From Deltaproteobacteria bacterium (GTDB lineage: Bacteria; Desulfobacterota; Syntrophorhabdia; Syntrophorhabdales; Syntrophorhabdaceae), in assembly GCA_029777945.1 (NCBI GenBank), contig JAKORG010000017.1:1-62314 (forward strand): a stretch of 62,314 bases of DNA, read 5' to 3'. The position numbers were made by a program, and so were the translations under genes. Positions 1 through 62,314 of the stretch are shown piece by piece (within the stretch, counting starts at the first letter, position 1; every line of letters begins with the position of its first letter). The notes below the pieces were generated by a model. It searched no databases. It saw only the letters and a program-made list of their open reading frames with translations, and was not told the origin of the DNA.

Positions 1-571
1 GTAAGGTAGGCAGAATCCATATTCGTACCCTTATGAGAAAGATGGGCATAAAAGCCATTTACAAGAAACCCCCGTCTTCCTAAGCCCCATCCCGGGCATA
101 AGATATATCCTTAGGATCTTGACATAACACAAACCAATACCGTGTGGTGCTAAGATATAACATACATTCCCATGGCAAAGGGATTCTGCTATCTTGTGGC
201 TATCATGGAGTGGGCAAGCAAAAAAGTATTATCATCAAATACCCTTGATGTATCGTTTTGCATAGAAGCCCTTGAAGAGGCAATACTTAAATACAAAACA
301 CCGGATATATTCAATACAGATCAGGGGAGCCAGTTCACTTCCGATGATTTTACCATCATTATCAGTATGGATGGAAGGGGTCGCTGGAGGGACAATATAT
401 TTATAGAACGTCTCTGGAAAACCATCAAATAAAGGCATATGAATCAATAAATCATGAAAAAAAGAGCTTAAAGAGTTTTTTGAAAGATATAATATACGAA
501 GGCCTCACCAGGGCTTAGATTACAGAACACCGGATTATGGAACATTACCAGAGGTTAAGGATGCAGTATGA
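1..571 (+). pseudogene. IS3-family transposase (orfB) remnant
   Basis: This is a decayed DDE integrase-type transposase of the IS3 family, cut off at its 5' side by the window edge. Recognisable blocks appear in order but in different frames: TLMRKMGIKAIYKK near 30-75, RLPKPHPGHKIYP near 77-112, TNTVWC then DITYIP near 137-170, the second catalytic Asp in NTDQGSQFTS near 313-342, the catalytic Glu region FIERLWKTIK at 400-429, and ERYNIRRPHQGLDYRTPD near 480-535. An in-frame TAA (151-153) stands where the residue before the first catalytic Asp should be, and small deletions remove residues after ASKKVL and after TSDDF. At least three frame changes are needed to read it, so it cannot make active transposase. 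It marks a former insertion; no terminal inverted repeats could be assigned. Confidence 0.85.
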
Positions 572-642
572 TGAGGGTAGCAAACCACTTAAAAACTGTT
601 GGATGTTGTTTGAAAAGACTTGACCAGCTCAAGGCCAGTTAA

Positions 643-685
643 ATCAGCCTTATACTCTTTTATTACTTTATAAGTATAGGCTGAT
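643..685 (+). terminator. Hairpin downstream of the IS3 remnant
   Basis: Arms of about 14 bp (ATCAGCCTTATACT at 643-656 and its near-complement at 672-685) with one bulged base flank an AT-rich loop. It could be a terminator or part of the insertion sequence end. The rest of 572-780 shows no coding potential. Confidence 0.35.
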
Positions 686-780
686 GACTGAATCTGTCCG
701 GCAGCCACAAAGTCACCTAAAGAATTGCTTTCTTGATTACCATTGCAAAGGGGGCTATTTACCCTTCATCTTTCCCATAT

Positions 781-1785
781 CTACACAGGGAGGTATTTTA
801 AAGTGCATTTCAGTTTATTTCCATCAAGGGACACCTCACGGTAGATAGCCTCAACTTTAGATGCATCAAGCCTTAAAAAGTCCCTTTCAAAAGGGGTAAT
901 AATAACACCTGCCATCTCAATAACCGCAGGACTTACAGTAATTTTTTCATCATCATCTCTGAAGAATGCCTCGGGTCGGTGTTTTGCCCTTGGAAATACA
1001 AGGATATACCATTTTCCGCCCTCGACAAAACATAATATGTTAATCATAGGCTCATCTTCTGTTTTTACCACTGACCTAAGTGCCTCAAGAAAACTTTTAA
1101 ATACACCGGCAATGGCATCCTTATCTACGCCTTCAAAGATTATGATTTCTCTACCAATGTCTTTTGACTTATAGATAGAGACTCCCTCTGACTGTGCTGA
1201 CAGGACAAACTTATCTTTATCCTGTAAATCCTTTTCCACAGGGGTATGACCCCTTGGAATTGCTTGAAAATGCAAATGGTCTGGGGCTGATGCACCGCAT
1301 TTGGGGCCATTGTAAAGGATTAACCAATCTGGCCCTAAGTCTTGTGAAAGCTGAATAAGGATATTAATATTTTTAGCAATCCCTTGAGGAATGTGCTTTA
1401 GATTGCTTATAGTAAGGTGATTTGGGAAAACAGGTGCAGGATTACAAAGTATCAGATATTCGTCTCTATAGAGGATACCCCTTTGTGCTTTTGGAAGATT
1501 TTCAATACAGAGAAAACATTGACGGCTATTTATTTGGGCAATGTCGCAACTGGCAGTGCTATTTTTTGCCCTTTTTAGATTGTGTTGAATCTTAACTGAA
1601 TAGCCATTGCATTGGATATCCCTTACCTTGATATGTTTTAGATATTCGTGGGCATCCTTTAGTTCAGGCCATGTCTTTTTTTGCTCTTCTAAAAGTTCAA
1701 TACAGAGGGTTGAAATGTTTTTTATGCTTTGACTACCGTCAAATGAGGCATAGATTTTTTTACGATTCATCCTTTGAGCTTGCAC
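781..1785 (-). CDS. DUF4922 / HIT-GalT-like nucleotidyl(phosphoryl)transferase
   Basis: The 334-residue product looks like the DUF4922 family, which belongs to the HIT / galactose-1-phosphate uridylyltransferase / GDP-galactose phosphorylase superfamily. The active-site signature is visible as CGASAPDHLHFQ with His170, His172 and Gln174, in which the first histidine of the H-x-H-x-Q motif would be the nucleotidylated residue in relatives. A Cys pair (CFLC, 90-93) precedes the fold as in GalT-like proteins. Its start lies just beyond the stop of the glycosyltransferase gene at 1788, so the two are probably translationally coupled. Met6 is an alternative start. The pairing suggests that it makes or breaks a sugar nucleotide used by that glycosyltransferase; the substrate is unknown. 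The family call is good, the reaction is inferred. Confidence 0.75.
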   Translation of the reverse strand: MQAQRMNRKKIYASFDGSQSIKNISTLCIELLEEQKKTWPELKDAHEYLKHIKVRDIQCNGYSVKIQHNLKRAKNSTASCDIAQINSRQCFLCIENLPKAQRGILYRDEYLILCNPAPVFPNHLTISNLKHIPQGIAKNINILIQLSQDLGPDWLILYNGPKCGASAPDHLHFQAIPRGHTPVEKDLQDKDKFVLSAQSEGVSIYKSKDIGREIIIFEGVDKDAIAGVFKSFLEALRSVVKTEDEPMINILCFVEGGKWYILVFPRAKHRPEAFFRDDDEKITVSPAVIEMAGVIITPFERDFLRLDASKVEAIYREVSLDGNKLKCTLKYLPV

Positions 1786-1787
1786 CT

Positions 1788-3269
1788 TTAACCCTCTAAT
1801 CTTTTATTTAAAGCCTGTCTTGCAAGTATTTCATCTGTCCGGACCTTATCCTTGAATGCATCATTTCGGTTGGCATCCTCTATTGAAAGTGAGGCATCTG
1901 TATTTCCATACCATCGTCTGCAGAGATATAGATTTTCAAAAATCCTTCCTATTTTATATTCCCTGCATATGCGAAGTGCTAATGCATAGTCCTCACCATA
2001 GCTCACATTCAAAAAACCGATTTTACGGACAATATCTGTGTCAAATGCACGGGGTGCGCCAAGACCATTTATGCGCAGGGCATTATTATGACCGTTCTCA
2101 TCTGTCCATTCCCGGTGGTCAATTAAACCTGGAGGGATTTCCTCTAAGTTGTAATTGACTATGCAATAAGATCCAATAACCATGGCATAGCTACCCTGCA
2201 TTAGCATGTCCACGATTTTTTGTAGAGTGTAAGGACTGCTATATAGGTCATCTGAATCGAGTTGCACTGCATATCTGCCGCAATATGGCGAATAGACTGC
2301 CTCATTCCAGCATCCACCTATGCCAAGGTCTGTCCTTATAGGTATTATGTGTTTAACATCAGGATGCTTGTCTACTAAGCTGGAGATGACAAATGTAGTT
2401 CCGTCTTGGGAGTGGTTATCCACTACAATGATGTTGAAAGGGAAATCTGTCTTTTGTGATAGTGCACTTTTGATGGCATCAATAATCGTGTTTTTTCTGT
2501 TTTTCACAGGTATGATAACAGATGCCACAACAGGAAATGGGTTTTTTATTTTATCTGCCCTTTTCAAACGTTCATATGGAATGAAGGCACCTATTTTCCT
2601 TAAATAATCAGTAAAAACAGACTCCATCTCTTTCTGAATATGGGTATTTTTTGGATCCACATATGCAAAATGACTTTTTCCTTCTGAAGACTTATTGTCT
2701 TGTATCACAGAATAGAGCGGTTCTTTTATGTGATATATAGGATTGTCAATAGAGACCTTGAGTCTAATATCATATAATCCTCCATATCTCACAGGTGGTA
2801 TAGCACCATATTTTTTTATTGCAGTTTTTACTACCTTTGTGGAGAAAAGCATCATGGCACCGAAATCAAAATCATCCCGGATACTGCCTGGTTGATAGTC
2901 ATTGAGGGGGTGTAGTTTCTTTTCATTTTTGTTTTCTTCGTAGAAATCGCAGTAGACTATCCCTGCCCTCACTTTTTCAGCCATATCTATCATGACCTCT
3001 AAAGCTTTTTGGTCGATTACCAATTCATTTGTCCTTGTAAGAAATAGAATGTAATCTGTGTCAACAATTTCGCAGATATAATTCAATACCCTGCCTTCAA
3101 GAAAAGATGTGCCTTCCAATAATCTAACCTTTGGCAAGGTAGTATTGAGCCTTTCAGGTGAGACGAGGATGATATTAGAAACTAACCGGGATAGGTTCAT
3201 GGGCATCAATTGTTTTGTCTGGCTAAAATAATGGCCATAATCGCTAATTATAGTAACAGGATTCATCAA
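1788..3269 (-). CDS. Two-domain family 2 glycosyltransferase
   Basis: A 493-residue protein with a clear GT-A (family 2) domain in its C-terminal half. VIIPVKNR (251-258) starts the Rossmann-like fold, VVDNHSQDGT (282-291) is the nucleotide-binding strand, LDSDD (337-341) is the metal-binding DxD equivalent, and a GED triplet near 420 supplies the usual acceptor-side acid. Residues 1-240 resemble a second, diverged GT-A fold (TDYILFLTR at 71-79; DYQPGSIRDDFDFG at 124-137) without an evident DxD, so this half may be structural. There is no signal peptide or membrane segment, so it is cytosolic or peripheral. It is coupled to the downstream DUF4922 gene. The sugar donor cannot be told from sequence. 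Met2 is an equally possible start. Confidence 0.82.
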   Translation of the reverse strand: MMNPVTIISDYGHYFSQTKQLMPMNLSRLVSNIILVSPERLNTTLPKVRLLEGTSFLEGRVLNYICEIVDTDYILFLTRTNELVIDQKALEVMIDMAEKVRAGIVYCDFYEENKNEKKLHPLNDYQPGSIRDDFDFGAMMLFSTKVVKTAIKKYGAIPPVRYGGLYDIRLKVSIDNPIYHIKEPLYSVIQDNKSSEGKSHFAYVDPKNTHIQKEMESVFTDYLRKIGAFIPYERLKRADKIKNPFPVVASVIIPVKNRKNTIIDAIKSALSQKTDFPFNIIVVDNHSQDGTTFVISSLVDKHPDVKHIIPIRTDLGIGGCWNEAVYSPYCGRYAVQLDSDDLYSSPYTLQKIVDMLMQGSYAMVIGSYCIVNYNLEEIPPGLIDHREWTDENGHNNALRINGLGAPRAFDTDIVRKIGFLNVSYGEDYALALRICREYKIGRIFENLYLCRRWYGNTDASLSIEDANRNDAFKDKVRTDEILARQALNKRLEG

Positions 3270-3467
3270 TTAGATATTATCCCAATATTGCCTAACATAT
3301 CAAGGGTGCTTTTTAAATCATGGATGGGAAAAAGCAAATATAGTTATGATCGAATTTAGTGCTTTTAAAAAAATAAATAGATTAGCATGGGATGATTGAA
3401 GAAATTGAGATCTTTCAATGTCAAAAGCCCACTTGGGCAGAAATAAAAAATAAATACAATAGGCGTT

Positions 3468-4316
3468 CTATATAAACTTATCAATTATGGAAAAAACATT
3501 TATCTTTGTTTTTATCTCTTTTTCTAATAGATAATAAGGGATAAAAGGTTGTCCACCCCATTTTTCTTTAAAAAAACTAACCCCTTTATTAATCCCGAGT
3601 CCAAGGTTTATATATCTTTTTTTATTCTCAATACCCATCTTAATCAATTCGTAAAACAGAAGGTCAGATGCACCTGGTATATATTTATCTATTGATCTAA
3701 TGTTAAACATATAGAAAATATAGTCCCTTGAGAAGACATCAACTACATCAAAAACAATCAGCCTCCCTTTTGCATCCCTTCCATTTAATATCCAGGCAGT
3801 ATTTGACTTTACAACATATGAAACAATATGTTCCATGATCCATTTAGTATCGCCATCTATTTTCTTTTCATCTAAAAATCTTTCTATAAGATAACTATGC
3901 TCACTGCTTATTGTTCTTGTCCTCTCTACAGTGATATCCCTTGACGCCCTGTTTATCATATTCCTTATTTTACTTTTAATAGTGAATGAGGTTAAGTCTA
4001 ACCTAAAATATTCATCTCTGGAGATTAATTTATAATCAGATAAGCCGTTTATGGGCCATGAGGGTAAAATAATTCTTACCTTATCACACCTTGTCTTTGA
4101 TATTGCCTTATCTAAGATTGCCTTTAGACTTGACAGATTAGATATATCTTTTAAGGGATAGCCTATAAATATAAGTAGCCCTTCTTTAAAATAGCACACA
4201 TACGGCATAAAAAAAAACACATCTACATCGGATATGCCCTGAACATAGGTATAAATGTGTTCTGGTATATAGGCGTTGTCATATATAAAATTACTGTGTG
4301 TAGCTTTTGTAATCAT
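3468..4316 (-). CDS. FemAB/GNAT-like acyltransferase, paralog A
   Basis: A 282-residue protein with no recognised gene name. Near the C terminus the pattern INLGLGINKGVSFFKEKWGG (about residues 236-255) is typical of FemAB/BioF2-like GNAT-fold acyltransferases, in which a Phe-Lys-x-Lys-Trp-Gly-Gly stretch closes the acyl-donor domain. The N terminus (IYDNAYIPEHI) is shared with the paralog at 5145-6035, and the two are alike along their whole length. The start overlaps the end of the TraB-like gene by 4 nt, so the three genes form an operon. A role in N-acylation or aminoacyl transfer is inferred from the fold; the substrate is unknown. About 150 nt between this gene and the glycosyltransferase contains no gene. 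Confidence 0.6.
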   Translation of the reverse strand: MITKATHSNFIYDNAYIPEHIYTYVQGISDVDVFFFMPYVCYFKEGLLIFIGYPLKDISNLSSLKAILDKAISKTRCDKVRIILPSWPINGLSDYKLISRDEYFRLDLTSFTIKSKIRNMINRASRDITVERTRTISSEHSYLIERFLDEKKIDGDTKWIMEHIVSYVVKSNTAWILNGRDAKGRLIVFDVVDVFSRDYIFYMFNIRSIDKYIPGASDLLFYELIKMGIENKKRYINLGLGINKGVSFFKEKWGGQPFIPYYLLEKEIKTKINVFSIIDKFI

Positions 4317-5161
4317 GATAATTTTGAGACTACAAATCCATCCCTCTGAAAAAACAGGCTTAGGCCTTTTATATGTGTTATCCCCACAAAGACTATTGTT
4401 TTGCCTTTCTCTATAAAAGGTCTCATCCTGCTATAAAGTATTGGGTCTCTTTCTTCAATAATAGATGGATATCTTGTGGGAAAGTCTAAAGTAGAATTCA
4501 AAAGTTTTTCAATCTGACCTGTTTTATAATACCTTGCATGATTTTTTGCAAAGTCCTCCCATTTATAAAAAAGTGATATGAAATGGACAATTTTTTCTAT
4601 TGGTATTGCCTCAAGGGCAGATATTTGTTCTTCTATGGTCTCAAGATAGTAAATATCCTTTTTGAGTCTTTTTGCTATTGAATGTGCCTCAATGTCTACA
4701 GAATAATGCCATCCACGATTTTTAAGGAATATGCACCATATTCTAAAAAATGCCATCCACGGTGACAGGCCTTCAATCTCCCTTTGTAACATAGAAGACC
4801 TTTCAGGTTTTAAGATATTAATATAGTCCTGAACAGTGTTTTTATAATAAAAGGCTTTAATTTCATTCTCCATTGCCCTTACTATGTCTTTGTCTATCAT
4901 TTCTTTTATGTTTTTGCTACCCTCTGGCACTATACTGTAGCCCCTTATTGCATCCATGTTGCCCTCGTCGAGAGGACCTTCAAAAACAACTGCATCCAGT
5001 TCCTTTATAATCTCCTTCAAGGATAACCGATAGCTTACTGGAAAAAAATGGGCACATCCAGCAAGATAACTCGTTGTCTTATCTTTTTCTATCTTCCACA
5101 GCATTTTAAATCTTTTTTTGAATGGATTCCAAATCATGAACATCTTATAGTATAGATTCAA
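4313..5161 (-). CDS. TraB/GumN (Tiki-like) family protein
   Basis: A 282-residue member of the TraB/GumN family, putative metal-dependent peptidases related to animal Tiki proteases. The family's paired GxxH motifs are both present: GCAH (35-38) near the N terminus and GITH (about 260-263) near the C terminus, with an acidic EGPLDEG stretch (61-67) between them. Nothing in the first 30 residues looks like a signal peptide or membrane anchor, so a cytoplasmic location is likely. Met20 (MLWKIEKD) is a plausible alternative start. The gene overlaps both neighbours (17 nt upstream, 4 nt downstream), so it is co-translated with two paralogous acyltransferases. The function of bacterial members is not established; family assignment is fairly secure. 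Confidence 0.75.
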   Translation of the reverse strand: MNLYYKMFMIWNPFKKRFKMLWKIEKDKTTSYLAGCAHFFPVSYRLSLKEIIKELDAVVFEGPLDEGNMDAIRGYSIVPEGSKNIKEMIDKDIVRAMENEIKAFYYKNTVQDYINILKPERSSMLQREIEGLSPWMAFFRIWCIFLKNRGWHYSVDIEAHSIAKRLKKDIYYLETIEEQISALEAIPIEKIVHFISLFYKWEDFAKNHARYYKTGQIEKLLNSTLDFPTRYPSIIEERDPILYSRMRPFIEKGKTIVFVGITHIKGLSLFFQRDGFVVSKLS

Positions 5162-6035
5162 GTTTTTTTAACAAGTTGTGGTATAAAACCCTTCTTTTTA
5201 ATTCAATAAACTCGTAAGGTATAGTTGGTCTTCCGCCCCACTTCATTTTAAATCTCTTCAAACCTTCATTGACACCAAGGCCTAAATTTATTATAGATTT
5301 CCCCATTTCCTTTGCAATCCTAACCATCTCTACAAATAATAGGTCTGAGGCATGGGGGACATAGCATACCTTTGAATGGCAACCCATTATATATGCAAGA
5401 AAATTATCTGCACCTGAATCTAAACAATAAAAGGCACAGAGTTTACCATCAGAGGTTGTAGCATTTAGAACAAATGCAGTATCTGATTTTTCAAGATGCT
5501 TTTCCATTGATTTATAAAGGGATTCTACTAAAGGATGGAGGCTTCTTGACTTTATAAATTCATCCCTTAAGGCTTTATGTTTTGTTGTAAATTCTCTATT
5601 AGCAGTTACCATTAAGGTTTTATTTGCCTTTTCAACCTCTCTTAAAAGTCTTCTGGCCGGGTTAAATTCACTAGTAGCCAGTGTATAATAATAATCGCTT
5701 TGAAACTCATCGGCTGTTTTTTTTAGTTCCCCTGGTATCTCAGGTGCAATCGCCCATAAATAATCAGGGTCATATGCATTTATAAGCTTATCAATGTAAT
5801 CGGTTGTTAAAGAAAGGTCTTTTTTATTTGTTATGCCACAGATTGGATAACCTATAAATATAAGCCAATTGTCTTTTACATAAAATATAAAATCACCTAT
5901 CATCCCCAAATCACCACCTGAGATAGCCTTCATCAGCCCAATTATATGTTCCGGGATATAGGCATTTCTTAATATGTAACTCTGTGTTTCATGGGATACA
6001 TAAAAATCCATATGGTCTGATCTTCTATTTTTCAT
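5145..6035 (-). CDS. FemAB/GNAT-like acyltransferase, paralog B
   Basis: A 296-residue relative of the protein at 3468-4316. It shares the N-terminal ILRNAYIPEHI block, the WLIFIGYPICGITN stretch, the ASDLLFVEMVRIA block, and the C-terminal LGLGVNEGLKRFKMKWGG acyltransferase signature. It is first in a three-gene overlapping minus-strand operon (this gene, TraB-like, paralog A). Met9 (MDFYVSHE) is an alternative start nearer the conserved region. The arrangement suggests that one acyltransferase gene duplicated around the TraB-like gene and that the pair may act in sequence or as a heterodimer. Fold-level assignment only; the substrate is unknown. Confidence 0.6.
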   Translation of the reverse strand: MKNRRSDHMDFYVSHETQSYILRNAYIPEHIIGLMKAISGGDLGMIGDFIFYVKDNWLIFIGYPICGITNKKDLSLTTDYIDKLINAYDPDYLWAIAPEIPGELKKTADEFQSDYYYTLATSEFNPARRLLREVEKANKTLMVTANREFTTKHKALRDEFIKSRSLHPLVESLYKSMEKHLEKSDTAFVLNATTSDGKLCAFYCLDSGADNFLAYIMGCHSKVCYVPHASDLLFVEMVRIAKEMGKSIINLGLGVNEGLKRFKMKWGGRPTIPYEFIELKRRVLYHNLLKKLESIL

Positions 6036-6132
6036 AATATCTTAAGGATAATTTTAACAAAAAAATTAGATGTATCATTGGAAAAAATGTTCAAACCAAT
6101 AGGGTAGGGCATAACCATATTACCGTTTATTT

Positions 6133-7506
6133 TTAATCTGGAAAGATTTTTCCAGGATTTAAAATGTTCTTTGGGTCAAATAATTTTTTTATGCCTTTCA
6201 TTGTGGCTATTACTTCAGGGGACAATTCCATCCCAATGTAAGGTGCCTTTGCAGTGCCTATACCATGCTCACCTGAAAGGGTTCCTCCGAGCTTTAATGT
6301 CTCTTCAAATATGGCCTTTACTGCCTCTTCTGCCTTTGCCCTATCTTCTGGGTTGTCTTTGATCATAATGCTTACATGGAAATTACCATCCCCTGCATGG
6401 CCAAAACTCAAAATAGGTATATTGAATTTCTTTTCCATCTCCTCAAGGGCCCTTATAAGACGGGGGATGTTTGAGCGTGGGACAACCACATCTTCTGCAA
6501 TTTTAACTGGATTTAGATTATACGTTGCCTGAGAAAGGGTGCGCCTTGCCTGCCATAATCTATCCGCCTCTTTTGGGTCTTCTGTTAATTCACATTTTAT
6601 CGCTTTTTTCTCAAGCACTATCCTCTTTATTTTTTCAGCTTGGATCCTAATGGATTCCTTATCACCGTCAACCTCAATAAGAAGTAATCCTCCAATCCCT
6701 TCTGGAAGTCCCATAGGGTTTGCCTGTTCACTGCATTTAATGGATGCCTTATCCATAAACTCAATGGTGGAAGGAACAATCTTTGCGGCAATGATTGCCG
6801 AAACTGCCTCTGCCGCCTCTTCCACTTCATTAAAAAGGGCAAGGATAGTTGCCTTTGCTTCAGGCAAGGGAATAAGTTTCAATATGATTTTAGTTATCAC
6901 TCCGAGTGTCCCTTCGCTGCCTACAAACAACCTTGTTAAGTCATAACCAACAACACCTTTCATGGTTTTTACGCCTACATTTAATATTTCTCCTGTTGGC
7001 TTTACCACCTCAAGCCCCAATACATAGTCCCTAGTAACACCGTATTTCAAAGAGTTAGGGCCACCTGCGCATTCACCGACATTTCCCCCGATACTCGAAT
7101 ATTTATAAGAAGCAGGGTCAGGTGGATAAAAAAGGCCATATTTTGCCACTTCTTGTTGTAGTTCAAAGGTAATAACACCGGGTTCAACAATGGCTATTAA
7201 ATTCTCCGGATCTATCTCAAGGATTCTATTCATTCGAGTAAAGGACAAAACAACACCACCATTTAAAGGAATAGAACCTCCGGTTAATCCTGAGCCTTGG
7301 CCTCTTGGTATTACAGGAAATATATATTTATTGGCAAGAATCAAAATTTCGGAAACTTCCTTTGCTGAAGATGGAAATACCACTAAATCAGGTATTGCCC
7401 CATCTGTTCTGGCATCATATGCATAACACCTTCTTTCTTCAAGGGAGGTGAGACAATTCTTTTCACCCACAATCTTTGCTATTTCGTTGATTATCTTTAA
7501 ATCCAT
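6133..7506 (-). CDS. glcD: FAD-linked 2-hydroxyacid oxidase / D-lactate dehydrogenase (GlcD type)
   Basis: A 457-residue flavoprotein of the GlcD/DLD family (PCMH-type FAD domain plus FAD-oxidase C-terminal domain). The FAD-binding stretch VIPRGQGSGLTGG (about 64-76) and PPDPASYKYSSIGGNVGECAGG (about 128-149) are characteristic. The C-terminal domain has FGHAGDGNFH with the catalytic/metal-binding histidines and LSGEHGIG, both typical of glycolate and D-lactate dehydrogenases. Length matches the family. It oxidises a D-2-hydroxyacid to the 2-oxoacid and passes electrons to an Fe-S partner or electron-transferring flavoprotein; no GlcE/GlcF or EtfAB gene is adjacent, so the acceptor is unknown. 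The 97 nt separating it from the acyltransferase operon are empty. Confidence 0.88.
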   Translation of the reverse strand: MDLKIINEIAKIVGEKNCLTSLEERRCYAYDARTDGAIPDLVVFPSSAKEVSEILILANKYIFPVIPRGQGSGLTGGSIPLNGGVVLSFTRMNRILEIDPENLIAIVEPGVITFELQQEVAKYGLFYPPDPASYKYSSIGGNVGECAGGPNSLKYGVTRDYVLGLEVVKPTGEILNVGVKTMKGVVGYDLTRLFVGSEGTLGVITKIILKLIPLPEAKATILALFNEVEEAAEAVSAIIAAKIVPSTIEFMDKASIKCSEQANPMGLPEGIGGLLLIEVDGDKESIRIQAEKIKRIVLEKKAIKCELTEDPKEADRLWQARRTLSQATYNLNPVKIAEDVVVPRSNIPRLIRALEEMEKKFNIPILSFGHAGDGNFHVSIMIKDNPEDRAKAEEAVKAIFEETLKLGGTLSGEHGIGTAKAPYIGMELSPEVIATMKGIKKLFDPKNILNPGKIFPD

Positions 7507-7530
7507 AGACAGAACCTCAAAATTTTTTAA

Positions 7531-7550
7531 TATGTTACATTATTAACATA
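7531..7550. promoter_or_regulatory. Perfect 7-bp-arm palindrome between glcD and the selenoprotein gene
   Basis: TATGTTA (7531-7537) and TAACATA (7544-7550) are perfect inverted repeats around CATTAT, 24 bp upstream of the divergent glcD start. It reads as an operator for glcD. On the plus strand it is followed by seven T, so a weak hairpin terminator is the alternative. Confidence 0.4.
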
Positions 7551-7594
7551 TTTTTTTGCCTTTTTATAAGAAATTTATCTTTATCCTGTGGCGA

Positions 7595-7623
7595 TTTATT
7601 TTTTTTAATACAGGTATTATAAT
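7595..7623 (+). promoter_or_regulatory. Promoter of the NifU-like selenoprotein gene
   Basis: A perfect TATAAT -10 box (7618-7623) lies 17 nt downstream of a weak TTTATT -35 (7595-7600). It would give a 5' leader of about 25 nt ending in the AGAGGAG ribosome site in front of the ATG at 7655. Confidence 0.45.
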
Positions 7624-7654
7624 TATGTTAATAATTAATCGAAGAGGAGTAAAA

Positions 7655-7885
7655 ATGGATCCTAAAGAAGAGGTAAAGAATGCCCTTAGGGAACTCAAAC
7701 CCAAGCTCGAAGAACTTGCAGAAGGCTATGCAGAATTCGAAGACATTGATATAAAAAAGGGGATGGTTAAGGTAAAACTAATAGGCGGAAAGCTCATGTG
7801 ATGCGGTGATTTCGCCCTCAGTCTGTGGGTGGAAAAATTGTTAAAGGAACGATTCCCGTGGTTAAAAGAGGTGGTTGAAATTTGA
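7655..7885 (+). CDS. NifU-like C-terminal-domain protein, candidate selenoprotein (in-frame UGA at 7799-7801)
   Basis: Read with UGA as selenocysteine at codon 49, this gene gives 76 residues, the usual size of a stand-alone NifU C-terminal (Nfu) domain. Before the UGA, residues 7-48 follow the Nfu pattern: VKNALRELKPKLEE, then IKKGMVKVKLIGG, matching V-x-x-x-L-x-x-L-R-P and G-x-V-x-V-x-L-x-G-A. After the UGA the same frame stays open for 27 codons with the family's ending, VEKLLKERFPWLKEVVEI. The usual CxxC iron-sulfur motif is replaced by a Sec-Cys pair (Leu-Met-Sec-Cys-Gly) at about the second cysteine. A hairpin with bSECIS geometry follows. The ATG at 7655 has an AGAGGAG site, so in-frame codons further upstream are not coding. 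The gene stands alone between two minus-strand genes. Alternatives: a 48-residue truncated protein or a nonsense-mutated relic. SelABC genes are not in this window. Confidence 0.72.
7813..7831 (+). promoter_or_regulatory. Candidate bacterial SECIS hairpin
   Basis: CGCCC (7813-7817) pairs with GGGTG (7827-7831); a U-U mismatch and a C-G pair then close an AGTCT pentaloop (7820-7824). The loop guanine is the 20th base after the UGA. From memory, the E. coli fdhF element has a CAGGUCUG apical loop at nearly the same distance; here it is CAGUCUG. Spacing, stem and loop G all fit SelB binding. This is by-eye folding only. Confidence 0.62.
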
Positions 7886-7937
7886 TATTATGAAAGGCTG
7901 AAATGATGGGCGTGCAATAGTTGAAGAAAAGACTTAA

Positions 7938-8942
7938 TCATAAAAAGGCCTTAATCCTTTCTCTCATCTCTTCATATGGGAAAAGCCTGCTAAAGTCTAT
8001 AAGGCCTGCAAGGGCCCTTGAATAGGCCCTGACCCCTGTTTCTTCAAGGATGGATACAGGGTTTAATCCTCCTATTACAATTGCTCCTACTCTGCCCTCG
8101 CTCACTGGTATATCAAGGAAGCTCTGACCAGGCATACCAACGCCTACAAGCCCGCCAAGCCCTATCCTTTTTAGCCTATCGGCAAGTTGAATTACCTTAT
8201 CGCGGCTATCAGCAGGGAACTCCCTGAAGCTTGCACCTATTCTTCCATTACCTGTCTTTATGGCACCCATATAGTTTGTCATACCGCTTCTGATAAAGAT
8301 CTCAAGAGGGTCTATGCTTGTCCCATCGTACATGATAATCTCAACAAATCTAACAGGTTTTTTATCCTTTATTTCAAGCAGGCCCCCAAACCTTGATGTG
8401 GTAGGTATGCCATGCTTTAAAAGCACCCCATTTATGGTTATTGAGCAGACAGTCCCTATACCGATCATCCCCTCCGGGATATTTATGTGTCCCAAATTCT
8501 CTCCAGGAGACAGAAAGGTCAAAAGGTTTCCCATGGCAAATCCATCGGCATATACCTTTTCAATGTATTCTATATTTTTCGCAAACTGGTGGGGGTCAAC
8601 GATGGTCACATTTATCACAACGGTGCCGGAACTAGTGTTTATATCAAAACTCATCATATAGCTCATCTGGTCAATCTTTGCAGATAGAAAACCCACTTTT
8701 TCTATTACCCATGATGAGTCTAATTCGCCGATACCCTTTTCTGTTATTGAACTGCCCTTTTTGCCATTACTTGACACATAACCTTCCTCTTCCATCTTTT
8801 TTAGATATAATCGAACTGTCCTTTCACTTATGTCGTAACCATTTAATTCGAGCCTCTCTGCTATTTTTCCACTCGTTAAAGGTCTGTCAGAATCCCTTAA
8901 AACATTAAGTATTAAAAGTTCCTTCTTTTTGTTTTTATCCAT
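7938..8942 (-). CDS. NrpR-like transcriptional repressor (winged helix plus NrpR regulatory domain)
   Basis: A 334-residue regulator with an N-terminal winged-helix domain (about 1-75: LTSGKIAERLELNGYDISERTVRLYLKKMEEEGYV) followed by a single NrpR regulatory domain (formerly DUF128). Recognisable blocks are TFLSPGENLGHINIPEGMIGIGTVCSIT-like residues near 158-187, GIPTTSRFGGLLEI, and GLGGLVGVGMPG near 275-286. In methanogens NrpR represses nitrogen-assimilation genes and is released by 2-oxoglutarate. The gene is transcribed away from an FMN-type glutamate synthase, and the intergenic region holds palindromes that fit its operators. It therefore probably controls ammonia assimilation and its own synthesis. 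The DNA-binding half is single, as in NrpRI-type proteins. Confidence 0.85.
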   Translation of the reverse strand: MDKNKKKELLILNVLRDSDRPLTSGKIAERLELNGYDISERTVRLYLKKMEEEGYVSSNGKKGSSITEKGIGELDSSWVIEKVGFLSAKIDQMSYMMSFDINTSSGTVVINVTIVDPHQFAKNIEYIEKVYADGFAMGNLLTFLSPGENLGHINIPEGMIGIGTVCSITINGVLLKHGIPTTSRFGGLLEIKDKKPVRFVEIIMYDGTSIDPLEIFIRSGMTNYMGAIKTGNGRIGASFREFPADSRDKVIQLADRLKRIGLGGLVGVGMPGQSFLDIPVSEGRVGAIVIGGLNPVSILEETGVRAYSRALAGLIDFSRLFPYEEMRERIKAFL

Positions 8943-8990
8943 ATTAATGACCTCTTAATGACCTCAAATCGGCAATTAATTAATTATTTA

Positions 8991-9006
8991 ATGGCAATAT
9001 TGCCAT
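8991..9006. promoter_or_regulatory. Putative NrpR operator O1 (perfect 16-bp palindrome)
   Basis: ATGGCAATATTGCCAT is a perfect palindrome 48 bp upstream of the nrpR-like start. Its GGCA-N4-TGCC core resembles the second palindrome at 9131-9148 and, more loosely, the GGAA-N6-TTCC operator of methanogen NrpR. It is well placed to repress the regulator's own transcription. Confidence 0.6.
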
Positions 9007-9077
9007 TTTTTTAGATTATAACGGTTCGTTTTAAAAAATGCAATATTTTTTTAATTTTTTAAATATCTAATTTTTAC

Positions 9078-9106
9078 TTGACATTTATTATTTCAGCTGA
9101 TAATAT
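9078..9106 (+). promoter_or_regulatory. Sigma-70-type promoter of the glutamate synthase gene
   Basis: TTGACA (9078-9083) and TAATAT (9101-9106) are separated by exactly 17 nt. The start site would be near 9113, and the palindrome at 9131-9148 would lie in the early transcribed region, where a bound repressor would block elongation. Confidence 0.7.
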
Positions 9107-9130
9107 TGCTCAACCAATATATATTTTTTT

Positions 9131-9148
9131 TTGGTAATATATTGCCAA
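9131..9148. promoter_or_regulatory. Putative NrpR operator O2
   Basis: TTGGTAATATATTGCCAA is an 18-bp palindrome with a single mismatched pair (T/C opposite G). It shares the GGyAAT...ATTGCC arms with O1. It sits between the promoter and the start codon at 9188. A further half site (ATGGCAAC, 9153-9160) follows. Confidence 0.6.
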
Positions 9149-9187
9149 AATAATGGCAACTACTTACCATATAAAAAGGAGGTTTGT

Positions 9188-10864
9188 ATGATTGAATGGC
9201 CAAAATCAAACGATGCAATAGGGACTGTAAACCGTGGCAATCCTGCTGAATCAGGACTATGTACACTATGCCGTGCAGATTGTAAAGGCAGATGCGAGAC
9301 ATGGCTATCAAGTTTAAAGGGTAGAAAGATACTATATCCAAGGGACTTTGGAATAGTAACCGCAGGTAGCGCCAATACATGCCATATTGGTGTGTCTTAT
9401 AATTCATTAAGAATACAGGGTTATAATTACGGTGCATATGGATTGCCAAATGGACTTTCAAGTTCATCAGATGATTGTATATTTCCAAATGTAAGTATCG
9501 AGACAGAGTTCGGAAATGAGATTAAAACAAAATGCAAAATACCAATAATGACAGGTGCCCTTGGTTCAACTTTTATTGCGGCAAAATACTGGGATTCCTT
9601 TGCAATCGGTGCGGCATTAATTGGTATTCCCATTGTTGTTGGTGAAAACGTAGTAGGTGTAGACAGGGAAGCAGTTATAAAGGATGGTAAGATTGTTAAA
9701 GCACCTGAGCTTGACAGAAGAATTGAGACATATCTCCGTTATTTCGATGGTTACGGTGCAATAATCGTTCAGATGAATGTGGAGGATACAAGAAATGGTG
9801 TTGCCGAATATGTTATCAACAAATACGGTGAAAAGGTTATAATAGAACTAAAATGGGGCCAGGGTGCAAAGGACATAGGCGGAGAGATCCAGGTAGATAG
9901 CCTCGGATACGCCTTATTTTTAAAGGATAGGGGATATATTGTAGATCCTGATCCGACTAAACCAGAGGTTCAAAAGGCCTTTGAAAAGGGCGCCATCAAG
10001 GCATTTGCAAGATACAGCAGATTGGGGTACACAGATCTATCGACACCTGAACAGGTTTATGAATCATTTATGGAATCTGTGGAATATTTAAGGAAAATTG
10101 GTTTTAAAAGAATATCCTTAAAGACAGGTTCATACGGTATGGAGGCCCTTGCAATGGCCATTAAATTTGCATCTGATGCAGGTTTAGACCTTCTTACAGT
10201 TGACGGTTCTGGAGGTGGCACAGGTATGAGCCCATGGAATATGATGGAGACATGGGGTGTACCATCCATACTCCTTCACTCAAAGACCTATGAATATGCA
10301 TCCATTCTTGCTGCAAGGGGTAAAAAAGTAGTAGATATAGCCTTTGCCGGTGGTCTTGCAAGGGAAGACCACATATTTAAGGCATTAGCCCTTGGTGCAC
10401 CTTTTACAAAACTTGTATGTATGGGTAGGGCAGTTATGATACCAGGATTTGTTGGTTCAAATATAGAAGGTGTCTTAAGACCGGAGAGGAAAAAGGCAGT
10501 AAACGGCAACTGGAATGAACTTGCCCCTGCAGTAAAAGAGCTCGGCACCACCCCTGAAGAGATATTTGCAGGCTACTTCGATGTCCAGAAGAAGGTTGGG
10601 GAAGAGGAGATGAAAAATATCCCCTTTGGCGCAATAGCCATGTGGACTCTGGCTGATAAGCTTGCAGCAGGACTACAGCAGCTTATGGCAGGCGCCCGTA
10701 AATTTAAACTCACTGAGATATCAAGAAACGATATATTCTCGGCAAATCGTGAAACAGAGAGGGAGACAAAGGTGCCTTTTATAACGGATGTGCTCGATGA
10801 TGAGGCAAGGGCAATATTAAATACAGACTATAAGGTTTATAGACAGAAGGCGGATGTCCGTTAA
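9188..10864 (+). CDS. FMN-dependent glutamate synthase, large-subunit synthase domain
   Basis: A 558-residue protein of the archaeal-type glutamate synthase family, which contains only the FMN/Fe-S synthase domain (GltB central part) and no glutaminase or NADPH domain. DGSGGGTGMSPWNMMETWGVP (about 338-358) is the phosphate-binding/FMN signature shared with GltB. GLAREDHIFKALALGA and GRAVMIPGF complete the barrel. An N-terminal cysteine set C25, C28, C32, C36 probably binds an iron-sulfur cluster. The ATG at 9188 is preceded by AAAAGGAGG; a longer reading from a TTG at 9131 would run through the operator and is not credible. A strong promoter and NrpR-like operators lie upstream and a terminator follows. 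It makes glutamate from 2-oxoglutarate and ammonia or glutamine-derived nitrogen; the electron donor and amidotransferase partner are not adjacent. Confidence 0.88.
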   Translation: MIEWPKSNDAIGTVNRGNPAESGLCTLCRADCKGRCETWLSSLKGRKILYPRDFGIVTAGSANTCHIGVSYNSLRIQGYNYGAYGLPNGLSSSSDDCIFPNVSIETEFGNEIKTKCKIPIMTGALGSTFIAAKYWDSFAIGAALIGIPIVVGENVVGVDREAVIKDGKIVKAPELDRRIETYLRYFDGYGAIIVQMNVEDTRNGVAEYVINKYGEKVIIELKWGQGAKDIGGEIQVDSLGYALFLKDRGYIVDPDPTKPEVQKAFEKGAIKAFARYSRLGYTDLSTPEQVYESFMESVEYLRKIGFKRISLKTGSYGMEALAMAIKFASDAGLDLLTVDGSGGGTGMSPWNMMETWGVPSILLHSKTYEYASILAARGKKVVDIAFAGGLAREDHIFKALALGAPFTKLVCMGRAVMIPGFVGSNIEGVLRPERKKAVNGNWNELAPAVKELGTTPEEIFAGYFDVQKKVGEEEMKNIPFGAIAMWTLADKLAAGLQQLMAGARKFKLTEISRNDIFSANRETERETKVPFITDVLDDEARAILNTDYKVYRQKADVR

Positions 10865-10896
10865 AGGCCATATAAATTCAATTTAGAATAAATTTT

Positions 10897-10929
10897 AAGA
10901 CGCAGGCGGTCTTAGTCTGCGTCTTTTTT
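10897..10929 (+). terminator. Rho-independent terminator after glutamate synthase
   Basis: AAGACGCAG (10897-10905) pairs perfectly with CTGCGTCTT (10917-10925), followed by a T run. It ends the glutamate synthase transcript 33 nt after the stop codon. Confidence 0.9.
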
Positions 10930-10999
10930 CATTTTATAATCCAAAAACCCATGTTTTTCTTGATTGAATTGAAATAAAAAATTATATTAGTTGCATCCC

Positions 11000-11401
11000 A
11001 TGGAAAAGATAAGCATTGAATATCTGCCTTATACAAATGAAATAGAAGGGGCTAAAAGGTGGGATGAAGAAAAAGGGGAATTTGTTCAGGTTTCGTATAA
11101 CCGAGAGATACGGCATCTTGCCTATTTTGAATTAAAAGAAGGTTTTTTCAGGGGAAGTCACTATCACGAAAAAAAAGAAGAATCTTTTTATATAATTTCT
11201 GGAAAAATAAGGGCAAAATTTTATGACATAGACACAGGTGAAAAGGACCAGCAAATCCTCGAAAAAGGCCAGATAATTAATATAAAACCGAGATGCGCCC
11301 ATATTTTTTATGGGATTGAATATGCAAGAGTAATAGAATTCAGCCCTCAAGTATATGATAAAGAAGACACTTTCAAAGGAGATTTTGATTATGAGGGGTA
11401 A
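11000..11401 (+). CDS. Cupin-fold protein (sugar 3,4-ketoisomerase/epimerase-like)
   Basis: A 133-residue single-cupin protein. The first cupin motif is GSHYHEKKEESFYIISG (about 48-64), with two histidines and a glutamate for metal, and the second is around IKPRCAHIFYGIEYA. It resembles WxcM/FdtA-like and RmlC-like cupins, but the family cannot be pinned down. The ATG at 11000 is preferred; an in-frame TTG at 10991 is the alternative, and neither has a strong ribosome site. It overlaps the start of the TPP enzyme gene by 11 nt, so the two form one translational unit. This suggests that the cupin acts on or stabilises a product or substrate of that enzyme; this is inference from context only. 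Confidence 0.7.
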   Translation: MEKISIEYLPYTNEIEGAKRWDEEKGEFVQVSYNREIRHLAYFELKEGFFRGSHYHEKKEESFYIISGKIRAKFYDIDTGEKDQQILEKGQIINIKPRCAHIFYGIEYARVIEFSPQVYDKEDTFKGDFDYEG

Positions 11402-12962
11402 AAAAACAAAAAACGGTGCAGAGGCAGTCATAAAAATCTTATTTGAAGCAGGGATTAGAATCTGTTTTGCCAATGCAGGAACTACTGAAATACCCTTACT
11501 CCTTGCCATGGATAAATACTACCCGGAAATGAGGGCAATTCTCTGTCTTTTTGAAAGTGTATGCACCGGTGCAGCAGATGGTTATGGAAGGATGCTCGAA
11601 AAACCTGCTATGACACTACTTCATCTGGGGCCTGGTTTTGCAAATGGAATTGCCAATCTCCATAATGCAAAAAGGGCAAAGGCATCTGTTTTAAATATTA
11701 TAGGCGAGCATGCAACCTGGCATATCCCCGCAGACCCTCCACTGAACATGGAGATAGAGACCCTGGTTAAGACAGTATCCCACTGGTATAGGACAAACAA
11801 AGAGCCTGCAAGGCTTGTAAAAGATGTAAAAGATGCAGTAAAGGCATCCCTGAAAAGTCAGATTGCAAGCCTCATAATACCTTATAATCACCAGATAGCA
11901 GAAATAGATCATCGTGACTTAAAGATTAAAGGTGAAATAACCTATGAATCCGTTGATATACATCATATTGAATCCATTGCAGAAAAAATGAAGAAATCAG
12001 ATAAGGTGGCCCTTTTTTTAGGTGGAAAAACCCTCAGAAAAAAGGGTCTTGAAATTGCCTCCAAAATCCAGAAAAAGACTGGATGTGCCATATTTACAGA
12101 AACTTTTCCAGGATACATAGAAAGGGGAGGAGGACTTCCTTATGTGGAAAAGATATCCTATTTTCCAGAAGAGGCAAAAAGACTCTTAGAAAATTATGAA
12201 CTTTTTGTAATTGCAGGGACAAAGGAACCTGTAACGTTCTTTGGCTATGAAGACATAGATAGTTATTTATTAACGAGAAATCAAAAGAAATTGTATCTAT
12301 GTAATGAAAACCAGGACCCTTGTTATGCCCTTGAATGTCTTGATCAAATACTCGGGGTTTCCAAAAAAAATAGTATAAAAAAACAGAAAAAAACAAAAAA
12401 TTTAAAATCAAATATGCCCAAAGGCAAGCTAACGCCTGATAAAGTATCTTATATAATAGCAGCACTTCAACCTGAAAGTGCTATCATTGTGGACGAAGGA
12501 ATAACATCTTTCTTTTCATATTATCCAATGAGTGCTTATGCACCGCACCATTCACTTTTAACTATTACCGGTGGATCAATAGGATACGGTATGCCTTGTG
12601 CAATTGGTGCAGCCATTGCATGTCCAGATAGGGTTGTTATGAATATAGAGGCAGACGGAAGTGCAATGTATACTATTCAGGCACTGTGGACCCAGGCACA
12701 TGAATCCTTAAACATCAAAACCCTTATATGTTCAAACAGGTCTTACAATATATTAAAGATTGAGTTAGAAAGGGCGAATAAAATACCTGGCAAAAATTCC
12801 ATTGCATCCATTGGAATTGATAATCCAATTATAGACTGGGTAAGTCTTGCACGGGGCTTGGGCGTAAATGCAGTATCTGTGGAAGATGCAGAAAGCCTTA
12901 CCTTTGAATTAAAAAAGGCCTTGGAAAATAAAGGACCCTATCTCATTGAGATGAGATTGTAG
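11391..12962 (+). CDS. Thiamine-diphosphate enzyme, acetolactate synthase large-subunit-like
   Basis: A 523-residue enzyme with the three-domain ThDP fold of acetolactate synthase and benzoylformate decarboxylase. The conserved activating Glu is in LFESVCTGAADGYGR (Glu near 55). The ThDP/Mg2+ motif is EADGSAMYTIQALWTQAHESL (Asp near 422), closing with the Asn of NRSYN. It is shorter than IlvB (about 560-590) and has no small subunit beside it, so true branched-chain biosynthesis is unlikely; related short paralogs act as 2-oxoacid decarboxylases or carboligases. The ATG at 11391 follows AAAGGAG and overlaps the cupin gene. An in-frame TTG-type start upstream at 11355 would overlap the cupin further and is not favoured. 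Confidence 0.78.
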   Translation: MRGKKTKNGAEAVIKILFEAGIRICFANAGTTEIPLLLAMDKYYPEMRAILCLFESVCTGAADGYGRMLEKPAMTLLHLGPGFANGIANLHNAKRAKASVLNIIGEHATWHIPADPPLNMEIETLVKTVSHWYRTNKEPARLVKDVKDAVKASLKSQIASLIIPYNHQIAEIDHRDLKIKGEITYESVDIHHIESIAEKMKKSDKVALFLGGKTLRKKGLEIASKIQKKTGCAIFTETFPGYIERGGGLPYVEKISYFPEEAKRLLENYELFVIAGTKEPVTFFGYEDIDSYLLTRNQKKLYLCNENQDPCYALECLDQILGVSKKNSIKKQKKTKNLKSNMPKGKLTPDKVSYIIAALQPESAIIVDEGITSFFSYYPMSAYAPHHSLLTITGGSIGYGMPCAIGAAIACPDRVVMNIEADGSAMYTIQALWTQAHESLNIKTLICSNRSYNILKIELERANKIPGKNSIASIGIDNPIIDWVSLARGLGVNAVSVEDAESLTFELKKALENKGPYLIEMRL

Positions 12963-13017
12963 CCTTTGGTAAAAAGCTACTTTTTTTCAATAGTTTCATC
13001 CAACCTGTAAAAGTATT

Positions 13018-14790
13018 ATGGAAATGAATTTTCTCCCCATGTCAATAAAAGAAGTAAAGAGAAGAGGCTGGGAAGAACTGGATATAATCCTGATTACAGG
13101 CGATGCCTATGTAGACCATTCTTCTTACGGAACGGCAGTAATAGGGAGGGTTTTAGAAAAAAGAGGCTATAGGGTAGGTATCATATCACAGCCTGACTGG
13201 AGGGACACTAAGGATTTTCAAAAACTCGGCAAACCAAAACTCTTTTTTGGCATAACTGCCGGGAATATGGATTCAATGGTGGCCAATTATACAGCAAACA
13301 AGAAACCAAGAAAAAAAGACGATTATTCTCCAGGGGGACAGGCAGGACTGAGACCAGACAGGGCCGTTATTGTATATGCAAACAGAATTAGAGAGGCTTT
13401 TGGTGATGTCATTATAGTTATTGGGGGTATTGAGGCGAGCCTTCGTAGATTTGCCCATTATGACTGGTGGGACAATACAGTAAGACGGTCTATTATCTTT
13501 GATGCCCGTGCAGATATTCTTGTATACGGCATGGGTGAAAGGCAAATCATTGAAATAGCAGATAGAATTAAACAAGGTAAAGGCCTTAAACACATTTTGG
13601 GAACAGCAACTATTGCAAAAGATGTTGAAGATTCCATAAAAGAAGGCACAGATTTTATAGAAATCCCGTCTTATGAAGAAGTAAAAAATGATAAGGAAAA
13701 ATTCAACGAGGCATTCAGGCTAATATATACAAATCAAGACCCTTTTAGGGGAAAGACCATTATCCAGAAGCACGGTAACCGTTATCTTGTCCAGTATCCG
13801 CCACAACCACCTTTAAGTGAGAGGGAAATGGATGAAATATATGAGCTACCTTATACACGGAATCCCCATCCATCTTATGATGCATCCGGTGGCATACCTG
13901 GATTTGAAACTGTTAGGTTTTCCATTATCTCCCACAGGGGTTGCTGTGGTGAATGTAGTTTTTGCGGGCTTTATATGCATCAAGGAAGGATTGTCCAGTC
14001 AAGAAGCAAGCACTCTATTTTAAAAGAGGCAAAGCTTATATCAGAAAGAAAGGATTTTAGAGGAACAATAACAGATGTTGGTGGACCCACGGCAAATCTA
14101 TATAAGGCAAAATGTCCTCTATGGGATAAAAAGGGTGCGTGTATCAATAGAAAGTGTCTCATACCTAAAAAGTGCAATAATCTAAAACTGGGTCTTCGTG
14201 ATTGCATTGATCTATATAAAGAGATATTAAATATTTCTAAGGTTAAACATGTATTTATAGAAAGCGGTATAAGATACGACCTCATATCCGGCAAAGATGG
14301 CGAAGAATATCTGGTGGCGATTTGTAAAAACCATATAAGCGGACAGATGAAGGTTGCCCCTGAACATTGTGTAGACCGTGTTTTAAAATTGATGAATAAA
14401 CCTCCCATTGAGTGTTATGAAAGATTCGTAGAAAGATTTAAAGAGGTGAATGCTAAATTAAAAAAAGACCAGTATCTTGTCCATTATTTTATAACTGCCC
14501 ATCCTGGTTCAACCCTTGAGGATGCATATGCTATGTCCCGATATTTGAAAAAGAAAAACATTTATCCCGAACAGATACAGGATTTCATGCCCCTTCCCAT
14601 GACGACCTCTGGTTGTATGTACTATACAGAAATAGATCCTTTCACAGGCGAAAAGATATATGTAGCAAAGACATTTAAAGAGCGCAAGATGCACCGTGCA
14701 TTAATCCAGTATAAGAATCCCAAAAATAAAAACCTGATAAAAGAGGCAGAAAACACACTAAAACAGAAGGGCATAAAAACAAACCTATAA
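13018..14790 (+). CDS. ygiQ: YgiQ-family radical SAM protein (UPF0313)
   Basis: A 590-residue YgiQ family protein. The N-terminal domain begins FLPMS-KEVKRRGWEELD and continues ILITGDAYVDHSSYG, both diagnostic, and IIGG-type glycine and Arg blocks (IEASLRRFAHYDWW, about 142-155) follow. The radical SAM cluster motif is CCGECSFC (about 308-315, giving C-x3-C-x2-C). A second cysteine patch (CPLWDKKGACINRKCL, about 364-379) is a family feature. APEHC and MKVAPEH support the barrel. The reaction of YgiQ is not known from established literature that I can cite; it is a conserved uncharacterised radical SAM enzyme. It stands alone, 55 nt after the TPP enzyme gene. Confidence 0.9.
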   Translation: MEMNFLPMSIKEVKRRGWEELDIILITGDAYVDHSSYGTAVIGRVLEKRGYRVGIISQPDWRDTKDFQKLGKPKLFFGITAGNMDSMVANYTANKKPRKKDDYSPGGQAGLRPDRAVIVYANRIREAFGDVIIVIGGIEASLRRFAHYDWWDNTVRRSIIFDARADILVYGMGERQIIEIADRIKQGKGLKHILGTATIAKDVEDSIKEGTDFIEIPSYEEVKNDKEKFNEAFRLIYTNQDPFRGKTIIQKHGNRYLVQYPPQPPLSEREMDEIYELPYTRNPHPSYDASGGIPGFETVRFSIISHRGCCGECSFCGLYMHQGRIVQSRSKHSILKEAKLISERKDFRGTITDVGGPTANLYKAKCPLWDKKGACINRKCLIPKKCNNLKLGLRDCIDLYKEILNISKVKHVFIESGIRYDLISGKDGEEYLVAICKNHISGQMKVAPEHCVDRVLKLMNKPPIECYERFVERFKEVNAKLKKDQYLVHYFITAHPGSTLEDAYAMSRYLKKKNIYPEQIQDFMPLPMTTSGCMYYTEIDPFTGEKIYVAKTFKERKMHRALIQYKNPKNKNLIKEAENTLKQKGIKTNL

Positions 14791-14884
14791 TTGATTGCTA
14801 TCTTCATTCTTTTATACCTGAAGTTTAGATTACTATTTAACTGGTCGCTTTCAAACCTTGTCGACATGTTTAGATATAACCTAA

Positions 14885-14980
14885 TTTACCTACAGAGACT
14901 TATGGGAATGGATCAATGAACGCCTTGAAGTAATGGCGCACGTGCCCCAGGGAGAACAACTTGTGCTGGAGTTTAGATAA
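14885..14980 (+). pseudogene. Short open stretch in the 14.8-15.1 kb gap, possible gene remnant
   Basis: The gap 14791-15144 contains one protein-like stretch of 31 codons with no start: RDLWEWINERLEVMAHVPQG followed by EQLVLEFR and a stop at 14978-14980. Its composition looks coding, but I do not recognise the family. The rest of the gap is low-complexity AT-rich DNA with no clear promoter. Confidence 0.25.
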
Positions 14981-15144
14981 TTTAGATAGTATAATGGACT
15001 ACAATAAAGAATCTTCAAGACAAGCTGATTTTGAAAGAGTAGATATATGTCAAAAAAGATGATTTTATTGGAGGTAACACCTAAAACAAAGTATTTTAGA
15101 CATTAGTTAAAAATATATCTTTTAAAAAAGAAAGGGATACGATT

Positions 15145-17202
15145 ATGACCAATACAGTGAAAGAGGTATTAACTGACTGCACACTTTGTTATCATAGCTG
15201 TGGGATAAGGGTTTTTGTAGAAGATGGCAAGGCTATAAAGGTAGAGGGTTTAGAATCCCATCCCCTTAATAAGGGTAAGCTCTGCACTAAAGGTGAGGCC
15301 ATGCTTGAAAACATATACAGTCCACACAGGCTCAAATATCCCATGAAGAAAGGAAAGGGTGGATGGGAGAGAATAAGCTGGGAGCAGGCCTTAGATGAGA
15401 TTGCAGAAAAACTTTTATCCCTAAAAAACTTATACGGCCCAACTGTGCTGGGCGTCTTTAGTGGATCTGTAGGTGTAGAGAATCTTGAAATGGTTGGCCT
15501 TACACAACGATTCAAGGCAGCATTTGGTTCCCCTAATTTCTTTTCAGTGGAAAGCATATGTTACAGAATGAGGATAAGGACGAGGCAGATAACATTTGGC
15601 AAATATCCTACAGAAGAACTCGATTCAAAACTTTATATCCTATGGGGACATAATCCCGATGCCTCAGATTTTCCTTTAAGGCTTGCAATTGAGGAAAACT
15701 TAAAAAAGGGTTCAAAGCTTGTGGTTATAGACCCAAAAAGAATTCCCCTTGCTGACAGGGCAGAAATGTACCTAAGGATTAGACCCGGAACAGATGGCGC
15801 AATGGCACTTGCCATGATAAATGTAATAATAAATGAAAATCTGTATGATAGTGAATTTATAGAAAAATACACCATAGGATTCGACAGACTTGTGCCACAT
15901 ATACAGCAGTATACACCTGAATGGGCAGAGAAGATAACATGGGTTCCTGCAGAAGATATACGTAAGCTTGCAAGGATGTTTGCCAATACAAAAGGCGCAA
16001 GTATATATCAGGGCACATGCACTCAGGATCAAACTGCAAATGGAACCCAGAATAGCAGAGCATTTTCAGTGCTACAGACAATCACAGGTAATATCAACAT
16101 ACCAGGTGGCTGGGTTATAAGCCCGAGGCTGCCACTGGGAAATGTGGGTATTGAAGTGGAAGGAGAACCCCTTGGTGCAGACAGATATCCTTTATTCTAT
16201 GAAGTGTGGGGTAGAAAAAGCCCGTATGGTGTTGTAACCTGTCTGCCTGAAAATATCCCTGAAAAAATTAAGGCTTTTTTTGTCATTGGAGGCAATCCAA
16301 TTGTATCCATGCCGGACTCAAATGCCTTTAAAGAGGCCTTTAAAAGGCTTGAGCTGCTCGTAGTTCATGATCTTTTCATGACAGAAACTGGCAGTTTAGC
16401 CCATTATCTGCTCCCTGCTTGCTCACACCTTGAGAAATGGGGTCTTGCTTATACATACAATGTTTGCCACTGCTTACCTTATTTGATGTTGAGAAAAAAG
16501 GCAATAGAACCTTTGTATGAAAGCTGGTCTGAATGGAAGTTTTTTACAGAGCTTGCTAAAAGACTCGGGATTGGAGACAAATTTTATTGGAAATCAGAAG
16601 AAGAACTTGTGGCATTCGAATTAGGGCCAACTGGTCTAACATTCGAAGAGCTTCTTAATGAAAAGCCTGAAGGCTCATTTTACCAGGAAAAACAATACGG
16701 TATGAAGGATGGAAGATTTTCAACCCCATCCCGAAAGATTGAAATATATAGCGAGGCATTGAAGATGGTCGGCTTTGACCCTCTACCTACATATCTTGAA
16801 CCCCAGAGAAGCCCTATAAGCTCACTGGAATTACTCGAGAAATACCCATTGATTCTATCCACAGGGAACAGAAATTATTATTATACCCATAGCCAGTTCA
16901 GACACATACAAATGCTTAATAAAAAAAGCCCTGAACCATATCTTGAAATAGGTCCACAGACAGCAAAGAAATACGACATAAAGGAAGGTGATGAGGTAAT
17001 AGTGGAGACCAATAGGGGTAGCGTTCGCATGAAGGCCCATGTGGATGATGCTGTTGCAGAAGGCGTTGTGTTTGTTCCACATGGATGGGAAAAAGATGCA
17101 AATGCAAACCTGCTTACTGATACGAACTGCAGAGAACCGATAATGGGTTATCCAGAACTAAAATCACTTTTGTGTAATATAAGAAAAAACATTGAAAGAT
17201 AA
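15145..17202 (+). CDS. Molybdopterin (bis-MGD) oxidoreductase, DMSO reductase superfamily
   Basis: A 685-residue catalytic subunit of the DMSO reductase superfamily. The N-terminal Fe4S4 site is C12, C15, C19 and C47 (CTLCYHSC ... GKLCTKG). Later come the molybdopterin-binding and C-terminal domains (DPKRIPLADRAEMYLRIRPGTDGAMALAM near 194-222; NRNYYYTHSQFR near 573). A cysteine in SVESICYRMR (near 140) is the candidate metal ligand; no selenocysteine is indicated. There is no Tat signal, so it is cytoplasmic. It has formate-dehydrogenase/thiosulfate-reductase-like size, but no Fe-S or membrane partner gene follows, only a flavoenzyme relic, so substrate and redox partner are unknown. The AAAGGGA ribosome site supports the ATG at 15145. 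Confidence 0.85.
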   Translation: MTNTVKEVLTDCTLCYHSCGIRVFVEDGKAIKVEGLESHPLNKGKLCTKGEAMLENIYSPHRLKYPMKKGKGGWERISWEQALDEIAEKLLSLKNLYGPTVLGVFSGSVGVENLEMVGLTQRFKAAFGSPNFFSVESICYRMRIRTRQITFGKYPTEELDSKLYILWGHNPDASDFPLRLAIEENLKKGSKLVVIDPKRIPLADRAEMYLRIRPGTDGAMALAMINVIINENLYDSEFIEKYTIGFDRLVPHIQQYTPEWAEKITWVPAEDIRKLARMFANTKGASIYQGTCTQDQTANGTQNSRAFSVLQTITGNINIPGGWVISPRLPLGNVGIEVEGEPLGADRYPLFYEVWGRKSPYGVVTCLPENIPEKIKAFFVIGGNPIVSMPDSNAFKEAFKRLELLVVHDLFMTETGSLAHYLLPACSHLEKWGLAYTYNVCHCLPYLMLRKKAIEPLYESWSEWKFFTELAKRLGIGDKFYWKSEEELVAFELGPTGLTFEELLNEKPEGSFYQEKQYGMKDGRFSTPSRKIEIYSEALKMVGFDPLPTYLEPQRSPISSLELLEKYPLILSTGNRNYYYTHSQFRHIQMLNKKSPEPYLEIGPQTAKKYDIKEGDEVIVETNRGSVRMKAHVDDAVAEGVVFVPHGWEKDANANLLTDTNCREPIMGYPELKSLLCNIRKNIER

Positions 17203-17255
17203 TATAAAGGCTTACTAAAAAGATGATTTAAAATTTTATTGAAAAAAAATTATAA

Positions 17256-17537
<282 letters not shown>

Positions 17538-17554
17538 TTTTGTTAGACATTAGA

Positions 17555-17613
17555 AAAACAGTCGGTGATTTTTTTTCAGGACAACAACACATAAAATCAC
17601 TGACTGTTTTTTT
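17555..17613 (+). terminator. Strong terminator after the flavoenzyme relic
   Basis: AAAACAGTCGGTGATTTT (17555-17572) pairs with AAAATCACTGACTGTTTT (17593-17610) with one mismatch, followed by more T. It closes the molybdoenzyme transcript. Confidence 0.85.
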
Positions 17614-17647
17614 AATTTTAATTTTTAATTGAAGCATTCTTTTTTTC

Positions 17648-17676
17648 TTGACATCAAGGTCAATTTAAATTAAAAA
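17648..17676 (+). promoter_or_regulatory. Promoter/operator of the oadGB-like genes
   Basis: TTGACA (17648-17653) and TAAAAA (17671-17676) are 17 nt apart. The -35 is embedded in TTGACATCAAGGTCAA, a palindrome with 5-bp arms (17648-17652 and 17659-17663) that could be an operator. A 5' leader of about 130 nt would precede the ATG at 17814. Confidence 0.45.
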
Positions 17677-17813
17677 TAGGTGAATTTTTAGACTTAAAAC
17701 TTTTAATAAAATGGGGCATAAAAAGACTTTACCGAAAAAAAACATTAAAAAAACGGTCAGAGTCACTTTAATTTTCTCATCGAATTATAACTTTAAAACC
17801 AGGAGGTTTAAAA

Positions 17814-17945
17814 ATGGTTAGAGAAGCATTAGGTGTTGCCGGAACAGGGCTTTTAATTGTGTTTCTAACATTAATTATCCTCTCTTTGAGCGTGAAGTTA
17901 ATGAGCTTTGTTGTCAAGTCAATGACAAAGAAGGGGGGTAAGTGA
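17814..17945 (+). CDS. OadG-like small membrane subunit of a sodium-pump decarboxylase
   Basis: A 43-residue protein with one transmembrane helix (about residues 8-28: [20 protein letters not shown]) and a basic tail (KSMTKKGGK). This is the form of the gamma (OadG/MmdD-type) subunit of biotin-dependent sodium-pump decarboxylases, minus the long C-terminal tail. A strong AGGAGG site precedes the ATG. The next ATG, for the beta subunit, begins one base after its stop codon, so the two are translationally coupled. Assignment rests on size, membrane topology and position. Confidence 0.65.
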
Positions 17946-17946
17946 T

Positions 17947-19068
17947 ATGCATTTGTTAAATGTTTTATACGAAATCTATTTGAAAACAGGTATCCCCCAT
18001 CTTGACTACAGATATGTCATTATGTGGCTCATAGGATGTCTTTTTATGTATCTTGCCATAAAAAAGGATTTTGAACCCCTCCTTTTGGTTCCCATTGGGT
18101 TTAGTATATTTCTTGTTAATATGCCCATAGCGCCCCTTACAGGTCCGGGTCAACTTATAAATCTATTTTTTAAGTATGGTCTTGAAACAGAGATTATACC
18201 CTGTCTTATTTTCCTCGGCATAGGTGCCCTTACTGATTTTGGACCTATGATTGCAAACCCAAAGACGCTACTACTCGGTGCTGCAGCACAGTTAGGCGTG
18301 TATGTGGCATTTTTTGGTTCAATCTTCTTTGGTTTTACTATAAAAGAGGCTGCATCCATTGGTATAATAGGTGGAGCAGACGGTCCAACAACGATTTATC
18401 TCGCATCTGCCCTTGCGCCCCATATGATGGGCATGGTTGCTGTTGCCGCATACTCGTATATGGCTATGGTGCCATTAATACAGCCACCGATAATGAAGCT
18501 CTTAACCTCAGAGGCAGAAAGAAAAATCAGGATGAAACAGTTAAGGCCTGTAACAAAGACAGAAAAGATAATCTTTCCTCTGGTGGCAACGGTAGTCATA
18601 TGTCTTTTAACCCCAGATGCAGCACCCCTTATGGGTCTTTTTATGATTGGTAATCTATTTAGGGAGTGTAAGGTAGTGGACAGGCTTTTAAAGACCGCAC
18701 AGAACGACCTTTTAAATATCGTTACCATAGTCCTTGGCCTTGCAGTCGGCTCTACTATGAAGGCAGAGGTATTTTTAAGTCCTAAACCTTTATTTATATT
18801 CTTTTTAGGTCTTGTTGCCTTTGCTTTTTCAACATTTGGCGGTGTTTTATTTGCAAAAATTATGAATCTTTTCTTGAAGGAGAAGATAAATCCATTGATT
18901 GGCTCAGCCGGTGTATCAGCAGTGCCTATGGCTGCCCGTGTATCACAGAAGGTTGGTCAGGAGGCAGATCCCAAAAACTTTCTGCTTATGCATGCCATGG
19001 GACCAAATGTAGCCGGTGTAATAGGAACAGCGGTTGCAGCTGGCACATTCCTGGCTATGTTAAAATAG
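17947..19068 (+). CDS. Sodium-translocating decarboxylase beta subunit (OadB/GcdB/MmdB)
   Basis: A 373-residue polytopic membrane protein of the OadB family. The ion-channel signature [20 protein letters not shown] (about 138-157) with the sodium-binding Asp is intact, and the C-terminal block [18 protein letters not shown] is typical. In these complexes, decarboxylation of carboxybiotin by the beta subunit pumps two Na+ out of the cell. No carboxyltransferase (alpha) or biotin carrier gene lies nearby, so the substrate (oxaloacetate, glutaconyl-CoA or methylmalonyl-CoA) cannot be told; the alpha subunit must be elsewhere. For anaerobes that degrade aromatic or fatty acids this pump supplies energy. 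Length matches the family. Confidence 0.9.
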
Positions 19069-19120
19069 ATTTTAATTTTTTAACTGACTGGTAGGAAAAA
19101 TATAATAACCTGGTAAAACT

Positions 19121-19144
19121 AAAGGCAGAAATTAGGCCTTTTTT
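19121..19144. terminator. Terminator between convergent oadB and TRAP genes
   Basis: AAAGGC (19121-19126) pairs with GCCTTT (19136-19141), followed by TTT on the plus strand. It overlaps the last bases of the TRAP permease gene. Confidence 0.55.
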
Positions 19145-21033
19145 CAGATTCGTGAAACAATGTATGTCAGGATAAGTAGGCCTATGCCTGCTAAATCTGT
19201 ATATATACCAGGCTTTATAAGTAGTATAGCCCCTGCAATAAGGGGAACTCTAAGTACAATTGGTATTGCTCTGCCCATGAGCCATCCCTGCATACCACAG
19301 GCAAGGGCAAATGTGCCAAGAAGAGATGTGACAACAACCTGTATAACCTCAATAGGAGAGCCGATTAAAAGCATGGCTGGATTAAAGATAAACATATATG
19401 GCGCAATAAATGCCGCAACACCTAATTTCATGGCAGTAAAACCTACCTTATTAGGATGAGCCTTTGCAATGGCTGCCCCTGCGTATGCAGCAAGGGCAAC
19501 AGGCGGTGTTATAGCAGAGATGCAGGCAAAATAGAAGACAAAGAGGTGTGCTGCAATGGGTAAGGCACTGAGTTTTGTTAGACCTGTTGTTATAACAGCA
19601 GCACAAATGGCATATGCAGCTGTTGTTGGCATACCCATACCAAGGACAATGGCAACAACCATAGAAAGAAAGAGTGCGATTGGCAGTATTCCCTTTGAAA
19701 AATCAAGTAAAATAGTTGCAAATTTTAAACCTATGCCAGTCTGGGAAATGATACCTATAACGATACCTGCTGCCGCACATGTCCCTGCCATCTCAATTGC
19801 ACCCCGTGCACCGTTTGCAAGGGAATCAATAATTTTTTTAAGACCCATCCTTGTGTCTTTATTTGTCCAGCTTACTATAATGCATGCAGCCACAGCATAG
19901 GTTCCTGCTTTAATAATAGATGCCATGGCAATGGCAATATAATAAACAAGAACACCAAGAGGTGCAAACATATAGATTTTTTTCATTGTCTCTTTTTTAC
20001 TTGGCAGTTTTTCCTTTGGGAGGCCCACGAGACCAGTCTTTGCTGCCTCAAAATCAACCATAAAATATACGGCAAGATAATACATAGCAGCAGGCAGGAT
20101 TGCTGCCACAAGCACCTTAACATACGGAACACCCAGTATCTCTGCCATGAGGAAAGCGCCGGCACCCATGACAGGAGGCATGATCTGTCCGCCTGTGGAG
20201 GCAACTGCCTCAACAGCACCTGCAAAGTGGGCTTTGTACCCCATGTTCTTCATCATTGGGATTGTAAAACTTCCAGTTCCAACAACATTGGCAGCAGAAC
20301 TACCAGATACAGTTCCAAAAAGAGAGCTGGATATGATGGCAACCTTTGCAGGGCCACCTCGAGCCCAACCGACAATGGAGTTGGCAAACTGGATAAAATA
20401 TGCACCGACCCCTGAACTTCTTAAAAAGGCACCAAATACAACAAAAATATAAACGTATGCAGCGGATACGAAAATTGGCAATCCTAATATCCCATCAAGA
20501 CTGAAAAGATAAGTAAATATCCTGGGCCAGCTGTAGCCTTTATGATAAAAAAGCCCTGGTAAATACTTTCCGAAATATCCATAGAGTATAAACAACATGG
20601 CAATTATCATTAAGGCAGTGCCTGTTGTCCTCCTTGTCATCTCTAAAATAGCAATGATAAACATGAGGGAGATGATGGTATCCCACGTTGTAGGCACAAC
20701 GCCAACCCTGTAAATCCATTCGTCGAAGTTTATAACCATATATACAAAAGGTATTATAACCATGAGTATTAAGGCATAATCCACTGGGTGAACCTTTTTT
20801 TTAGCACCTTCCCAGCCTGGATAGAGAAGGAAACACATGAATGCAAGAAAAACAATGTGCATGCCCCTGAAATACCAGGGGTCAATAGGGCTTATGAGTA
20901 AGCAATAAAGATGGAAGAGGGAGCAGATGGCCCCCACAATGTAGAGTACCCAAGTGCCAAATTTTCCAAATTCCCGGGTTCTTATAAGTTCGGCATCTTT
21001 TATTTTACTGAGATCAACTGTTTTCTCTTCCAT
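19144..21033 (-). CDS. TRAP transporter permease, 4TM/12TM fusion (DctQM type)
   Basis: A 629-residue polytopic membrane protein: an N-terminal DctQ-like four-helix part (about 30-170) is fused to the 12-TM DctM part. Family marks are RGGPAKVAIISSSLFGTVSGSSAANVVGTGSFTIP-like residues near 222-256 and GGQIMPPVMGAGAFLMAEILGVPY (about 276-299), plus VLGMGMPTTAAYA near 460. This fused type works with TAXI-family binding proteins, and one is encoded immediately upstream (42 nt apart). It drives uptake of an organic acid or amino acid using an ion gradient. Substrate unknown. It is last in the minus-strand run PEPCK, XRE-cyclase, TAXI, permease. Confidence 0.92.
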   Translation of the reverse strand: MEEKTVDLSKIKDAELIRTREFGKFGTWVLYIVGAICSLFHLYCLLISPIDPWYFRGMHIVFLAFMCFLLYPGWEGAKKKVHPVDYALILMVIIPFVYMVINFDEWIYRVGVVPTTWDTIISLMFIIAILEMTRRTTGTALMIIAMLFILYGYFGKYLPGLFYHKGYSWPRIFTYLFSLDGILGLPIFVSAAYVYIFVVFGAFLRSSGVGAYFIQFANSIVGWARGGPAKVAIISSSLFGTVSGSSAANVVGTGSFTIPMMKNMGYKAHFAGAVEAVASTGGQIMPPVMGAGAFLMAEILGVPYVKVLVAAILPAAMYYLAVYFMVDFEAAKTGLVGLPKEKLPSKKETMKKIYMFAPLGVLVYYIAIAMASIIKAGTYAVAACIIVSWTNKDTRMGLKKIIDSLANGARGAIEMAGTCAAAGIVIGIISQTGIGLKFATILLDFSKGILPIALFLSMVVAIVLGMGMPTTAAYAICAAVITTGLTKLSALPIAAHLFVFYFACISAITPPVALAAYAGAAIAKAHPNKVGFTAMKLGVAAFIAPYMFIFNPAMLLIGSPIEVIQVVVTSLLGTFALACGMQGWLMGRAIPIVLRVPLIAGAILLIKPGIYTDLAGIGLLILTYIVSRI

Positions 21034-21074
21034 CTTCCCCCCTTCATTAAAATAATTTTTTTTTTAAGATTAAT

Positions 21075-22058
21075 TTACTGTTTTAGTTCCTTTGGTATCT
21101 TGATGCCAATCTCTTCATAATATTTTATTGCACCAGGGTGAAGCGGGATAGGGGAATAGAGAATATTTTTAGGCTCAACCTCAACAGCAGATTTATGGAC
21201 ACTTACAAGTAAAGGTTTATTCAAAAAAATCTGTTTTGTAAATTCGTAAACAAAGTCTGCAGGCATGTCTTTGTAAGTAACCATAAAATTCCAAACAGTT
21301 AAGGTAGGTATATCGTTTGGGGCACTTTTGTATGTGCCTTTCGGAATAATACCTTTTGCAAAATCAGGGTGTTTTTTAATAAACCTTGTGGCAATGTCAT
21401 CTTCAACCCCGATTACTACTATATCATGAGTTGTCTCTGTTGCTGAAATAAGCCCCCAGGATAGTCCTACCGATTGTCCGTTTGCATCAATAAGGCCATC
21501 TTTTAGTTGGTTATCAAGGTCAGAAGATGATGCATTTACTATCTTTTTTGGTTTAACACCGGCCTCTGCAATTATCATTGGCCAGTAAGTAGCCGGTGTT
21601 CCTCCCACAGGACCAGTGCCCACGATTTTTCCGTTAAAATCTTTAATGCTTTTTATCCCGCTTTTCTTTAAGGCATACATCTGAAAATATGTTGTATACA
21701 TTGGGAATATTGCACGGATATTCTGATATTTTTTCCCTTTTGCCCAGCCTGTTCCTGTCCAGCCTTCATATGCAGGTGCTGCAGTTACCATTCCAAAATG
21801 AAGTTCTTTATTATTTACGAGCTGGACATTGTGCACAGGGCCACCTGTTGATTCAACAGAAGCAGGGATACCCATTTTTTCTCCAAGCACCTTTGCAGGA
21901 CCTCCTGCCCATACATAATAGACCCCTCCGATAGGTGCTGCACCTATTGTAACACCTTTTACAGGCCAGTCTTTTTTCTGCTGTGCATTACACGGGGAGA
22001 TAATAAAAGTGAATGATAGAAAACAAGCTAAACAAAACAAAAAAATACTCTTTTTCAT
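21075..22058 (-). CDS. TAXI-family TRAP solute-binding protein
   Basis: A 327-residue periplasmic binding protein with a clear signal peptide (MKKSIFLFCLACFLSFTFI, then SPCNA-QQ cleavage near 25). IGAAPIGGVYYVWAGGPAKVL (about 37-57) and the ESTGGPVHNVQLVNNKELHFGMV block are characteristic of the TAXI branch. It delivers its ligand to the fused permease encoded downstream. The start has a GAGGGGG-type ribosome site (22062-22068, minus strand). Relatives bind glutamate/2-oxoglutarate or short carboxylates; the ligand here cannot be assigned. Confidence 0.92.
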   Translation of the reverse strand: MKKSIFLFCLACFLSFTFIISPCNAQQKKDWPVKGVTIGAAPIGGVYYVWAGGPAKVLGEKMGIPASVESTGGPVHNVQLVNNKELHFGMVTAAPAYEGWTGTGWAKGKKYQNIRAIFPMYTTYFQMYALKKSGIKSIKDFNGKIVGTGPVGGTPATYWPMIIAEAGVKPKKIVNASSSDLDNQLKDGLIDANGQSVGLSWGLISATETTHDIVVIGVEDDIATRFIKKHPDFAKGIIPKGTYKSAPNDIPTLTVWNFMVTYKDMPADFVYEFTKQIFLNKPLLVSVHKSAVEVEPKNILYSPIPLHPGAIKYYEEIGIKIPKELKQ

Positions 22059-22145
22059 GATAACCCCCTCCTTTTTTTTGTATCCAATTTTCTAACTACA
22101 ATTTATAAAAAACATTGTCAATAAAAATTTATCTGATTTTCTTTT

Positions 22146-22865
22146 CTATGTTAGATTATTTATGTCTAATTCTTTGTTTAGTAGCTCAAAGTAAACCCTT
22201 ATTTTGTAAGAAATATTTAATTTTTTATTTAGATTATCTTTTACATCATCTGTAAAAAATATACCAGATTTTACACTTTCTTCTGCCCATGTCCGTATGA
22301 GGAAGGCCCTGTTTACTGTATCACCTATAATGTCTTTTGATGCATACCCTGGATGGCCTATTAGACCTAAATAAATAGGTCCTGTATTTAAGACAATCAT
22401 TAATTCCCTTTGATTTAATGCTTCTTTGCTACTTAACGCTGTGTCTATAGCCCTTTTTGTGTGCTCAGGCCCGGAAAAAAAGGCAAGAAAGCCATCACCC
22501 ATATATTTAACAGGAATACCGTCATTTTTTAGGGTAATCTCGGTGAGCGTAAAAAACATTGCATTTAAATATTGAACGAGATCTTGAGGTTTCATCAATA
22601 GAGAACGTTTTGCAAAACCTATTATACCTGTTAACAGGACGGTTGCATCAAAAATGTGCTCTTCTCTATCTGTGATACCTAAAAGGAAATCTGTGCTTAC
22701 ATTAAAAAGGGTTGCAATCTTTATCAAAGATTTAATGTCAGGATAACTTGCCCCTTTTTCCCATTTTGATACCGCCTGGGTTGTAACCTGTAATGCATTG
22801 GCAAGGTTTATCTGTTTTAGCCCATGCTTTTCTCTTAACCGTCTTATTTTTATTCCCAAATCCAT
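22146..22865 (-). CDS. XRE-type HTH fused to a class III cyclase-like domain (probably catalytically dead)
   Basis: A 239-residue protein with a Cro/C1-type HTH (about 5-60: KIRRLREKHGLKQINLANAL, then QAVSKWEKG) followed by a class III adenylate/guanylate cyclase homology domain (about 72-235). The cyclase core is recognisable: TVLLTGIIGFA (75-85), KYMGDGFLAFF (120-130), GDTVNRAF (181-188). Of the two metal-binding aspartates, the first is Gly80 while the second, Asp124, remains, and the transition-state Arg expected four residues after Asn185 is Leu189. It is therefore probably not a cyclase but a nucleotide-sensing or dimerising module on a DNA-binding protein. The gene lies between PEPCK and the TAXI/TRAP genes on the same strand, so it may regulate this uptake and gluconeogenic set. 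Confidence 0.8.
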   Translation of the reverse strand: MDLGIKIRRLREKHGLKQINLANALQVTTQAVSKWEKGASYPDIKSLIKIATLFNVSTDFLLGITDREEHIFDATVLLTGIIGFAKRSLLMKPQDLVQYLNAMFFTLTEITLKNDGIPVKYMGDGFLAFFSGPEHTKRAIDTALSSKEALNQRELMIVLNTGPIYLGLIGHPGYASKDIIGDTVNRAFLIRTWAEESVKSGIFFTDDVKDNLNKKLNISYKIRVYFELLNKELDINNLT

Positions 22866-22903
22866 TTGGGTCTTTTTTTTGAAAAAATGTAAGCCTTAAA
22901 ATC

Positions 22904-24712
22904 TTACTCTTTCATTAATCTTTCCTGAAGGGCCTTAAGTTCATTTTTTAACTCCATAGGCAAGTCTGACCCAAAGGTCTTGAAAAACCTTTCAATCTCT
23001 TTTGCTTCTTCAAGCCATGCCTCTTTATCTACATATAAAAGCTCTTCCATTGCTTCTCTTGATAATGATAATCCTGTTAGATCAAGGTCTTCAGGTCTTG
23101 GAACATACCCTATAGGTGTTATTCTGGCCCCTGCTGTTTTTAAACATCTACCTATTATCCATTCCAAAACCCTTAAGTTCTCGCCGAATCCAGGCCACAG
23201 GTAATTTCCATCTTTGTCTGTGCGAAACCAGTTAACGTGAAAAATCTTAGGCGGTTTTTCCATCTTTTTTCCCATATCAAGCCAGTGTTGAAAGTACATA
23301 CCCATGTTATATCCGCAGAAAGGAAGCATTGCCATTGGGTCACGCCTTATTTCACCCTGTTTTCCATATTGTGCTGCAGTCCTTTCCGATGCCATTGTGG
23401 CACCTAAAAATACACCGTGCTTCCAGTCAAATGATTCGTATACAAGAGGCACTGTATGAGGTCTTCTGCCACCAAAAACAATAGCGTCTATTAAAACGCC
23501 GTGATGATGTTCTATCCTGTTGGAAATAGAAGGGCATTGGATTATAGGTGCAGTAAATCTGCTGTTTGGATGTGCGCCGAGCACTATATTCCCCTTTTTA
23601 TCTACCATACCTGGTCTCCATGGCTTTCCTTCCCAGTTTATTCCTTCCTGAGGAGGTTCCCCATCCATGCCTTCCCACCAGATATTTTTATCTTTTGTCA
23701 GAAGCACATTGGTAAAAATCGTATTTTTCTTTATGGTTTCCATTGCATTTCTGTTTGTATTATAGTTTGTTCCTGGAGCTACACCGAAAAACCCTGTTTC
23801 AGGGTTAATTGCCCAGAGTCTTCCATCTGTGTCTATACGCATCCAGGCTATATCATCGCCAACGGTCCATATGCGATAGCCTTTATGTTTCATGCTTTCC
23901 GGTGGAATGAGCATGGCGAGGTTTGTCTTTCCGCATGCACTGGGAAATGCACCGGCAATATATGTGATGCGTCCGCTCGGGTCTTCAACACCCATTATAA
24001 GCATATGTTCTGCGAGCCATCCTTCCTGTCTCGCAAGATAGCTTGCAATTCTCAAGGCTAAGCATTTTTTGCCAAGGAGGACATTCCCGCCATAGCCTGA
24101 ACCTACGCTCCAAATCGTGTTGTCTTCTGGAAAATGGAGAATTAATCTCTTTTTCTCATCGAGGTCTGCCTTACCGTGCAGGCATTTTGTAAATTTACCG
24201 TTTGTTCCAAGTTTTTTTAATACTGCAGAACCCATTCTTGTCATGATTCTCATGTTTAATACAACATAAATGTTATCCGTTAGCTGGACACCTATTTTTG
24301 AGAAAGGTGAACCAATGGGGCCCATGGAGAAAGGAACAACATACATGGTTCTTCCCCTCATGGAACCATAAAAAATTTCTCTTGCCTTTTTATATGCCTC
24401 ATCAGGTGGCATCCAGTTGTTCGTTGGTCCTGCCATCTTTTTCGTGGATGTGCAAATATATGTGAGGTGTTCGGTCCGTGCCACATCATTAGGGTGTGTT
24501 CTGTGATATACGCACCCAGGCCATTTCTCCTGATCCAGTTCAATTAGTTCCCCTGTTTTGAATGCTTCCTGCTCCAGCATTTTCTTTTCTTCCTCTGAAC
24601 CGTCACACCAGTGGATTCTATCAGGCTGACACAGTTCAGCCATTTCTATGATCCATATTTTTAGTTGTGCATGTTTTGTGGGCCAGGAACTTACATTGTA
24701 TGTGATAAACAT
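22904..24712 (-). CDS. pckG: Phosphoenolpyruvate carboxykinase (GTP)
   Basis: A 602-residue GTP-type PEPCK, the usual length. The kinase-1 P-loop and reactive Cys lie in FPSACGKTNLAM (about 256-267). The oxaloacetate/PEP and metal sites are seen in GSGYGGNVLLGKKC and GDDIAWM, and guanine recognition in the NWFRTDKDGNYLWPGFGEN block (about 505-523). It interconverts oxaloacetate + GTP with PEP + CO2 + GDP. In an anaerobe growing on organic acids it would feed gluconeogenesis from TCA-cycle intermediates, which fits the adjacent organic-acid-type TRAP transporter. It is the first gene of the minus-strand run, 38 nt ahead of the XRE-cyclase gene. Confidence 0.95.
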   Translation of the reverse strand: MFITYNVSSWPTKHAQLKIWIIEMAELCQPDRIHWCDGSEEEKKMLEQEAFKTGELIELDQEKWPGCVYHRTHPNDVARTEHLTYICTSTKKMAGPTNNWMPPDEAYKKAREIFYGSMRGRTMYVVPFSMGPIGSPFSKIGVQLTDNIYVVLNMRIMTRMGSAVLKKLGTNGKFTKCLHGKADLDEKKRLILHFPEDNTIWSVGSGYGGNVLLGKKCLALRIASYLARQEGWLAEHMLIMGVEDPSGRITYIAGAFPSACGKTNLAMLIPPESMKHKGYRIWTVGDDIAWMRIDTDGRLWAINPETGFFGVAPGTNYNTNRNAMETIKKNTIFTNVLLTKDKNIWWEGMDGEPPQEGINWEGKPWRPGMVDKKGNIVLGAHPNSRFTAPIIQCPSISNRIEHHHGVLIDAIVFGGRRPHTVPLVYESFDWKHGVFLGATMASERTAAQYGKQGEIRRDPMAMLPFCGYNMGMYFQHWLDMGKKMEKPPKIFHVNWFRTDKDGNYLWPGFGENLRVLEWIIGRCLKTAGARITPIGYVPRPEDLDLTGLSLSREAMEELLYVDKEAWLEEAKEIERFFKTFGSDLPMELKNELKALQERLMKE

Positions 24713-24858
24713 TTAGCTCTCCTTATTTGATATTTTTTCATAAAATAACACAAAAGTAATATAAAATAAAATAGTAATTAAAGATTATCCATAAGGTTTT
24801 GTCAATGAATTTGCATTGGTGGCAATAATCTACTTTGTATACATTTTTTAAAATTTTC

Positions 24859-24886
24859 TTGAAAATAATTATGGCGTATGTATAAG
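24859..24886 (+). promoter_or_regulatory. Promoter of the cobalamin-riboswitch transcript
   Basis: TTGAAA (24859-24864) and TATAAG (24881-24886) with 16-nt spacing place the transcription start near 24893, just before the riboswitch. Confidence 0.55.
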
Positions 24887-24892
24887 CTATCA

Positions 24893-25050
24893 TAGTCGAG
24901 CAGCTGACTTTCAATGGAAGTGGAGTGTAAATCTTCCGCTGTCCCGCAACTGTGATGGCTTATGGATTGTGCACGGCTTTTTGCCAGTCACTACCTTAAA
25001 TGGTGGGAAGACGCACAATTCCCAATGCCTAAGCCAGGAAACTTTGGGTC
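24893..25050 (+). ncRNA. Cobalamin (B12) riboswitch
   Basis: The class signatures appear in order: GGAAGTGGAGTGTAAATCTT (24915-24934), then CCGCTGTCCCGCAACTGTGA (24935-24954), GCCAGTCACTACC (24983-24995), GTGGGAAGACG, and the closing AAGCCAGGAAAC (25032-25043). No terminator hairpin is evident between it and the downstream gene, so control is probably translational. It governs the TonB-dependent receptor at 25180, which marks that receptor as a corrinoid transporter. Confidence 0.92.
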
Positions 25051-25095
25051 GGACACACTGCACGCATATCCTTACGAGGTATAGGGAGGTGCAAA

Positions 25096-25116
25096 ATGAA
25101 ACATAATCCAGCCTGA
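25096..25116 (+). CDS. Six-codon leader ORF between riboswitch and receptor
   Basis: ATG-AAA-CAT-AAT-CCA-GCC-TGA follows a strong GGGAGGTG site (25084-25091) at ideal spacing, 63 nt before the receptor start. It may be a genuine leader peptide whose translation the riboswitch controls, or the site may simply be the sequestered expression platform. Confidence 0.35.
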   Translation: MKHNPA

Positions 25117-25179
25117 ATCCCGGAAATCATTAACCTTACAATTTTATACAAGAAATTAAAAATTAAGAAAGGAGAAGAT

Positions 25180-27183
25180 ATGCATTCTATCATATTAAAT
25201 ATATTGTTGTTTTTTTTCCTCGTCTTTAACCCCCCCACTACATTTGCCCAGCAGGGGCCTTACAAACTCGATGAAATAGTTGTTACAGCATCGAGAATCG
25301 CTACCCCCCTTGTAGAAACTCAGGCAAATATTACGATTATTACAAAAGAAGACATCGAACAGATGGGTGCTACAACTGTTATAGACATATTCAAGGGTGA
25401 ACCTGGTGTGTTTACGGCAAATCTATTGAACAACCCCAAAACTGCCCAAGTTGATATACGCGGTTTTGGAGAGACAGCACCTTCCAATGTTCTATTTTTA
25501 ATCGACGGCAGAAGGATAAATGGTATTGATATGTCCGGCGCAGATTTAACCCAGATACCCGTTGAAATGATAGAAAGGGTTGAGATATATAGAGGCCCTG
25601 CTACAGTTTTGTTCGGAGATAATGCAGTGGCCGGTGTCATAAACATTATTATGAAAAAGGGTGAAGGAAAACCAAAGGCAAAGGCTTCAATTGTAGCAGG
25701 AAGTTATGGACTTTTTTTACCTAAATTGAGTATTTTAGGCAGGCAGGAAAGATTTAGTTACTACGGCCTTGCATCATCCTATGATACAGAAGGATATAGG
25801 CACAACAATAGCATAAGGACAAAGGACCTGTTCGGCAATTTTTCCTTTGATGCCTTAAAAACACTTACCCTTAACTTACAAACAGGCTTTCACAAGGATA
25901 CATACGGTCTGCCAGGGGCACTTTCTTTTGATGAATTAACCACAGGTAAATACAGCAGAAAGGATTCTAAAACACCCGATGACTCAGCAGATACAGAGGA
26001 CAATTTTATAAATTTAGGAGCTGATTTAAAACCCTTTGATGATTTCGTGTTCTCCCTAAATGGCTCATACAGGATAAGACATAATAGTGCTAAATACGTA
26101 TCATCCAACTGGTATACCATGAGAACACTTAAAACCTATGGCCTGCTCCCAAAGATAACCTTAAAAAAATCCATTGGTAGTATGAATAACACACTCGTTG
26201 CAGGTTTTGACTACTATAAAAACCCCACAAGGGCTACTGATTTTTCACCTGGCCTTTGGGGAACCGACTCTGTGACAAAGATTACAAGGACCGATTATGC
26301 CTTTTACATAAACGAAGAGCTCTCACCTATTAGAGACATTATTATAAGTGCCGGTTACAGGTTCCAGAAGTCTTTTTGGGATATAAACTATGTGGATAAT
26401 CTTGGGGCATTGCCTTTTATTGATAGGACTGTAAACGATAAAAAAGAGGCATTCAGGGTCTCTGTTAATTACCTTATTGGTAAAAGGGGTAATGCCTTTT
26501 TAACCTATGCAAAGGGCTTCAGGATGCCAGTAACGGATGAGCTTTTTAATGTATGGGCTATACCTCCTGTCAATGATGCATTAAAGACCCAGGTTGTAAA
26601 AGAATGGGATGGAGGTGTAAGATATAATATTACAGAATGGATAGGCAGTAGCTTTACATTTTTTTATTCAAAGACAGACGATGAGATATATTATAATCCC
26701 TATACCTTTTCCAATGGCAATTACGACAAAACAAAAAGGCAAGGTGTAGAGGCAGCAATCTTTTTAGACCCACTTAAGGATTTGAGAATATCTATCCAGT
26801 ATTCATATGTAGATGCAAGGTTTGATGGAGGAGAATTCGACAACAACAAAATCCCCCTTGTTCCGAAAGATAAAATTACTTTTAAATCCTCTTATAAATG
26901 GAAAAACCTTACTTCAAATGTAACTTTATCCTATTTATCAAAAAGATATCTAATCTCTGACCAGAAAAACGATTTGCCTCAGCTGCCAGGGGTAACATTA
27001 ATAGACATAGATTTTAAATATGCGCTGGGAAATTTTGAGGCCCTGTTCGGTATTAAAAATCTTACAAACAAGAAATACAGCGAATATGGTGTGGCCAGTT
27101 ATCCTTTTGGACAACCGCCGAGGGCAAATTACCATCCGTCACCGGAAAGGAATTTCTATTGCGGCCTTTCGTATAATTATTAA
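25180..27183 (+). CDS. TonB-dependent outer-membrane cobalamin receptor (BtuB-like)
   Basis: A 667-residue TonB-dependent receptor. A signal peptide (about 1-23, ending FAQQ) is followed by a TonB box-like DEIVVTASR (28-36), a plug domain (about 45-150; TVIDIFKGEPGVFTANLL, DIRGFGE, FLIDGRRINGID, RVEIYRGPATVLFGDNAVAG) and a 22-strand-type barrel ending with aromatic FYCGLSYNY. It imports corrinoids across the outer membrane with TonB/ExbBD energy; the upstream cobalamin riboswitch makes this specificity likely. No BtuFCD genes follow, so the inner-membrane step is encoded elsewhere. AAGGAG precedes the ATG. Confidence 0.9.
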   Translation: MHSIILNILLFFFLVFNPPTTFAQQGPYKLDEIVVTASRIATPLVETQANITIITKEDIEQMGATTVIDIFKGEPGVFTANLLNNPKTAQVDIRGFGETAPSNVLFLIDGRRINGIDMSGADLTQIPVEMIERVEIYRGPATVLFGDNAVAGVINIIMKKGEGKPKAKASIVAGSYGLFLPKLSILGRQERFSYYGLASSYDTEGYRHNNSIRTKDLFGNFSFDALKTLTLNLQTGFHKDTYGLPGALSFDELTTGKYSRKDSKTPDDSADTEDNFINLGADLKPFDDFVFSLNGSYRIRHNSAKYVSSNWYTMRTLKTYGLLPKITLKKSIGSMNNTLVAGFDYYKNPTRATDFSPGLWGTDSVTKITRTDYAFYINEELSPIRDIIISAGYRFQKSFWDINYVDNLGALPFIDRTVNDKKEAFRVSVNYLIGKRGNAFLTYAKGFRMPVTDELFNVWAIPPVNDALKTQVVKEWDGGVRYNITEWIGSSFTFFYSKTDDEIYYNPYTFSNGNYDKTKRQGVEAAIFLDPLKDLRISIQYSYVDARFDGGEFDNNKIPLVPKDKITFKSSYKWKNLTSNVTLSYLSKRYLISDQKNDLPQLPGVTLIDIDFKYALGNFEALFGIKNLTNKKYSEYGVASYPFGQPPRANYHPSPERNFYCGLSYNY

Positions 27184-27382
27184 GTATAACTTATGGCGAA
27201 TAAAGGTAATGCCATCTGCTTTTTTGATAATGGGGGGCCTATATTACTTTAGGCTCCCATATCTCCATATACTGTGCCTTTTTATATCAAAACATGGCCT
27301 TCATAATCCCGTAATTTTAATGCCCTTGAGATAAACCCTCAAAAGAACTTGCCTTATAAAGCATGCTTAAACCTCATAAGTT

Positions 27383-27421
27383 AAAAAAAGGGCCTAAGGA
27401 TTATTCATTATCGCCCTTTTT
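27383..27421. terminator. Bidirectional terminator between receptor and molybdenum hydroxylase operon
   Basis: AAAAAGGGC (27385-27393) pairs with GCCCTTTTT (27413-27421), with A/T tracts on both sides, so it can act on both strands. On the minus strand the stem overlaps the final codons of the FAD-subunit gene. The rest of 27184-27382 shows nothing. Confidence 0.7.
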
Positions 27422-29736
27422 AATAAAGTTTTTGCAATTTGCACTTTATAGGCATTCTGGGAGAGGGGGTATGCACTTTTAAAAATCTTTTGGCTAATCT
27501 CTTCAGCTATCTCATGGTCAATCTTTTTCCCAGCAAGGTCTCTTTTAATACCATCTATGCATATTGGTTCAGGGGCAACACCACCTAAGACAATTTTGAC
27601 ATCCTTACATATACCATTTTCTATTTTTAATATACCGGCAACACTTGCAATGGCAAAATCAATGGGTTTTCTTAATGTAAACTTTTCATATCTTTGAATG
27701 GATTCAATGGGAGGTATTGGAATTATTATGTCTTTTATCAGCTCATCATATTCAAGGTTCGTTAAGCGTGTTGCAGTTGCTTTAAATAAGTCTTTGGCCT
27801 TTATCCTTCTCTTTGTGGTTACAATTACAGCATCGAGGGCTATTAAGGCAACGGCAATGTCAGAAGGCTGTGTTGCAAGGCATCCGCAGTTAAAACAACG
27901 TTTTGATTCTGTTTGAATATCGTCAAATCCAACGCTAAGTATCTCTTCAATGTTAATATCACTAACCCTTTCTTTGAGAGGGACCTTTTGGATTTTAATC
28001 CTCGGTAATTGATTAAAGTTAGATGCTACAAAATACTGTATTCTTTGATTTTCCTTGTAAAATTCTGTTGTATTTAAAAATCTGTTTATAGCACCTGCTT
28101 TTTCTTTTCCGCTGGCTATTGCCTGTATTACAGTGGATGGACCTGTCTCCATATCGCCACCAATGAATACAGACGGGTCATCTGTTATTTTAAAAATGGA
28201 ATAGAGGAAATTTTCTGTCCTTTGACCTATTGCAATCAAAATCGATTCAGCTTCTATTACAAATGAAGGCCCTGATTCATCGAAAATAGGATTAAATGTA
28301 CCGTCAGCTTCCCTCACAGACAGACATCTTACAGTTTGTATTCCTTTGACCCTGCCTTCTGCTTTAAGGATTTCTTTAATCCCGAGATTAGGATGGATTA
28401 TTATGCCTTCTTCTTCTGCATCTATAATCTCATCATCTAAGGCCAGCATCCTATCCTTTGAATCAAAATCCCACGATTCAAGGCATACAATATGGACATC
28501 TTTAGCCCCTTTTCTTATTGCAGTTCTTGCCGCATCTATTGCCACGCTTCCACCACCTATTACAACGACTTTTTCTCCAATGCCCACATCTTCTCCGTTA
28601 TTTATTCTTTTTAAATAATCCAGTGCATAATATACACCTTGGGCATCTTCTCCTGGCACACCTAATTTAATGGATTCCCATGTGCCTATTGCTATAAAAA
28701 TAGCATCGAATTTTTTCTTAAGTTCCTGGATGGTAATATCTTTTTCTATCTCCACACCTGTTTTGAATAAAATACCCATGTGTTCAAGGGCTTTTATCTG
28801 TCTTTTTACTATATCCTTTGGTAAACGATAAGGCGGAATGCTGTATAAAAGCATACCACCTGGTTCAGAAAATTTTTCAAATATCGTTACCTTATGGCCA
28901 TAACGTCTCAAAAAAAATGCCGCAGAAAGCCCAGCAGGTCCTGATCCAAAAACGGCAACATTTTTGCCTGTTTCTGCTACAGGCTGTTGATAGAACTCTT
29001 CATATCTTTCAAGAATTAAATCGCCGATTGTGCGTTCAATGCACTGAATAGCAACGGGTTCATCGTAGGCACCTCTGTTGCATTTGGGCTCGCAGAATAC
29101 AGGGCATACCCTACCTGTAATAGCTGGAAGGGGATTACTTTTAAGTAGAGTCCTTGCTGCATCATCTATGTTTCCTTTTTTTATTTCATTTATGTATATA
29201 TTTATGTCTATATGGGCAGGACAGCCTTCAGAGCAAGGATAATTTTCAAGGGGTGCTGCACCGAATATAGAGTGGTATCTATTTTCACCAAGCAGGGCAT
29301 TGCACAACTCTCCACCTTTTCTAAGACACTTGATTGTCCCTCCCACTTGATGGGGGTACCTGTAATACCAGCACCTAACATCCTGGGCTAAATTTCCAGC
29401 AATTGTAGCCATATTTCGCACATTAGGGCTTGCCACAGACCTGGCTGCGTCTGAAAGTAATCGACAATATTTTTTAATTTCAGGTGATTCTGCTATATCC
29501 GATAGTTTTGTTAGTGCACCGATCCTTATGGTTTTTCCTTTTGTTTTAATATAATTCAAGTTAGGTATTGTTTTTATATTGACGATTGCCTTTGGATATT
29601 CTTTTAAGCATCTGTTTTTCATTGCACTTATTAAATCAGTTCCTCCGGCATTTACTTTTGCATTGCCTTTATATCTTGATAGGAGATTTACAGCCTCTTT
29701 TACGGTTTTTGCATTATAATGTTCAAAGGGTTTCAT
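27394..29736 (-). CDS. Molybdenum hydroxylase FAD subunit with an inserted GltD-like NAD(P)H oxidoreductase
   Basis: A 780-residue chimera. Residues 1-160 are the first part of a CoxM/HcrB-type FAD domain with NAGGTDL (29-35) and TIAGNL (111-116), followed by Cys122, Cys137 and Cys145, which in 4-hydroxybenzoyl-CoA reductase-like enzymes hold an Fe4S4 cluster. Residues 165-615 form a complete GltD-like module: Fe-S cysteines PCSEGCP (167-173) and CPVFCEPKC (211-219), FAD site FGSGPAGLSAA (263-273), NAD(P) site VVIGGGSVAIDAARTA (391-406), and GGDMETGPSTVIQAI. From CFNCGCLATQPSDIAVAL (614-631) the CoxM domain resumes to its C-terminal flavin domain. So a second flavin/Fe-S reductase sits inside a loop of the first, giving a direct NAD(P)H link. 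It is the last gene of a three-gene operon with MoCo and 2Fe-2S subunits. Confidence 0.88.
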   Translation of the reverse strand: MKPFEHYNAKTVKEAVNLLSRYKGNAKVNAGGTDLISAMKNRCLKEYPKAIVNIKTIPNLNYIKTKGKTIRIGALTKLSDIAESPEIKKYCRLLSDAARSVASPNVRNMATIAGNLAQDVRCWYYRYPHQVGGTIKCLRKGGELCNALLGENRYHSIFGAAPLENYPCSEGCPAHIDINIYINEIKKGNIDDAARTLLKSNPLPAITGRVCPVFCEPKCNRGAYDEPVAIQCIERTIGDLILERYEEFYQQPVAETGKNVAVFGSGPAGLSAAFFLRRYGHKVTIFEKFSEPGGMLLYSIPPYRLPKDIVKRQIKALEHMGILFKTGVEIEKDITIQELKKKFDAIFIAIGTWESIKLGVPGEDAQGVYYALDYLKRINNGEDVGIGEKVVVIGGGSVAIDAARTAIRKGAKDVHIVCLESWDFDSKDRMLALDDEIIDAEEEGIIIHPNLGIKEILKAEGRVKGIQTVRCLSVREADGTFNPIFDESGPSFVIEAESILIAIGQRTENFLYSIFKITDDPSVFIGGDMETGPSTVIQAIASGKEKAGAINRFLNTTEFYKENQRIQYFVASNFNQLPRIKIQKVPLKERVSDINIEEILSVGFDDIQTESKRCFNCGCLATQPSDIAVALIALDAVIVTTKRRIKAKDLFKATATRLTNLEYDELIKDIIIPIPPIESIQRYEKFTLRKPIDFAIASVAGILKIENGICKDVKIVLGGVAPEPICIDGIKRDLAGKKIDHEIAEEISQKIFKSAYPLSQNAYKVQIAKTLLKRAIMNNP

Positions 29737-29738
29737 TT

Positions 29739-32054
29739 TTACCTCCCCATTGCTTTAAAAGCCTCGTTTGAATGTGTATCAAATTTGTTTGACGAAATCT
29801 TACCAAGTGCTTTCAATATTTTATCCGGTGTTATGGGATACTCGTATATCCAGCGACCAATTGCATTTGAAACAGCCATAAGGATTGCCGAAGGCCCTGG
29901 TGAGGTCGCAATCTCACCAACGCCGACGGCATGAAATCTGTGGCTTGGGAACGGTGTTTCAAGCACAACATTTTCTATTTCAGGAAGTTCGGCTGTTGTC
30001 CTCCATTTATAGTCAATGAGGTTTGCATTTAATATGTGTCCTGTCCTTTTATCGAGCACTGTTTCTTCAAAGATAGCGCTATCAATACCTGCTGAGCCTA
30101 AACAGGCATTCAATTGTCCTTCGAGCCCTAAGGGGTCTATGACCTGTCCAACATCTGTGGTATTGACTATGCGAATAATATCTATTTTTCCTGTTTCAAC
30201 ATCCACCTCCACCTCAACAAAGGTCATCATGCAGTTGCACATCGTGTAATCAGGTTCAAAGCGCCCAAAGCCAAGTATTGTCCTATCATTACCTATTGCT
30301 CTCCAGGAAATGCTTTTTTTTGGGTCATTTTTTACAAATATAACCCCATCCTTTGTATCCAGCTCCTCTGGTTTGGCGCCTAATTTTGGTGCTGCAAATT
30401 CTAAGAGTTTTTGTCTGGCATCCTCGGCAGCATTAATGGCTGCTGACCCAATAGCATAAGTCCCCCGTGAACCAACAGGACCAAATTCAAAGGGTGTAAC
30501 AAGGGTATCTGCAGGTGTTAATCTTATATTGTCCGGATGTATCTTTAAGACCTCTGCAACCATTTTTGCAAGGTTGGTCTTCTGTCCTGTGCCGTGTTCT
30601 ACTGCACAGATAAAAAGGGTTGCCGTTTTATTGTAGTTAAGCTGGACATATGCCTCAGCCGTATCTTCTCCTATATCTGCATTACCGTGAACCCCAACCC
30701 CTATGCCTCTATGTTTATTTCCATTTATAGCAGTTGGTTTAAGCCATCCTTTCCACTTTTCCTTCCAGCCAAATCTTTTTGCGCCTTCTTCCATTGCCTT
30801 TGAAAAATCAATACCCCTGAAGTTATACCAGTTTCCGTCTCTCCAGTAATACCCTCCCTGTGGTTTTACAAAATTTTTTTTCAAGACCTCAAAAGGATCA
30901 AGCCCTGCTTTTTCCATGGCGAGACATAAAAGCGGTATAAAAGAACATTTTAGTTCCTGGCCTCCAAAACCCCTTATGGAGCCAGAGGCATTTCTATTTG
31001 TCACTACAACATAATTTTTTAGATCCCAATTGGGGCACTGTGCCATAATCATAAGCTCACCGGACCCAATAGCCACCTGCGCCTGTGTTGTAAAGGAATA
31101 ATAACCTGTATCCACATACCATGTCCCAGAAATGGCAGTTAAAGTCCCGTCTTTTTTCATACCCACCTTTGCGTTTATCCTCGAGCTTAACCTTAATGTA
31201 AAATTTGCCATATGTTCTTCTTTTGTGAATACTACCTTTACAGGCCTTTTTGTAGCCATACTTAAAAGTATGGCATAACTTTGAACCTGCCAGCACATGA
31301 TTTTTGTTCCAAAACTACCTCCGCAGTGAACCCCTATGGACCTTATATCCAACTGTCTATTAAACACATGAAATAGTGTTACTTTATCCATATATGGTGC
31401 CTGAGTAGTAGCCCAAAGGGTCACCTTATTAGGTTCTTCCCATAATGCTATTGCACCTACTGTTTCTGGTGGGAGTGCATTGGGAATGTTTTCGTATCCA
31501 AATGTTCCTTCTGTGATAACATCTGCCTCCCTAAATCCCTTTTCCACATCACCCCTTGTTACACCTTTAAGGCAATTAGGTCCATAAATGATGGTGCCAC
31601 CAGGTAAAATATTATCGGGATATTCGTCATATAAGGCAGGTGCGCCTGGCTTTAAGGCAGAATCTATGTCGAATACAGCAGGCAGAACCTCATATTCCAC
31701 TTCTATAAGGTTAAGGGCCTCTTCTGCAATCTCAGAAGAAGTAGCAGCCACAAGGGCAACGGCATCACCTACATATCTTACCTTGTTATCAAGAACCCTA
31801 ACTATTCTTGGGGTTCCTCCTCTAAAATCAGGAATATCTTCCCATGTTAGAATAGCCTTAACGCCTTTTAAATTTAGAGCCTTTTCCTTGTTGACCTTTT
31901 TAATCTTTGCATGGGCATGGGGACTTCTTAAAACCTTTCCGTATAGAAGATTTTGAAATTTAAGGTCATCAAGATATTTTATTTCACCAGTTACTATATC
32001 CTTTGAATCCTTCCTTGGAATAGGTTTTCCTATATAACTAAACATTTCTGCCAT
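29739..32054 (-). CDS. Molybdenum hydroxylase large (molybdopterin) subunit, XdhA/CoxL/HcrA type
   Basis: A 771-residue molybdopterin subunit of the xanthine dehydrogenase family. The N-terminal a/b-hammerhead domain includes GKPIPRKDSKDIVTGEIKYLDD and VLRSPHAHAKI. Moco-binding blocks are CGGSFGTK (near 247), GSIRGFGGQE (near 359), GTGQKTNLAKMVAE (near 493), and the catalytic glutamate in VGVGEIATSPGPSAI (near 705-719). It hydroxylates a carbon next to a heteroatom, or reduces an aryl-CoA in the HcrA-like direction, at a Mo site. Substrate not deducible. It is flanked within 2 nt on both sides by its partner subunits. Confidence 0.92.
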   Translation of the reverse strand: MAEMFSYIGKPIPRKDSKDIVTGEIKYLDDLKFQNLLYGKVLRSPHAHAKIKKVNKEKALNLKGVKAILTWEDIPDFRGGTPRIVRVLDNKVRYVGDAVALVAATSSEIAEEALNLIEVEYEVLPAVFDIDSALKPGAPALYDEYPDNILPGGTIIYGPNCLKGVTRGDVEKGFREADVITEGTFGYENIPNALPPETVGAIALWEEPNKVTLWATTQAPYMDKVTLFHVFNRQLDIRSIGVHCGGSFGTKIMCWQVQSYAILLSMATKRPVKVVFTKEEHMANFTLRLSSRINAKVGMKKDGTLTAISGTWYVDTGYYSFTTQAQVAIGSGELMIMAQCPNWDLKNYVVVTNRNASGSIRGFGGQELKCSFIPLLCLAMEKAGLDPFEVLKKNFVKPQGGYYWRDGNWYNFRGIDFSKAMEEGAKRFGWKEKWKGWLKPTAINGNKHRGIGVGVHGNADIGEDTAEAYVQLNYNKTATLFICAVEHGTGQKTNLAKMVAEVLKIHPDNIRLTPADTLVTPFEFGPVGSRGTYAIGSAAINAAEDARQKLLEFAAPKLGAKPEELDTKDGVIFVKNDPKKSISWRAIGNDRTILGFGRFEPDYTMCNCMMTFVEVEVDVETGKIDIIRIVNTTDVGQVIDPLGLEGQLNACLGSAGIDSAIFEETVLDKRTGHILNANLIDYKWRTTAELPEIENVVLETPFPSHRFHAVGVGEIATSPGPSAILMAVSNAIGRWIYEYPITPDKILKALGKISSNKFDTHSNEAFKAMGR

Positions 32055-32056
32055 AA

Positions 32057-32560
32057 CTATCTCCTTTCGTTCAACGCAGCCTTAACTGCTTTTATTACCT
32101 GGTAGTAACTAATGCACCTGCAGAAATTGCCAGAAAGTGCCTCTTTTATCTCCTCTTCTGTGGGATGTTGTGTTTTTTCTAATAGTGCCTTTGATGACAT
32201 AATCATGCCAGGGGTGCAAAATCCGCATTGGAATGCATTATGTTCAATAAATTTTTTCTGTAATAAATCAAGCTCCCCTGTTTTAGGATCTTTTAACCCT
32301 TCTATGGTAGTAATCTCTTTGCCATCGCATTCAACAGTAAGAATAAGGCAGGAAAGAACAGCCTTCCCATCCATAATTACTGTGCATGCCCCGCATGCCC
32401 CATCATCACAAGAAATTTTAGTGCCTGTAAGATTTAAAATCTCTCTCAATGTATGTGAAAGGGTATGATGTGGTCTTATCTGCCAGTCCTTTTCCCCGAT
32501 TTCAAACTCATAAAATTCTCCGTTAATCTTTAAATTTATTGTTTTTTGTTTATTATTCAT
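32057..32560 (-). CDS. Molybdenum hydroxylase 2Fe-2S subunit
   Basis: A 167-residue small subunit with two 2Fe-2S clusters. The plant-type ferredoxin motif CDDGACGAC ... C comes first, then the helical-domain motif CGFCTPGM ... CRC, both complete. It passes electrons from the Mo site to the FAD subunit. The ATG at 32560 is chosen because it follows a GGGGG ribosome site; a TTG four codons earlier is in frame. A TTGACA on the minus strand (32643-32638) may be the operon's -35, but the -10 is weak. The divergent AT-rich region 32573-32746 holds no gene. Confidence 0.93.
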   Translation of the reverse strand: MNNKQKTINLKINGEFYEFEIGEKDWQIRPHHTLSHTLREILNLTGTKISCDDGACGACTVIMDGKAVLSCLILTVECDGKEITTIEGLKDPKTGELDLLQKKFIEHNAFQCGFCTPGMIMSSKALLEKTQHPTEEEIKEALSGNFCRCISYYQVIKAVKAALNERR

Positions 32561-32746
32561 GGAAACCCCCAAAGAGTATTATAGTTTTATATATAAAACT
32601 TATGTTTAAAATCACATACCATAATTTAAAAATAAATGTCAAGGGAAAACAAAAAATTCAATTTTTCCAAAATTTTTTTTAAAAATTTTAGATTTAGATA
32701 TATTCTCTTTGACATTATTTAAATATTTTTTTAAAAAATTCTAACT

Positions 32747-33919
32747 ATGGATGATAAACAAAAACTATGGTCAAGGGATTTTTTAATCGTAACGATTATA
32801 AACTTTTTTATCTACATTGTCTTTTATCTGTTGATGGCCACAATCGCTTCTTATACTATCAATAACTTTAATGCCTCAACGAGTATAGCCGGTCTTGCTT
32901 CAGGAATTTTTATTATTGGTATATTATTCGGGAGGTTAGGGACGGGGAATATAATTGAAGGAATAGGGAGTAAAAAGATTCTGATTATCGGGACCCTCTC
33001 TTATGCAATTGTATCTGCCTTATACATTTCGGCCATAAACATACAGCTATTAATTTTAATAAGATTTTTACACGGATTTGCTTACGGGATTGCAAGCACT
33101 GCCACAGGGACCATTGTGGCACAGGTTATACCCATAAGTAGAAGAGGGGAGGGCATTGGTTATTACAGTATGAGCCAGATACTGGCCACTGCCTTGGGCC
33201 CATTTTTGGGAATCTTTTTAATCCGTTATGTAAATTTTAAGGTAATTTTTATCATCACGTCTTTCATTGCAATAATGAGTTTTGCCATATCGATTTTCAT
33301 AAGACAGCCTGTCTCTGGAGAAACAAAAAATGTCCGAACAAGTTCTGGCCCTGAAAGGAAATTCAAGGTTTCAAACTTTATTGAAGGCACTGCAATTCCT
33401 ATCTCTATTTTAATTATGATCCTGGGTTTTAATTATTCTTCAATACTTACCTTCATTTCTTTATACAGTAAGGAACTTAACCTTGAAAAAATTGCAAGTT
33501 TTTTCTTTATTGTTTATTCCATTGTAGTTGTATTTTCGAGGCCGATTTCAGGTCGTTTGCTCGATGCAAAGGGGCCGAATTTTGTCATATACCCATGCCT
33601 GTTATTATTCTCCATTGGATTGGTAGTTTTGAGCTTAACAGAAAGGGGTGCAACCTTTTTGCTATCTGCAGCAATAATAGGGCTTGGGTATGGAAATTTT
33701 CTTTCATGTGGCCAGGCCATCTCAATTAAGAATGCGCCGCCAAACAGATTGGGTCTTGCCACTGCTACATATTATATTTTCCTTGATATAGGTTTTGGAA
33801 TAGGGCCCTATCTATTTGGATCACTCATATCTTTTATGGGATATAAGGGGCTTTATATGTTTATGGCCATAGTTACCCTTGCTTCGATCCCCCTATATCT
33901 ATCTCTCGTTAGAAGATAG
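32747..33919 (+). CDS. MFS transporter
   Basis: A 390-residue, 12-TM major facilitator with the inter-helix signatures GILFGRLGTG (about 57-66) and RFLHGFAYGIASTATGTI (about 106-123), and a second-half FSRPISGRLLDAKG. No large soluble domain. It is transcribed away from the molybdenum hydroxylase operon, with which it could share a substrate. TTGACA and TAAAAA with 17-nt spacing (32709-32737) would put the start site within a few bases of the ATG, so a leaderless message is possible. Confidence 0.85.
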   Translation: MDDKQKLWSRDFLIVTIINFFIYIVFYLLMATIASYTINNFNASTSIAGLASGIFIIGILFGRLGTGNIIEGIGSKKILIIGTLSYAIVSALYISAINIQLLILIRFLHGFAYGIASTATGTIVAQVIPISRRGEGIGYYSMSQILATALGPFLGIFLIRYVNFKVIFIITSFIAIMSFAISIFIRQPVSGETKNVRTSSGPERKFKVSNFIEGTAIPISILIMILGFNYSSILTFISLYSKELNLEKIASFFFIVYSIVVVFSRPISGRLLDAKGPNFVIYPCLLLFSIGLVVLSLTERGATFLLSAAIIGLGYGNFLSCGQAISIKNAPPNRLGLATATYYIFLDIGFGIGPYLFGSLISFMGYKGLYMFMAIVTLASIPLYLSLVRR

Positions 33920-33930
33920 GTTTTTATTTT

Positions 33931-34848
33931 CTATATTTGGATACTTTTTTTTGATATGTTGCCTCTTTTTAAATAGGACAGATAATTTTCCGAAACATCA
34001 TTTACAATTTTTTTTAAATAATTGATGTTGTTATCTATTGCCTTTTGATAGAGATCTTCGTTTATTCCCCATCTAACCTTAAAATGATATACCATGAAGC
34101 GGTTCATACCACCTAATTGCTTTTTCCATCTATCCAGGATAAAATTGTAAAAGGAAACTGTTTTTTTTATAAGGTCAAATTCGTTTATAAATTTGTAGAT
34201 ATTTCCTTCATTAAATTCTTTAAAAAGAAATAGGAGCTTTTCAAGATAGAGCCTATCTGCCATTTGACCGATGGAATCTGCGGTTCCCAATATCTTGCCT
34301 ATAACCATTGCATCGTGGGAATTGAATTTTATCTTATCAATATTTTTTGTAAGTTCTGTGCATTTTATCATGCATGCACAAGCGTATATGTCATCAATTG
34401 GGGCTTTGTTTTGATAAAGATAATTTTTTGCAAATTTTATGCTTCTATCCACATGTTTTAATGTATACCTTGCCCCTGTTCCTTTCTTATCCCCGGCCTT
34501 TTGGATATATCCTGTATCGTGGAAAAGGGCTGCAAAAAGGCCAATCAAAACAATATGTTCATGAAATCTTTCTTTTTTAATTGAATAACCGTGGATCAAT
34601 CTTATTGTAGCAAGTAAAGTGTTTAAGGTATGATTGAGGTCATGATAATCTGTATTACACCCACGATACCCTGGATACTCACCTCTAAACAGTCTTATTA
34701 CATCATTGTATACTTTTTCAAACAAGGCGTATTCAAAATTTTCGTATATCATGGATATGATTTTTTTTGTTTCATTAAAGACCTCTAATGTATCGTCCAT
34801 CTTGACTAGGTCGTAGAGCTTGACAGTGTTATCTATCTTGCACTTCAT
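33931..34848 (-). CDS. HD-domain phosphohydrolase
   Basis: A 305-residue protein with an HD-type metal site. Candidate ligands are the His-Asp of TDYHDLNHTL (about 87-96) and the family-defining FAALFHDTGY (about 129-138), followed by GTGARYTLKHVDRS (about 148-161) with further His/Asp. The pattern resembles the cyclic-nucleotide phosphodiesterase-like branch (PDEase/HDc) more than HD-GYP, which it lacks. There is no signal or membrane segment. The substrate (cyclic nucleotide, nucleotide or phospho-compound) is unknown. It ends 11 nt from the convergent MFS gene. Confidence 0.75.
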   Translation of the reverse strand: MKCKIDNTVKLYDLVKMDDTLEVFNETKKIISMIYENFEYALFEKVYNDVIRLFRGEYPGYRGCNTDYHDLNHTLNTLLATIRLIHGYSIKKERFHEHIVLIGLFAALFHDTGYIQKAGDKKGTGARYTLKHVDRSIKFAKNYLYQNKAPIDDIYACACMIKCTELTKNIDKIKFNSHDAMVIGKILGTADSIGQMADRLYLEKLLFLFKEFNEGNIYKFINEFDLIKKTVSFYNFILDRWKKQLGGMNRFMVYHFKVRWGINEDLYQKAIDNNINYLKKIVNDVSENYLSYLKRGNISKKSIQI

Positions 34849-34907
34849 GTTTTTATTTCAATCCTGAAATCAAATATTATCAAATAATTGAAGAAAGTAA
34901 AATTTTT

Positions 34908-35882
34908 TTATGAGTTGTCTTTGATTTTTTTCAGTTCTTTTATCTTTATGTGTTCTTTCAATAAAAAGAAAAAACCCATTATGTTGTATGGGATATACCA
35001 TGAGGCATGAAAGAAAATGGATGTAGTAAACCCCTGTGATTTAGGGATATCAAAAACTGTAAGAAGATAAACAAGGACAAACTGATATACACCTATATAA
35101 CCCGGTGAAGACGGGACCGCTATACCCATATTTAAAAGCGCACATACAAAGGGGACATAAAAAAAATTTAAAGATAACCCTATTGTGAGTGTGACAAAAT
35201 ATAATGCTGCGCTCATGCAAAGCCACTGTATAAAGGCAATGAAAATGTAATATAAAACAGTCAAAGGGGATTTAATCCTGGCAAGGTTCTCATGAATTTC
35301 ATAAGCCCTTTTCCCTATTTTTTCAAAGACTGGTTTACGGGTATTATATAGTTTATCTACAATGATTTTTGTTGCCTTTTTGTTGCTGAACAAAATAAAT
35401 ACACTTATGCAAACAGTGAGTAATAAAATGAGCAAATATATGGCATTTGAAATCTGGTGTGGCAAGTTCTGTTTGGGGAAAAAGACAAATGTTATAAGAA
35501 GAAGTCCAATGAGGTCAAAAAACCTATCTATTAGGACTGTGGATAATGCCAGTGAAAAGGAAAGCCCCTCTTTTTTTGATAAGACATATCCCCTTACTAC
35601 CTCCCCGATTCTTGCAGGAAGGACATTGTTTATAAAAAGGCCTATGATTAATGCAACAAAGGTATTTTTCACATGGACACGACTACCTGCTATTTTTGAC
35701 CATTTAAAGGAAGAAAAAAAAGCTGCAAGAAGAATAAAACATGTGGGGATGAAAATAAGCCTGTAGTCTGCATTTTTAAGTATTACATAAATATCTTTAA
35801 ACTGAATGTCTTTTAAAGAAAAATATAGCAACAAAATACTTATAAAAAACCCCAATATTGTAATAATTCTATTTTTGTTCAC
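34908..35882 (-). CDS. LPG_synthase_TM / UPF0104 family membrane protein (flippase-like)
   Basis: A 324-residue polytopic membrane protein of the lysylphosphatidylglycerol-synthase-TM (UPF0104, AglD-like) family, with the diagnostic LINNVLPARIGEVVRGYVLSK block (about 82-103), a second FDLIGLLLI block, and AVPSSPGYIGVYQF (about 254-267). MprF-like catalytic domains are absent, so it probably moves or binds a lipid or lipid-linked substrate. Its start overlaps the end of the EamA transporter gene by 4 nt. Confidence 0.82.
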   Translation of the reverse strand: MNKNRIITILGFFISILLLYFSLKDIQFKDIYVILKNADYRLIFIPTCFILLAAFFSSFKWSKIAGSRVHVKNTFVALIIGLFINNVLPARIGEVVRGYVLSKKEGLSFSLALSTVLIDRFFDLIGLLLITFVFFPKQNLPHQISNAIYLLILLLTVCISVFILFSNKKATKIIVDKLYNTRKPVFEKIGKRAYEIHENLARIKSPLTVLYYIFIAFIQWLCMSAALYFVTLTIGLSLNFFYVPFVCALLNMGIAVPSSPGYIGVYQFVLVYLLTVFDIPKSQGFTTSIFFHASWYIPYNIMGFFFLLKEHIKIKELKKIKDNS

Positions 35883-36799
35883 CCTTTACCCCTAAATCTT
35901 TTTAGATTAGGATATTTTTCTGATTGCATATTAGTGAAATAAATACCGACACTCACGAGGATGAGCCCGCCTATTAGTCCTAATGTTATCTCTTCCTTTG
36001 ACAATAGAACCCCAAATATCACACCGAATACAGGTGTGAGGAATGTAAAGGCTGAAAGTTTTACAACGGGATATTCATGGATTAATCTAAACCAGGCCAA
36101 ATAACTAAAAAAGGCCACCACAATACTTTGAAAAATTAAAGATAATGCAACTTCAACTGTAAGGTTTAAAATCCATTTCTTTTCAATAACCCATGCACAG
36201 ATAAAAAGAATGGGCACAGAAAACAAAAGCTGATATATGAATGTGTTTATAGGATGGACTTTCTGGGCAAGATATTTTTTTATATACAAGGTAGTGGCAG
36301 CCCAGAGAAAAGAGGCAACAATTGCAAATATATCGCCGATGAACATGGAGCTTGAATAGTAGGCAGGTTTACCTGAAAACACAAGATAAACACCTATAAA
36401 GGCACATATGAGCCCTAAGATCTTGATTAAATTGAGTTTTTCCTTTAAAAACATATGTGCCCCAATGGCAACGACAAAAGGGGAAAGATATACAAGCACT
36501 GCAGTTCGGGCAGCACCTGTATATAATACGGCAAGATAGAAAAAGACAAATTCAAGACCAAAAAGCATCCCGGTAACAAATCCATGAAACAAAATAATAC
36601 CTCTGTGCAGCACAGGTTGTTTTATTAAAAGACAATACATTATACCGAAAAAAGATGCAACAAGCGACCTTATAAATGTTGTGAAAACAGGTGAGAGCCC
36701 TGTATTTGAAAACTTGATGGCAGAATAATTTAATCCCCACAATATGGTAAGGATTAAAATAATTACAAACCCCCTTGTATCTATATGGTCTTTAGGCAT
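35879..36799 (-). CDS. EamA/DMT-family transporter
   Basis: A 306-residue, 10-TM drug/metabolite transporter with two EamA repeats. The first ends around EKLNLIKILGLICAFIGVYLV (about 115-135), and the second around SKEEITLGLIGGLILVSVGIY (near 268-288), each with the usual E-x-(9-10)-G-x-x-L-I-x-x-G pattern. It exports small metabolites or amino acids in characterised relatives; the substrate is unknown here. It is divergent from fabH. Confidence 0.85.
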   Translation of the reverse strand: MPKDHIDTRGFVIILILTILWGLNYSAIKFSNTGLSPVFTTFIRSLVASFFGIMYCLLIKQPVLHRGIILFHGFVTGMLFGLEFVFFYLAVLYTGAARTAVLVYLSPFVVAIGAHMFLKEKLNLIKILGLICAFIGVYLVFSGKPAYYSSSMFIGDIFAIVASFLWAATTLYIKKYLAQKVHPINTFIYQLLFSVPILFICAWVIEKKWILNLTVEVALSLIFQSIVVAFFSYLAWFRLIHEYPVVKLSAFTFLTPVFGVIFGVLLSKEEITLGLIGGLILVSVGIYFTNMQSEKYPNLKRFRGKG

Positions 36800-36883
36800 G
36801 GCGCACTCCCAACGTTTTCCTTGACAATCTTATACCTTTTTTGTTCTATTAAATCACTTAAAAATAGGAGGGATTAAGATTAA

Positions 36884-37870
36884 ATGAAAAAAACAGGTAT
36901 TGTAGGAACAGGTTCTTATCTACCTGAAAGAATAATGACAAATTTTGATATTGAAAAATTTCTCGATACATCTGACGAATGGATATATACAAGGACAGGT
37001 ATTAAGGAAAGAAGGATAGCAGAAGAAAATCAGGCTACTTCAGATTTATGTAAAGTTGCATCTGAGAAGGCAATGGAGGCAGCAGGAATAAAACCTGATA
37101 ATATTGACCTTATTATACTTGCCACAATAACCCCTGACACACATTGTCCTGCAGGGGCAAACTGGCTGGAGGCAAAATTAGGATGCCATAAAGCCGTTTC
37201 CTTTGATATAACGGCTGCCTGCAGTGGTTTTATCTTTGCCCTCCATGTGGCCGATAGAATGATAAAGTCAGGCACAAATAAGGTTGCCCTTGTTGTTGCC
37301 GGTGAGATTATGAGCAGAGTTGTAAACTGGAAAGAAAGGGAAAGCTGTATATTGTGGGGTGATGGTGCAGGTGCAGCAATAATAACTGAGACATCTCAGG
37401 GTGCTGAGATCCTATCCACACACATACACACAGATGGAGCAAACGGTGATACATTACTTATGCCAGGAGGGGGTTCAAAGACAACACCCATTTCTTATGA
37501 AAGTGTAGACAAAGGATTGCATTATCTTAAAATGATTGAGGCAAACAAATCTTTTAAAGTAGCGGTAAATAGATTTGCAGAGGCATGTGAGGAGGCTGTT
37601 AATGCAAATAATTACAGGATAGAAGACGTTGATGTAATAATACCTCATCAGGCAAATTTAAGAATCATCCAAGGTATGGCGAAAAAATTAAAAGTTTCAG
37701 AAGAAAAGGTATACATGACCATAGAAAAATATGGTAATATATCATCGGCTACTGTGCCAATAGCCCTTGACGAGGCTGTAAGAGACGGCACAATTAAAAA
37801 GAGTAGTCTTGTTTTACTTACTGCCTTTGGTGGAGGGCTTACCTGGGGTAGTTCTTTGATAAGATGGTGA
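36884..37870 (+). CDS. fabH: 3-oxoacyl-ACP synthase III (KAS III)
   Basis: A 328-residue FabH. The catalytic triad is visible: Cys113 in ITAACSGF, His near 255 in IIPHQANLRI, and Asn near 284 in YGNISSATVP. The N-terminal SYLPERIMTN and DEWIYTRTGIKERR blocks are standard. It condenses acetyl-CoA (or another acyl-CoA) with malonyl-ACP to start fatty-acid synthesis. No other fab genes are adjacent. TAGGAGG precedes the ATG, and TTGACA at 36821 is a candidate -35. Confidence 0.94.
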   Translation: MKKTGIVGTGSYLPERIMTNFDIEKFLDTSDEWIYTRTGIKERRIAEENQATSDLCKVASEKAMEAAGIKPDNIDLIILATITPDTHCPAGANWLEAKLGCHKAVSFDITAACSGFIFALHVADRMIKSGTNKVALVVAGEIMSRVVNWKERESCILWGDGAGAAIITETSQGAEILSTHIHTDGANGDTLLMPGGGSKTTPISYESVDKGLHYLKMIEANKSFKVAVNRFAEACEEAVNANNYRIEDVDVIIPHQANLRIIQGMAKKLKVSEEKVYMTIEKYGNISSATVPIALDEAVRDGTIKKSSLVLLTAFGGGLTWGSSLIRW

Positions 37871-37920
37871 TTAAGAAGTGATAACTGACAAAGAACGAGT
37901 GGTATTCACTCTTTCTATAC

Positions 37921-38007
37921 GGAGGGATGGCTGAGCGGCCGAAAGCGGCGGTCTTGAAAACCGTTGGGCGTTTACGCGCCCCGTGGGTTCGAATCCTACT
38001 CCCTCCG
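37921..38007 (+). tRNA. tRNA-Ser (anticodon UGA)
   Basis: An 87-nt cloverleaf: acceptor GGAGGGA (37921-37927) with TCCCTCC (38000-38006) and discriminator G; D-arm GCTGAGCGGC; anticodon loop CTTGAAA with TGA at 37955-37957; a long variable arm (GGGCGTTTACGCGCCC) as expected for serine; TΨC loop GGTTCGAATCC. CCA is not encoded. A T run directly follows. Confidence 0.97.
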
Positions 38008-38009
38008 TT

Positions 38010-38248
38010 TTTTTATTAATTCTTAACACTTCACATAATTTCTTAAAGGTTTTTAAGGTCTTATTCACCAATATATAAGTAATCCAGGTGTGGCTCAAAC
38101 CCTCATGGCCATTATTAACACTCGCCACTTTGGATATATCCTGCCCAATGTGGTGTGAAACTGTACTTCTCTTAGAGAAAACAATCTTGAAATTTCTCAA
38201 AACCAATTGGCAAAAGACTTGGATCATAGCATCAACTTTTTCTTTCAT
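38010..38248 (-). pseudogene. Possible tyrosine-recombinase (integrase) remnant beside tRNA-Ser
   Basis: On the strand opposite the tRNA, the stretch NNGHEGLSHTWITYILVN then KTLKTFKKL resembles the C-terminal LLGHxxxxTTxxYTHV motif of XerC-like recombinases, but the tyrosine context is degraded and no catalytic Arg or upstream domain is found. The position next to a tRNA 3' end is where integrases usually sit. Weak evidence; the downstream part of the same frame is only tRNA antisense. Confidence 0.25.
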
Positions 38249-38356
38249 AATTGGTAACTGGATGGATAAGTTTTAAGAATGACAGTTATATTTTTGCTAA
38301 TAATTCTAAGATGATTTGTTTTTGATAGAAGCTATTCTAGGCCCTGAAAAATCGTA

Positions 38357-39724
38357 TTAACCCTGTTTTTTAAATTTAATCAGACGAAATAGAAGGTTAC
38401 CAGCTAAAATCCTTCTGTATATTTTACTTGCACGAATGTCATCAATGGGAGAGATTGCAGCCTCGACTATCGGTATCAGAGTCTTGAACGTATCTTTAGA
38501 TAAAGGTTTGCCTGTAATGGCAGTTTCTGCCTCAATAGACTCTACCACTGTAGGTCCAACGCTACCCCACGCAAACCTTGCTTTCTCCACAATACCATTT
38601 TCCGAATACCTTAACAGGGCTGCAAGGCTTGCAATGGATATGGTAAGAGATTGACGTTGTCCAACCTTTTCGAAATGTTGGATATTGTAGATATTGCTGT
38701 CGTGGAGCCACACACCGTATAAAATCTCTCCATCCTTTAATGCTGTTTTTCCCGGTCCTAATATAAAATCTTTGATAGGCATGTATCTTATATATTCTTT
38801 TGACCTTATCTCCATCTGTGCATTAAGTACATATAAGGGTGGCAGGCTATCGCCTGCTGGAGAGGCTGTGCAGATATTGCCTCCAATTGTGCCCATATTT
38901 CTTATAGAAGGTGAACCAATGGACTTTAATGCCTTTGTAAGCACAGGGAATTTTTGCTGAATTATCGGATTCAGAATCAATTGGCTGTGGGTAGAGCATG
39001 CACCGATAAATACGTTGCCTTTACTTTCATATACGTTATGAAGCTCTTCAATTCTTTCCAGACAGAGAAGGTGAAAACCCTTTAATGCATGGGAACCCCT
39101 TAATTTAACAAGCATGTCAGTTCCACCAGCGTAGAGCATTGTATACGGTCGTTTTTGTATTATGTGCCATAGTTCATCCAGTGTTTCGGGGAGATAAGAA
39201 TTAATATCAGATTTCCTCTGCAATCTTATTCCAGAAACAGGATGCTTTTTTCTTCTATCAGTTCTTTCAGTTCTTTTTGCTGCGACCTCTATGGCCTCAA
39301 CAATCTTTTGATATCCTGTGCAACGGCAAAGGTTACCGCTTATTGCCTCTCTGATTTTTCTCCTTGATGGTGTGTGGTTTTTTGTCAGAAGTGCATGGGC
39401 TGTTATAACCATGCCAGGGGTGCAGAATCCACATTGAACAGCACCATATGCTACAAAAGCCTCTTGTATGGGGTGCATGGTCCCATCCTTTTGAAGGCCT
39501 TCAATGGTTGTGATGTTTTTGTCTTGGAGCTGAATGGCACACATAAGGCAGGCGAGCCTGGTTTTTCCGTCAACGTAAATGGTGCATGCGCCGCAGTCAC
39601 CGGCACCGCAACCCTCCTTCGTCCCTGTCAAGCGCATATCTTCACGGAGAATATCAATTACTCTTCTTTCTGGTTCTGCATCAATCTCTACAAATTTATT
39701 GTTTAAGATAAAGCTGATCTTCAC
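38357..39724 (-). CDS. Molybdenum hydroxylase fused 2Fe-2S + FAD subunit
   Basis: A 455-residue fusion. Residues 1-150 are the small subunit with two 2Fe-2S clusters (C39, C44, C47, C59; C98, C101, C133, C135). Residues 175-455 are the CoxM-type FAD domain, with YAGGTDM (about 197-203) and TIGGNICTASPAGD (near 275), then the flavin C-terminal domain. There is no GltD-like insertion and no extra Fe4S4 cysteines, unlike the paralogous system at 27.4-32.6 kb. It overlaps the end of the molybdopterin subunit gene by 4 nt and is the last gene of the operon. This arrangement is typical of catabolic purine or N-heterocycle dehydrogenases. Confidence 0.92.
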   Translation of the reverse strand: MKISFILNNKFVEIDAEPERRVIDILREDMRLTGTKEGCGAGDCGACTIYVDGKTRLACLMCAIQLQDKNITTIEGLQKDGTMHPIQEAFVAYGAVQCGFCTPGMVITAHALLTKNHTPSRRKIREAISGNLCRCTGYQKIVEAIEVAAKRTERTDRRKKHPVSGIRLQRKSDINSYLPETLDELWHIIQKRPYTMLYAGGTDMLVKLRGSHALKGFHLLCLERIEELHNVYESKGNVFIGACSTHSQLILNPIIQQKFPVLTKALKSIGSPSIRNMGTIGGNICTASPAGDSLPPLYVLNAQMEIRSKEYIRYMPIKDFILGPGKTALKDGEILYGVWLHDSNIYNIQHFEKVGQRQSLTISIASLAALLRYSENGIVEKARFAWGSVGPTVVESIEAETAITGKPLSKDTFKTLIPIVEAAISPIDDIRASKIYRRILAGNLLFRLIKFKKQG

Positions 39725-42023
39725 TTCGCTTCCCCTTCTGTTTTGTTTGTGTAAAGAAGTAACAAAATCTTTTCTGCTGTAAAGGGCGCACTAAAAATTC
39801 TTTTTTTGCATGCATCGGCAATAGCATTTGCTATGGCAGGTAAGGGCCCGCTTGTAGCAACCTCTCCCACTCCTTTCAGACCAAAGGGTCCTGACTCTTC
39901 TTCTGTTTCAACACATATGGATATGATTTCAGGGACATCCTTTGCAGTAGGGATGGTGTATGTGGCAAGGTTTTCCGTAAGCACCTTGCCTTTTTCAATT
40001 ATAAATGATTCGGTTAATGCATAACCTATTCCCTGGGCAATTGCCCCCTGTATCTGCTGTTCGTATAGCTGTGGATTTATGACCCTTCCTGCGTCTGTTG
40101 CTGCAATGTATGCCTTTACTTCAATCCTGCCTGTAATTATGTCAATTTCAGTATATACAAGGTGGCACCCATAAGAATATATAAGGTGAGGCCCCATGTA
40201 TATTATGTCGAGTTTGTCCTGGACCGTAGGCATCCTGAAATACTCTGTAAAAACTCGATCCGAATCATTAAAAAGCCGTGCTATCTCCATAAAAGGGATT
40301 ATGGTGCCTGATGGTATATGTTTAACATGACCCGGTTCAAGAAGATAATCATCTACAGTGGAACCTTCGATAAGTAGCGATGCCTTTTCCAAAAGGGCTT
40401 TTTTCAATTTATATGTGACACCTATTAATGCATTTCCATATGTATAGGTCGTTCTGCTTGCAGAAGAGGAGCCGCTCGGTAAAGTACGAGCTGTATCAGG
40501 TAAAACCATTTCCATTTCCGATTCATTCTGTGCAAGGATATGACCTGCAATGTGCATATATGTACTTGCATTCCCCTGTCCCATGTCAACAACCCCTGCA
40601 TAGACCCTTATCTTTCCTTTATCTGTAATTTCTATCTTAGCTGTTGCCTGATCGGGTATCGTGGGAGGATAGCCCATGGCATGGGCCATACATGCTACAC
40701 CAGTACCCCTTATCTTGTAGGGTCCAGCATTTTTCTTCCATCTATTTCTGTTCCTCCATAGAGGGTGTTTTTTTATTTTTTTTATGCATTCTGAAATTCC
40801 TACAGAATGCGTGAGGGTTACACCAATACAGTTTTTGTCACCCCTTGTAACAGCATTTTTTAGACGTAATTCAAGGGGGTTCATATTGAGTTTCAATGCA
40901 AGCATATCCATCATTTGTTCCATAGCATAGGTAACCTGGGGGACACCAAAACCGCGGAAAGGTCCGCCTACAGGATTGTTTGTATATACACACAGCCGTT
41001 AATGCTTACATTGGGTATGCGGTATGCAGAACCTGCATGTTCTGCCCCGAGTGTCATAATCTCCCCTCCAAGGGAGGCATAGGCGCCTCCGTTATAAAAG
41101 AGTCTGCATACCAGGGCCTTAAGCCTTCCATCTGAATCTGCCCCAATTGTGTAATACATCTTTGCAGAAAGACGTTTTACACTGGCAAGAAAGCTTTCTT
41201 CCCTGCTCCACCACATCTTTACAGGTCTGCCGTGAGAATGGAGTATTGCAAGCCCGAGAAGGCACTGAACCGTGATACCATCTTTTCCGCCAAAGGCACC
41301 ACCGAGATAGGGTGCAATAACCCTTATTTTTTCCATATCCATTCCAAGAACAAAAGATACTTCGTGCAGATCACGGAATGGGGTCTGTGTTGATGCAACA
41401 ATTGTTATTGTTCCATCTTCTTCCTGGTAAACCCACCCTGCCTCTGTCTCAAGATAGGCATGCTCCTGAAATGGCACATCGAATGTGCCTTCGATCACTA
41501 TATCACACCCATGCAATGCATCGGCACCGGCTCCTGTTTCAATTGATACTTTTCTTATCACATTTCCATCTGCAAACTCTTCGTGAATTATAGGTGCATC
41601 AGGCGAAAGGGCCTCTTCCATATCAAATACACCTGGTAATGGCTCGTAATCAAAGGTGATATTTTTAATTGCCTGCATTAAAGCTTCCTTATTTTCAGCC
41701 AGAACCAGTGCAACGGGATCTCCGGCATAACAAATCTTTTTATCTGCAAGCACAGGCTGGTCCTTGCGAACTATGCCTATTCTATTTACTCCAGGAATAT
41801 CTCTATACGTGAGTACTGTAAATACACCGGAAATATTCTTTGCCTTTTCAATATAGATATCTTTCAATATAGCATGGGGTATGCCTGCCCTTTTAACACC
41901 GGCCCAGAGAAATTTTTCACCATAGTAATCTGTTGCATACCGTTCCTTACCCGTTACCTTGGTATGAGCATCTACCCTTGGTACTGGCTCTCCTATTGTG
42001 AGTTGTTTCTGCTTTATTTCCAT
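39721..42023 (-). pseudogene. Molybdenum hydroxylase large subunit, split by a TA-dinucleotide frameshift
   Basis: One XdhA-type gene is read as two frames: 40968-42023 (351 codons) and 39721-40923 (400 codons). The first ends soon after YRIPNVSING; the second frame then continues with the expected NNPVGGPFRGFGVPQVTYAMEQ-type sequence. The break lies at a TATATA tract near 40981-40988: removing one TA restores ...V-Y-T-N-N-P-V-G-G. Other motifs are intact: GGAFGGKDG in the first part, GQGNASTYMHIAGH and the catalytic-Glu region KGVGEVATSGPLPAI in the second. It may be a recent inactivation, a slippage-prone switch, or a sequencing error. The intact protein would be about 767 residues, like its paralog at 29.7-32.1 kb. 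Confidence 0.85.
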
Positions 42024-42027
42024 TGTT

Positions 42028-43032
42028 TCAATGTTGTGTTCTTTCCCAGTCAGCCCTTATGAAAGTAAGAATCTTTTTTGCACGGCTACTGTATAGGTTT
42101 ATTCCGTCCCAGTTAGGTTTTCCATATATCTTCTGCATGAAGATACCATCTGCATCAAACCACCTCGGAAGGGTTCCACCAAGAAAATAGCCTTTTGTGC
42201 GAAGGACATCTATTGCCCTGCCAATCCATGAACAATCAAGCCTTAAAAAAACCTGGGAGACATACATGCCCTTTACAATAAGCCTTTTTTCAACATTTTC
42301 TATAAAAGAACCTATATCTTCGCCAATTGTGGTAATTGTAAGACGGTTCACCCTTGCAAACTCAAAGAAGCTGTGGTTGCCAGTTGTTATTGAATCAGAT
42401 GGTATGTCTGCCTTAGAAGGTATTAAGGTTCGTTTTCTTTTTGAATCCAAGTAGAGAAATTCTAATTCTTTTGTGTAAACTTCAGGGACAAATATATCCT
42501 GGGGTTTATCCTTCAAGCATAGAAAATGTATGGTTGTCGAAACTCTACCTGAACTACTTGCTTCTCTGGTATAAGCTTCAAAAGGCATCAAATCTATCTC
42601 TATGCCTGTTTCTAAATATCCATTATGAACCACCATCTTTTGAATCTTTGTATGATTACAGACAGATTCACCGAATATCTCTTCCAGTTCAAACTCCCCA
42701 GAAAGCCTTTCAGACAGATACTGAAAGAGCATGGTGGCTATATTCTTCCCTCTGTATTCTGGTAGAACAATTCCCGCACCTGCCTCGTAGATTTTATGAT
42801 ATACTGGAGATGAGCGATAGATAGCCATTACCCCGATAACCTCATTTCTATCATTTAAAGCAACTACAGGATAGAAATTTCCCTTAATAAATTCTTCCTG
42901 GAGCATATCTGGATCATAGACGCTCTTTATTGGATATCCGTCACCATATACCTCACTGAAACATTTAGCAATTCCCTTGCCGTATTCACGTCTGTACTTA
43001 TCAATTGTTATTTCCTTATCTGTTGTTGCCAT
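42028..43032 (-). CDS. GNAT-family acetyltransferase with an additional C-terminal domain
   Basis: A 334-residue protein. Residues about 10-150 are a GNAT domain with the acetyl-CoA-binding motif LPEYRGKNIATMLF (about 90-103). Residues 180-334 form a second module (FARVNRLTITTIGEDIG; VFLRLDCSWIGRAIDVLRTKGYFLGGTLPRW) that also appears at the C terminus of the 431-residue protein at 45325-46620. No known name. The gene lies 4 nt upstream of the molybdenum hydroxylase large subunit, within the same operon, so it is likely to modify the pathway's substrate or a regulator. Confidence 0.7.
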   Translation of the reverse strand: MATTDKEITIDKYRREYGKGIAKCFSEVYGDGYPIKSVYDPDMLQEEFIKGNFYPVVALNDRNEVIGVMAIYRSSPVYHKIYEAGAGIVLPEYRGKNIATMLFQYLSERLSGEFELEEIFGESVCNHTKIQKMVVHNGYLETGIEIDLMPFEAYTREASSSGRVSTTIHFLCLKDKPQDIFVPEVYTKELEFLYLDSKRKRTLIPSKADIPSDSITTGNHSFFEFARVNRLTITTIGEDIGSFIENVEKRLIVKGMYVSQVFLRLDCSWIGRAIDVLRTKGYFLGGTLPRWFDADGIFMQKIYGKPNWDGINLYSSRAKKILTFIRADWERTQH

Positions 43033-43051
43033 ATCAGCCCCTCATTATTAT

Positions 43052-44224
43052 CTATTTTCGTTTTGCAATCAACGGTATTAAGCTTACCGAAAGTATGGAA
43101 GCGATGCCAGTGAATGAAAATAGTACAGTGAAATTATACATATTGAGAATGGACGTAGCCACAATCGGTCCTATAAAGAAACCAAGATCCCTTGTCTCTA
43201 TAATAAGATTGAGGTTTATACCCCTTATAGCAGGATCAGAAATATCAAAGGTAATACTGTTTATCAGAGGAAACATAACGCCAATGCCGATACCGAAAAA
43301 AAAGGCACAAAGGTAAAGCATTTTCATTGAATTAGCCATTCCTATCAATAAATAACAGAGCCCTGTAAAGATAGTGGCCATGGAGAACAGGATATATTTA
43401 TTGGTTTTATCAAGTAGATGCCCTGCAGCAAGCCTCACACAGATCATGGTAATAGCATAGATGGTAAAGAAATATCCAATATCCTTTGCACCCAAGTGGA
43501 TGGCAAAACTTTTTAAGAAATAGTAAAGGATAGAAAATGCGATGAAAGTGACTATGGAGACTGAAATGAGAGCCAAAATCCTCCTATTTTTCAGGTTAGC
43601 AAGCATGTCTTTGAAAGAAACCCTGCCTTTATATTCTGTGTTTATGCTCGTATCATGGAACGACCTTTGATTGATAAAAAAAAGTAACGGGAATACAGGA
43701 ATCATGAGAAGGGCAGCAAATATGAATGTTGCCTCGTAGCTTTTAAAAAACGAAAGAATCCATTCCACTGCGTAGGGAATTACAGTATAGGGCAAAAGAA
43801 AACTGACAGATATGATGCCAAATGCCTGGGCACTGCGACCATGAGGTATAAAAAGGACTGTATAGGCAGTGAGGGCGCTGGATATGATGACAACACTGAT
43901 GCCATGGATACATCTCACGAGGATCATAGGGATGAGTGTATTAACAAAAGCATACCCAAGAAGGGAGAAAAAAACGAGTCCAGCACTCCAGAGTATTGTG
44001 ATAGGTGCATTTTGTGCAGTAAAAAAGGGGCTTATCAGAGGTCTTAATATAAGTGCGATAAGGGCATCGAGACCTATAAGGAAGCCGAACCATTGCGGGT
44101 CAATATCAAGGGTTTTCAGGTAGTTGTAATAGTTAAAGAAGATGGCAAGGTTGCTGAAGATGAGGAAGTATATTGTGTTTAAAAAAAAGAAACGTTTTGA
44201 AAAAAATATGTCAGTCCTTTCCAT
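43052..44224 (-). CDS. MFS transporter
   Basis: A 390-residue, 12-TM major facilitator. Signatures are RCIHGISVVIISSALTAYTVLFIP (about 108-131) and, in the second half, AAGHLLDKTNKY. It directly abuts the aminotransferase gene and precedes the GNAT gene by 19 nt, so it belongs to the molybdenum hydroxylase operon and probably moves its substrate or product. It is distinct from the MFS gene at 32.7 kb. Confidence 0.83.
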   Translation of the reverse strand: MERTDIFFSKRFFFLNTIYFLIFSNLAIFFNYYNYLKTLDIDPQWFGFLIGLDALIALILRPLISPFFTAQNAPITILWSAGLVFFSLLGYAFVNTLIPMILVRCIHGISVVIISSALTAYTVLFIPHGRSAQAFGIISVSFLLPYTVIPYAVEWILSFFKSYEATFIFAALLMIPVFPLLFFINQRSFHDTSINTEYKGRVSFKDMLANLKNRRILALISVSIVTFIAFSILYYFLKSFAIHLGAKDIGYFFTIYAITMICVRLAAGHLLDKTNKYILFSMATIFTGLCYLLIGMANSMKMLYLCAFFFGIGIGVMFPLINSITFDISDPAIRGINLNLIIETRDLGFFIGPIVATSILNMYNFTVLFSFTGIASILSVSLIPLIAKRK

Positions 44225-45328
44225 TTATAGTATCTTCTTGAGACCATTAATAAAGGCCTCCATAATCGGAAGCCCTGATATGGTAACACGAATATGGTTT
44301 GGGAAACGGAATCCTGTCATGGTGCGCACCATTATTCCTTGATTCATAAGCTTTCTATATGCGAGTGTATCGTTTATGGGGAGTCTTATCATGATGTAAT
44401 TTCCTTCTCCGATTATATAGGGAAGCCCCATGCGTATCAGCTCCTTTCTTAAAAAATCCTTCCCATCCTTCACATACTTTCGTGTTTTTGCTATGTGTTC
44501 CATATCATCGAGTGCAGCATGGGCTGCCTCCTGTGCAATGGCATTTACTGAATAGACAACGCAGGTCTTTCGTATGGTGTTCACCACGTCAAGATTGCCT
44601 GCAAGATAACCGATTCTCAATCCTGCAAGTCCGTACATTTTAGAGAATGTTCTGAATACAACAAGATTGGGATATTCAGGGATGAGAGAGATGCAGTCAG
44701 GATAGTCTTCCTTTTCTACAAATTCAAAATATGCCTCATCCACCACCACAATATTCCTGTTGTCTATTCTATCGAGGAACCTCTTTAGCCTCTCCTTATC
44801 CCAGTATGTCCCTGTAGGGTTATTGGGATTACAGATAAATATTATCTTTGTCCTTTTATCTATACGCTCAAGTATTCCTTCATCATCAAAGGCATAGTCA
44901 CGAAGGGGAACAAGTCGTGCCTCAAAGCCTGAAAATGTTGCAACCCATTCATATACTGCGAAGGTCTTATCAGCAGTGATTATATTATCGCCTTTCTGGC
45001 AGAATGCCTTAACCACGAAGGTTATCACCTCGTTTGCACCATTTCCTATAAGGAATTGGTCAGGATCCATGTGAAATCTATTTGCAAGTTTCTGCCTCAG
45101 ATAATAAGAATCGCCACTGGGGTATATTGCTGCTCGAGATGGTGTAAATTTTTTTATAACCTCCTGTGCAGCAGGTGGTGCTCCAAGAGAGTTTTCATTG
45201 TTATTGAGTCTATATAAGAACGGGGTGTGATAGAGCTTTTTTAGTTCTTCATCGGGCTTACTGGGAATGTAGGCTTCAAATGATTTTATATAGGAGGGAA
45301 CGAGCCTGTCAAGGGAAAGCGGTTTCAT
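44225..45328 (-). CDS. HisC-like PLP aminotransferase (class I/II)
   Basis: A 367-residue fold-type I aminotransferase most like histidinol-phosphate aminotransferase. CNPNNPTG (166-173), VVDEAYFEF (195-203; Asp197 contacts the PLP ring nitrogen), and the PLP lysine Lys230 in FRTFSKMYGLAGLRIGY are all present, as is NENSLGAPP near the N terminus. No other histidine genes are near, and it sits in a catabolic-looking operon, so another amine or phosphonate/amino acid substrate is as likely as histidinol phosphate. It overlaps the upstream gene by 4 nt. Confidence 0.85.
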   Translation of the reverse strand: MKPLSLDRLVPSYIKSFEAYIPSKPDEELKKLYHTPFLYRLNNNENSLGAPPAAQEVIKKFTPSRAAIYPSGDSYYLRQKLANRFHMDPDQFLIGNGANEVITFVVKAFCQKGDNIITADKTFAVYEWVATFSGFEARLVPLRDYAFDDEGILERIDKRTKIIFICNPNNPTGTYWDKERLKRFLDRIDNRNIVVVDEAYFEFVEKEDYPDCISLIPEYPNLVVFRTFSKMYGLAGLRIGYLAGNLDVVNTIRKTCVVYSVNAIAQEAAHAALDDMEHIAKTRKYVKDGKDFLRKELIRMGLPYIIGEGNYIMIRLPINDTLAYRKLMNQGIMVRTMTGFRFPNHIRVTISGLPIMEAFINGLKKIL

Positions 45329-46620
45329 GGCGTATACTGAAATATGATAAGGTCTGACCTTCCTCCATAGGGAATTATTATACGGGGCTTAAAACCGCAC
45401 TCCATGAGACTGTTAACAACATATGCCTGCCATACAATACCAAGGTCAATTTCAAAGAAACAATTAAGAATGTGTTCTTTTTTGAATATTTCGAGATGTT
45501 TCAAAATGTTGTTGAGACAGTCTTCGCCAGGCAATAAAGGCCGTATTATGACCTGGTTAAGTTCCCTATAGAATTCAGATGCAAATACTGAATATTCTCC
45601 CAAGTATTCACCTGAATAGTCTGTGAAATATACCTGTCTTGGAAGGACAAGGCGTTTGTATTCTGCCTTAATAAATGATGCTATGGTTCTGGGAACATAT
45701 ACGTAAGTGCCATTATCTTCCTGGAGCTGGCGATAGTAACATGGAAATTCTATTTGATTTCGTTGCTTCTGATAGAAGGTAATTGTGCCTATGGATTCAA
45801 AATGTTTTGTGGGAAATGCTTCTGTTGGATATCTGCAGAATGCCCCTATTATCTCTGTTCTTGCAAGCCCCTCGAGACAGGTATTTACCAGGGACTCAGC
45901 CATTTGATTGTTTTCCTTTTGATTAAAGAGGTATGGACCAAAAAATTCAACGATTTTTTCATTCATGCGTTTCCATATGATACCACCTCCTATAAGACCC
46001 CTTTCATCAGTTGCAATGGACATTCCATAAATAGAACTTGATACCATATCCACAAGTTTACCAGGATATCTGAAGGCATCGGGAAAAGGGTAATTTTTAT
46101 AATACACTGGAAGGAGGTGAGAAAACATCTTTATTTCATCAACTTTTGGAATTTTCAGTGCAAATGAAGTCATATGCGGAATAATAGGTAATTCTATTGC
46201 TTGAGGGGTGGGATAACTTTTTTCTTTTATGAGTCTCAGTACAAGCCGTTCACCTGAAGCCTCTTCAATGGATAGGCTGTCCACAGAACGTGCGGCAATA
46301 AGAAGACCCATTTCCTTGAATGATTCCTCACTTTCTGAAGGGGGTGTAGCTGTAATATTAAATGCCTGAAGATTGAGTTCAATTTTATCGAAGAAAAATT
46401 CCACTGATACAAAATAGATATGTCCTGTGCAAATGACATCGAGGACTTTATCTCCCTGTATAACCTTACAGAGATAGGAAAATACCTCCTCCGATGCGAG
46501 GGTAAGTTTGAGTGCCCCTTGTTTATCAATACCAAAGACACATGAGGAGTTCTCTATAAAGGTGATAATAACTGGAAGAAAATCTGTATGAAGGGGGATT
46601 GATATTTTAAGTGTTTTCAT
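45325..46620 (-). CDS. Degenerate anti-sigma-kinase domain fused to an acyltransferase-like region
   Basis: A 431-residue protein of unusual make-up. Residues 1-135 align by eye with RsbW-type HATPase proteins: LKLTLASEEVFSYLCKVIQ matches the N-box helix, and FKEMGLLIAARSVDSLSI matches the G2 region of the kinase at 47115. But the N-box Asn is replaced (Tyr49) and the DxG of the G1 box is absent, so ATP hydrolysis is unlikely. Residues about 160-330 look GNAT-like (IATDERGLIGGGIIW), and the C-terminal 100 share a module with the GNAT protein at 42028. First gene of the minus-strand operon, divergent from the STAS/RsbW pair. I infer that it links partner-switching signalling to this operon; the activity is unknown. 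Confidence 0.6.
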   Translation of the reverse strand: MKTLKISIPLHTDFLPVIITFIENSSCVFGIDKQGALKLTLASEEVFSYLCKVIQGDKVLDVICTGHIYFVSVEFFFDKIELNLQAFNITATPPSESEESFKEMGLLIAARSVDSLSIEEASGERLVLRLIKEKSYPTPQAIELPIIPHMTSFALKIPKVDEIKMFSHLLPVYYKNYPFPDAFRYPGKLVDMVSSSIYGMSIATDERGLIGGGIIWKRMNEKIVEFFGPYLFNQKENNQMAESLVNTCLEGLARTEIIGAFCRYPTEAFPTKHFESIGTITFYQKQRNQIEFPCYYRQLQEDNGTYVYVPRTIASFIKAEYKRLVLPRQVYFTDYSGEYLGEYSVFASEFYRELNQVIIRPLLPGEDCLNNILKHLEIFKKEHILNCFFEIDLGIVWQAYVVNSLMECGFKPRIIIPYGGRSDLIIFQYTP

Positions 46621-46722
46621 GAAGCTCTCTGTATTATGGATTCAACTTTATAATGGAAACCTGCCTCAAAGTCAATGTTTTTATGATTCCCTAAACACAA
46701 AATTATGTTTTAGACAATTCTG

Positions 46723-46751
46723 TTGATTTTCTATTGGTAATTTTTTACAAT
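46723..46751 (+). promoter_or_regulatory. Promoter of the STAS/RsbW genes
   Basis: TTGATT (46723-46728) and TACAAT (46746-46751) are 17 nt apart, with a predicted start near 46758 and an 18-nt leader containing AAGGAT. Confidence 0.55.
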
Positions 46752-46775
46752 GGGAAAAAATATAAGGATAATATC

Positions 46776-47108
46776 ATGGAAATCACTAACAGGCAGGAAA
46801 AAGAAATCACTATAGTGGCAGTGAAGGGCAGAATAGATGGTATAACTGCCCCTGAATTTGAAACCTACCTCTCAGAACTCATTGCACAGGGCAGACGGAG
46901 CTTTATCATCAATTGTAGCGGGCTTGAATATATAAGCAGTGCCGGACTCCGTAGCATTCTCATAATAGCAAAAAGGCTTAAAACAGAACAGGGCAATATC
47001 TATTTTTCTGGGCTCAAGGGTGCTGTTGAAGAGGTATTTAAGATTTCCGGGTTTTATTCACTCTTTAAAATCTACGATTCCGATGCATCAGCATTAAATA
47101 ATATCTAA
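46776..47108 (+). CDS. STAS-domain anti-sigma factor antagonist
   Basis: A 110-residue single STAS domain (SpoIIAA/RsbV type). VKGRIDGITAPEFETYL and FIINCSGLEYISSAGLRSILI are classic, and the phosphorylatable serine is Ser54 in ISSAGL. The ATG at 46776 is used; an in-frame TTG upstream (46734) overlaps the promoter. In the partner-switch scheme the unphosphorylated protein binds and sequesters the RsbW-like kinase. It forms a two-gene operon with that kinase, 6 nt downstream. Confidence 0.92.
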   Translation: MEITNRQEKEITIVAVKGRIDGITAPEFETYLSELIAQGRRSFIINCSGLEYISSAGLRSILIIAKRLKTEQGNIYFSGLKGAVEEVFKISGFYSLFKIYDSDASALNNI

Positions 47109-47114
47109 AAGATT

Positions 47115-47540
47115 GTGAAAATCCTTTTCAACATAAAGAGGCCTGCCAGGCTCGAAAGTCTCAATTACCTGATAGATATGATAGGCAGTTGTGCAAAAGA
47201 ACAGGGATTGAGCGAAAAAAAAATCAATGAGATACGCATTGCTGCAGAAGAAGCCCTCATGAATATCATCAATTATGCATATAAACAAAAGGAAGGATAT
47301 GTAGAGGTTGTATGTAAGACAGAGCCAGAAGGCACATTCGTTATTGAAATTATAGATACAGGCATTGCCTTTGATCCTTTTTCTGTACCTGAACCGGATA
47401 TAACTCAAGACATTGACACGCGTCAGATTGGTGGTATGGGTATATTCCTAATAAGAAAGTTGACAGATGATTTCCACTACAGGCGTGATGGTGATAAGAA
47501 TATACAGGAATTAGTCATAAAGCTTACGCCCCATAATTAA
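47115..47540 (+). CDS. RsbW-like anti-sigma regulatory factor (serine kinase)
   Basis: A 141-residue HATPase_c_2 protein starting at GTG. All ATP-site elements are intact: N-box EEALMNIINYAY (45-56, Asn50), G1 DTGIAFDP (81-88), and G2 GGMG (106-109). It should phosphorylate the STAS protein encoded just upstream and hold its target when the STAS partner is phosphorylated. No sigma factor gene is nearby, so its target may be a sigma factor elsewhere or a non-sigma partner. It overlaps the MBL gene tail-to-tail by 4 nt. Confidence 0.92.
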   Translation: MKILFNIKRPARLESLNYLIDMIGSCAKEQGLSEKKINEIRIAAEEALMNIINYAYKQKEGYVEVVCKTEPEGTFVIEIIDTGIAFDPFSVPEPDITQDIDTRQIGGMGIFLIRKLTDDFHYRRDGDKNIQELVIKLTPHN

Positions 47541-48487
47541 ACCTCTACTTCCATTCCATCATAGGCAATATCTATGCGAAGGGGATAGGATTCTGCATAG
47601 AGCGTAAGGTAGCGCCTTGTTTTTTCAAGAAACTCTTCTAATTTCACATCATCCATAGTTGGCTCGTTGTGATACATTAAGAGATGCCTCACACCTGATC
47701 TGACACTTAGTTCAACGGCATTTAAGTTATTTGAATGGCCCCAGTCCTCTTTTGAAAGGGCATATTCGGAAAAAGAATACTGGGCATCAAATATCAAAAG
47801 GTCTGCGTTTCGAAAAAAATTGAGAAAGGGGTAATGTATATCTTCAACATCCTGTTTATGCTCTGCATCTGTGGAATACACAATGGTTTTGCCATCTTTT
47901 TCAAATCTGTATCCATAGGAATGGCCTGGGTGTTTTTGCTGAAATGCCTTTACTGTGAACCCTGCTATTGTATAAATCTTTCCTGGCTCAAGGGTAATAA
48001 ATTGGATATTGCTACCCATGGATTTTAGGGAGACTGGAAAGTTTTTAAAATCCTGCTGGGTTACAAAAGATGCTTCCAGATAATCATGGCATCCATAAAT
48101 GTTTATCACATTGTGCGGTATGTATGCAGGGACAAAGAAGGGAAAACCCTGGATATGGTCCCAGTGGGGGTGGGAAAGAAAGATATGGAATGTATGCTGT
48201 TTTTGAGTCCCTTGCTGCATAACATAATTACCAAAGTCCCTCAATCCTGTTCCTGCATCGCAGAGTATATAGTCATCACCACCAATAATCTCCATGCACG
48301 ATGTGTTTGTGCCAAAACAGCCCCGTATGGAAAAAGGAAGACTGTCTACGAATTCATTGATTGCACTGTCATCCTTTAAAATGTGGCCTTGCGATGCCTT
48401 TACTGCCTTTGTAATTTTTGCCCTTACTGTCCCTTCATTAACTGATGCTGGAAGAGACCCCCTCGTGCCCCAGAAATGCACCTTCAT
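47537..48487 (-). CDS. MBL-fold metallo-hydrolase
   Basis: A 316-residue metallo-beta-lactamase-fold protein. The zinc motif is SHPHWDH (His106, His108, Asp110, His111), with a following His in HPGHSYGYRF (near 190) and an Asp in YSTDAEH. The N-terminal GTRGSLPAS and CDAGTGLRDFG stretches are typical of the PhnP/RNase Z-like and cyclic-nucleotide phosphodiesterase-like branch. It is the last gene of the binding-protein/SpoIIE operon, so it may turn over a signalling molecule; the substrate is unproved. Confidence 0.85.
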   Translation of the reverse strand: MKVHFWGTRGSLPASVNEGTVRAKITKAVKASQGHILKDDSAINEFVDSLPFSIRGCFGTNTSCMEIIGGDDYILCDAGTGLRDFGNYVMQQGTQKQHTFHIFLSHPHWDHIQGFPFFVPAYIPHNVINIYGCHDYLEASFVTQQDFKNFPVSLKSMGSNIQFITLEPGKIYTIAGFTVKAFQQKHPGHSYGYRFEKDGKTIVYSTDAEHKQDVEDIHYPFLNFFRNADLLIFDAQYSFSEYALSKEDWGHSNNLNAVELSVRSGVRHLLMYHNEPTMDDVKLEEFLEKTRRYLTLYAESYPLRIDIAYDGMEVEV

Positions 48488-48525
48488 ATGAACCTGCCTT
48501 TCATAAATTTTTAAAGTCTTTTTTT

Positions 48526-50466
48526 CTATCCATCACCTTTATATGTAATCATCATTATGGTTATATCGTCAGATTGAGGAGTGTTGCCTGTAAACACCTC
48601 TATTGCTTTCATAATGGATGTAACAACCTCCTCACTGTTTCTGTCTTTTAATTTTTGCAACTCATTTTTGAGGCGTTCTTCTGAAAATAGTTCACCCATT
48701 TCATTCATCGCCTCTGTTACACCGTCTGTGTAAAGAAATAATGAATCGCCGTATTCAAGGGTAATCTCCCGGGTAGTATATTGTGCATTTTCTATGGCAC
48801 CAACAAGAAGTTCGTTTGTTTTTTCAAGAAAGGTTACCTCACCATTTTTGCGAATGAGAAGGGGTGGGTTGTGGCCGCCATTGGTATAGAAGACCTTTCC
48901 AGTTTTTACATTAAGAATACCGCAGAACACAGTGACAAACATGTTCATATCATTACCAATACAGAGGTCTTCATTGGTCTTTGAGATAATCTTATCTGGG
49001 GTAAGGCCTGCCGTTGCCTTTGCCTTTATCAAGGTCTTTGTGAGCGCCATGAAAAGGGCAGCAGGGATACCTTTACCTGAAACATCGGCAATGACAAAGT
49101 ATAGCTTTTCATTGTCTATAAAAAAGAAGTCATAAAAGTCTCCACCTATTTCCCTGGCTGGTTTAATTGTTGCATATATCTCAAATTCTTTTCGTTCAGG
49201 ATAAGGAGGAAATATTTTCGGGAGAATTCCCATCTGAATATCATGGGCAATTTTTAATTCACTTTCCATGCGTTCCCGTTGTCTTGTTGCCTCTGTAAGT
49301 TCACTGATGTATTTTTTCAATGATTCCCGCATAAAGGTGAATGCCTCGGTGAGTTTCCCCACCTCATCACCTGTTTTAACTGATGGCAATTCAATATCAA
49401 GATTCCCTGATCCTATATGCTCTGTTACTTTTGATAAATGGCGCAATGGTTTTGTAATTGACCTTGATATGAAGACAACGGCTATTGCAAGAAGAAAAAG
49501 ACCCAAAATGCCGAGAAAAAGAACAACCTGGTTCAGGCTTGTTATATCCTTCATAATTTCATCGTGCGGAAAAAGGACACCGAGAGACCATCCGCTTGTC
49601 CTTATTGGCACATATAACATATAGCAGGATTTTCCAGTTACTGCACTTATAACCTGCATGGGCGCAACCCCTGATGCGCCACTAATCATTTTACGACCAA
49701 CTGCCCTGAGCTTAATATCTTCCCGTGCCTCTGCAATGGTAAAGATTGTTTCGTTCATAATAAACTCTTTGAGGGGATGGGTAACAAAGGTGCCGTTCTT
49801 TGATATTAGAAATCCGTAACCTGACTGAAGTATCTTGATGGAAGAGACAATTTCAGTCAATTTTTCAAGGGATATATCAACAACTACAATGCCTGCAAAC
49901 TGTCTTTTATTATCTATTTTCTTATAAAATGGAACTGCGTAAGAAGACATGATAATATCACCACCCTCGCCGAAATACGGTTCAATCCACTGGGGACGGT
50001 TAAGTTCCTTTGGAATCTGATACCACTCCTGTAAAAAATAGTTATAGTATCTATCAAGGAATTTAAAATTTATTGATTCAGGGGTTTTGTATATATACGG
50101 TGCAAAATACTCAGCATCCCTTTTGAATGTATATGGTTCAAAGGCAATTGAAGCACCGTATATCTCTGGATTTTTTTCAACCACAGCAAAGAGAACCTGC
50201 AAGAGTTCTTTTTCATCATTATTACTATTCTCAAGGAAATATGCTATGTTTTCCGGGATCTTCTGGGTAGCGGAAAGCAATGCCTCAATCTTGTTTGTAG
50301 CTGCCATAATAATATGTTCTGAGTTTTCGTTGATTGCCTTCACAATCAATTTTCTGGAAATAAAATAGTTATAACTGAAGATTGCAGCGAAGATGCAGGA
50401 ACTGCTCAATACGAAAAAGAGAACCAGTTTAAAGGCAATTCCTTTAGTTTTTAGCACTCTGTCCAC
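48526..50466 (-). CDS. Membrane sensor SpoIIE-type PP2C phosphatase (Cache-HAMP-PP2C)
   Basis: A 646-residue sensor phosphatase. TM1 (about 10-32) and TM2 (about 305-330) flank a periplasmic dCache-type region (about 35-300; PYFGEGGDIIMSSYAVPFY, GIVVVDISLEKL). HAMP follows (about 330-385: RSITKPLRHLSKVTEHIGSG), then the SpoIIE PP2C domain (about 430-640), with metal Asp in EIGGDFYDFF and DVSGKGIPAALFMALTK, YTNGGHNPPLL, and FLYTDGVTEAMN. It should dephosphorylate the STAS protein of the neighbouring operon. Its N-terminal region overlaps the end of the binding-protein gene by 23 nt, suggesting that the two proteins work together. Confidence 0.92.
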   Translation of the reverse strand: MDRVLKTKGIAFKLVLFFVLSSSCIFAAIFSYNYFISRKLIVKAINENSEHIIMAATNKIEALLSATQKIPENIAYFLENSNNDEKELLQVLFAVVEKNPEIYGASIAFEPYTFKRDAEYFAPYIYKTPESINFKFLDRYYNYFLQEWYQIPKELNRPQWIEPYFGEGGDIIMSSYAVPFYKKIDNKRQFAGIVVVDISLEKLTEIVSSIKILQSGYGFLISKNGTFVTHPLKEFIMNETIFTIAEAREDIKLRAVGRKMISGASGVAPMQVISAVTGKSCYMLYVPIRTSGWSLGVLFPHDEIMKDITSLNQVVLFLGILGLFLLAIAVVFISRSITKPLRHLSKVTEHIGSGNLDIELPSVKTGDEVGKLTEAFTFMRESLKKYISELTEATRQRERMESELKIAHDIQMGILPKIFPPYPERKEFEIYATIKPAREIGGDFYDFFFIDNEKLYFVIADVSGKGIPAALFMALTKTLIKAKATAGLTPDKIISKTNEDLCIGNDMNMFVTVFCGILNVKTGKVFYTNGGHNPPLLIRKNGEVTFLEKTNELLVGAIENAQYTTREITLEYGDSLFLYTDGVTEAMNEMGELFSEERLKNELQKLKDRNSEEVVTSIMKAIEVFTGNTPQSDDITIMMITYKGDG

Positions 50467-51457
50467 ACGTTCTATAAAAAAGATCGAAATCAGGTATTGT
50501 TTGTATCAATCCATTATCCTTTAATTCCCTGGCAACCCGGAGAAAATCCTCTTTATTCAATATGCCAGTAGATGTATCAGTTGTGCCCTCAGGAAGGATA
50601 AGATCCTTCATCCTCATAAGCATCCATTTCTGATGAACCCTGTTTGCCGGCACATTTGCTGCCTTCATATATTTAAGAACAATATCAAGGGCCTCTTCCT
50701 CATGTGTGAAGGCATATAGCCAGCCTTCTATAGATGCCTTTGCGAAATTACAGACAAGGTCCTTATTTTTCTTAAAGGTCTCCTCGAGGGTGTAGATACC
50801 ATCTTCAGGAAAATTCAATCCATACTCATGAAAGAAAAAACTTGTGAGTTCATCTATATTTATACCTGAGCTTAAGATTGTATGATATTCGTTGTACCAC
50901 ATTGCCGATGCAACGTCAACTCCATCTCTGAGAAAAAGGTTTATTGATTGGGCCTGGGGAACGATCGTGACATTCAATTTAAATTTTTTAAACAGGGCCA
51001 TGGGTTGTAAGCGAAATTCATCCCTCCATAGCCCTATTCTTTTTCCGTTGAGGTCCTCTGGTCTGGTTATACCCTTTTCTTTTTTTGCAACAAGCATTAG
51101 TGCAGAGCGTTTAACAATCTGTGCAATATTGACAAGCCTTAAACCCTGTGAGCGTTTCTGTATTGCTGTAGATAGCCATGCAGTGCAGAAATCTGCCCTT
51201 TTTTCCTCGAGCATTTTAAATGGCACCGTGTATGGACCTCCTGTAAGGATATTCACATTGATGCCATACTTTTTGTATATCCCCTTTTCATATGCCACAT
51301 AGTATCCTGCAAACTGTGCCTGAGGGCTCCACTGGGGAATAAACGAAACATTATGTAGGGTGTTCGTAGCGAAAGCAGCGATTGGGACAAAAATAAATAT
51401 CAAAGTTACAAGACAGAAAAAGAGAGCAGTATAGCCATTAAGGATAATTTTTTGCAT
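50444..51457 (-). CDS. NMT1/THI5-like periplasmic binding protein, probable sensor partner
   Basis: A 337-residue protein with a signal peptide (about 1-29, ending AAFA) and the NMT1/THI5-like binding fold: SFIPQWSPQAQFAGYYVAYEKGIY (about 39-62), GKRIGLWRDEF, and a C-terminal helix region. Such proteins usually serve pyrimidine-precursor or riboflavin-type ABC importers, but no ATPase or permease gene is here. Instead it overlaps a Cache-HAMP phosphatase gene, so I infer that ligand binding is relayed to the phosphatase. First gene of this minus-strand operon. Confidence 0.85.
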   Translation of the reverse strand: MQKIILNGYTALFFCLVTLIFIFVPIAAFATNTLHNVSFIPQWSPQAQFAGYYVAYEKGIYKKYGINVNILTGGPYTVPFKMLEEKRADFCTAWLSTAIQKRSQGLRLVNIAQIVKRSALMLVAKKEKGITRPEDLNGKRIGLWRDEFRLQPMALFKKFKLNVTIVPQAQSINLFLRDGVDVASAMWYNEYHTILSSGINIDELTSFFFHEYGLNFPEDGIYTLEETFKKNKDLVCNFAKASIEGWLYAFTHEEEALDIVLKYMKAANVPANRVHQKWMLMRMKDLILPEGTTDTSTGILNKEDFLRVARELKDNGLIQTIPDFDLFYRTCGQSAKN

Positions 51458-51670
51458 ACATCTACCTAATTATTGTTTTATATTGTTTTAATAGTCAATA
51501 TTAAAATCGCAAAATGTCATTTTCAAATTAAAAGCACCCTGTTTATAGGAGATTTTCATTTTACAGGCACATGGTTTAAAGCATCCTTTACCTTTACTGT
51601 TTTGACAGCTGGCATAAGGTTATTATAAGTTTTTCTTGTGGATAAGGCTTGCCTGACCTACAAGATTTTT

Positions 51671-52309
51671 TTATTTTATAATAGATATTTTTTTCTTTTC
51701 AGGCCTTTTCTTGAGAAGAATATACGTAGCGCCAGGTCCTCCATCACACATCCTGCAACTTGCAAATGCTGCCACCCATTTTCTGTTCATTGCCTTTATT
51801 AACCATTTTACCAGATTGTCTTTAAGTACAGGTGTCCCCTTAGATTTTAACCCTCTTCCGTGAATAATTTTTACGCAGTTAAGCTTGTTTTTAATAGCTG
51901 CCTGAATAAAATTCTCAAATAAAATCCTGGCATCTTCCTTTCTATAACCATGTAAGTCAAGGGTGTCCTGTATTGAAAACTCGCCGTTTCTTAATTTTTC
52001 CATTACTATAGGATTTATATTTTCAACATAACCTTCCATATATTCAGGTAGATTTATAACATTTAAAAACCCATTTCTACTGAGCAATTCGTCCATTGTT
52101 ACTTCTTCTCGTCTTTTTGGCAAAAATATATCTTTTTCAAGTGGTTTTTTTATAATCGTGGCTTTTGTCCATTTTATCTGTTTTACATCCTTCATGGCAT
52201 CTTGAAAAGAAACATTTCCTCCATTAACTTTACAGATTTTTATGCCCGTTTTATTTATTATCTCTTTTAGATTGGATAAAGCCTTATAGAAATTATCTTC
52301 ATTTTTCAT
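51671..52309 (-). CDS. Smr-domain protein
   Basis: A 212-residue protein ending in an Smr (MutS2 C-terminal type) domain: DTLDLHGYRKEDARILFENF (about 112-131), IIHGRGLKSKGTPVLKDNLVKWL (about 145-167), and the closing GGPGATYILLKK (about 190-201). Stand-alone Smr proteins are DNA/RNA endonucleases or ribosome-rescue nucleases in characterised cases. The ATG at 52309 is preferred; GTG at 52318 is possible. The gap 51458-51670 holds no gene. Confidence 0.85.
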   Translation of the reverse strand: MKNEDNFYKALSNLKEIINKTGIKICKVNGGNVSFQDAMKDVKQIKWTKATIIKKPLEKDIFLPKRREEVTMDELLSRNGFLNVINLPEYMEGYVENINPIVMEKLRNGEFSIQDTLDLHGYRKEDARILFENFIQAAIKNKLNCVKIIHGRGLKSKGTPVLKDNLVKWLIKAMNRKWVAAFASCRMCDGGPGATYILLKKRPEKKKISIIK

Positions 52310-52440
52310 AAAAATCACTTTTATACATTAGCTTATTAAAAAAGGATCGTCAATTTATAATTTTTTATTTTTTACAGGATGTTGCAAACATAGAAAAATG
52401 TGCTAATAGATTAATAAACACACAAAAGAGGAGGTATGAG

Positions 52441-52629
52441 ATGGTAAATCTTGAATTAAGTAAAGAAGAGGCAAGGGCACTTGAAAATGTCTTAGATAGA
52501 TATCTTATGCACCTTGAAGTGGAGATAGTAAAGACAGAAAAAAAAGAATTCAAAGAGGCCTTAAAAGAAAGAAAAAAGATATTGGTAACAATAGGGGAAA
52601 GATTAAAAGAGAAGATTAAGTTAGATTAA
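52441..52629 (+). CDS. Small helical protein, unknown function
   Basis: A 62-residue, charge-rich protein, predicted all-helical (LELSKEEARALENVLDRYL then HLEVEIVKTEKKEFKEAL). The AGGAGG site seven bases ahead of the ATG is strong evidence that it is translated. Spacing of leucines suggests a helical hairpin or dimer. I do not recognise the family. The reverse-strand frame over it is a shadow. It precedes a 280-nt non-coding stretch (52630-52909) with AT-rich, promoter-like DNA ahead of the wzz gene. Confidence 0.75.
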   Translation: MVNLELSKEEARALENVLDRYLMHLEVEIVKTEKKEFKEALKERKKILVTIGERLKEKIKLD

Positions 52630-52909
52630 ATAGTGTTCTTTTTCGTTTCTTTATTTAATAAGGGGTATTTTTTTGAATGTCCTTTACTTATAAGCCTAAA
52701 AGTGCCTTGAGTAAAGCGCCTTGAGTAATGGTGTTGTCTATACTAATCAAATAAGGGTTCAAATAAGGGTCATACCATAAATTGATTTAAAGCAAAAAAG
52801 ACTTGACTTTTTTATCAAAACAAAAGAATAATAAATTCTACTTTACATGGTTTTATAATAGACTTACAAAGATAACTTTTATAGGAAAGGCAATTTTTAA
52901 CCACATTAT

Positions 52910-53821
52910 ATGGAAAATACACCACAAAACATAGCCTATCAAGATGATGAGATAAATCTTTTTGACCTGATAAAGGTAATATTCAAAAATCTAAGATTTA
53001 TTTGTGTAATTGTGGGTATAATTGTTGTAGCCACTGCTATAGTATCACTTATTATGACACCGATTTATGAATCAAAGGCAGTGATTATGCCCACAACCCA
53101 GTCAAAGGATATAGGCATGGGCAGCATGCTTGCCCAGCAATTTGGTATAGCAACGCCTACAACACCGATAACTACAGAGATAGTAAATTTGTTAAAAAGT
53201 AATATCTTAAAAGAAAGGGTCATAAAGAAATTTGACCTGCTAAAACTCCTCCTTGGAGACGACTATGAAGATTACAAAAAAACAAAGAGTGAAAACGAAC
53301 TTCTCTGGGAAGGCATAAGAAGACTCGATAAAATGACAAATATTAATTTTAAACAAAAGGATAATACCATTGAGATTACTGTGGGCTATAAAGATCCAAA
53401 GATAGCAAGGGACCTCGTTAATTATTTCCTTGCCGAGCTCACTGACTATATGAGCACAGAGGCTAAAAGGGTAGCAGAGACGAACAAGAAATACTTAGAA
53501 TCCCAGTTAGATAAGACTTCAGACCCATTAATTAAGACAAAGCTCTATGCCCTTATTGCCCAGCAGCTCGAGACCTCTATGATGGCAGAGGTAAAGGAGA
53601 ATTTTGCCTTTAAGGTCCTCGATGCACCGAGGGTCCCTGACAAAAAGTCAAAACCAAAAAGGCGAAATATGGTCCTTATTTCCTTTGTCGTATCTCTATT
53701 TTTAGGGATATTTTTTGCCTTTATAAGGGAATATATGGCAAAACAAAAAAAGGCAATTGAAGAGTTGAGTGAGATATCAGGGCTAAAAAGGATGCATTTT
53801 TTTAAAAGAAAAAGGACATAG
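52910..53821 (+). CDS. Wzz/chain-length determinant (polysaccharide co-polymerase)
   Basis: A 303-residue inner-membrane protein of the Wzz superfamily. INLFDLIKVIFKNLRFI precedes TM1 (about 30-52), PIYESKAVIMPTTQ starts the periplasmic domain, a coiled segment (TNKKYLESQLDKTSD) spans the middle, and TM2 (about 268-285: VLISFVVSLFLGIFFAF) follows the Pro-rich VPDKKSKPKRRN. No C-terminal tyrosine kinase is fused. It sets the length of, or helps export, a surface polysaccharide with the SLBB protein encoded 11 nt downstream. Confidence 0.9.
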   Translation: MENTPQNIAYQDDEINLFDLIKVIFKNLRFICVIVGIIVVATAIVSLIMTPIYESKAVIMPTTQSKDIGMGSMLAQQFGIATPTTPITTEIVNLLKSNILKERVIKKFDLLKLLLGDDYEDYKKTKSENELLWEGIRRLDKMTNINFKQKDNTIEITVGYKDPKIARDLVNYFLAELTDYMSTEAKRVAETNKKYLESQLDKTSDPLIKTKLYALIAQQLETSMMAEVKENFAFKVLDAPRVPDKKSKPKRRNMVLISFVVSLFLGIFFAFIREYMAKQKKAIEELSEISGLKRMHFFKRKRT

Positions 53822-53832
53822 GGGGTAGGATT

Positions 53833-56800
53833 GTGAATAGATGGTTTTTTATACTGGCCTGTATTGGCTTTTTTATTTTTGTTGGTCTCTCCAGTGCACA
53901 GCAGCAGCCAGGGGTTACCCCTGGAATAATCATACCAGGCCAGCCTACAATCTATCCAGGTGTAACAGGCATGGCAGCCCAGCAGCCATCAGTGCAGCAG
54001 GCCCCAGCACTAACCACCCCAATACCTGCACAAACAACACAGCAGCCATCAATACAAAAGCCCATTCAGCAAATGCCAGCTCAACAACAACCAACGCAAC
54101 AACAGATAGATATGTATAAGAGCCTAACCCCCCAGCAGCAGATGATAATCCAGCAGGAGCTTGGAAAATCAGGTGGTGCATTAACGCCTGAGGCAATTGA
54201 GGCATTAAAGTCAAGACAGGAATTTCAGGGTATAACTCCAGAAGATATAATTAAAGGACAACAAATCCTTGAAAAAAAAGATACTGAAAAAAGGCTTTAT
54301 GAGCCTACCCAATTAAAAGTTATTGAGGAGAAGACAAAAGAAGAAAAGTCATTATTTAATAGATTAAGGACATTTGGGCAATACCAGGATATATCAATTG
54401 ATCTTAAACCCTTTGGTTATGATTTTTTTAAAGAGGCAGTAATAAAGGTCATAACAGACCGCAAAGATATACCTGTTCCAAGTAAATATGTAATAGGTCC
54501 TGGCGATGAGGTAAAGATACTCTTATGGGGTAGGGTAAATGCTCAGTATAACCTCATTGTTGATAGAAACGGTAACATTACCATACCCCAGATAGGACCA
54601 GTCCCTGTTGCTGGCCTTACATTTGAGAATATGTCAAAACACCTGATAAAACAGGCCGAACAGATTATAGGTGCAAATATAGATATAACAATGGGTGCAT
54701 TAAAGAGTATCCCAATATTTGTTTTAGGTGATGTAAAAAGACCAGGGGCATACACAGTAGGTTCCTTTGCAACTATAACAGATGCCCTTTTAATAGCCGG
54801 GGGCCCGACAGATATTGGGACAATGAGGAATATACAGTTAAAGCGAGGTGAAAAGGTTGTCTCTACCTTTGATTTATATGACCTTTTACTTAAGGGTGAT
54901 AAATCAAAGGATGTAATCCTTATGGCTGGTGATGTGGTGTTCGTGCCTGTGGCTGGCCCCATAGTAGGTATTGCCGGCAATGTAAAAAGGCCGGCCATAT
55001 ATGAGTTAAAGGATAAACTTGACCTCTATTCTTTATTTGAACTTGCAGGAGGCATAATACCCACGGCATATACGCAGCAGATTCAGGTAGAGAGAATTGT
55101 CAAGAATGAAAAGCAGATTGTTGTGGATATAAATGATAAGGATTTGTCTGCATCAAAGGAAATACTACTCCAAGATGGTGATTTAATAAAGATTTTTTCT
55201 ATTGTAGAAAAAGATGTAAATGTTGTTTTTCTGTATGGAAATATAAAAAGGCCTGGAAAGTATGAATATAAAGAAGGTATGAGGATAAGGGATTTAATAA
55301 GAGATGAATCAGACCTATTACCTGAGACACATTTAGACTATGCATTAATAAAAAGATTAAAACCACCTTCATTCGAAGTGTCTTTTTTGCCTATCAATCT
55401 TAAAGGCTTATTTTCAACAAAAGAAAATATTTATAATATAGAACTGAAACCACAGGATACGGTGTATGTGTTTTCCAAATGGTTTTTTCAACCAAGACCT
55501 TATATCACCATTGAGGGGGAGGTTAGGGATGTTGTCCTCTCTAATCTGAATGACATGAGTTTTGGAGTTTTGAAGAATTTAGGAATAGTAAATTCAGAAA
55601 GTATAGATGTGGAAAAGGTAAAAATGTTAGGCATAACGGACATTAATAGTATGAAATTTTCTGAATTAAGAAAATTTGGCGTTTTAGATATTACCAATAT
55701 AAATTTGGAGGATGTAAAAAAAGTTGGCATCTCATATATAGATAATTTAAAGGTTGGCGAGCTTATACAGCGAGGTGTTATAAATGCAAAAAATATTAAC
55801 CTGGATGAGGCAAAAAAATTTGGAATAATTAATATTAATGATTGGAAAATAGGCGATCTTAAAAAGATTACTAAATTGGAATATTTAGGGATTAACGAGG
55901 CAAAGTTAGAAATACAGAAAAAGTTTATTGAAATTCCACTAAAAGATAATATGACTATTAGAGATGCCATTTTAAGTTCCGGTGGGCTGACAAAAGATGC
56001 ATATATTTACGAGGCAGAATTGTATAGGACAGACAACGTATCAAAAAAGATTTCATTACATAAAATTAACCTCAAAAAGGCTTTGGATGGTGACAAAGAT
56101 AGTAATATTGTTCTTAAAGATAATGACAGAATTGTTGTTCACTCTATATGGGGGTATTCATATAAAAAGACAGTATCAATAGATGGAGAAATATTAAAAC
56201 CAGGGTCATACGAGTATGCAGAAGGCATGACCGTAAAGGACCTTGTATTTGCTGCAGGAAATGTCCTCGAATCTGCCTATCTTGATAATGCAGATATATC
56301 ATTTCAGATAATCGATAAGGATAATACAGCAATAATTGAGCATAGAAGCATAAACCTGAAAAAGGCATTAGAGGGAGATCCAAATCACAATATCAGCCTT
56401 ATGCCTTACTCAAGGGTATTTATAAAAAAGATACCTGATTGGAGAAAGGAACAGTTTGTAACAATAGGCGGTGAGGTGAGATTCCCTGGAAGATATTTTA
56501 TAAAAAAGGGTGAGAAATTATCATCCCTTATTGAAAGGGCAGGTGGATATACAGATAAGGCGTATTTAAGGGGTGCAGTATTCACCAGGGAAAGGGTAAA
56601 GGAATTACAAAAAAAGACACTGGAGGAAATGGCAATAAGACTTGAGAAAGACCTCATGTCTGAGAGCTCTCTTAGACTATCTACAGCTATATCGCAGGAA
56701 GAGGTGTTAGGTATAAGGGCACAGCAGGAAGGCACAGCTAAATTAATTGATGCATTAAAAAAGACACAGGCCACAGGCAGGATCCAGATTAGCCTTGCCC

Positions 56801-57255
56801 ATCCAAGACTTCTAAAAGGAAGCGAGTTTGATATTGAACTCGAAGACGGTGATAACCTCTATATCCCTGCAAAGAATAATGTGATATTTGTTGCAGGCGC
56901 AGTAACTGTGCCAGGCAGCTTTTTGTATAATGAATCTTATGACCATGATATGTATATAAACAAGGCAGGCGGATTCACAAAATACGCTGATACAAAAAAT
57001 ATGTTCATATTAAAGGTAGACGGTAGTGCTATTAAGATTCCGAGCAGATTTATAACATGGAGCAATGCAAACGAGAGATGGGAGTTAACAGCATTTGGCG
57101 AGGAAAGAAAAATGCTTGAGCCTGGTGACACAATTGTGGTGCCAGAAAAACTCGAGGCAATCGCCTGGATGCGCAGCATAAGAGATATTACCCAGATACT
57201 TATGCAGATGGCTATAACAGGTGGCCAATTAAAGTATATATACAAAAGAGATTAA
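53833..57255 (+). CDS. Giant SLBB-repeat polysaccharide export protein (Wza-like) with tandem-repeat insertion
   Basis: An 1140-residue periplasmic/outer-membrane polysaccharide exporter, about three times the length of Wza. It starts at GTG with a signal peptide (about 1-20) and a Gln/Pro-rich linker (about 22-110). The polysaccharide export domain begins at YVIGPGDEVKILLWGRV (about 217-233). SLBB units follow: FVLGDVKRPGAYTVG (near 297), GIAGNVKRPAIYELK (near 379), FLYGNIKRPGKYEYKEGM (near 465), TIEGEVRDV (near 559), SIDGEILKPGSYEYAEGM (near 782), TIGGEVRFPGRYFIKKGE (near 877), and FVAGAVTVPGSFLYN (near 1018). The fourth unit is interrupted by about 125 residues of roughly 32-residue repeats (572-696) and resumes at IPLKDNMTIRD. 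It lies in an operon with wzz. Confidence 0.9.
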   Translation: MNRWFFILACIGFFIFVGLSSAQQQPGVTPGIIIPGQPTIYPGVTGMAAQQPSVQQAPALTTPIPAQTTQQPSIQKPIQQMPAQQQPTQQQIDMYKSLTPQQQMIIQQELGKSGGALTPEAIEALKSRQEFQGITPEDIIKGQQILEKKDTEKRLYEPTQLKVIEEKTKEEKSLFNRLRTFGQYQDISIDLKPFGYDFFKEAVIKVITDRKDIPVPSKYVIGPGDEVKILLWGRVNAQYNLIVDRNGNITIPQIGPVPVAGLTFENMSKHLIKQAEQIIGANIDITMGALKSIPIFVLGDVKRPGAYTVGSFATITDALLIAGGPTDIGTMRNIQLKRGEKVVSTFDLYDLLLKGDKSKDVILMAGDVVFVPVAGPIVGIAGNVKRPAIYELKDKLDLYSLFELAGGIIPTAYTQQIQVERIVKNEKQIVVDINDKDLSASKEILLQDGDLIKIFSIVEKDVNVVFLYGNIKRPGKYEYKEGMRIRDLIRDESDLLPETHLDYALIKRLKPPSFEVSFLPINLKGLFSTKENIYNIELKPQDTVYVFSKWFFQPRPYITIEGEVRDVVLSNLNDMSFGVLKNLGIVNSESIDVEKVKMLGITDINSMKFSELRKFGVLDITNINLEDVKKVGISYIDNLKVGELIQRGVINAKNINLDEAKKFGIININDWKIGDLKKITKLEYLGINEAKLEIQKKFIEIPLKDNMTIRDAILSSGGLTKDAYIYEAELYRTDNVSKKISLHKINLKKALDGDKDSNIVLKDNDRIVVHSIWGYSYKKTVSIDGEILKPGSYEYAEGMTVKDLVFAAGNVLESAYLDNADISFQIIDKDNTAIIEHRSINLKKALEGDPNHNISLMPYSRVFIKKIPDWRKEQFVTIGGEVRFPGRYFIKKGEKLSSLIERAGGYTDKAYLRGAVFTRERVKELQKKTLEEMAIRLEKDLMSESSLRLSTAISQEEVLGIRAQQEGTAKLIDALKKTQATGRIQISLAHPRLLKGSEFDIELEDGDNLYIPAKNNVIFVAGAVTVPGSFLYNESYDHDMYINKAGGFTKYADTKNMFILKVDGSAIKIPSRFITWSNANERWELTAFGEERKMLEPGDTIVVPEKLEAIAWMRSIRDITQILMQMAITGGQLKYIYKRD

Positions 57256-57318
57256 AATTTTTATAAGACAAAAAAACCTTTTCATATTCATGCTATATTT
57301 GCTAAACTAAACTCATAG

Positions 57319-57639
57319 ATGAACGATTCTGAGTTTAAAATACTAATTGAACTGGCATCTAATAGCAATCTAACCCAGAGAGAGCTCTCAAAAAGGGTAG
57401 GCCTAAGCCTTGGAGGTATAAACTATGTGCTAAAGGCACTTATAAAAAAAGGCTATGTAAAGGCACAGCGCTTTAAGGATTCTGACAACAAGATTTCATA
57501 TCTATACGTTTTAACCCCTAAATGGATGTATGACAAGGCAAAGCTTGTCCAGCAGTTCTTTCATACAAAGTTAGAAGAATACAATCGACTTCAACAAGAG
57601 CTGGAGACATTAAAAAAGATTATGGAAGAAAACAAATAA
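57319..57639 (+). CDS. MarR-family EPS-associated transcriptional regulator
   Basis: A 106-residue protein with a winged helix (about 3-60: LTQRELSKRVGLSLGGINYVLKALIKKGYVKAQ) and a C-terminal coiled coil (about 70-105: FFHTKLEEYNRLQQELETLKKIMEE). The combination of length, the KKGYVKAQ-F block and the location next to polysaccharide export genes matches the MarR family of EPS-associated regulators. It probably controls this glycan locus. Confidence 0.88.
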   Translation: MNDSEFKILIELASNSNLTQRELSKRVGLSLGGINYVLKALIKKGYVKAQRFKDSDNKISYLYVLTPKWMYDKAKLVQQFFHTKLEEYNRLQQELETLKKIMEENK

Positions 57640-57686
57640 TCATCCTTGTTATTAAGCGACCAAAGGAACAGACGTAATGAAAGGCA

Positions 57687-57714
57687 GTTATTGGTTTTTA
57701 GTTATTGGTTTTTA
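57687..57714 (+). repeat. Tandem 14-bp duplication
   Basis: Two exact adjacent copies of GTTATTGGTTTTTA (57687-57700 and 57701-57714) begin the non-coding scar region between the EPS regulator and the sugar genes. Confidence 0.85.
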
Positions 57715-57735
57715 GTTGAAATATAAAATACTTAT

Positions 57736-57981
57736 CTCACGCCCAGTCGCTTACGCTCCTTCGAGCCCACAGAGTTCGCAGAGAAAGTCAAAATATACCT
57801 GTAGACAGAATTCAGAGAAAAACGAATTCTGTCTACACTTCATGCCCCTTCGGGGCAGAAGTAAATTTATACCCGTCAGGGTTGCGGGCTTGCTGGAATG
57901 TATCATTCTCCACATTCCAGCAAAAATATCCCCTCTCTGCGTCCTCTGCATCCTCGAGCGAACATAGTGAGCGGGCGTGAG
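57736..57981. repeat. Nested-palindrome element, about 246 bp (MITE-like)
   Basis: The ends are inverted repeats: CTCACGCCC ... CGAG on the left (57736-57765) and CTCG ... GGGCGTGAG on the right (57953-57981), with a partly matching middle. Inside are three more hairpins: TGTAGACAGAATTC with its perfect complement (57800-57813 / 57824-57837), a TGCCCC-TTC-GGGGCA stem (57843-57857), and TTGCTGGAATGT with its perfect complement (57890-57901 / 57912-57923). No gene is credible within it. It looks like a small mobile or structured repeat. Confidence 0.7.
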
Positions 57982-57994
57982 GAAAAAATATTTG

Positions 57995-58046
57995 TTGACA
58001 TATAATGAGATAATGCGATATTATCACAATGTTCAGTTTGTGAACA
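57995..58046 (+). promoter_or_regulatory. Orphan promoter with palindromic operator
   Basis: TTGACA (57995-58000), 18 nt, TATTAT (58019-58024), then the palindrome TGTTCA-GTTTG-TGAACA (58030-58046). No gene starts downstream; the next 110 nt are non-coding. It is probably the control region of a lost gene. Confidence 0.45.
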
Positions 58047-58163
58047 ATAATCAATTTTTATCTGTGCACCAGCAAATTGTCAATGGCGGTAGCCTATCTT
58101 CGTTCAATGTTCGATGTTCAATCTTAAAAATCATAAATTATGAAGCTTAATCTCTCCAATTAA

Positions 58164-58322
58164 GGAAAACTCACAAACCTCATTTATAACGTCCACCTTG
58201 ATGAGGTATATCATCATGGCGCCAAGAGTCATGTGCGAGTAAGTTTCGATCCCCCCGAATATACAGGTGATATTACCGGCAAAATTACCTTTGCCGAAGG
58301 CTTACGCAAAATTATTAACTGA
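58164..58322 (+). pseudogene. GDP-mannose 4,6-dehydratase internal fragment
   Basis: A 52-codon open stretch without a start codon. LDEVYHHGAKSHVRVSFDPP then EYTGDITG matches the internal (P)DEVYNLGAQSHVxVSFxxPEYTaDvxG block of GDP-mannose 4,6-dehydratase, an SDR that makes GDP-4-keto-6-deoxymannose. The sequence after GDITGK (ITFAEGLRKIIN) departs from the family. Only a piece of the gene remains, indicating that a deoxyhexose branch was once present in this glycan locus. Confidence 0.65.
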
Positions 58323-58340
58323 TATGTTTCTCAACATTGA

Positions 58341-58415
58341 ACATCGAACCTCGAACATAGAACATTATTAACGCCATAAGCCCAACAAACGCTAATAACG
58401 CAATAAACGCAACCA
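58341..58415 (+). repeat. Direct repeat copy 1 flanking the four-helix-bundle gene
   Basis: Starts ACATCGAACCTCGAACATAG, continues through GAACATTATTAA, and ends in ACGCAATAAACGCAAC. About 75 nt, roughly 90% identical by eye to 59059-59133. The following 9-nt-type repeats run to the start codon at 58460. Confidence 0.8.
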
Positions 58416-58459
58416 ACGAAATAAACGAAATAAACCAGACAAACGAGACAAATGAGATT

Positions 58460-58840
58460 ATGAAACTCACCCGTTTTGAAGACCTCGACTGCTGGCAGGA
58501 AGCCCGAAAACTCACTCAGATGATTTACAAAGCAACAAATCAAGGGCCATTCCAAAAGGACCTTCGCCTTTCAGGACAGATCCAAGCTGCCACTGCTTCA
58601 GTGATGGCCAATATTTCAGAGGGTTTTATAAGGAGGTCCAGCAAGGAGTTTACTCAGTTTCTATTTATAGCCATGTCTTCAGCAGCCGAGGTCCAGAGCC
58701 ATCTATATATTGCCTTGGATCAGGGTTACATTGACCAGGAGGATTTTGATAGAATTTACGATCAGGCCAATAAGACCGCCATGATCATCTCAGGCCTCAT
58801 CAAATACCTCCGCACCAAACAAACCAAACCAACGAAATAA
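58460..58840 (+). CDS. Four-helix-bundle protein (23S rRNA intervening-sequence type)
   Basis: A 126-residue protein of the S23/four-helix-bundle family: FEDLDCWQEARKLTQMIYKA (about 5-24), LSGQIQAATASVMANISEGF (about 37-56), a middle FTQFLFIAMSSAAEVQSHL, and a final IISGLIKYLR. These proteins were named from rRNA intervening sequences but are often free-standing within repeats; their role is unknown. The last codons (RTKQTKPTK) and stop lie inside a 9-nt tandem repeat array, so the C terminus has been shaped by the repeat. Direct repeats flank the gene on both sides. Confidence 0.9.
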   Translation: MKLTRFEDLDCWQEARKLTQMIYKATNQGPFQKDLRLSGQIQAATASVMANISEGFIRRSSKEFTQFLFIAMSSAAEVQSHLYIALDQGYIDQEDFDRIYDQANKTAMIISGLIKYLRTKQTKPTK

Positions 58841-58945
58841 ACGAAATAAACGAGATCAACGAGATAAACGAGACAAACGAGATCAACGAGATAAACGAGA
58901 CAAACGAGATAGACCAGATAGACGAGATAGACGAGAAAGACCGAA
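58815..58945 (+). repeat. 9-nt tandem repeat array (ACGAGATAA-type)
   Basis: Consecutive 9-nt units of the form ACGAGA(T/C)(A/C)A include an exact 27-nt three-unit block repeated twice (units ending TCA, TAA, CAA), then drift to ACGAGATAG and ACCAGATAG variants. It begins within the end of the four-helix-bundle gene. Similar units precede that gene (58405-58456). No spacers, so it is not a CRISPR array. Confidence 0.85.
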
Positions 58946-59058
58946 GCAGTAATAAAGATTCATAATACTTGAAAGATGTTTTAAATTAACTAATCTCATT
59001 AATGGCTTCATTCGATATTTAAAAACCACCAATAAAAAGAAATAACCTCGAACGTAGA

Positions 59059-59203
59059 ACATCGAACCTCGAACATAGAACATTATTAATGCTCTTAACC
59101 CAACAAACGCTAATAACGCAATAAACGCAACAAACCCAACAAACCAGATAGACCAGATAAACCAGATAAACAAGATAAACCAGATAAACGAGACAAACGA
59201 GCT
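59059..59203 (+). repeat. Direct repeat copy 2 plus degenerate repeat array up to gmhA
   Basis: 59059-59133 repeats the block at 58341-58415. 59134-59203 is a degenerate array of CAGATAAAC / CGAGACAAA units ending two bases before the ATG of gmhA, so the array supplies that gene's ribosome-binding region (ACGAGCT, no good Shine-Dalgarno). Confidence 0.75.
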
Positions 59204-59788
59204 ATGCATATTATAAAAGAAAGAATTCATACTACAATTCAGAATTTGCAAAAGCTGTTCTCTGATGACGATATAATCAATCATATAAGTGAATCCACCC
59301 AGCTTATCATCTCTGCCATAAAATCTGGAAATAAGCTCATGATTTGCGGTAACGGTGGCAGCGCAGCCGATGCCCAGCACATGGCAGGGGAATTTGTATG
59401 CAGATTTTATAAAGACAGAGAACCTTTGCCAGCGATAGCATTAACTACAGATACATCAATTTTAACTGCTGTCTCAAATGACTATTCCTATGACCACGTT
59501 TTTAGTCGCCAGGTTAAGGTAATCGGTAGAAAAGGCGATGTCCTATTAGGTATAAGTACAAGTGGTAGCTCCAAAAATGTCCTTGAGGCATTTAAGACTG
59601 CCCGCCAGATGGAGATAAAAACTATTCTACTTACTGGCCAAACTGAAAAAGAAATAGCCCAATTCAGTGACATTGTAATTAAAACTCCATCAACAGATAC
59701 CCCTCGTATTCAGGAAATGCACATTTTGATAGAACACATTATATGTGAGCTTGTGGAAGAAGCGTTCATAAAACAAAAAATATTTTAA
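59204..59788 (+). CDS. gmhA: Phosphoheptose isomerase (sedoheptulose-7-phosphate isomerase)
   Basis: A 194-residue SIS-domain protein of normal GmhA length. GNGGSAADAQHMAGEFV (about 50-66) and LGISTSGSSKNVLEAFKTAR (about 115-134) are the phosphosugar-binding loops. The catalytic Glu near 63 and His in MHILIEHIICELVE (about 172-185) are present. It converts sedoheptulose 7-phosphate to D-glycero-D-manno-heptose 7-phosphate for a heptose-containing glycan. The other heptose genes (HddA/HldE, GmhB) are not in this window. Expression is probably affected by the adjoining repeat array. Confidence 0.93.
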   Translation: MHIIKERIHTTIQNLQKLFSDDDIINHISESTQLIISAIKSGNKLMICGNGGSAADAQHMAGEFVCRFYKDREPLPAIALTTDTSILTAVSNDYSYDHVFSRQVKVIGRKGDVLLGISTSGSSKNVLEAFKTARQMEIKTILLTGQTEKEIAQFSDIVIKTPSTDTPRIQEMHILIEHIICELVEEAFIKQKIF

Positions 59789-59801
59789 AAGGGAGGTTAG
59801 A

Positions 59802-60644
59802 ATGTCCATTTTTTTCATTGCAGAAATTGGGATTAACCATAACGGTGACCTTGGAATAGCAAAAGAGCTAATAAAGGTCGCTAAGGATGCAGGATGCGAT
59901 GCGGTGAAGTTTCAAAAACGAACTATAGAACTAGTTTATACTAAAGAATTTCTTGACAGCCCAAGAGAAAGTCCATGGGGTAAAACACAGAGGGCACAAA
60001 AAGAGGCCTTAGAATTCGGTTATGAAGAATATAAAGAGATAGACAGGTACTGCAAGGAGCTTGGTATTGAGTGGTTCGCATCTGCCTGGGATTTAGAAAG
60101 CCAGAAATTTTTAAGACAATTCAATTTAAAATACAATAAAATTGCCTCTCCAATGCTTACCTATGAACCCCTTCTTAGGATGGTGGCAGAGGAAAAGAAA
60201 CACACCTTTATTTCCACGGGGATGAGCACCTTAGAAGAGATAGACAGGGCAGTAGAGATATTTCGTGAGGCAGGGTGCCCTTTTGAGCTCATGCACTGCG
60301 TATCCACATACCCTATGGAAGATGAAGATGCAAATTTAAAATGTATCATCACATTGAGGGAACGATATAAGTGCAATGTAGGTTATAGTGGTCATGAGGT
60401 GGGTCTTGCCGTCTCCTATGCTGCTATTGCCCTGGGGATTACCTCCCTTGAGAGGCATATAACTCTCGACAGAGCCATGTATGGTTCAGACCAGGCTGCA
60501 TCTCTTGAGCCTGCAGGGCTCAGGATGCTTGTAGGTGCAGTGAGAAAGATAGAAAAGGCCATGGGTGACGGGATAAAAAAGGTGAACGCAAAAGAAGTGC
60601 CCATAAGCAAAAAGTTAAGGGCACATTTTTTTACAATGGAGTAG
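59802..60644 (+). CDS. NeuB-family sialic-acid-type synthase lacking the SAF domain
   Basis: A 280-residue PEP-dependent C9-sugar synthase of the NeuB/SpsE family. AEIGINHNGDLGIAKELI (about 6-23), DAVKFQKRTI (29-39), KIASPMLT (near 110), STGMSTLEEID (near 137) and YSGHEVGL (near 201) outline the TIM barrel and metal/PEP sites. It condenses PEP with an N-acylmannosamine-like or 6-deoxyhexosamine substrate. It stops after the barrel, about 60-70 residues short of typical NeuB, so it lacks the C-terminal SAF (antifreeze-like) cap that reaches the partner active site in NeuB dimers. GGGAGG precedes the ATG. Followed by a NeuA-like gene. Confidence 0.86.
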   Translation: MSIFFIAEIGINHNGDLGIAKELIKVAKDAGCDAVKFQKRTIELVYTKEFLDSPRESPWGKTQRAQKEALEFGYEEYKEIDRYCKELGIEWFASAWDLESQKFLRQFNLKYNKIASPMLTYEPLLRMVAEEKKHTFISTGMSTLEEIDRAVEIFREAGCPFELMHCVSTYPMEDEDANLKCIITLRERYKCNVGYSGHEVGLAVSYAAIALGITSLERHITLDRAMYGSDQAASLEPAGLRMLVGAVRKIEKAMGDGIKKVNAKEVPISKKLRAHFFTME

Positions 60645-60743
60645 AAGATCGTGAAAGGAATAAACAAGAATTGCTTTTTCTACGGAGGCAGAGAAAGTTT
60701 AAAAAGGTAAACAGATAAAGAAATAAATATTATCTCAGAAGAA

Positions 60744-61451
60744 ATGGTTGAAAATTTAATCCCTAAACAGGTGGTCGCCGTCATTCTCGCCAGGGGTGGG
60801 TCTAAAGGCATACCACATAAAAATATCATTAATTTTTGCGGTAAGCCATTAATTGCTTGGACTATAGAACATTGCCATCACGCAGGGATAAAAGAAGTCT
60901 ATGTGAGTTCTGATTCAGAAGAAATCCTAAATGTTGCTCAAAGTTACGGTGCATTAAGCATAAAACGCCCGGAAGTTATTTCAGGAGATTCTGCAACATC
61001 TGAATCAGGCTGGTTACATGCCCTTGAAGTAATTGATAAAAAAATCGAATGGCTCCTTGCCCCTCAGGTTACCTCGCCTTTAAGAACTCCAGAGGACATA
61101 AAAAGAGGTTTAGCCTTAGCAAGCTCTGGGCAGTATGACTCTATCTTTTCCTGCAGTGTGGCTGAGGATCTTTTGTTCTGGCAGGTAACCCCTGAAGGTA
61201 CATTGAAGAGCATAAATTACGACTACCAAAACCGAGGCCGTCGCCAGGATAGACCCAAACAGTATATTGAAAACGGCTCATTCTATATATTTCGACCTGA
61301 TATACTTAGAAAATACAATAACCGCCTTGGTGGTCGTATCGGCATGGTGGAGATGGAGTTCTGGAAGATGTTCGAGATAGATACGATGGAGGATTTAAAG
61401 ATGTGCGAGGCTTTAATGGAAAAATTCCTTCTAAGGAGTAATAATGACTAA
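60744..61451 (+). CDS. Acylneuraminate cytidylyltransferase (NeuA-like)
   Basis: A 235-residue CMP-sugar synthetase. The nucleotide-binding signature is ILARGGSKGIPHKNI (about 13-27), with KPLIAWTIEH, the Asp of VSSDSEEI (about 54-61), LLAPQVTSPLRTPEDI (about 104-119) and the C-terminal NGSFYIFRPDIL block. It activates the C9 sugar made by the NeuB-like enzyme to the CMP form. It overlaps the methyltransferase start by 8 nt. The 100 nt between this gene and the NeuB-like gene contains no separate gene. Confidence 0.9.
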   Translation: MVENLIPKQVVAVILARGGSKGIPHKNIINFCGKPLIAWTIEHCHHAGIKEVYVSSDSEEILNVAQSYGALSIKRPEVISGDSATSESGWLHALEVIDKKIEWLLAPQVTSPLRTPEDIKRGLALASSGQYDSIFSCSVAEDLLFWQVTPEGTLKSINYDYQNRGRRQDRPKQYIENGSFYIFRPDILRKYNNRLGGRIGMVEMEFWKMFEIDTMEDLKMCEALMEKFLLRSNND

Positions 61452-62073
61452 ATATCCCCGTTATCAAGATTATGTGATAAAAGATGGGAAATTTATTGGT
61501 GAATTCGAAGAGATGTATAAAGATTTCGAAGACCCCTGGGAACAATCAGAAAGAGAAAGGTATGCAATTGAAAAGATTATTGGCTTGGAAATAATATCAA
61601 AATATGGGCATAGAAGTCCATTGGAATACGGTTGTGGGCTTGGCTTTTACACAAATAAGCTGTATGAGAAATTTGGTTGTGGGGGAGTATTGATATCTCA
61701 GAGACAGCTATCAGTAAGGCAAGAGCAAGATTTCCAGGACCATCTTTTTATGTGGCAGATATTTTGGATGAATTTCCAATAAAAGATTTTAGACCTGATT
61801 GTATCTTAATGGTAGAAATAACTTGGTATGTATTGGATAAACTTGATAGATTTAAGAAATTGTTGTCAAAGATGTGCACAGGATGCGGATTTTTCCATAC
61901 CTTGATGACATATGCACCTGGTGTTCAAAAATATGGAGTTGAATACTTCACAAATCTTGATGAGAAAAAAAAGCTACTGGTCAGATATTATTGATATTAT
62001 GGACTGGGGACAGGTAAGCAATATCAATTACAACGGTGGTTATAGAACATTCCTATATGGGAGAATAAAATGA
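61444..62073 (+). pseudogene. SAM-dependent methyltransferase with two homopolymer frameshifts
   Basis: One class I methyltransferase gene is broken into three frames. Frame A (from 61444) holds the SAM-binding motif EYGCGLGFYTNKLYEKFG. At a five-G run (61680-61684) the sense passes to frame B: SIDISETAISKARARF, then FYVADILDEF and ILMVEITWYVLDKLDRF. At an eight-A run (61965-61972) it passes to frame C: YWSDIIDIMDWGQV, ending at TGA 62071-62073. That end overlaps the next ATG as ATGA, which supports the reading of one 209-residue gene. Both shifts are at homopolymers, so sequencing error is as likely as inactivation. It would methylate a component of this glycan locus. Confidence 0.82.
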
Positions 62074-62314
62074 ATAATAATAGGTTTGTCTATATGAATG
62101 GTGAATTTATCCCTGAAAAAGATGCCAAAATCTCCATCTATGACTCTGCCCTTATGTTCGGGGATATGGTCTTTGAGATGACAAGGTCCTTTAATAAAAA
62201 ACAGTTCAAGCTCCGTGAACACTTGGAACGCCTCTATGCTGGCATTAAGATCTTACGTATCCCCATCTCAATGACCATAGAGGAGATGGAAAAGGCCTGT
62301 TATGAGACTATAGA
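62070..62314 (+). CDS. Class IV PLP aminotransferase (BCAT/D-alanine transaminase type), 3' truncated
   Basis: Only the first 81 codons lie in the window. VYMNGEFIPEKDAKISIYDS (about 7-26), ALMFGDMVFEMTRSF (about 27-41), FKLREHLERLYAGIKIL (about 46-62) match the N-terminal domain of fold-type IV aminotransferases (branched-chain or D-amino-acid type). The PLP lysine lies beyond the window. It overlaps the methyltransferase stop by 4 nt (ATGA), so it is in the same operon and may transaminate a precursor for the glycan or its modification. Confidence 0.88.
   Translation, partial: MNNNRFVYMNGEFIPEKDAKISIYDSALMFGDMVFEMTRSFNKKQFKLREHLERLYAGIKILRIPISMTIEEMEKACYETI

Follow-up and report, generated by a model that had tools for sequence, protein, structure and literature searches.

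A predicted selenoprotein family of the Nfu fold with a conserved in-frame UGA codon and a frozen downstream RNA core

The window, which is the whole stretch of 62,314 nucleotides that was analysed, carries a short gene interrupted by an in-frame UGA and followed, immediately 3′ of this codon, by a hairpin resembling a selenocysteine insertion element (Table 1). When the UGA is read as selenocysteine (Sec), the translation is MDPKEEVKNALRELKPKLEELAEGYAEFEDIDIKKGMVKVKLIGGKLM-U-CGDFALSLWVEKLLKERFPWLKEVVEI. The Pfam NifU profile (PF01106) was aligned with residues 7–74 of this product, covering all 67 model positions and spanning the UGA, with a score of 26.7–26.8 bits that lies marginally below the curated cut-off of 27. 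The profile also matched all of the 17 members found first of the family here called Sec-Nfu (best E-value 2.3e-08), while a search of the same 17 proteins against NCBIfam retrieved no model matching the family, the HesB-like selenoprotein TIGR01911 not being among the matches. An earlier note on this DNA had proposed that the frame is open through the UGA and that both sides belong to one Nfu domain of 76 residues, and this was borne out by the profile coverage and by the homologues described below. The gene stands alone, between a divergent gene for an FAD-linked oxidase and a convergent gene for a regulator of the NrpR type, a family known best from archaea. A promoter scan gave no more matches than were obtained with shuffled sequences. 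Elsewhere in the window, a cobalamin riboswitch was detected, and an integrase-like fragment containing DQGSQFTS was recognized by eye near the contig edge.

Table 1. Positions of the features described in the text (window coordinates unless another locus is named)
Feature	Position	Strand	Remarks
Sec-containing Nfu-domain gene	7655..7885	+	76 codons with UGA as predicted Sec; orthologues in 16 more genomes of the order and 3 distant ones
Start codon ATG; terminal stop TGA	7655; 7883-7885	+	Read from the sequence
Ribosome-binding site, purine-rich, GAAGAGGAG	7641..7649	+	Ahead of the ATG; read directly off the sequence, AGGAG a few nt upstream
In-frame UGA, predicted Sec49	7799..7801	+	Matches second Cys of the Nfu CxxC; UGA in 20/20 homologues
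Cys50, partner thiol of the UC form	7802..7804	+	Invariant in the 17 UC-form members
SECIS-like hairpin core: GCCC, U, C, loop AGUCU (7820-7824), G, U, GGGU	7814..7830	+	Core pairs kept in 20/20
Lower stem of the hairpin, window genome	7810-7813/7831-7834	+	
NrpR-type regulator (NRD1_2 + winged helix)	7938-8942	-	Convergent with the Sec-Nfu gene
Integrase-like fragment	172-432	+	By eye
Cobalamin riboswitch	24916-25042	+	Rfam, 55 bits
Tandem Sec-less copy (L100)	G004:C102 3115-3327	-	Lacks both the TGA and a Cys at this site; RNA core degraded
CU-form loci with FMN-reductase/LMW-phosphatase fusion	L103 12196-16159; L101 7121-8325		
Radical SAM gene, AmrS-like by eye	L083 6976-7989; L085 4017-5030		12-21 nt upstream of Sec-Nfu

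Homologues were sought first in 60 relatives and then in 46 genomes of the order, in 395 genomes of the phylum and in a scan of 84,980 species. Sec-Nfu was found in 17 of the 46 order genomes, the gene always having a single TGA and always at the same codon, and three further carriers of a variant form (G125, G253 and G274) were present among the phylum genomes; searches of the classes around these distant members yielded no additional carriers, and viral contigs scanned with a mixed profile gave nothing. The homologous codon is UGA in 20/20 homologues, and TAA, TAG or a Cys codon occurs there in 0/20, a conservation far beyond chance. Homologues ending at codon 48, or lacking the UGA, had been named beforehand as observations that would speak against recoding; the relatives keep both the UGA and the sequence downstream of it. 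The scan of 84,980 species, which used two peptide patterns, one of them representing a Cys-Cys (CC) form, returned 13 loci, all with UGA and none with Cys at the site. These loci come from metagenome-assembled genomes labelled Deltaproteobacteria, Syntrophorhabdales, Syntrophorhabdaceae, Syntrophorhabdus, Syntrophobacterales or Syntrophaceae, one being labelled only as an uncultured bacterium. The scan depends on a conserved seed, so that rarer or diverged members may escape it, and G253 and G274 are not listed among its results.

The sequence following the UGA behaves as a coding region. Counts by the NG86 method over the approximately 19 codons located 3′ of the UGA and outside the RNA core gave 0.02–0.22 non-synonymous changes per site against 0.15–0.91 synonymous changes per site, the former being lower in every pair of relatives tried; for example, the window gene and its relative L010 differ by 3 non-synonymous changes over 46 sites and by 10 synonymous changes over 11 sites. 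Since amino-acid changes are few and silent changes are many, the continuation is coding, and the protein segment after the UGA is under purifying selection.

The hairpin described in the earlier note, with a loop G at +20 after the UGA, is indeed present, and its core is shared by the entire family. The consensus GCCCUC-RGU-YUGUGGG follows the UGA in 20/20 members, with the loop R-G-U-Y-U in all of them, at a distance from UGA to loop of 18 nt in the 17 members of the UC form and of 21 nt in the three members of the CU form (both forms are defined below). The published bacterial SECIS (bSECIS) model requires a loop N1-G-U-N-N2 and a spacing of 16–37 nt (PMC13188914), and the core loop and spacing of Sec-Nfu conform to it in 20/20 members. 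The 47 nt starting at the UGA in the window gene fold at –14.6 kcal/mol, a value equalled by none of 200 shuffles (z = –2.94), and for the short hairpin a value of –7.5 kcal/mol is attained by 15 of the 20 members, with –10.8 kcal/mol for the window gene. The complete hairpin is not the minimum-energy fold in every member, the exceptions being L012, L013, L021 and L025; the lower stem is missing in some members, other folds compete, and only the core is constant. Covariation is scarce, being restricted to positions 12/30 and 13/29, with changes on both sides only at 12/30. Because of this weak covariation and of the competing folds, the RNA argument rests on the synonymous sites of the core, which are frozen: Ala+5 is encoded by GCC and Leu+6 by CTC in 17/17 UC members, and the same codons are used in the three CU members, whereas other invariant Gly, Leu and Pro columns, with four- or six-fold degenerate codons, use 4–6 codons. 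The probability of the observed core codons was estimated at ~1e-13, a rough figure that takes codon usage from the remainder of these genes and counts no more than six lineages as independent. The invariance of the encoded A-L-(S/G)-L-W could not be used as evidence of protein function, because the RNA alone would hold it.

Two arrangements of the Sec/Cys pair were recognized. The UC form, in 17 members, presents the motif GG(K/R)(L/I)xUCG with invariant U and C, and the CU form, in the three distant members, presents GGRLCU(G/A)GPD, which is one residue longer and in which the Cys precedes the Sec. The alignment with ordinary Nfu proteins, as well as the profile alignment to the structure 2z51, placed the Sec column on the second Cys of CxxC, the invariant C49 column. 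The former idea of a Sec-Cys pair in place of CxxC therefore stands for the Sec, which occupies the second Cys position, and requires correction for its partner: the first Cys is replaced by K or R in Sec-Nfu, and the Cys adjacent to the Sec is new. A Cys at codon 49, which the earlier note had proposed to look for in orthologues, was encountered in the aligned ordinary Nfu paralogues, and no direct orthologue with CC at the Sec site was found in the 84,980-species scan, its CC pattern included, so that the evidence for a Sec/Cys pair comes from these paralogues only. Matches free of TGA were considered as possible Cys orthologues and rejected, since the ones inspected have the usual GACxxCP motif and group apart in the tree.

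Ordinary Nfu coexists with Sec-Nfu. The window genome encodes elsewhere an Nfu with the motif GACGSCP, and a second NifU-type match without the stop was found in 16 of the 17 order carriers, the exception being G043, a genome that is 75% complete. In the tree, CxxC proteins on one side and Sec proteins plus one tandem copy on the other are split by a branch with 100/100 support; most internal nodes among the Sec proteins are poorly resolved, owing to the shortness of the sequence. The Sec-only branch very probably split off from ordinary CxxC Nfu, both persisting in the same genomes. The tandem copy lies about 450 nt upstream of the Sec gene of G004; it reads RGILIANGINACSLW at the motif, with the core degraded to GCCTGCAGCCTGTGG (GCC TGC AGC CTG TGG). 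In this copy, which provides a natural control, the loss of the Sec was accompanied by that of its partner Cys and of the RNA core.

The product of Sec decoding would be a single-domain protein with the Nfu (NifU C-terminal) fold. An AlphaFold2 model, obtained with 43 window and locus sequences, presents the alpha-beta-beta-alpha-beta fold of Nfu (order H-E-E-H-E) at a pLDDT of 90, the block with the Sec loop being its least certain part. The best solved match was CnfU (2z51; Z 10.9, rmsd 2.1, 71 residues aligned), followed by NFU1 (2m5o; Z 8.8) and by further ferredoxin-like domains at Z ~7, so that only the top two stand out.

The genome of the window (2.4 Mb, 102 contigs, 97% complete) contains the machinery for Sec insertion that the earlier note had proposed to look for: selA (589 bits), selB (359) and selD (377), all above curated cut-offs, and a tRNA-Sec (69.9 bits, cut-off 47). 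It has two selD genes, one with a Sec codon of its own (KGAG-U-ASKIGPGDL) and one without. A survey of the 20 carriers, performed with strict cut-offs on draft genomes, detected both selB and tRNA-Sec in 12, only selB in four, only tRNA-Sec in two and neither at these cut-offs in two, G005 (96% complete) and G274 (68% complete). As selB occurs in 40 of the 46 order genomes, a test of its co-absence with Sec-Nfu is uninformative.

From the recoding-type conservation, the frozen RNA element, the Sec machinery, the Nfu homology and the paralogy, all of them computed, the UGA is almost certainly decoded as Sec, presumably by SelB and tRNA-Sec under the direction of the hairpin, and the gene very probably encodes a true selenoprotein of the Nfu fold, belonging to a Sec-only family apart from CxxC Nfu. 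Machinery, homologue length and UGA conservation, the three points on which the earlier interpretation could have failed, were examined, and on each of them it was supported. That the UGA is instead a genuine stop, yielding a peptide of 48 residues, with a downstream frame that is open by chance or is a relic, is very improbable: nothing but the standard code is in favour of this reading, and it is opposed by a continuation that is under purifying selection and completes the Nfu domain, by the occurrence of the same UGA ahead of that continuation in 20 genomes and by the Sec machinery of the genome. Decoding by other means, as Trp through suppression or by a frameshift bypassing the codon, is extremely improbable; no point in its support was found, and it is contradicted by a SECIS core of published form with proper spacing, by the complete Sec machinery and by the homologous residue of ordinary Nfu, which is Cys and not Trp.

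The genomic surroundings differ between the two forms. A constant neighbour of the UC-form genes was sought and none was found; at two loci, a radical SAM gene precedes the Sec-Nfu gene at short distance. In both lineages whose contigs show the region, the CU-form gene lies directly behind a gene for an FMN-reductase/LMW-phosphatase fusion. In G125, the CU gene comes after sufC, a SufBD-core gene (sufB) and DUF166, the arrangement read at locus L103, and ahead of a histidine kinase with a rubrerythrin domain. In G253, the CU gene is followed by a small unknown gene, a ferritin-like gene and a rubrerythrin-like frame, and beyond other genes by a KatG-type peroxidase (the sufC, ferritin and KatG assignments were made partly by eye). 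The neighbourhood of the CU form may thus point to the handling of iron, Fe-S and oxidants. DUF166 is itself listed as a selenoprotein family (PMC13188914).

As to function, the likeliest role, to which we give about an even chance, would be that of a redox derivative of Nfu, in which the vicinal Sec/Cys pair would form a reversible selenenylsulfide and an Fe-S carrier would have evolved into a small reductase or redox carrier, which might help to repair iron and Fe-S proteins or to protect them. The different chemistry envisaged in the earlier note, redox or selenium handling in place of Fe-S scaffolding, is likewise conjectural. A selenenylsulfide appears likelier than a fixed cluster site because the CxxC spacing is gone and the partner Cys may lie on either side of the Sec; the redox role is also suggested by a Sec that stays fixed while its partner switches sides between branches, and by the fusion, ferritin-like, rubrerythrin-type and peroxidase genes near the CU form. 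Against it, sufC and sufB in the gene run of one CU genome may speak equally for Fe-S work, and the UC-form genes have no constant neighbour. Ordinary Nfu binds its cluster with two CxxC motifs, one per protomer, and Sec-Nfu might by analogy be a selenium-ligated Fe-S carrier in which Sec and Cys from each of two protomers bind the cluster. We regard this as the main competing reading of the function, and a doubtful one: the Nfu fold, the Sec at a former ligand position and the sufC and sufB genes upstream in L103 are in its favour, whereas the CxxC spacing is lost, the second ligand would shift from +1 to –1 between branches, which is unusual for a fixed cluster site, and an ordinary Nfu is retained in the same genomes. 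It is unlikely that Sec-Nfu would be the first Fe-S carrier in whose Nfu-type site Sec itself ligates the cluster, with the ordinary sulfur-based carrier working alongside. The handling of selenium (selenide to SelD) or of soft metals (Hg, As, Cu) through the vicinal pair is quite improbable; such a role would agree with the LMW-phosphatase (arsenate-reductase-like) domain beside the CU form and with the CU motifs listed in the predicted metal-related selenoproteins SaoL, HgcA and MbdU (PMC13188914), and it is opposed by gene neighbourhoods that, at the loci read, connect it neither with selD nor with clear metal-resistance genes and by the carriers being a minority of the Sec users of the order (17/46 against 40/46 with selB).

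Among the 119 families of prokaryotic selenoproteins catalogued in 2026 there is no NifU/Nfu entry (PMC13188914), and the main texts of selenoproteome papers, PMC9312934, PMC12013277, PMC5029168 and PMC8318568 among them, do not mention NifU/Nfu. A literature search for NifU/Nfu selenoproteins, covering the main texts of openly accessible papers, returned none on the subject. Sec-Nfu is therefore apparently an undescribed family, new to the bacterial selenoproteome, in which a domain of Fe-S biogenesis has been preserved exclusively with Sec, both in one order and outside it, and standard gene callers would truncate or overlook genes of this kind. Being small and easily made, the protein lends itself to asking whether Sec is able to take the place of a Cys that ligates a cluster, or whether its presence converts a carrier to redox work, and the shift of the partner Cys across the Sec constitutes a natural experiment on this question of ligand versus redox.

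Compared with the Nfu/NifU C-terminal carriers (PF01106; CnfU 2z51, NFU1 2m5o), Sec-Nfu has the same fold, length and domain order, with the Sec at the second Cys; unlike canonical Nfu, it has Sec-Cys or Cys-Sec instead of CxxC and has lost the DGGD motif (LAEG). A vicinal Cys-Sec pair forming a selenenylsulfide is found in the GCUG tail of mammalian thioredoxin reductase, which differs from Sec-Nfu in being a flavoenzyme with a flexible C-terminal tail and an unrelated fold. Vicinal Cys-Sec pairs (CU motifs) also occur in the CopZ-type 2Fe-2S protein form 2, SaoL, HgcA and KCU-star, whose domains in the same catalogue are others, none of them NifU/Nfu (PMC13188914). The HesB-like selenoprotein (TIGR01911), like Sec-Nfu, arose from a family of Fe-S biogenesis carriers, and differs from it in being an A-type carrier of a separate family.
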